Shown piece by piece: positions 1 to 22,856 of a stretch of DNA of 22,856 bases. The notes beneath the pieces are model-generated. The model ran no database searches. It was not told the origin of the DNA and saw only the letters and a list, made by a program, of their open reading frames with translations. The stretch covers positions 1-22,856 of the IMG/VR virus record IMGVR_UViG_3300032246_000841; one strand, 5' to 3'. Numbering within the stretch: position 1 is the first letter of the stretch; the number at the start of each line of letters is the position of its first letter. Position numbers and translations under genes: made by a program. Source of the DNA: a virus.

Positions 1-300
1 ATCTTGATAATCTTTAAAGTACTGCGGATTGCCGTTACTATCATTGATAACAACTGCTGGTTCTAATTGATAATTTTGTCTAGTTTTAGTAGGAGCATTT
101 ATATAAATGTCTTTGCCGTCGGCCGATTTAGCATTAATGCGGCCAATATATCCATTTAATTTTTTAGCCGTGCCTGTTTGTACAAGCTGGTCGAGTGTAG
201 CTTGTACAAACTTTTTATTATCGATGCTTTGATAATAGCGTGGCAGTAAATCTACTGCGGTGAAGTTATTTGAACCTGTTGGGTTTGTTTTATCAGACAT
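1..300 (-). CDS. Virion structural protein following gp6 (N-terminal part only)
   Basis: This ORF starts at ATG 300-298 and runs off the left edge, so only its first 100 residues are visible. The start overlaps the gp6 stop by 8 bases (ATGTCTGA), and a GGA in the gp6 3' end can serve as ribosome binding site. The visible part begins MSDKTNPTGSNNFTAVDLLP and includes LPRYYQS, QATLDQLVQTGTAKKLNGYI and NYQLEPAVVIND. From memory, this N-terminus resembles large structural proteins that sit after gp6 in cyanophage- and pelagiphage-type T4-like genomes. A role in the baseplate or tail periphery is inferred from position. No catalytic motif is visible. I am confident it is a real gene but not of its specific function. 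Confidence 0.75.
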   Translation of the reverse strand, partial: MSDKTNPTGSNNFTAVDLLPRYYQSIDNKKFVQATLDQLVQTGTAKKLNGYIGRINAKSADGKDIYINAPTKTRQNYQLEPAVVINDSNGNPQYFKDYQD

Positions 301-3300
301 TAGTTGATCCGTAAGCTGAGCTTGTTAATGCTTGTATTGCTACTGCATTTGATTTAAGTGTAATATCACCTATACTATTAATAATAGCTGGTGTGATTGC
401 CGACACAATATCGATGTTATCAATAGTAGCACCGTTAATAAAAATTTCGTCGGGGCCTGCTGTAATTTCAAATAGGCCGCCAAATGATAAAGTACTTCCA
501 GTTGGAACTATTACAAAGTTGACGATATTTGGAGATAACTGCGAAGTTACATAAGCAGACATTTCTGTAAAGTAAAATGTATCTCCGAAATCCCAATTGT
601 TTAGAGAAAAGAAAGTATTAATTGCGGCTAATATTTGAGTTTTAACATCGTTATCAGATATCACAACACTTGAATTTACAATAACCTTAAATTGTGCCTG
701 CAGATATTTTTCTGCTTTTGCTCCGAATAATATTTTATATTTTACTGGATGATAAACGATTTCATCGCTAATAGACTTGATTAAATTTAATTTAGGAGAT
801 ATCATGTTATTCAACTCGTCACTGCTTGGAGGCATTGGCTTATCTGATAATACTCCGTTTAACCACTGTCTGAATACTGTATCGTACCCAGCTGTTAGGA
901 CGAACACATCCATAATGTTACTTACACCTGGGTCGATTCTATGATTATCGCTTGCATTATGTACGTATTGAAATTTTAGTTTGTCTCTACCTAAAAATAC
1001 TCTATAGTCTAAACTTGGTACAACGGTTGATGTAGAAGAATTCAACTTGCCCACAGTATCAGTGTCGACAAAATAAAAATATTGGCCGTTAGAATAATTT
1101 GAAAAATATTTAGGCTGGGTACTTAAAATTATAACCTTGCTATCATTATTGTTAACATATCGATAATCTTCCTGATCTTGTTCAATTTTATATTTTTCTA
1201 AAACTATGTACTTAGATTCTAATCCAGTATCGAGTTGTGATAATGTAATGTTTGTAAATGTTTCAGGATCTTTTACTATTCCAGTATTTCCGTTGTCGTT
1301 AAAAGTAAGTACAATTTTTTTAGTATCAACATAGCCGTCTAAACCTATAAATTGAGATATGATTTTAAATTTTTGATCAAATGTAAATGCTTCGGCAAGC
1401 CCCGGCAAAGTGTTAATACTTAACACATTAATAGAATCCGTTAATAATTCTCCAGATATGTTATCGTAAACACGCTCAGTTGAGTCGAAATAGAATCTAA
1501 TCTGCGCTTCGCTTTCAAAGATATAACGTAATTTTCTAGTTGTTATAGTATAGTTTACTGTATCAGTAACAAATAACAATAGCCAACTTGCATCTAATTT
1601 TAAATTAGTTGCATCTCCTTGCTTGTTTAAACTAAACGGGCTTGTAGAATCGAGATTTGTTTGGAATATAATTTTCCAAGACTGTGAAGTTATATCATAT
1701 CGTAATCCAAATGGAGTATTATTAGAAATTAAATCAATCATAGCAGTTACAACCACGCTATCGATTACTGTTTTCCAAACTGGAATAATTCGTGTGCCTA
1801 TTGCGCCGGACGGTATAATTTCATTTAATACTACTGCTCCACTACCTGATGCTAAAATTCCAGTTCCTGCGGCAGTTCCGTCCCCCGACAAAGATACTAC
1901 TTCTGCCCATATATATGAACTAGTGTTTGACTTAGCCGGTGATGTTGCAATTATAAGTTTATTACTGTTTGTTAAATCAAATACTTGTTTATTTCCTGCA
2001 TCGTCTAATGGTGCTTCAAATTTTATTAAAGACCCTACCCCGATATATTTTAAAGCAGTGTTAGTATATGATGAAACTTGGAATGGTTTTTTATCAATTC
2101 TTGAACCAAAATATCCTGAAGAAAAATTACTGTCAGTAGTAACAGAGTACCATGCAACATCTAATAATGATGTATTGATGTTTGTGAATTTACTATAATA
2201 AAAATTTCTTAAATTAGCATCTTCGAGAATATTAAAAATAGTATTATAAATTACACCTTGTATGTCTGTACGACTAGCATAGGTAAAGTTAGTGCTTGTA
2301 GTATAAGATTCTTGGTATATTACTCCATCATCTGCAAATAAATTTGTTTTACTATATTTCCCAGTAGGATCAATTAAATCAAGATATCTGCTGATTCCGC
2401 TAGCACTTCGATTAACTGCTTTAATTTTAACTATTTCTTGATTTACAGTTAACGGACTAATATTATAATCTTCAGCAGTAATCATTCTATTTTGTGTATA
2501 GTATGCGGCTGGAGCATTAGATTTAACACTATCACTAGACTCGGTTGCTGAGCTTGAATCTACACTAGATTGAAGTCCTAATGTAACTGTTAATTGTTCT
2601 AGTTGGCCAACATTAGAATAATAAGGTATTGTCATGGTAACCCCTTTAATGTCTGCAGGGTTAATTGTATATGACAATCCATTACTAATTCTATAGTATG
2701 ATCTAAATGTTCCTAACGGAAGTGTTCCAAATATACCGTCACTAAACATTAAACTAATTCTATCGCCGGCTTTTGAAATTACTTTGTAAATGTTTTTTAC
2801 TGATTTATTAAGACTGTTGTATACAATATTGTTACCAACTAAATTAGGCACTTGTGTCCAGTATTCTGATTCAAGTCCTCGTTGGTCAAGACGATACAAC
2901 CAAACATCGGAGTCGTTTATGTTCGGAGAATCGATGTCAACAGTTTCGCTTGTACTTGGTTGACTAATTGTAAACGACCCTTGATTTAAACTACCTTGTA
3001 CAAAGTTAAAAAAGAATCCAGTGTTATTGCTTGCAGGGCCTTGACCGTCATTTTTATAAATGCAGGCCATGCGATTTCCAATCTTTGGAGCTTCTTCGTA
3101 AATGTAATCTTGTCCTGCAAACGCAGTACTAGTAATTTCAAAATCCATTTTAGAACCATTTACAGTCTTACTAAATCCGTATATTGGTACATTTGTATTA
3201 GCCGCATTGAATCTATATTGTTCTGTCGGTACTTCATATATTGTAGCTTTGTCTGCTGGATTACCAAATTGTTGTGTAGGATTAAAGGCCGCATTTATTA

Positions 3301-3775
3301 CAGTTAAAAATTGATCGTACCAATTGCTATTAGAACTATCGTTCCAAGTAATTATTTGTCCGGTTAGATTGCGGCCATTGTTATCTAAAATATTTTGTGT
3401 TGTTTGTACTGCTGTAAATTTTAATAGGCCGCGGCCAGCTTGGTTACGTTTTGCATTGTAACTAAGCATACGTGCTAGACGCAACACGCTATCACGGCGT
3501 TCTGCAAGCTCTAAGAAGTTTTCACGAGCATTTAAATCAACGCGGAAAGCTATGCTTTGGCCCAAGTAAGCAATAAGATCGATTAGGGCAAGGTATTCGC
3601 TTGATTCAATGTAATCGTTATAATCTTCGGGAAAATTCTGACGTAGATAGTCAATCATACTTCTACGAATATTTTCAAAGTCGTAACTTTGGAAATCTGC
3701 ATTACGGAAAGACTGATATACCTTAGTCCAATCCTTAGCTACTAGCAGTCTGTTTTGTCTATCTGTTGCGCTCAT
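293..3775 (-). CDS. 6: Baseplate wedge subunit gp6
   Basis: gp6 forms the ring of wedge subunits that joins neighbouring wedges around the hub in T4-like baseplates. At 1160 residues this copy is much longer than T4 gp6 (about 660), as is common in T4-like phages of aquatic bacteria. The N-terminal 110 residues carry the family signature: a short helix with MIDYLRQNFPEDYNDYIESS, then LALIDLIAYLGQSIAFRVDL and a helix with NARENFLELAERRDSVLRLA. A baseplate-J-like region with YYTQNRMITAEDYNISPL follows near residues 425-445. The C-terminal region is beta-rich. The start has AGGA eight bases upstream and a late promoter just beyond it. It lies downstream of gp25, as in other T4-like gene clusters. 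The middle 600 residues are not assigned to any domain. Confidence 0.9.
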   Translation of the reverse strand: MSATDRQNRLLVAKDWTKVYQSFRNADFQSYDFENIRRSMIDYLRQNFPEDYNDYIESSEYLALIDLIAYLGQSIAFRVDLNARENFLELAERRDSVLRLARMLSYNAKRNQAGRGLLKFTAVQTTQNILDNNGRNLTGQIITWNDSSNSNWYDQFLTVINAAFNPTQQFGNPADKATIYEVPTEQYRFNAANTNVPIYGFSKTVNGSKMDFEITSTAFAGQDYIYEEAPKIGNRMACIYKNDGQGPASNNTGFFFNFVQGSLNQGSFTISQPSTSETVDIDSPNINDSDVWLYRLDQRGLESEYWTQVPNLVGNNIVYNSLNKSVKNIYKVISKAGDRISLMFSDGIFGTLPLGTFRSYYRISNGLSYTINPADIKGVTMTIPYYSNVGQLEQLTVTLGLQSSVDSSSATESSDSVKSNAPAAYYTQNRMITAEDYNISPLTVNQEIVKIKAVNRSASGISRYLDLIDPTGKYSKTNLFADDGVIYQESYTTSTNFTYASRTDIQGVIYNTIFNILEDANLRNFYYSKFTNINTSLLDVAWYSVTTDSNFSSGYFGSRIDKKPFQVSSYTNTALKYIGVGSLIKFEAPLDDAGNKQVFDLTNSNKLIIATSPAKSNTSSYIWAEVVSLSGDGTAAGTGILASGSGAVVLNEIIPSGAIGTRIIPVWKTVIDSVVVTAMIDLISNNTPFGLRYDITSQSWKIIFQTNLDSTSPFSLNKQGDATNLKLDASWLLLFVTDTVNYTITTRKLRYIFESEAQIRFYFDSTERVYDNISGELLTDSINVLSINTLPGLAEAFTFDQKFKIISQFIGLDGYVDTKKIVLTFNDNGNTGIVKDPETFTNITLSQLDTGLESKYIVLEKYKIEQDQEDYRYVNNNDSKVIILSTQPKYFSNYSNGQYFYFVDTDTVGKLNSSTSTVVPSLDYRVFLGRDKLKFQYVHNASDNHRIDPGVSNIMDVFVLTAGYDTVFRQWLNGVLSDKPMPPSSDELNNMISPKLNLIKSISDEIVYHPVKYKILFGAKAEKYLQAQFKVIVNSSVVISDNDVKTQILAAINTFFSLNNWDFGDTFYFTEMSAYVTSQLSPNIVNFVIVPTGSTLSFGGLFEITAGPDEIFINGATIDNIDIVSAITPAIINSIGDITLKSNAVAIQALTSSAYGSTNV

Positions 3776-3793
3776 GTTTTATCCTGTTATCAA

Positions 3794-3801
3794 TATTTAT
3801 T
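3794..3801 (-). promoter_or_regulatory. T4-type late promoter for gp6
   Basis: The minus strand reads AATAAATA, one base from the T4 late consensus TATAAATA and within the NATAAATA form described for cyanophages. It lies 18 bases before the gp6 start, followed by an AGGA ribosome binding site. It sits in the 47-base gap between gp25 and gp6, the only sizeable gap inside this operon. It is embedded in a perfect inverted repeat ATCAAT-AAAT-ATTGAT. Confidence 0.65.
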
Positions 3802-3822
3802 GATTTTTATTATGTACGTGTA

Positions 3823-4260
3823 TTAAGCAGACATCAACCCGTTAGTTTGATCAAACCTTAATTGCATACTTTGTTGTATGTTGTAGGGCAGATATTGTAG
3901 GATACACTCTATTTGTATGCCGCTTTCGTAGGTAGTAACAATTACCTGTTTGGCTATTAGTCTAGGATCGTAGTTTAATATCTCATTAACATTGCTGGTA
4001 ATCGATTCTTTTAATTCTTCCGTCATTGGTTCAAACAATAGGTCCCATATGATGGTCCCAAATGTAGGATTCATCAATCTTTCTCCCTTTCTTGTATGAA
4101 AATGGTTCAACAAATCTTGCTTAATCAATTCTAAATCGTATAGCGCAAAACCTTCGCTGGCTGTGTTAACTGTACTAAATCCCTTATAGGCTTTAGGTAT
4201 TGGATCTGCCTTTATAGGCACTGCTGGTACTACAATTTTATCGTATAATAATGAGGCCAT
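3823..4260 (-). CDS. 25: Baseplate wedge subunit gp25
   Basis: gp25 is the small wedge protein that helps nucleate sheath assembly; relatives (TssE, GpW/gp25 family) occur in type VI secretion and other contractile systems. The length of 145 residues is close to T4 gp25 (132). Key family sequence is seen near residues 50-80: a long helix FALYDLELIKQDLLNHFHTR, then KGERLMNPTFGTIIWDLLFE, the usual arginine/glycine-loop, P-x-FG and FEP core. The arginine often found after EP is methionine here (FEPM). The start lies two bases after the gp5 stop, with AAAAGG inside the gp5 3' end as ribosome binding site. It is cotranscribed with gp5. Confidence 0.92.
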   Translation of the reverse strand: MASLLYDKIVVPAVPIKADPIPKAYKGFSTVNTASEGFALYDLELIKQDLLNHFHTRKGERLMNPTFGTIIWDLLFEPMTEELKESITSNVNEILNYDPRLIAKQVIVTTYESGIQIECILQYLPYNIQQSMQLRFDQTNGLMSA

Positions 4261-4262
4261 AA

Positions 4263-5708
4263 TTAACCTTTTCCTTGTTTAAATGTATCTACACTTATAG
4301 TCGGCAATTTCCACTTGCCTGGAACTGCTATTTCTCCGGCAACTTCTCTGTCTGTTAGGTCTTTTAAAAAACTTAAAGGATCTAAATTTTCATGGTGTGG
4401 ATACGGCTCATGTGTTGGCATACGTTTCATGATGGATTCAATCTTTCCTCCGGCGACTTCTGTTGGATTTTGGAACGTTGTTAATTTTTTAGTTTTAACA
4501 GCAACTTTACTATCGCTATTCATGTAAATTTTTCCAGCAGTTTCTATATGTTCTGCTCCGCTACTAATATGAGATGTTTTTGCGCTAGTAATTTTAGTGT
4601 CTGTTCCGCTAATAATGTCAGTGTTTCCAACACTTTCAATGTGTGTTCCGAACCCTGATTTAATGTTAACATTTCGCTTTGCTTCTAAATTAATGTCTCG
4701 ATCTGCTAAAATATTTAAATCGTTTTTAGTATGGATACTAATGCTATCGTCGGCGAATATATCAATTTTGCCGTTGCTGGTTAATTCTATCCAGGTTGTT
4801 CCTTTGGCATTGCCAATATAAATTAAATCTTCGCTGTTGTGCAGTAATATTTGATGCCCAGTACGAGTCCTAATTCGAACTAGTTCATTATGCGGAATTT
4901 TTACATTGCCGCCGTCTGTAACATACGCCGGTGGACCTTCTCCCGGTAAGGTACTTCTAATATATTTAGGATCGCCATCGTCCATGACAAACGTGCTTCC
5001 GCCTAACTTGCTTACTGGAGCATTGGCTTGCGTATCTGTTGTTCCGATGGATTTTTTTGGAGCGTCTCGATCAATTGGTCCAGGTGTACTTACTCCAAAT
5101 ACTTTGCTTGGGGTTTCTCTTCTAGCACTGCTAGTAGTAACACCCCTAATATCATCTTCTAATAAGCCCTGAGTATCAAAAACTTTTGCTAAAGGATGAA
5201 CTGCTTTAGGCAACTTTGTTACCGGTGTGCCGTCGCTATCTCTAGCATCTTGATTAGGTTCAACTACTGGTAATCTCTTACCTTCTTCTTGCGTGTTAAA
5301 ATTTGTAGCCGCAATTCCTGGCACCATGAAATTCTTTTCTCTATCAGGAATTGATCCAATCCATACTGCATTACCACTATTGCCTTCTAAGTATAATACA
5401 ATAACTTTTGATCCAATTTCCGGAGTCGGCACCCACATTCCCCATGCTTTTTGTGCGTCGTCATATGTGTTAGTTGATCCGTTAAATCTTGCACCTGTAT
5501 TGCTCCAATACGGGCTCATAAATTCACAATTAACAGTTTCGCCTAATGTTACTTCGCCAGTAAACCCTTCGTGCAAAATCTGTACACGGAGTCGATTCAT
5601 GTAATCTAGATCTATATTATTAATAACAACAGCTTTGAAAGGGCCAGGATTTTTACCTTTATTAAGGCCTTCTTTAGGACGTCTATCGCTAAAATCATTC
5701 TGACTCAT
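4263..5708 (-). CDS. 5: Baseplate central spike gp5 (OB-fold plus beta-helix, no lysozyme domain)
   Basis: gp5 forms the trimeric needle below the tail tube that punctures the outer membrane. Residues 20-125 look like the gp5/VgrG OB-fold (PFKAVVINN, LRVQILHEGF, WVPTPEIGSKVIVLYLEGNS, WIGSIPD). Residues about 280-410 are a run of short beta repeats typical of the triple-stranded beta-helix (for example DSISIHTKNDLNILADRDIN, then VNIKSG, THIESVG, HIETAG). The T4 protein (575 residues) has a lysozyme domain between these parts; here residues 130-265 are a low-complexity, proline- and aspartate-rich linker with no lysozyme motif. The start codon overlaps the stop of the upstream gene (TAATG), with GAAGGA upstream. 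Confidence 0.88.
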   Translation of the reverse strand: MSQNDFSDRRPKEGLNKGKNPGPFKAVVINNIDLDYMNRLRVQILHEGFTGEVTLGETVNCEFMSPYWSNTGARFNGSTNTYDDAQKAWGMWVPTPEIGSKVIVLYLEGNSGNAVWIGSIPDREKNFMVPGIAATNFNTQEEGKRLPVVEPNQDARDSDGTPVTKLPKAVHPLAKVFDTQGLLEDDIRGVTTSSARRETPSKVFGVSTPGPIDRDAPKKSIGTTDTQANAPVSKLGGSTFVMDDGDPKYIRSTLPGEGPPAYVTDGGNVKIPHNELVRIRTRTGHQILLHNSEDLIYIGNAKGTTWIELTSNGKIDIFADDSISIHTKNDLNILADRDINLEAKRNVNIKSGFGTHIESVGNTDIISGTDTKITSAKTSHISSGAEHIETAGKIYMNSDSKVAVKTKKLTTFQNPTEVAGGKIESIMKRMPTHEPYPHHENLDPLSFLKDLTDREVAGEIAVPGKWKLPTISVDTFKQGKG

Positions 5709-7888
5709 TATTTAAATCCTTCGGGTTTAACTGGTTCTGTTTTTGTAATGTCAAACGAGTAATCAGTCATATCGTCTGGTGATATTCTAGTTCGATTTGC
5801 TTTAATAGTTTGTGTAAATTGTCCGCCGGAAAATCTATGTGTAACTTTCTGTACTTTATATAAACCGGTGAACTGGGAAGCTCGGGTTCCTGCCATATTA
5901 TATAAACCGGTTCCTGCATTTACATCTATTGGTGTTCTAAAATTAACCATCATATGAACTTCGCCGTTTTGAAAATTAACGGTTCCATCTTTATTAACAT
6001 TGAAAAATGTTGTTTCTTCTGAATTATAATTTCCAAGCCCGTTACCAGTTAACCAATACGGATCACCCATAATATCCATTTCTAGTTTTTGCAAATCCTG
6101 ACCGTAGGTAACTGCATCGTGGAATACTTTTGCCGCACGATCTTCAAGTGTTTCTTCACCGGCTTTGCCTTCTCTATCTGAATTGGTGCCTGTTGAAAAA
6201 AAGTTTACTATTGAATTCCAGTAGCCGTCAGGCCCGGGACTTCCATCTGGTAATGTTGGTTGTGTCTCTTTGCCTTTGCCGCTGGACTCTGATTTTGACG
6301 TTGTCGAGTCGGCTGTCTTGAATGCCCCAGGGATCAATGCCGTAGCAAATTTATTATCAAAGTCTAGATTAAACTTGAGTATTTCTGTATTTTTACCGGT
6401 ATAGATATAACTGTATACCTTTGCGCATTGTTTTACTAATTGTTTAAATTTAGAACTTTTAGTTCCTGACAACGGCATATTTGTGCTATGTACTTTATAT
6501 GGCACAATTTTGTAAACAATAATTTGTGGTTTGCGGCCAGTAACTTTATAATTTACTTCAGAATCTACATGGTATATTTGTGTTTCTATTCTAAACCAAT
6601 TTCTAAAACCCAAAGCATCAGGCGGATTCTTTAAAGCATCTTTGGCATACTTACTACCTAAAACAATCTTTTGAATCACACTGGTAATGGAGGTAGCCTG
6701 GGGAGCAGTAAATTCAGTTATTTTGGCGTTTTTATTAAGTACTGCTGGCATTACATTTCCATCATCATCTATAGCTTCGTATATTTCAATCGAAGGAGTT
6801 TTGGCTTGTTTATCTTTGTCATATCCTAGATCGGCCGCACCAATTTCGTTAATTTGTCCTTGAATCAATGTATTATTAACAGAACTACGGCTAACATCAA
6901 GTGCGCTGAATATTGCGGCATCGTCAGCTAGTTTAGTTTTTGGGGCATCTGCGGCTTTGCCTGCGCTGGCTTTTTCATCTTCACCTTGTTCCGCAGAAAT
7001 AGGATTTGTTCCTGAAGGTGGAAACATAATAATAATTTCGTCGGCAATTGTTGCGTTGGCCGCAAGTGCGGTTTCTCTCAAACGATTATTAAGTACTGCT
7101 TGTAAACTTCGAGGACCCGTTTGTAAAATTTCTTGTACTGTACTTCCCACAATAGTCATGTCAGTAGTAACTATAGAATTAGATTGTAAATGCGGAATAT
7201 CTGCGGCCGGTATTGCATCACACTTGTAAACTGCGCCGCCTTCCGATACACTCATCTGTAATGATCGAAAATTAATCGGAATATACTTTGTAGTATTAGG
7301 AACTCCGACCATATTACCATTCTGATCTGCACCTTTGAATTCAATTTTTAATAAAAATATACAAGTTCTAAAATCAGGATACTTAGCTTTGAGTGCGGCT
7401 TGTGTTAATGCAATGGGAAACATTCCCATGCTATACGGTTCTGATATTGTTAAACTAATTTTAGTAGCATTTGTATTGCCGGTACCTTGTTGAAAACCAT
7501 ATAAAGAATCAATTGTTAAATCATCGATAAAAAAATCAAATGCTCCAAATTTTGTTTTAATCCTGTTAGTAGGACTGCCACCTGCTGTTTTTAAAACGAT
7601 AGGCAACATTCCGCCTTTTATATAAGTAGTCTCGGGAGAATTAAGAGATTTGGAATCCAGTGCGGCTAGCGTAAAATTATAAGCGTAACTTGCATACTTG
7701 TGCAATGGATTCAACATTGGCAACTTAAATCCAGATAATCCTAACTGTAAGCCAGCTAGGCTTGCGATTGACCCGGCCGCACCAACTACATTTAATGCCG
7801 ATGCGGCTCCGCTGGTAACAGTTGGCGATGTAGTTACAGCCGTAGTTGATTTAGCAGTTGACGTTACTTCGATGTCGCCGTTGGCCAT
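5708..7888 (-). CDS. Putative baseplate hub protein (gp27/gpD-like position)
   Basis: A 726-residue virion protein encoded directly before gp5. The N-terminal 50 residues are rich in Ser, Thr and Ala, followed by a domain with NPLHKYASYAYNFTLAALDS. Residues about 285-320 form a charged, alanine-rich linker. The C-terminal part includes LEMDIMGDPYWLTGNG and ends with GLYKVQKVTHRFSGGQFTQT. The pattern of a G-D-P-Y-W-L strand followed by Y-V-x-x-V-x-H-x-F-x-x-G-x-F-x-Q is typical of hub proteins of contractile tails (T4 gp27, P2 gpD). I infer it is the hub on which the gp5 spike docks. Its start lies one base after the gp53 stop, with AGGA from the gp53 3' end. T4 gp27 is much shorter (391 residues), so orthology is not certain. 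Confidence 0.65.
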   Translation of the reverse strand: MANGDIEVTSTAKSTTAVTTSPTVTSGAASALNVVGAAGSIASLAGLQLGLSGFKLPMLNPLHKYASYAYNFTLAALDSKSLNSPETTYIKGGMLPIVLKTAGGSPTNRIKTKFGAFDFFIDDLTIDSLYGFQQGTGNTNATKISLTISEPYSMGMFPIALTQAALKAKYPDFRTCIFLLKIEFKGADQNGNMVGVPNTTKYIPINFRSLQMSVSEGGAVYKCDAIPAADIPHLQSNSIVTTDMTIVGSTVQEILQTGPRSLQAVLNNRLRETALAANATIADEIIIMFPPSGTNPISAEQGEDEKASAGKAADAPKTKLADDAAIFSALDVSRSSVNNTLIQGQINEIGAADLGYDKDKQAKTPSIEIYEAIDDDGNVMPAVLNKNAKITEFTAPQATSITSVIQKIVLGSKYAKDALKNPPDALGFRNWFRIETQIYHVDSEVNYKVTGRKPQIIVYKIVPYKVHSTNMPLSGTKSSKFKQLVKQCAKVYSYIYTGKNTEILKFNLDFDNKFATALIPGAFKTADSTTSKSESSGKGKETQPTLPDGSPGPDGYWNSIVNFFSTGTNSDREGKAGEETLEDRAAKVFHDAVTYGQDLQKLEMDIMGDPYWLTGNGLGNYNSEETTFFNVNKDGTVNFQNGEVHMMVNFRTPIDVNAGTGLYNMAGTRASQFTGLYKVQKVTHRFSGGQFTQTIKANRTRISPDDMTDYSFDITKTEPVKPEGFK

Positions 7889-7889
7889 A

Positions 7890-8192
7890 TTATAATCCTA
7901 ACACTTCTTTTAAACTACTATTTTTTGGAATGTATATTTGTGTGCCCGCAACAAAATCTAAAATTGGATCTTGTATAACATCTAAATTACGTTGTATAAA
8001 AACCCACCATAAAGCAGATTCGCCGTACAAATCGTGTGCTAGTAAATCTGGTCTATAATTATACTGAGGTTGTATAGTGTATAGAAAATCATCTGACTCT
8101 GCACTAACAGTTCTAATTTGTAGCAAGTCAAGATAGTTTCTTTTCGTAGGCGTTAGCGACCACGGACTTAAATCATTGTATGTAGCGGCCAT
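7890..8192 (-). CDS. 53: Baseplate wedge protein gp53
   Basis: A 100-residue protein with the gp53 core pattern: YRPDLLAHDLYGESALWWVF, then QRNLDVIQDPILDF and VAGTQIYIPK. The tryptophan pair, R-N-x-x-x-I-x-D-P and G-x-x-I-x-I-P are the conserved part, which resembles a LysM fold. gp53 joins wedges together in the T4 baseplate. An upstream in-frame ATG at 8213 would add seven residues, but that start lies inside the preceding gene and has no ribosome binding site. The chosen ATG at 8192 lies one base after the preceding stop, in the arrangement AGGA-TATAA-T-ATGGCC also seen at the next gene. Confidence 0.8.
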   Translation of the reverse strand: MAATYNDLSPWSLTPTKRNYLDLLQIRTVSAESDDFLYTIQPQYNYRPDLLAHDLYGESALWWVFIQRNLDVIQDPILDFVAGTQIYIPKNSSLKEVLGL

Positions 8193-8193
8193 A

Positions 8194-9153
8194 TTATACG
8201 AATCCTGTTCCACCGGTCATATATCCACCGGTTACAAATTGATCTAAACTAAATTTACGAACACTAGTTCTACTGTACGTTGGTTTTAGTGTAACTGTGA
8301 AACTGCTCTTAGTTGGGATATGAGTCACACCGCCGCTGGTAGATCCGCCGACGCCAAATGTTCCAAGTAGGCCGGCAATTTGCCCTATCGTTCCGCTAAC
8401 GTCGCTTATTATTCCTAGGCCAAAATTATCAGCAAGGCCGCCTATGCTATCAGCAAGGCCAGCAACAGCGCCTGCCGCACTTCCAACAACATTACATCCA
8501 ATATAATCACAATCTTTTTCAAGCGTAACAGAAAAATTAGTAATGATCACTGGAACATTTTTAAACACATATGACCCATATCCGTTGAGCTGTACGATAG
8601 GCGGTGGGTTTCCGGCCTTCGGATCATTTCCGCTGAACATTTTGGAAATACTTCTTAAATAATGCAAGGCCGCGACCCAATAAAGTGCTTCTTCACTAGT
8701 TTCTGCATACATCGGTGCAGTAATGGTAATAGTACCTGGGTCACTACTTTTAAATGCGTTGAACGGATAATTATTGTGTATAGGAGTCACTGGTGTATAT
8801 GCAGTATTTTGTTGAATCTGTATAGCTGGTGTATACGGGAATATTAATCCGCCTGCATCTTTCAACGGTGTTAGTACTGGGCTTGTTCTAAAGGATGGCC
8901 ATTTGGGTAAACTAAGTCTCACTCGCCAGTCGTTACTAGGTGCATCACCTCCGCCAAAACTAGCAACTGCGCTGTATATGTCTCCTACTGCTTCGCCTGC
9001 CGACGGCAAGCCAATCGATCTAATACTATCTAAAGTTCCGTCTAAGCCCGATAATGTTGAACCCAAATTTCGTGCTGTGTCAAATGCTCCAAACACGGTT
9101 TGCGCACCCGCAATCGTTTGGTTTATGCCCTGTGCTGAATTGAATAGACCCAT
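8194..9153 (-). CDS. Tail tube/baseplate-associated protein (gp48/gp54-like)
   Basis: A 319-residue protein and the first gene of the late baseplate operon. After a low-complexity Gly/Ala/Ser N-terminus (about 70 residues) comes a beta-rich domain: NDWRVRLSLPKWP, PLKDAGGLIFPYTPAI, TPIHNNYPFNAFKSSDPGTI, an EEALYWVAALHYLRSISKMF helix, GNPPPIVQLNGYGSYVFKNV and PVIITNFSVTLEKDCDYIG. This order matches a tube-fold protein family of T4-like phages annotated as tail tube cap or tube-associated baseplate protein (gp48/gp54). A Gly-rich stretch interrupts the domain at residues 225-275. The start has AGGAG about 13 bases upstream and a late promoter beyond. It could instead be another paralogue of the tube fold. 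Confidence 0.6.
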   Translation of the reverse strand: MGLFNSAQGINQTIAGAQTVFGAFDTARNLGSTLSGLDGTLDSIRSIGLPSAGEAVGDIYSAVASFGGGDAPSNDWRVRLSLPKWPSFRTSPVLTPLKDAGGLIFPYTPAIQIQQNTAYTPVTPIHNNYPFNAFKSSDPGTITITAPMYAETSEEALYWVAALHYLRSISKMFSGNDPKAGNPPPIVQLNGYGSYVFKNVPVIITNFSVTLEKDCDYIGCNVVGSAAGAVAGLADSIGGLADNFGLGIISDVSGTIGQIAGLLGTFGVGGSTSGGVTHIPTKSSFTVTLKPTYSRTSVRKFSLDQFVTGGYMTGGTGFV

Positions 9154-9176
9154 AATATTTGGTTCTCCTGATACTC

Positions 9177-9184
9177 TATTTATT
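9177..9184 (-). promoter_or_regulatory. T4-type late promoter for the baseplate operon
   Basis: The minus strand reads AATAAATA, 23 bases before the ATG at 9153, with an AGGAG ribosome binding site between. It would be read by the gp55 sigma factor encoded just across the divergent gap. Its last base shares position 9184 with the -35 box of the plus-strand sigma70 promoter. Confidence 0.7.
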
Positions 9185-9212
9185 TGACTTTAATATGTGC
9201 GTAGTTTATAAT
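9184..9212 (+). promoter_or_regulatory. Sigma70-type early promoter for gp55-gp47-gp46 operon
   Basis: TTGACT (9184-9189) and TATAAT (9207-9212) are separated by exactly 17 bases: five of six consensus bases in the -35 box and all six in the -10 box. Transcription would start near 9219, giving a short leader with CGAGGA nine bases before the gp55 start. It is the best host-type promoter I found in the window and fits early expression by unmodified host RNA polymerase. Confidence 0.8.
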
Positions 9213-9234
9213 TTACTTTACGAGGACTCTTTTA

Positions 9235-10092
9235 ATGACAACAAAAATTAACTATTTGAATAATAAGGATATGCTTTCTGAAATACATAAAAGCAAAAGT
9301 TCTTATTGTAGTTTTACCGATCCAAAATATCACCAATATGATTTAATTGTGCCAAGTTTGGAAAAAATCAATATACGCACAGTTGCAGAAGCTAAACGAA
9401 ATCAAGCAAAACGTATCGGAGATGCTGAATATCAAAGGCGTAAAAAAGCAGGTGAAAAAGTCAAACAAGCAGACTGTGAGGTTGACTATAAGAAAATTCA
9501 AAAGCTAGATTTGGTGTTTAGAGTCATGACTTTTGACCATATTCCGCTTAATAATACTCGCAAAAAGAATCCTAAAAGTCTTGCTGATCACAGAGATAAA
9601 GTAAACTTTCCTCCTTTCCAACATTGGAAATTCAACGAAGAAGATGAGCTAGTTTGTGTGGGCAAAAGCCATTGGAAAGGCAGTTTAGAAAAAGGCAAGT
9701 TTGATAAAGATGCTGGTTGTATCACTGACACACTTGCTCGTATGATGATTAAATTGTGTGAACGATATGCTACTCGCGGCAACGTTCGTGGTTACACTTA
9801 CAATGATGAAATGCGAGGTCAAGCTATACTACAACTAACACAAGTAGGACTACAATTCGATGAATCAAAAAGTGATAATCCTTTTGCTTATTTTACCGCG
9901 GCAGTGACTAACAGCTTTGTTCGTGTTATTAATATTGAAAAACGCAATCAAAACATTCGTGACGATATTTTAGAAATGAATGGTATGAATCCATCTTACT
10001 CACGTACTGGCGCTGGAGAACATGCGGCCGCACTAAAACGACATGCAGAGGACACAACTAATGAACCAACAACCGACACACCAACTGTTTAA
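9235..10092 (+). CDS. 55: Late-transcription sigma factor gp55
   Basis: gp55 replaces sigma70 on host RNA polymerase and recognises the TATAAATA-type late promoter, working with the sliding clamp in T4. The protein has 285 residues against 185 in T4. N-terminal INYLNNKDMLSEIHKS matches the gp55 start (YVNNKELLQAI in T4), and residues about 160-245 carry the sigma-2-like helices: ITDTLARMMIKLCERYA, DEMRGQAILQLTQVGLQFDE and NPFAYFTAAVTNSFVRVINI, where N-P-F/H-A-Y-x-T is the family hallmark. The extra length is a lysine-rich insert at residues 30-150 of unknown role. It heads an operon with the recombination nuclease and overlaps gp47 by 32 bases. Confidence 0.88.
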   Translation: MTTKINYLNNKDMLSEIHKSKSSYCSFTDPKYHQYDLIVPSLEKINIRTVAEAKRNQAKRIGDAEYQRRKKAGEKVKQADCEVDYKKIQKLDLVFRVMTFDHIPLNNTRKKNPKSLADHRDKVNFPPFQHWKFNEEDELVCVGKSHWKGSLEKGKFDKDAGCITDTLARMMIKLCERYATRGNVRGYTYNDEMRGQAILQLTQVGLQFDESKSDNPFAYFTAAVTNSFVRVINIEKRNQNIRDDILEMNGMNPSYSRTGAGEHAAALKRHAEDTTNEPTTDTPTV

Positions 10093-11089
10093 AAAAGTTG
10101 CCTGTTTCACAGACATACACTTTGGACTGAAATCTAACAGTAGTGTACATAATCAAGACTGCGAAGATTTTGTAGATTGGTATATTGCTAAAGCTAAGGA
10201 GGAAGGCTGTGACACTGGAATTTTTATGGGCGATTGGCATCACAATCGCAATAGTCTTAATATCACTACTATGGACTATAGCCTTAGGGCCTTGGAAAAG
10301 CTCGGTCAGGCGTTCGATAAATTTTATTTCTTCCCTGGTAATCATGATCTGTATTATAAAGATAAACGGGACATACACTCCGTCGAGTTTGGAAAATATA
10401 TTCCCGGCATCACTGTGGTACATGAGCCTATTACTATTGGCGATGTCACGTTATGTCCGTGGCTCATCGGGGACGAGTGGCGAAGCATAGGTAAAAAGGG
10501 CGGCAAATATATATTTGGCCATTTTGAATTGCCCAGCTTCTTTATGAACGCTATGGTACAAATGCCAGATCATGGAGAAATTGCGCTAGACAGTTTTAAA
10601 GGTTATGAACTAGGATTTAGCGGACACTTTCATAAACGTCAGCAACAAAAGAACATGATTTACATTGGCAATGCTTTTCCGCACAACTATGCAGATGCGT
10701 GGGATGATGACCGTGGCATGATGATATTAGAATGGAACGGCGAGCCTCAATATCATAGTTGGCCAGATCAGCCTACATTCCGTACTGTTACATTAAGCAG
10801 ATTAATCGATGAAGCAGATACGATTATTAAACCTAAACAACACCTGCGTGTTGCATTAGACATAGATATTAGCTATGAAGAAGCTAGTTTTATTAAAGAA
10901 AAATTTATTACGGATTATGCCATTCGCGAATTAACTTTAATTACAGAACGTAAAGAAGTTGAAATGAATACTAATATTGATATCCAGTCGTTTGAATCAG
11001 TAGATCAGATTGTTTCCAATCAGATTGTAAATATTGACTCAGACACGTATAATAAGAATACCTTGCTGGAAATTTATAATAGCCTATGA
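10061..11089 (+). CDS. 47: Recombination endonuclease subunit gp47 (SbcD/Mre11-like)
   Basis: gp47 is the metallophosphoesterase nuclease that, with gp46, resects DNA ends for recombination-dependent replication. All catalytic motifs are present, numbered from the chosen start: D18-I-H20, G57-D58-W-H-H-N-R, G93-N-H-D96, G153-H154-F-E and G188-H189-F-H191. The total of 342 residues is close to T4 gp47 (339). An upstream in-frame ATG at 10043 exists, but the ATG at 10061 has AGAGGA eight bases before it and is preferred. The 3' end overlaps gp46 by four bases (ATGA), which suggests translational coupling of the two subunits. Confidence 0.93.
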   Translation: MNQQPTHQLFKKVACFTDIHFGLKSNSSVHNQDCEDFVDWYIAKAKEEGCDTGIFMGDWHHNRNSLNITTMDYSLRALEKLGQAFDKFYFFPGNHDLYYKDKRDIHSVEFGKYIPGITVVHEPITIGDVTLCPWLIGDEWRSIGKKGGKYIFGHFELPSFFMNAMVQMPDHGEIALDSFKGYELGFSGHFHKRQQQKNMIYIGNAFPHNYADAWDDDRGMMILEWNGEPQYHSWPDQPTFRTVTLSRLIDEADTIIKPKQHLRVALDIDISYEEASFIKEKFITDYAIRELTLITERKEVEMNTNIDIQSFESVDQIVSNQIVNIDSDTYNKNTLLEIYNSL

Positions 11090-12864
11090 TAAAGATTAAA
11101 GAATTAACTGTTAAAAACTTCATGAGTGTGGGTAACCAAACTCAAGGAGTAGCGTTTGACAAAGCTAACCTAACACTTGTGCTGGGTGAAAATTTAGATC
11201 AAGGCGGTGATGATAGTGGTAGCCGTAATGGTACTGGTAAAACAACTATTGTAAATGCGCTGAGTTTCGCACTATTTGGCAATGCTCTTACTAACATCAA
11301 AAAAGATAATCTTATTAACAAGATTAACAACAAGAATATGTTGGTTACATTGAGCTTTGAAAAAAACGGTATTAACTATCGTATCGAGCGTGGGCGCAAA
11401 CCTACGCTCATGCGTTTCTTTGTAGATGATCGAGAACAGGAAGCAGAAGAAACAGATGACGCACAAGGCGACATGCGTGAAACGCAAAAAGACTTAGACG
11501 ATTTGTTGGGTATGAGTCACGATATGTTCAAGCATATTGTGGCATTGAACACTTATACAGAACCCTTTTTAAGTATGCGGGCCAATGATCAACGTGCTAT
11601 TATTGAACAGTTATTGGGCATAACTATTCTATCTGAAAAGGCAGAAACACTTAAAGAACTGATTAGAACGACTAAAGATCAAGTGCTACAAGAAAGCGCA
11701 GATATCGAGGCCGCTAAAAAATCTAATGAAAAAATTCAACTTAGTGTTGACAGTTTGATAACAAGACAAAATGCGTGGAACACTCAGCACGAAGCAGATA
11801 TCGAAAGAACAGCACGGGCCATTATCGAACTTGAGAATGTGGATATTGAAGCTGAACTAGCTAAACACGCAGAGCTTAAGGCCTACGAAGAAAAGACAGC
11901 GAAGCTGAAAAGCCTAAATAAGGAGCGGGCAACGCTAGACAGCGCGACAGCGCAAGCGGAGCGAAGCGTAAAAAAGTACGCTGACGAGCTTGCTAAGTTG
12001 AAAGACAAAAAGTGTCACGCTTGTGAACAGGAATTGCATGATCACAAACATGAAGAAATGTCTGCTACGGCTCAGCAACACCTGGCTGAAGCTAACAAGT
12101 ACAATGCCAAAGTGGCGGCCGATCTTGCTAAAATTATGAAAGAAATCGCCGCCATCGGCGAAGTCACACAGCGTCCTAATACCTATTATGAAACAGTAGA
12201 GGCCGCGCTTAAACATCAGAACAATTTAAAAACTCTTGAAACTCAGTTGACAGTTAAAACAGGCGAGCACGATCCTTATCAAGAACAAATTGACGAGCTA
12301 CGTCATACTGCCATGCAGGAAATTTCTTGGGATCGGGTCAATGAACTGAATACACTTAAAGATCATCAAGAGTTTTTACTTAAACTATTAACCAGTAAAG
12401 ATAGCTTTATACGCAAGAAGATCATAGATCAAAACCTAGCTTATTTGAACAATCGTCTAACTTATTATCTTGATAAGATGGGCCTACCGCACACTGTGGT
12501 ATTCCAAAATGACTTAACAGTTGAGATAACACAGCTAGGGCAAGACTTAGATTTTGATAACCTAAGTCGAGGAGAGCGTAACAGGCTTATACTTGGTTTG
12601 TCATGGAGTTTCCGTGACGTGTGGGAAAGTCTATATCAGCAGATTAATCTGCTGTTTGTAGACGAATTAATTGACAACGGTTTAGATGCTAGCGGTGTTG
12701 AATCGGCACTAGCGGTACTTAAAAAGATGTCACGTGAACGTAAAAAGAACATCTTCTTAATTAGTCATAAGGACGAATTAATTGGACGGGTAAACAACGT
12801 ACTTAAAGTTATTAAAGAAAATGGCTTTACAAGTTACGCAAATGACTTAGAGGTAACAGAATAA
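11086..12864 (+). CDS. 46: Recombination endonuclease ATPase subunit gp46 (SbcC/Rad50-like)
   Basis: gp46 is the ABC-type ATPase partner of gp47. Seen in order: a Walker A motif GSRNGTGKTT (residues 45-54), a long charged coiled-coil region (about 180-440), a zinc hook C310-H-A-C313 at the coil apex, the ABC signature LSRGER (493-498), and a Walker B motif with FVDE (D526-E527) followed by DNGLDASG (D-loop region). A late ISHKDEL supplies the switch histidine. The length of 592 residues is close to T4 gp46 (560). There is a short insertion between the GEN turn (34-36) and Walker A. A GC-rich stretch at 11920-11970 in the coil differs from the neighbouring base composition. Confidence 0.94.
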   Translation: MIKIKELTVKNFMSVGNQTQGVAFDKANLTLVLGENLDQGGDDSGSRNGTGKTTIVNALSFALFGNALTNIKKDNLINKINNKNMLVTLSFEKNGINYRIERGRKPTLMRFFVDDREQEAEETDDAQGDMRETQKDLDDLLGMSHDMFKHIVALNTYTEPFLSMRANDQRAIIEQLLGITILSEKAETLKELIRTTKDQVLQESADIEAAKKSNEKIQLSVDSLITRQNAWNTQHEADIERTARAIIELENVDIEAELAKHAELKAYEEKTAKLKSLNKERATLDSATAQAERSVKKYADELAKLKDKKCHACEQELHDHKHEEMSATAQQHLAEANKYNAKVAADLAKIMKEIAAIGEVTQRPNTYYETVEAALKHQNNLKTLETQLTVKTGEHDPYQEQIDELRHTAMQEISWDRVNELNTLKDHQEFLLKLLTSKDSFIRKKIIDQNLAYLNNRLTYYLDKMGLPHTVVFQNDLTVEITQLGQDLDFDNLSRGERNRLILGLSWSFRDVWESLYQQINLLFVDELIDNGLDASGVESALAVLKKMSRERKKNIFLISHKDELIGRVNNVLKVIKENGFTSYANDLEVTE

Positions 12865-13082
12865 TGGATATGGATCAAGCGGCCGTGTTTTTAGGCGGAA
12901 GTATTTTGACAATGATGGGTTTTATAATTATAGTGGCGGGTATTGTTGTTATCAACAATATCATTGCTAAGTACTGGAAGCCTGTACGATTTTTTACAGC
13001 AGACAGTTGGCATATAAATCCTCCTATACAATACACACAGCAAGAAGACCCAGTGTTGGTCAAGGAACAAACTAAGAAATGA
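12864..13082 (+). CDS. Small single-span membrane protein, unknown function
   Basis: A 72-residue ORF whose ATG overlaps the gp46 stop (TAATG) and whose own stop overlaps the next start (ATGA). This operon packing and the AGAGGT upstream support translation. Residues about 8-32 are a continuous hydrophobic helix (GGSILTMMGFIIIVAGIVVI); the rest is polar and begins KYWKPVRFF. The short N-terminal side with two acidic residues and the lysine/arginine after the helix suggest the N-terminus faces outward and the C-terminus the cytoplasm. I do not recognise a family. A link to gp46/47 is suggested only by position. Confidence 0.7.
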   Translation: MDMDQAAVFLGGSILTMMGFIIIVAGIVVINNIIAKYWKPVRFFTADSWHINPPIQYTQQEDPVLVKEQTKK

Positions 13083-13321
13083 TTCAGCAAGATGAAGAGT
13101 TACATGCTCAACTCTTGCAGGCCTTTAATGAATATTACAAGGCCAATCAACGCTGGATCAATCGTGGTACTCGCCGTGCAGGAGAAGAAACTCGCTACTG
13201 GCTAGCGCAGATTCGTATTATTGCACGAGCAAGGCGAATGAAAATACAAGAATGGCGTCACAGTGTGGACGCCGACAAGGCACAACGTAAGGCTCAAAAT
13301 CAAGGCGATGGTACAGAGTGA
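13079..13321 (+). CDS. Small basic protein, unknown function
   Basis: An 80-residue, strongly basic and mostly helical protein. The central stretch RWINRGTRRAGEETRYWLAQ followed by ARARRMKIQEWR resembles, from memory, a short family in cyanophage-type T4-like genomes with the pattern A-G-x-x-x-R-x-x-L-x-x-I followed by A-R-x-R-R-x-E-I-Q; some are loosely labelled histone-like. Nucleic-acid binding is plausible from charge but not shown. It overlaps the preceding gene by four bases, so translational coupling is likely. Confidence 0.7.
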   Translation: MIQQDEELHAQLLQAFNEYYKANQRWINRGTRRAGEETRYWLAQIRIIARARRMKIQEWRHSVDADKAQRKAQNQGDGTE

Positions 13322-13336
13322 TATGCTACATACAGC

Positions 13337-13771
13337 ATGTCATGGACTTATGAGAATACCGTAGTAGAAACACTACCCGAGGAATGTATCGGGTTCGTAT
13401 ATCTTATAACCAATGTCATCTCTGGGCGCATGTATATAGGCAAAAAATTAGCCAAATTCTCCAAAACCACATATAAAACAGTAAAGCTAAAAAACGGCAC
13501 AAAGAAAAAGAAAAGAATTCGCAGTAAAATTGATTCAGACTGGCGTGAATACTATGGTAGCTCGCCCGAACTAAGCAAGGATGTTGCGGCATTAGGCGCA
13601 GAAAACTTCACCAGAGAAATATTATTTTACTGTCAATCCAAATCAGAATGCAGTTACATAGAGGCTCGTGAGCAATTTAGTCGTCGTGTACTAGAGTCAA
13701 ATGACTATTATAACGGTCATATTCAAGTGCGTGTACACGGTTCACACATTCGTAAACTTCAAGAAAACTAG
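13337..13771 (+). CDS. GIY-YIG-type endonuclease
   Basis: A 144-residue protein with a GIY-YIG nuclease N-terminus: residues 18-36 read GFVYLITNVISGRMYIGKK, where F-V-Y and Y-I-G-K-K replace the two signature triplets. A lysine-rich linker follows, then DWREYYGSSPELSKDVAALG, a REI strand and a YIEAREQF segment with the glutamate expected for metal binding. Single-domain phage proteins of this pattern are common. They may be homing-type nucleases or relatives of T4 endonuclease II (DenA), and I cannot separate these options. No strong ribosome binding site is seen before 13337. It is the last gene of the operon and borders the structured intergenic region. Confidence 0.82.
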   Translation: MSWTYENTVVETLPEECIGFVYLITNVISGRMYIGKKLAKFSKTTYKTVKLKNGTKKKKRIRSKIDSDWREYYGSSPELSKDVAALGAENFTREILFYCQSKSECSYIEAREQFSRRVLESNDYYNGHIQVRVHGSHIRKLQEN

Positions 13772-13779
13772 GCAAATAA

Positions 13780-14245
13780 ACGCCAAATAAGCCCGCACCG
13801 GCGATACAAATGTGCCCTGAATCCGCTCTGATGTGTGGCGGCAAGGAACTCTAATTGGCGTAGAGTAGCAGTTTCACTACCCGAAAGGATGATGATCAGA
13901 TATGCCTTTAACTGATTTGAACTGTAAGCAAATGACTTAGACCAGGCTAAAGAGGGTTAATAGCCCACGGCTGTACGTATGTTAGCGTATGTGTACAGAC
14001 CCGCCGTTGTAATAAGACAGCATGATTAGGTACCGGATAACCGCCTAAGCTGGTAGCAATACCTGTAGTGCAAACGCTAAGTGAACTGCTCAACTCAGAT
14101 AATGTTCAAATTTCTTTGCCCGCCAGGGCGAAGTGTGACTACACAATCTAGATAATATTTAAAGTGCTTCGCACTTGATAGTAGTTTAAAATAAAGAAAA
14201 GTTCGAGCGCAAGCGAAGAACAGAAGAACGTGAGTTCTTCTTCCG
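13780..14245 (+). ncRNA. Candidate structured RNA in a 493-base gene-free gap
   Basis: No ORF of useful length is found between 13772 and 14264, yet the stretch is rich in hairpins. Examples are 13849-13865 (CTCTA/TAGAG), 13967-14007 (ACGG-CTGT-ACGTATG paired with its partner, loop TTAG), 14026-14048 (TTAGG..CGG-ATAA-CCG-CCTAA), 14052-14063 (GGTA-GCAA-TACC), 14116-14131 (TTGCCC/GGGCGA), 14162-14176 (AAGTG/CACTT) and 14223-14240 (GAAGAAC-GTGA-GTTCTTC). Pairs 13884-13888/13905-13909 and 13895-13899/13912-13916 interleave and could form a pseudoknot or a switch. Two loops are of GNRA type. I see no dedicated promoter, so it may be made by read-through from the gp55 operon. It does not match tRNA, tmRNA, or a group I intron core as I know them. 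Strand is inferred from neighbours. Confidence 0.45.
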
Positions 14246-14250
14246 TAGGT

Positions 14251-14258
14251 AATAAATA
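14251..14258 (+). promoter_or_regulatory. T4-type late promoter, apparently leaderless
   Basis: AATAAATA ends six bases before the ATG at 14265. If the motif sits at about -13 to -6 as in T4 late promoters, transcription starts at or next to the A of the start codon. No Shine-Dalgarno sequence lies at usable distance before the start, which fits a leaderless mRNA. Confidence 0.5.
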
Positions 14259-14264
14259 TAACAT

Positions 14265-15104
14265 ATGAAAATCCTTGACATAATATCCGAATCATCGAGT
14301 GCTGGTATGACTGCTGAATTTGGAGCTCCTCCTAAAGGTACTACACTAGCTCCTGTAGAAAAATGGTATCAGCGCAATCTCCGAGAAAATGCCGAGATGG
14401 TGGCAAAAATTAAAGGTGGATGGTCTTGGCCCTTATTCAATGCTTTGCGTGTGTTAGGATGGCTAGCACCATGTGCTTGGCTCACTGCCAGTTACTGGGC
14501 ATTAGACGACATTGCCAAACTAAGCCCTGAAGAATTTACTCAATACACCGGAGTGTCAGCTGATAAAAAAAATAGCTGGGTAGCTGACAGCAGAAGTATG
14601 TTGTTAGGAACATTTGCCGCGCAGTATCTTGCACCATTAGCCTACTATACTGTTAAGAATATTGCACGTATGACAGGTATATTAGAAATAATTGCCGTTG
14701 GTCTTGGCACTGTTCTTACACGCGGTAAAGCTGGTAAGTTGATTATAGGTGCAACTGTAATTGAGCAAGCCGCTTTGATTGCATTTGTCAACTGGCTTGG
14801 ATCTGAAGCAGGTAGACAATGGATGACACAGAATGTTTTAGTGGGTGGGCTAATCAAACTTAGCGGAGCGAGTATTGGAACTATTTGGGATTTGCTGTAT
14901 AGAAAGTTTTTTGAATATACTGGTATACAACAACCTGAAAAAAGTGCTGTGGACAAAGCAGTAGACAATGTTAGTAATTTGCCTGCTAATGATAACGAGT
15001 TGTCTAGTGACGAATTTCGGGCATGGAGCGATGCAAGGGATCGTGCATCAAGAGTTACTACTGGCCTAACACCAACACTACCAATTAACGGTCGTTCTTT
15101 TTAA
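14265..15104 (+). CDS. Multi-spanning membrane or membrane-associated protein, unknown
   Basis: A 279-residue protein that I do not recognise. The N-terminus MKILDIISESSSAG resembles the short MK-x-x-D/E-I-I-x-E leader found on several T4-like virion proteins. Hydrophobic stretches lie near residues 54-80 (ALRVLGWLAPCAWLTASYWA), 112-132, 140-155, 160-180 and 190-207, so several membrane spans or a hydrophobic bundle are likely. The last 60 residues are polar, with Asp/Ser-rich and then Thr/Pro-rich sequence. It stands alone between the structured intergenic region and the convergent gp26 gene. Its late-type promoter motif suggests late expression; a lysis, membrane or injected virion role are all possible. 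Confidence 0.65.
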   Translation: MKILDIISESSSAGMTAEFGAPPKGTTLAPVEKWYQRNLRENAEMVAKIKGGWSWPLFNALRVLGWLAPCAWLTASYWALDDIAKLSPEEFTQYTGVSADKKNSWVADSRSMLLGTFAAQYLAPLAYYTVKNIARMTGILEIIAVGLGTVLTRGKAGKLIIGATVIEQAALIAFVNWLGSEAGRQWMTQNVLVGGLIKLSGASIGTIWDLLYRKFFEYTGIQQPEKSAVDKAVDNVSNLPANDNELSSDEFRAWSDARDRASRVTTGLTPTLPINGRSF

Positions 15105-15107
15105 ACA

Positions 15108-15341
15108 CTAGAGCAAGGCAATACCACTTTTTTGTGTAAGTTCAATATTGTCTTGCACAATCTTCGTCATTATTTCAACATCTTCGTGTGAATACACATG
15201 CAGTAGTTCTTCCATGGTTACTCCGCCACGCATGAACCAGCTGAGTTTGAACAATTGATTTTTAAATTTCTTTATGTCTTCATCCAGCCTAACTAGATGT
15301 GTTTCAGTTTCTTGCGCAGATAACCCAGTTAGGCGTTGACG
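15108..15341 (-). CDS. -1 frame extension of gp26-type gene (77 codons), likely made by ribosomal frameshift
   Basis: This reading frame overlaps the end of the gp26-type gene in the -1 frame and ends with TAG at 15110-15108. It encodes RQRLTGLSAQ, a charged helix, QLFKLSWFMRGGVTMEELLH, SHEDVEIMTKIVQDNIELTQ and ends KSGIALL. The F-K-x-S-W-F-M-R-G-G segment and the E-D-x-x-x-x-x-K-I-x-x-x-N-I-E-x-T-x-x-S-G end recall small proteins found beside gp26 in cyanophage-type genomes. No ATG precedes the conserved part; the first in-frame ATG lies inside W-F-M. A stop in this frame lies 48 bases upstream of the extension, within the gp26 gene. A slippery AAATTTTTTC and a strong stem make a 349-residue fusion the best explanation. 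A separate product from a non-ATG start is the alternative. Confidence 0.7.
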   Translation of the reverse strand, partial: RQRLTGLSAQETETHLVRLDEDIKKFKNQLFKLSWFMRGGVTMEELLHVYSHEDVEIMTKIVQDNIELTQKSGIALL

Positions 15342-15350
15342 AAAAAATTT
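15287..15350 (-). promoter_or_regulatory. Candidate -1 ribosomal frameshift signal
   Basis: On the minus strand, AAATTTTTTC (15350-15341) contains two in-frame X-XXY-YYZ heptamers, A-AAT-TTT and T-TTT-TTC. Six bases later a perfect 8-bp stem begins: GCCTAACT (15334-15327) pairs with AGTTAGGC (15294-15287). It extends inward by four more pairs including G-U, closing a loop of about 24 bases. Heptamer, spacer and stem match the standard layout of bacterial and phage frameshift sites. The gp26-frame stop TAA (15331-15329) lies inside the stem. Confidence 0.75.
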
Positions 15351-16156
15351 GACTGGTCCATGTTTACTTGGATTTGATTTTCAGCATTACAGTTATTACA
15401 ATTAACAGCAACTTTAGGCATTTCCCAAGCTAGTCTATTTTTATCCACGTGAGCCTTGATAGCATCAAATACATTAGACTCGCTATTAACCAACCACTCT
15501 TCGATAAACTCTCGCTGATTAACATTAGTTTCGCTAGTTTGTACGCTGTCTATCTGCAACATCATTACTTCGGTTTGAAGTGATGATATCAATTCAAACA
15601 ATGCATTAACCAACTTATTTTGTTCTTTTTCATCAGTTATATTGATGGCTTGTTGTAATTGTTTTTGTACACCAAAGTTTTTAAGTTGGAAATTGGTCCA
15701 CTGACGATAGTTGAGCGGTCTAGTAGCAACTGATACATCTTTTAATACTAACTTGTTATCATATTGGCATTTGCTAAGATGATCAATAATAATGCTTAGT
15801 TCAATATCGTAGTCATTGACGGATTTGCAATGGGGGCAAGTGTGTGCAACAGCCATACTATTACCAAAGGTCGCAATACGTATAGCTGTTAATATAATAT
15901 CTAGATCTAACAACGATAAATCCCATGCATCTTTGATTGTGGCACAGCAACTTTCAATCACCTTAACTGTGCTCTCACCTGACAGTAATGCATCTGGAGT
16001 TTTAAGCATAATTTCATCCATGCCAGTCATACCAAACACTGGTATGTTTGTAGGGTCGCCTGCCAGTGTGCCTGGCTGATTGTAAATGCCCCCGGACGGC
16101 AGGTTAATGTAAACTTTAGGTTGTCGAAAGTACTTCTTTAATGGATTATTAGCCAT
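15329..16156 (-). CDS. 26: Baseplate hub assembly protein / tail chaperone gp26-type
   Basis: A 275-residue protein resembling the T4 gp26 baseplate family (Pfam T4_baseplate). The N-terminus KKYFRQPKVYINLPSGGIYN is followed by a helical region with GMTGMDEIMLKTPDALLSGE and VIESCCATIKD, then DLDIILTAIRIATFGNSMAV. Two cysteine pairs, C107-P-H-C110 and C253-N-N-C256, could bind zinc together. The start has CTGGAG ten bases upstream and a consensus late promoter beyond. The gene is divergent from the tape measure gene and convergent with 14265-15104, three bases apart. Its 3' end carries the frameshift signal described separately, so a short form of 275 residues and a long form of 349 are expected. 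In other contractile and lambda-like phages such a pair coats the tape measure. Confidence 0.75.
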   Translation of the reverse strand: MANNPLKKYFRQPKVYINLPSGGIYNQPGTLAGDPTNIPVFGMTGMDEIMLKTPDALLSGESTVKVIESCCATIKDAWDLSLLDLDIILTAIRIATFGNSMAVAHTCPHCKSVNDYDIELSIIIDHLSKCQYDNKLVLKDVSVATRPLNYRQWTNFQLKNFGVQKQLQQAINITDEKEQNKLVNALFELISSLQTEVMMLQIDSVQTSETNVNQREFIEEWLVNSESNVFDAIKAHVDKNRLAWEMPKVAVNCNNCNAENQIQVNMDQSNFFVNA

Positions 16157-16167
16157 TTTTGTCTCCA

Positions 16168-16175
16168 GATAAATA
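16168..16175 (+). promoter_or_regulatory. Possible late promoter for tape measure gene
   Basis: GATAAATA lies 43 bases before the ATG at 16219 and fits the NATAAATA late pattern. It overlaps the ribosome binding region of the divergent gp26-type gene. It differs from the T4 consensus at the first base only. It is less certain than the minus-strand copy because the leader is longer. Confidence 0.4.
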
Positions 16176-16186
16176 TTATGTAACTG

Positions 16187-16194
16187 TATTTATA
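16187..16194 (-). promoter_or_regulatory. Consensus late promoter for gp26-type gene
   Basis: The minus strand reads TATAAATA, an exact match to the T4 late consensus, 30 bases before the ATG at 16156. A CTGGAG ribosome binding site lies between. It partly overlaps a 12-base palindrome ATATACGTATAT at 16192-16203. Confidence 0.75.
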
Positions 16195-16218
16195 TACGTA
16201 TATTTCTAGGGAAATTTA

Positions 16219-18279
16219 ATGACCGATTTAGAAAAAAAGATAGACGCCCTGATTACCAAAATGGACGGTCTAGTAACCTCTAGTGGTAGATCTTCTTTGT
16301 TTCAAAGTTCTAGCTCATCTAGTAGTAGTGCCACAGATGTAATAACACCAGCTTTTAAAACATTAGTTGACAAATTAGGCAACGGTATTGGCAACGTGTT
16401 TGATACCGCGTCGGAATATCTTGGCAAATCGTTTCAAAATCAAACTGGTCCACAGGATTTATCCAACGCAATTACTAAAACAATTGGTCAAATTGGCGGT
16501 CCGTTTTCCGCTCTAGCTAAAGCACTTGACGGAGTTTCTTCAGCTGTACTCGACAGCTATCAAAACTGGCAAAAATTCTCCGGACTTGGTTTGCAGATGG
16601 GCGGCGACTTTCTAGGTCTTAACACCGCAATTAAACAAACTGGTCTAACTGTTGAGCAGTTTGGAGAACAGTTTGAAGGCATTGGTAATGCGGCTCGTAG
16701 TCTTGGAATGGGTTTTAGTCAAGGCATGAAAGCATTTGGTGAAATTAGCAAACTACAAGATGATCCTGAGTTCGCTAAAAACTTTAAATTATTAGGGATG
16801 ATGCCCAAGGATGTCAACAGTGCGTTAACAACAGTTATTAGATCAATGGATACAGTGGCAAAAGGAACGACTAACGAACAATTAATGGCTTCGACTCTGG
16901 CACTATCTAGAGAAATGGATGCCATGGCCAAGCTGACAGGCAAGAGTCGTCAGGAACAAGAAAAAACTATCGAAGTCATGCAAAACGATTTCAGATTCCG
17001 TGCTAAAATGAGTGAGTTACGGGAGACTAATCCCGAAGGTGCGAAGGCGGCAGGCGCCTTAACAACGCAATTGAAAGGACTTGATCCTGCTGTCGCTAAT
17101 TTACTAGCAGAAGGTATTGCTAACGAAGGTGTTTTTAATACTGAAAAGATTTACGAATTCCAAGCGGTATATGGCCCAGAAGCGGCCAATAAGATGGCGC
17201 AGATCAGTAGAAATATTACTTCACAAGATGCTGAAGTTAGAAACAAAGCACTTAATGACAGTAAAACACTGGTGATAGAATTAACCCAGATGAGCAAAGC
17301 TAATAGACGTTTTATTGCTGGCGGCGCTGTTGACAATGAATTTGCAAGAAATCGATTTGGCGGAGCAAATAATCCTTACGAAAATCTCGACAAAACTTTG
17401 GCCGCCTTAGCAAGAGAAGGAATAACCGATCCTACAAAAGCCTACGATGAAGCTACACGCAGAATTAATTTGGAGGCAGAAGGTAAAATAGCGGTACTTA
17501 CTAAAGAGATGGAAGCCAAAAACGAAGCGGCCAAGGCAGAAGGTAAAGGGCCAATTTATGAATTAGGCAAAAAAAATCCCGACGTTATTCTTACTGAAGT
17601 TATAGGCGCTGTTGAAACTAATCAACAGAGATTTAACAAAGGGCTGAATGAGATAGTAGAGGTAATGACACAAAACGCTACTAAGTTAGTTGATATGCAG
17701 AAAATGCTCCAAGAAGCAAGTCTTCAATATACAAAAGGTTATCGTAAAGACGGCACGCCGATTCAAGGTAGTAGAATTACAGCAGGCATGGAAGCCGCCA
17801 AAGTGGAAATTACCAAGATGGGTGATCTTCCTGAAAATTGGGCCGCTAAAATTGGAGATGCCACAGTTAAGAATGTGAAAGAACAAGTAGGAGGTCACCG
17901 TGGTGGAACTATGGGTAATATAGGCAGTTGGTTTGATAACTTCGGTGACGGCACTATATCTGTATTGCACGGCAATGAAGGAGTATTCACTCCTGATCAA
18001 GCAGAAGCGTTTGCTACTCAAAAATTCAGCAACATTATTCCTAACTTGTCATCTTTATTGCGCAATGTAGAAACCAAAATTAGTAGCGATAGCCCTGTTA
18101 GTAGCCAAGTAATGGAACAGTTGGCCAGTGGTGCAGATGCGGCCATGAATTTATCTGCCGAGAAGCTGGATGCGATAAGTAGTTTACTAGCGGCTAATTT
18201 AAATGAACTAAAAGAAATCGCCCGTCATACATCTAATACATCGGATAATATTAGCAATGCTGGCGGCTATGTTAGTTAA
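16219..18279 (+). CDS. Tail tape measure protein (gp29-like role)
   Basis: A 686-residue, mostly helical protein. The N-terminus is a short coil followed by a serine run (residues 22-39). Gly/Ala/Leu-rich amphipathic helices then run through residues 45-260 (LSNAITKTIGQIGGPFSALA, GMGFSQGMKAFGEISKLQDD). Near residues 555-595 is GTMGNIGSWFDNFGDGTISV followed by LHGNEGVFTPDQA, a Gly-rich turn and H-G-x-E-x-V/F-x-x-P pattern frequent in tape measure proteins. The last 100 residues are helical with Asn-rich ends. Its role would be to set tail length and occupy the tube, with the gp26-type protein as probable assembly chaperone. T4 gp29 has 590 residues. AGGGA precedes the start. It opens the head operon on the plus strand. 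Confidence 0.7.
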   Translation: MTDLEKKIDALITKMDGLVTSSGRSSLFQSSSSSSSSATDVITPAFKTLVDKLGNGIGNVFDTASEYLGKSFQNQTGPQDLSNAITKTIGQIGGPFSALAKALDGVSSAVLDSYQNWQKFSGLGLQMGGDFLGLNTAIKQTGLTVEQFGEQFEGIGNAARSLGMGFSQGMKAFGEISKLQDDPEFAKNFKLLGMMPKDVNSALTTVIRSMDTVAKGTTNEQLMASTLALSREMDAMAKLTGKSRQEQEKTIEVMQNDFRFRAKMSELRETNPEGAKAAGALTTQLKGLDPAVANLLAEGIANEGVFNTEKIYEFQAVYGPEAANKMAQISRNITSQDAEVRNKALNDSKTLVIELTQMSKANRRFIAGGAVDNEFARNRFGGANNPYENLDKTLAALAREGITDPTKAYDEATRRINLEAEGKIAVLTKEMEAKNEAAKAEGKGPIYELGKKNPDVILTEVIGAVETNQQRFNKGLNEIVEVMTQNATKLVDMQKMLQEASLQYTKGYRKDGTPIQGSRITAGMEAAKVEITKMGDLPENWAAKIGDATVKNVKEQVGGHRGGTMGNIGSWFDNFGDGTISVLHGNEGVFTPDQAEAFATQKFSNIIPNLSSLLRNVETKISSDSPVSSQVMEQLASGADAAMNLSAEKLDAISSLLAANLNELKEIARHTSNTSDNISNAGGYVS

Positions 18280-18293
18280 GGACCCAATATAAT

Positions 18294-20027
18294 ATGAGTT
18301 GGAAGAAATTTTTTACACCAGTATCTGTAGAATCGCAATATCGCAGTACTATTGGTACCGGTAATACCAGCGCAGGTATGGGCCCTGCTAAGACAAACTA
18401 TTCAAGTTACTTGCCTGATGTATATTCAGGTAGCCCAAACCGTATTGAACGTTATCAACAGTATGAAACCATGGACAGCGATCCAGAGGTTAATGCGGCT
18501 TTAGACATTTTAGCTGAGTTTTGCACACAAAAAAACAAAGATGGTAACAATGCGGCCTTTAGTATTGAATGGCGTAGTAAAGCTACCAATAGCGAAACTA
18601 AGATTTTAGGCGAATACCTGAGTCAATGGACTAAACTACAACAATTTGAAACACGTATATTCCGTATACTGCGCAATACATTCAAATACGGCGACAGTTT
18701 CTTTATTCGTGATCCAGAAACACAAAAATGGTTTTATGTGGATCCAAGCAAAGTAGTTAAGATCATTGCCAACGAAAGCGAAGGTAAAAAACCAGAACAA
18801 TATATCATACGTGATATTAACCCTAATTTTCAAAATTTAGTAGCTACTGCTATCACACCTAATGTAAAAGATACAAGCAAAGGCGGCAGTGGAGTTGGTT
18901 CAGGAGGTATTGCGGCACGCGGTATGACAGGTGCATACCCAACAATGCAAGGCGGTCGTTGGGACAAACAAGAAAATGAAATGGCCATCGATGCTGTTCA
19001 TGTGATACATCTGTCATTAAGCGAAGGTTTAGACAATAACTATCCCTTTGGCAATAGCTTATTAGAAAATATATTCAAGGTTTACAAGCAAAAAGAACTT
19101 TTAGAAGATGCTATCCTTATCTATCGTATACAACGTGCTCCAGAAAGACGCATCTTTCACATAGATGTAGGTAACATGCCCAGTCACTTGGCCATGGCGT
19201 TTGTGGAAAGAGTCAAAGACCAGATCCATCAACGTAGAATTCCTAGCCAAAATGGTGGCGGTCAGAACGTTATTGACAGTGCATACAATCCGTTAAGCAT
19301 TAATGAAGACTATTTCTTCCCTAAATCAGCAGACGGACGCGGCAGTGATGTTACAACATTGCCCGGCGGTACTAACTTAGGCGAAATTGACGACTTAAAA
19401 TACTTTACTAACAAGTTATTCCGTGGTTTGCGCATACCAAGTAGTTATTTGCCAACAGGTGCCGACGACAGTAACAGCAGTTATAACGATGGCCGCGTAG
19501 GTACAGCATACATTCAAGAGCTACGTTTTAACAAATATTGCGAAAGATTACAAAGTTTAATATCAGGTAACTTTGATATTGAATTTAAAATGTATCTAAG
19601 TACTCGCGGTGTTAACATTGACTCAACATTATTTGATATTAAGTTTAATCCTCCGTTAAACTTTGCAAGTTCGCGCCAAGCCGCACTTGATACTGAACGA
19701 ATCAACACATTTAACACCATACAAGCAGTGCCTTATGTAAGTCATCGCTTTGCTTTAAAGCGTTTCTTAGGCTTAACCGACGAAGAGATTGCAGAAAACG
19801 AACGTCTATGGGCAGAAGAACAAGGCGATGGCAACCCAACTGGTACTGACAGTGCTGGAGAATTACGTAGTGCAGGTTTATCAGCAGGCGGACTTGCTGG
19901 AGATATTGATAGCGAAAGTGATTTGTCAGCGCCAGAAGGCATGGAAAATCCAGAAGCACCACCTCCGGGCATGGACGCGGCCGGAGCACCAGCTGGCGGA
20001 ATGCCCGGAACTCCTCCAGTAGCATAA
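18294..20027 (+). CDS. 20: Portal vertex protein gp20
   Basis: gp20 forms the dodecameric portal at the head vertex through which DNA is packaged. The 577-residue protein (T4: 524) has the expected landmarks: RYQQYETMDSDPEVNAALDI near residues 53-72, RNTFKYGDSFFIRDPETQKW, VDPSKVVKII, then LEDAILIYRIQRAPERRIFH near 265-285 and RIPSQNGGGQNVIDSAYNPL with ISINEDYFFP-like sequence, and the clip/crown region LKYFTNKLFRGLRIPSSYLP. The C-terminal 50 residues are a Pro/Gly/Ala-rich tail. The start has AAGGA upstream, 14 bases after the tape measure stop. It is one of the most secure assignments here. Confidence 0.95.
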   Translation: MSWKKFFTPVSVESQYRSTIGTGNTSAGMGPAKTNYSSYLPDVYSGSPNRIERYQQYETMDSDPEVNAALDILAEFCTQKNKDGNNAAFSIEWRSKATNSETKILGEYLSQWTKLQQFETRIFRILRNTFKYGDSFFIRDPETQKWFYVDPSKVVKIIANESEGKKPEQYIIRDINPNFQNLVATAITPNVKDTSKGGSGVGSGGIAARGMTGAYPTMQGGRWDKQENEMAIDAVHVIHLSLSEGLDNNYPFGNSLLENIFKVYKQKELLEDAILIYRIQRAPERRIFHIDVGNMPSHLAMAFVERVKDQIHQRRIPSQNGGGQNVIDSAYNPLSINEDYFFPKSADGRGSDVTTLPGGTNLGEIDDLKYFTNKLFRGLRIPSSYLPTGADDSNSSYNDGRVGTAYIQELRFNKYCERLQSLISGNFDIEFKMYLSTRGVNIDSTLFDIKFNPPLNFASSRQAALDTERINTFNTIQAVPYVSHRFALKRFLGLTDEEIAENERLWAEEQGDGNPTGTDSAGELRSAGLSAGGLAGDIDSESDLSAPEGMENPEAPPPGMDAAGAPAGGMPGTPPVA

Positions 20028-20030
20028 ATA
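20023..20030 (+). promoter_or_regulatory. Late-type promoter motif, apparently leaderless
   Basis: CATAAATA overlaps the portal stop codon and ends five bases before the ATG at 20036. With the T4 late geometry (-13 to -6), +1 falls exactly on the A of that ATG. No Shine-Dalgarno sequence is visible before this start. Confidence 0.45.
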
Positions 20031-20035
20031 TTACT

Positions 20036-20278
20036 ATGATACTTCGCGAATTATTTTATATTAATTCAACCACACGACATGTTGCCAACGACATGCGCTA
20101 TGATCCATCGCGAGATCAATCCACTATGCGCAGGTCAGACACTCGTAAAACCAGATTAACGCTACAACAAATTAATGAACTACGCAAAGGTAGTGAAGCA
20201 CATATTATTGAACAGGAAACAGAATTAGCATTTATAAACAAAATGTATGCTAAACCGCCAGTACCTGCGCCAGCATAA
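20036..20278 (+). CDS. Small conserved-looking head-cluster protein
   Basis: An 80-residue basic protein between portal and the acidic core protein. It contains RYDPSRDQSTMRRSDTRKTR and LTLQQINELRKGSEAHIIEQ, then a Pro/Ala-rich end (KPPVPAPA). From memory, the D-T-R-K-x-R-L-T-L-x-x-I-N-x-L-R pattern recurs in small proteins between genes 20 and 21 of cyanophage-type genomes. In T4 this position holds gp67 and gp68, but gp67 is acidic, so I do not equate them. A role in prohead core assembly is suggested by location only. The start lacks a Shine-Dalgarno sequence. Confidence 0.65.
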   Translation: MILRELFYINSTTRHVANDMRYDPSRDQSTMRRSDTRKTRLTLQQINELRKGSEAHIIEQETELAFINKMYAKPPVPAPA

Positions 20279-20339
20279 TTAAAAATTTAACAAAAACGGC
20301 TTATTTTACTACATTATTAGCATGTATTTTGCTGATACG

Positions 20340-20347
20340 TGTAAATA
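20340..20347 (+). promoter_or_regulatory. Weak late-promoter-like motif before the acidic core protein gene
   Basis: TGTAAATA differs from TATAAATA at one base and lies 37 bases before the ATG at 20385, in a 106-base gap. The gap otherwise holds AT-rich sequence and an AGGAG ribosome binding site. Separate expression of an abundant core protein would make sense, but the match is short. Confidence 0.3.
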
Positions 20348-20384
20348 TCTTACAGCCTTGTAATCATATTCACAGGAGACAAAC

Positions 20385-21293
20385 ATGACTGATCGTACAC
20401 AATTCGAGCAAATGCTCGAGGCTTTGATCAATGAAGATCAACAACAAGCCAAAGAAATATTCCACAATATCGTAGTTGCTAAATCTCGCGAAATCTATGA
20501 AGAACTCTTAGAAAGCGATTTTGGTGCTGAAGAAGACAAACCAGCTGATGATTCAGCTGACGACTCAGCTGATGATGACTTTAGTAGCGATGATGCTACT
20601 GATGATTTCAACAGCGACGTTGATGCTGACAGCGACGACAGCGATGACAGCGGTGATGACAACAGCGATGAAGATGTAGAAGACCGCGTACAAGATTTAG
20701 AAGATGCTTTAGAAGATCTAAAAGCAGAGTTTGAACAGCTAATGGCTGGCGAACAAGGTGAAGAACACCAAGCAGACGACATGGGCGGCGATGACATGGC
20801 CATGGACGACATGGGCGGCGATGACATGGGCATGGACGACATGGGCGGCGATGAGCCAGAAGTTGACGAAGCACCAGTAGTGCAAGTTCAACATAGCTTT
20901 ATGGAAGACGACGAGCAACTAATCCGCGAATACGTAGAGAAAGTTGGCGGCGCAACTTATGATAAGTTTGGCAAGATGGGCGACAACGGTGCTAACACCA
21001 AGTCAATCGTAGCCGGTAAGAATGATATGGGTGGCACAGCTTCCAATATCGCTCAAGGCCACGTTGAAGTGTCAAGCGATGTTGGTGCTAAGACAACTGT
21101 ACAAGGTAGTGCATTGTCAAGCAACAAGCCAAAAGATATGAACACAGGTAATATTAATGTTCCAGGCGGCAAAGCAGGTAATGCTTTTAGCAAGAAAGTG
21201 CCAGGGCACGGCGCAGAAAAGAAAGGTTCAGCAGAAACTTCCGACAAAGGCGCACAAAGTCCATTGAACGGCGTTAAGACTCGCGCCAAGTAA
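20385..21293 (+). CDS. Acidic prohead core/scaffold-like protein
   Basis: A 302-residue protein, strongly acidic in the middle. The N-terminal helix has TQFEQMLEALINEDQQQAKE followed by FHNIVVAKSREIYEELLESD; the F-H-x-I-V-x-x-K-S-R-E-I-Y segment recurs, from memory, in capsid-core proteins of T4-like phages. Residues 45-100 are mostly Asp and Ser, then a coiled-coil helix (VEDRVQDLEDALEDLKAEFE), an Asp/Met/Gly repeat (residues 131-157), FMEDDEQLIREYVEKVGG, and a Gly/Lys/Ser-rich tail that turns basic. Position before gp21 and composition point to an internal core protein cleaved or expelled at maturation, equivalent in place to T4 gp67/gp68. AGGAG precedes the start. Confidence 0.65.
   Translation: MTDRTQFEQMLEALINEDQQQAKEIFHNIVVAKSREIYEELLESDFGAEEDKPADDSADDSADDDFSSDDATDDFNSDVDADSDDSDDSGDDNSDEDVEDRVQDLEDALEDLKAEFEQLMAGEQGEEHQADDMGGDDMAMDDMGGDDMGMDDMGGDEPEVDEAPVVQVQHSFMEDDEQLIREYVEKVGGATYDKFGKMGDNGANTKSIVAGKNDMGGTASNIAQGHVEVSSDVGAKTTVQGSALSSNKPKDMNTGNINVPGGKAGNAFSKKVPGHGAEKKGSAETSDKGAQSPLNGVKTRAK
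20775..20854 (+). repeat. 30-base in-frame tandem repeat
   Basis: A unit beginning GACGACATGGGCGGCGATGA is repeated at 20775, 20805 and 20835, two full copies and a partial third. Each unit encodes D-D-M-G-G-D-D-M-A/G-M. Copies differ by single bases, which suggests recent slippage duplication inside a coding region that tolerates length change. Confidence 0.85.
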
Positions 21294-21306
21294 TTAGGAA
21301 CATTTA

Positions 21307-21936
21307 ATGTCACTATACCTCCGAGAGAATCTCAGTTTCAACGAAGCAAAAATGGTCGTTGAGTCTGATGACAAAGACGGTAAGAGCTTATACATGTCCG
21401 GGATTTGTATCCAGGGCGGTATACGCAACGCTAACCAGCGTGTTTACCCTGTTAATGAGATTGGCAAGGCTGTTAAGACCCTTAACGATCAGATTCAAAA
21501 CGGCTATTCAGTTCTCGGGGAAGTGGATCATCCAGATGATCTAAAAATAAATTTGGACCGTGTGAGTCACATGATAACAAATATGTGGATGGACGGCCCA
21601 AATGGTTATGGCAAACTTAAAATTTTGCCTACTCCGATGGGACAACTAATTCGCACAATGCTGGAAAGCGGAGTGAAATTAGGTGTCTCCAGCAGGGGAT
21701 CCGGTAACGTCAAGAGTGACGGATCGGGAGAAGTATCAGATTTTGAGATCATCACAGTAGATATGGTGGCTCAACCTAGTGCTCCTGGAGCATACCCTAC
21801 ACCAATTTATGAACACCTTATGAATAATAAGGGAGGATTAAATGCCTTACGCATAGCGCAAGAGGTGAAAGGCAATCCTAAGGCACAGAAATATCTCAAA
21901 GAGAGCTTATTGAATATAATAAGCAAACTCCAATAA
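21307..21936 (+). CDS. 21: Prohead protease gp21
   Basis: gp21 is the serine protease that matures the prohead by cutting scaffold and shell proteins. The 209 residues match T4 gp21 (212). The catalytic histidine is in GEVDHPDD (H75) and the serine in GVSSRGSG (S128 or S129), with the usual SHMI-x-x-M-W strand between. DFEIITVDMVAQPSAPGAYP marks the C-terminal part of the fold. The start has AGGAA seven to eleven bases upstream, 13 bases after the preceding stop. It lies between core protein and scaffold genes, as in T4. Confidence 0.93.
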   Translation: MSLYLRENLSFNEAKMVVESDDKDGKSLYMSGICIQGGIRNANQRVYPVNEIGKAVKTLNDQIQNGYSVLGEVDHPDDLKINLDRVSHMITNMWMDGPNGYGKLKILPTPMGQLIRTMLESGVKLGVSSRGSGNVKSDGSGEVSDFEIITVDMVAQPSAPGAYPTPIYEHLMNNKGGLNALRIAQEVKGNPKAQKYLKESLLNIISKLQ

Positions 21937-21948
21937 AAGGAGAATCAT

Positions 21949-22856
21949 ATGTTGGAAGCACTTAAAAGTTTATTTGAAAACAACGTGATTTCTGAAGAGA
22001 TCCAAGCAGAGCTTGAGAAAGCTTTCGAGACACGTTTAATCGAGTCACGCGAAGTTTTAACTCAACAACTACGTGAAGAATTTTCACAAAAATACGAACA
22101 TGACAAACAAGTGATGATTGACGCTGTCGACACAATGATTAGCGAACAATTAGCACAAGAAATTGTTGAGTTTTCTGAAGACCGTCGTCAATTAGCTGAG
22201 ATGAAAGCAAAATTGGCTACTAAAGCTAAACGTGATACTGACACAATGAAGGAATTCGTTACACGTCAGTTAGCAAGTGAAGTTTTAGAATTGCACGAAG
22301 ATCAGAAAGTTATGGCAAACAAGTTCGGCAAATTAGAACAATTCGTCGTAGAGGCATTGGCCCAGGAAATTACTGAGTTTTACAAAGACAAGCAAGACCT
22401 TGCTGAGACCAAGGTACGTTTAGTTCGTGAAGGACGTGAACAACTTGCCAAAGTTAAAGAATCATTTGTTAAACGTGCGGCAGAAATGGTAGACTCTCTT
22501 GTAACAGAAGGCTTAAAAACCGAACTTACAAGTCTAAAAGAAGATATCGAATCAGCACGTCGCGCAGATTTTGGTCGCAAGTTATTCGAGGCTTTTGCCG
22601 CAGAATATCAGACCAGTTACTTAAACGAAAAATCAGAAACTGCAAAATTGCTCAAAGTCATAGACTTGAAATCAGCTGAACTTATGGAAGCGCAAGCTCA
22701 CGTAGTAGTGGCTCAAAAAGTAATAGAAAGCAAAAAAGCAGAAACACAACGCCTTGCTGAAAGCATTGAGCGTCAAAAAATCATGACAGAATTGCTAGCG
22801 CCACTTAACAGTGAGCAAAAAGTAATTATGGGTGAATTAATGGAGAGCGTGAAAAC
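21949..22856 (+). CDS. 22: Prohead core scaffold protein gp22 (C-terminus beyond window)
   Basis: gp22 is the main scaffold around which the T4 prohead shell forms and is later cut by gp21. The start at 21949 has a strong AAAAGGAG seven bases upstream. About 302 residues are visible and the frame is open to the window edge. The protein is almost entirely charged helix. Three related segments begin near residues 67, 107 and 136 with the pattern A-x-E-I/V-x-E-F/L-x-x-D-x-x-x-x-x-x-K-x-x-L. After residue 205 the sequence changes to RRADFGRKLFEAFAAEYQTS and EKSETAKLLKVIDLKSAELM, typical of gp22 C-terminal parts. T4 gp22 has 269 residues, so this copy is longer. Confidence 0.88.
   Translation, partial: MLEALKSLFENNVISEEIQAELEKAFETRLIESREVLTQQLREEFSQKYEHDKQVMIDAVDTMISEQLAQEIVEFSEDRRQLAEMKAKLATKAKRDTDTMKEFVTRQLASEVLELHEDQKVMANKFGKLEQFVVEALAQEITEFYKDKQDLAETKVRLVREGREQLAKVKESFVKRAAEMVDSLVTEGLKTELTSLKEDIESARRADFGRKLFEAFAAEYQTSYLNEKSETAKLLKVIDLKSAELMEAQAHVVVAQKVIESKKAETQRLAESIERQKIMTELLAPLNSEQKVIMGELMESVK

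Follow-up and report, generated by a model that had tools for sequence, protein, structure and literature searches.

A candidate programmed -1 ribosomal frameshift in the gp26-type tail assembly chaperone gene of T4-related phages

Described tail assembly chaperones and the gp26-type gene of the window

Xu, Hendrix and Duda reportedly found in 2004 that the frameshift of tail assembly chaperone genes is conserved in long-tailed phages. This lambda gpG/gpGT-type frameshift has been described as conserved in long-tailed phages with T4 noted as an exception (PMC5009743), and T4 gp26 and gp51 were listed as hub assembly chaperones (PMC3004832). T4-like tail assembly chaperones, with T4 gp26 and gp51, are treated by Vladimirov, Gautam and Davidson (2022, Virology 566:9-15), going by the citation of that work in PMC10885494 and PMC12846349; given that study as cited there, the general idea is not new, and frameshifted tail chaperones have long been known. 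What may be additional here is the breadth of the arrangement in jumbo phages, a covarying hairpin containing the stop codon, and the natural control offered by a two-gene lineage.

The window, that is the whole stretch of DNA analysed here, is IMGVR_UViG_3300032246_000841, a complete viral contig of a public collection with a length of 22,856 bp. Its minus strand carries a gp26-type gene (16156-15329) whose short form of 275 aa was recognised by its ORF, PF12322, phrog_150 and predicted fold. As in lambda gpG/gpGT, one gene would give a short and a frameshifted long form through a low-level -1 shift near its 3' end, and it lies beside a putative tape measure gene. It differs from lambda in its T TTT TTC site, in its unrelated sequence (PF12322), in the covarying, stop-containing stem found in the window's group and in the divergent orientation of the neighbour.

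The likeness to T4 lies in the shared gp26-type family and in the existence there, too, of a short and a long form. In T4, however, each form comes from its own gene, with the long copy in frame, whereas the window has one gene with a frameshift signal. T4 gp51 matches PF12322 over 1-201 and phrog_634 over 147-246, and T4 gp26 and gp51 are similar to each other (BLASTP E 2e-6). No heptamer was found at the ends of the gp26-type genes of T4, 44RR, AB1I1T and EC-F2, which have a separate in-frame gp51-type long gene; this absence is expected if phages with a separate long gene have no need of a frameshift. The combination of an in-frame long gene with a heptamer-free short one does not describe the window gene, as judged within the 22.9-kb fragment, which is part of the phage. 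In Enterobacter phage EC-F2 (locus L178, 1501-2794) the gp51-type long gene and a smaller gp26-like gene stand in tandem on one strand, rather than divergently as in T4, which is another state of the two-gene arrangement.

Two further systems come close. Phage Adele (Vandenendeviridae/Andersonviridae) has a chaperone frameshift with a GTTTTT motif, where the -1 shift occurs on a T run that closes the short form and the downstream ORF is annotated as hypothetical (PMC12846349); it belongs to other phage families and is likened here by its published description. The Kyanoviridae gp26 with its small 'gp51' shares T TTT TTC 10 nt before the stop (63/63 loci) and a -1 extension, but not the stem-loop of the window, and its extension is weakly similar to that of the window.

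The link from the window to T4 is drawn through Pfam, PHROGs and fold search, since a direct BLAST of the window gp26 against T4 gp26 or gp51 was not significant. The protein matches Pfam T4_baseplate PF12322 (E 1.7e-11) and phrog_150 (E 5.6e-15), with the database label 'baseplate hub', and its fold is predicted at pLDDT 87.9. Fold matches in BFVD were T4-like 'baseplate hub assembly' proteins (best E 1.4e-21), with Aeromonas phage 25 gp26 at E 7.5e-5; together with PF12322 they give the homology to the T4 gp26/gp51 family that was looked for in a tail assembly chaperone. By VIA-align the match falls mainly on the helical hairpin 146-202 of the gp26-type model. Foldseek of this model against the PDB returned no match with E <= 0.001, a profile search of the gp26 part and the extension against PDB sequences gave chance matches only, and nothing reached gathering level in Rfam. 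The missing PDB and profile matches are no evidence of a new fold. It is worth mentioning that two CxxC pairs (C107, C110, C253, C256), likely a zinc-ribbon site, occur in at least 90% of aligned relatives, and that proteins of about 500-550 aa with a similar predicted fold in other jumbo phages, namely Erwinia Special G, Ralstonia RSF1 and RP12 and Aeromonas PS1, are possibly unrecognised chaperones.

The slip site and its conservation among relatives

The last codons of the window gene are ATG GAC CAG TCA AAT TTT TTC GTC AAC GCC TAA. The two tandem heptamers that the initial annotation had read in the zero frame are present there, as A AAT TTT (15350-15344) and the overlapping T TTT TTC (15347-15341), so that A AAT TTT TTC spans 15350-15341 on the minus strand. 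They are followed by the 6-nt spacer GTCAAC (15340-15335), and the zero-frame stop TAA of the short form lies at 15331-15329. Taken alone, AAATTTTTTC is unremarkable, since it occurs once in the window where 0.38 occurrences are expected, and the case therefore depends on the relatives.

The alignment of gp26-type genes that had been proposed as a check was run on a comparison set of 149 genes, represented by 67 sequences at most 85% identical, and both frames as well as the slippery heptamer turned out to be kept. The C-terminal Phe-Phe codons read NNT TTT TTC in 65 of the representatives and NNT TTT TTT in the other 2, with an open -1 extension in all; a pattern of the type X XXY YYZ, here T TTT TTY, is thus conserved in the zero frame in 67/67. 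Codon usage at identical amino acids would predict about 8 heptamers in 67, and chance is excluded because all 67 diverse representatives retain it; the naive log10 P for this conservation is about -63, a value that ignores shared ancestry. Elsewhere in these genes Phe-Phe occurs 40 times, written TTC TTT (24), TTT TTT (11) or TTC TTC (5), and never TTT TTC.

The codon preceding TTT TTC is AGT in 33/67 representatives and AAT in 15/67, which makes A AAT TTT incidental and T TTT TTC the conserved site. The former, not being conserved, was dropped as a working heptamer, and the suggestion of a tandem signal stands for its second member only.

Searches of viral contigs gave 44 loci with the gp26-type protein as query and 26 with the extension. 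In all loci of sufficient length, T TTT TTC is read in the zero frame and the extension follows in the -1 frame; the heptamer precedes the stop by 10 to 49 nt, and the stop itself varies in position. In 63/63 distinct cyanophage contigs the heptamer lies exactly 10 nt upstream of the stop. The same architecture was found in the cultured jumbo phages Atu_ph07, Phosso, RaK2, 121Q, PA5oct and CBB, and it recurs, with T TTT TTC, in the cultured phages GAP32, Munch, SCTP-2, XaC1, Hallingskeid, Vibrio phage 2.275, XbC2, Kaldavass and BF, and likewise in the cyanophages P-RSM4 and S-RIM8 and in phage OLIVR5; XacN1 and RAS14 carry the variant T TTT TTT. With the Atu_ph07 protein as query, IMG/VR gave no match besides that protein itself.

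In Bacillus phage SP-15 (L091, 1881-2820) and Streptomyces phage LuckySocke (L092, 1722-2829), an open frame follows the gp26-type gene in the +1/-2 phase and directly precedes a large gene, annotated as the tape measure in SP-15. This phase suggests a different type of shift in these two lineages.

The -1 frame extension and its annotation

Past the Phe-Phe codons the -1 frame stays open for 77 codons until TAG at 15110-15108 (extension 15341-15108, minus strand), where it would encode the C-terminal domain of a 349-aa long form. As initially described, it contains WFMRGG and has no ATG ahead of this conserved part, the earliest -1 frame ATG being the Met of WFMRGG itself. Coding capacity, as distinct from expression, is in this way present for a short and a C-terminally extended form.

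In the window's group the extension is conserved over its whole length, from FFR at the slip site on, and its W, MRG and D positions are invariant. Stop codons are absent from the -1 frame in all 27 group members, while the two remaining frames contain 137 and 237. The -1 frame also has the lowest pN/pS, at 0.47 compared with 0.89 and 1.26, values read with pS near saturation. Selection thus acts on the -1 frame at the protein level, and no conserved independent start was found for it. By hhalign the window-group extension is homologous to that of the jumbo phages (E 5.7e-21). The comparison with the cyanophage extension was weak (prob 0.5 and 5.6), and as this profile comparison failed, homology there is read from position and motif only; the cyanophage extension, for its part, matches the C-terminus of T4-type gp51 (E 4.3e-6). 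The extension model is helical with moderate confidence (pLDDT 76.7); fold searches with it gave no match, and the window extension alone found no significant family in Pfam or PHROGs.

The extension could also be a separate small gene, translated from its own start or by termination-reinitiation at the gp26 stop. Public records do annotate it so, and an ATG overlaps the stop in Phosso and Atu_ph07 (ATGA) and in 121Q (TAATG). Nonetheless, an ATG occurs within the first 25 codons of only 36/66 extensions, and a start codon preceded by an SD-like 4-mer in only 8/66, where its position varies, so that the clear independent start with ribosome binding site which the initial annotation had named as contrary evidence was not found as a conserved feature among the 66. 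In the window there is no ATG before the conserved WFM. The protein is conserved without interruption as far back as FFR at the slip site, which precedes any start, and a separate gene would leave the invariant heptamer unexplained. We consider a separate gene very unlikely.

With a frameshift as the preferred reading, the annotation of the second half can be reconsidered. It is recorded as a separate small gene in 121Q (595), CBB (gp249), GAP32 (GAP32_242), Munch (Munch_275), Phosso (319) and Atu_ph07 (gp687), as 'gp51' in P-RSM4, S-RIM8 and OLIVR5, and is left without annotation in RaK2 and PA5oct. In agreement with the early suspicion that the small gene beside gp26 is misannotated, the small genes adjoining gp26 in jumbo phages, such as 121Q 595, CBB gp249 and GAP32_242, and the cyanophage 'gp51' are probably the misannotated second half of one gene, judging from their sequences. 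The small genes named 'gp51 baseplate hub assembly catalyst' in cyanophages and OLIVR5 (L088-L090, L096-L175) seem to represent the -1 part of gp26, their start codons having been set arbitrarily. A simple annotation rule would follow: where the last Phe-Phe of a gp26-type gene is written T TTT TTC, that gene and the frame after it are to be joined. One tail gene could then be read consistently throughout much of the T4-related group, many jumbo phages and marine cyanophages among them.

Stem-loop, proposed mechanism and neighbouring genes

Directly after the 6-nt spacer, a perfect 8-bp stem is formed on the minus strand by GCCTAACT (15334-15327) and AGTTAGGC (15294-15287). It extends to 12 bp, including two G-U pairs, when 15334-15323 is paired with 15298-15287, and the stop TAA (15331-15329) is located in the 5' arm; spacer, stem and enclosed stop are all as the initial annotation had them. 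In the 27 members of the window's group the spacer has equal length in 27/27, and the stem aligns without gaps with 96.9% of cells paired. Eleven pairs are conserved in this way between the 5' arm (15334-15323) and the 3' arm (15298-15287), and 6/11 show compensatory changes on both sides. Cells with a double change number 28 in this group, compared with 8.0 in shuffles and 0-8 when the partner is slid. Folding z is below -2 in 18/18 group representatives (median -4.5).

In most cyanophages and jumbo phages, on the other hand, folding z is near zero and the stem-loop is undetectable, although Atu_ph07 and Phosso have strong structures of their own. Of the proposed conservation of the stem, therefore, covariation holds within the window's group, where a covarying RNA structure begins within the 5-9 nt looked for downstream of the slip site, and is not seen in cyanophages and most jumbo relatives, so that the idea of a universal stem-loop was given up. 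The slip site, then, is general, and this presumed stimulator is a property of the window's lineage.

The heptamer conservation, the covariation of the stem in the group and the lack of a conserved start all support the initial proposal of a frameshift producing gp26 and a gp26-extension fusion. On this sequence evidence, the gp26-type gene very probably codes for a tail assembly chaperone and undergoes programmed -1 ribosomal frameshifting. Slippage could instead take place in transcription, where the RNA polymerase would stutter on the T run and a fraction of the mRNAs would be shifted; a T6 run is in fact present at the site in every member. Efficient transcriptional slippage usually requires longer runs, while the run here is of 6 T (7 in two) and never longer, its codon phase is fixed as NNT TTT TTY, and the covarying RNA stem that starts 6 nt further on agrees with stimulation of the ribosome, which leaves transcriptional slippage extremely unlikely. 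Finally, an assembly error or a decayed gene might mimic a frameshift, since indel errors are common at homopolymers and the window is a single metagenomic contig. This reading has next to no probability: it is refuted by recurrence, with the same architecture present in some 130 independent contigs and some 20 genomes of cultured phages, and the stop-free -1 frame and its pN/pS given above speak against it too.

For the programmed ribosomal frameshift, then, we infer the shift itself and its efficiency, as well as the chaperone function and the binding roles of the products, along the following lines. Most ribosomes would terminate at TAA 15331-15329, giving the 275-aa short form. A minority would slip at T TTT TTC (15347-15341), where the P-site and A-site tRNAs on UUU and UUC would re-pair on UUU UUU, one base back, aided by the stem-loop that begins 6 nt downstream. 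The slipped ribosomes would read the -1 frame and make the 349-aa fusion (...SNFF-RQRL...WFMRGG...). Both forms may cooperate as lambda gpG and gpGT do, in which case the shared N-terminal part would coat the tape measure and the rarer C-terminal domain would recruit tail-tube subunits.

We also lean slightly towards an evolutionary scenario in which the -1 shift at T TTT TTC is ancestral for the gp26-type chaperone, as represented in cyanophages, Pootjesviridae and RaK2-type jumbo phages. The T4 lineage would have replaced it by gene duplication and in-frame fusion of one copy, SP-15 and LuckySocke would have switched to a +1 or -2 shift, and the lineage of the window would have added the stop-codon-containing hairpin as a stimulator. 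Setting the two-gene arrangement of T4 beside the one-gene frameshift arrangement of its relatives makes the direction of change directly testable, and the same contrast would allow the need for a fixed ratio of short to long form to be tested. The arrangement itself is kept over a wide range of giant and marine relatives, in which the long version is, it would seem, usually misannotated.

The divergent neighbour on the plus strand (16219-18279) encodes a 686-aa putative tape measure or virion structural protein, and its homologues are divergent from gp26 in about 40 related loci. That a divergent tape measure gene lies next door had been part of the initial annotation; the protein is homologous to the neighbour gene of RaK2, 121Q and CBB (profile prob 94.7, E 5.8e-8), one RaK2-type homologue being annotated as tape-measure-like, but it gave no match to T4 gp29. 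A tape measure is its likely, still putative identity. This gene lies directly upstream of a T4-type portal gene (PF07230, E 6.5e-109; both within 16219-20027), and the same order of putative tape measure and portal is seen in RaK2, 121Q, PA5oct and CBB.

Elsewhere in the window, 9235-12864 holds gp47-type (Metallophos) and gp46-type (AAA_23) recombination genes in the midst of tail genes; the first ORF there, 9235-10092, matched nothing in Pfam and may, going by its appearance alone, code for a late sigma factor. A free-standing SegE-type GIY-YIG endonuclease (PF19835, E 1.3e-32) is encoded at 13337-13771.
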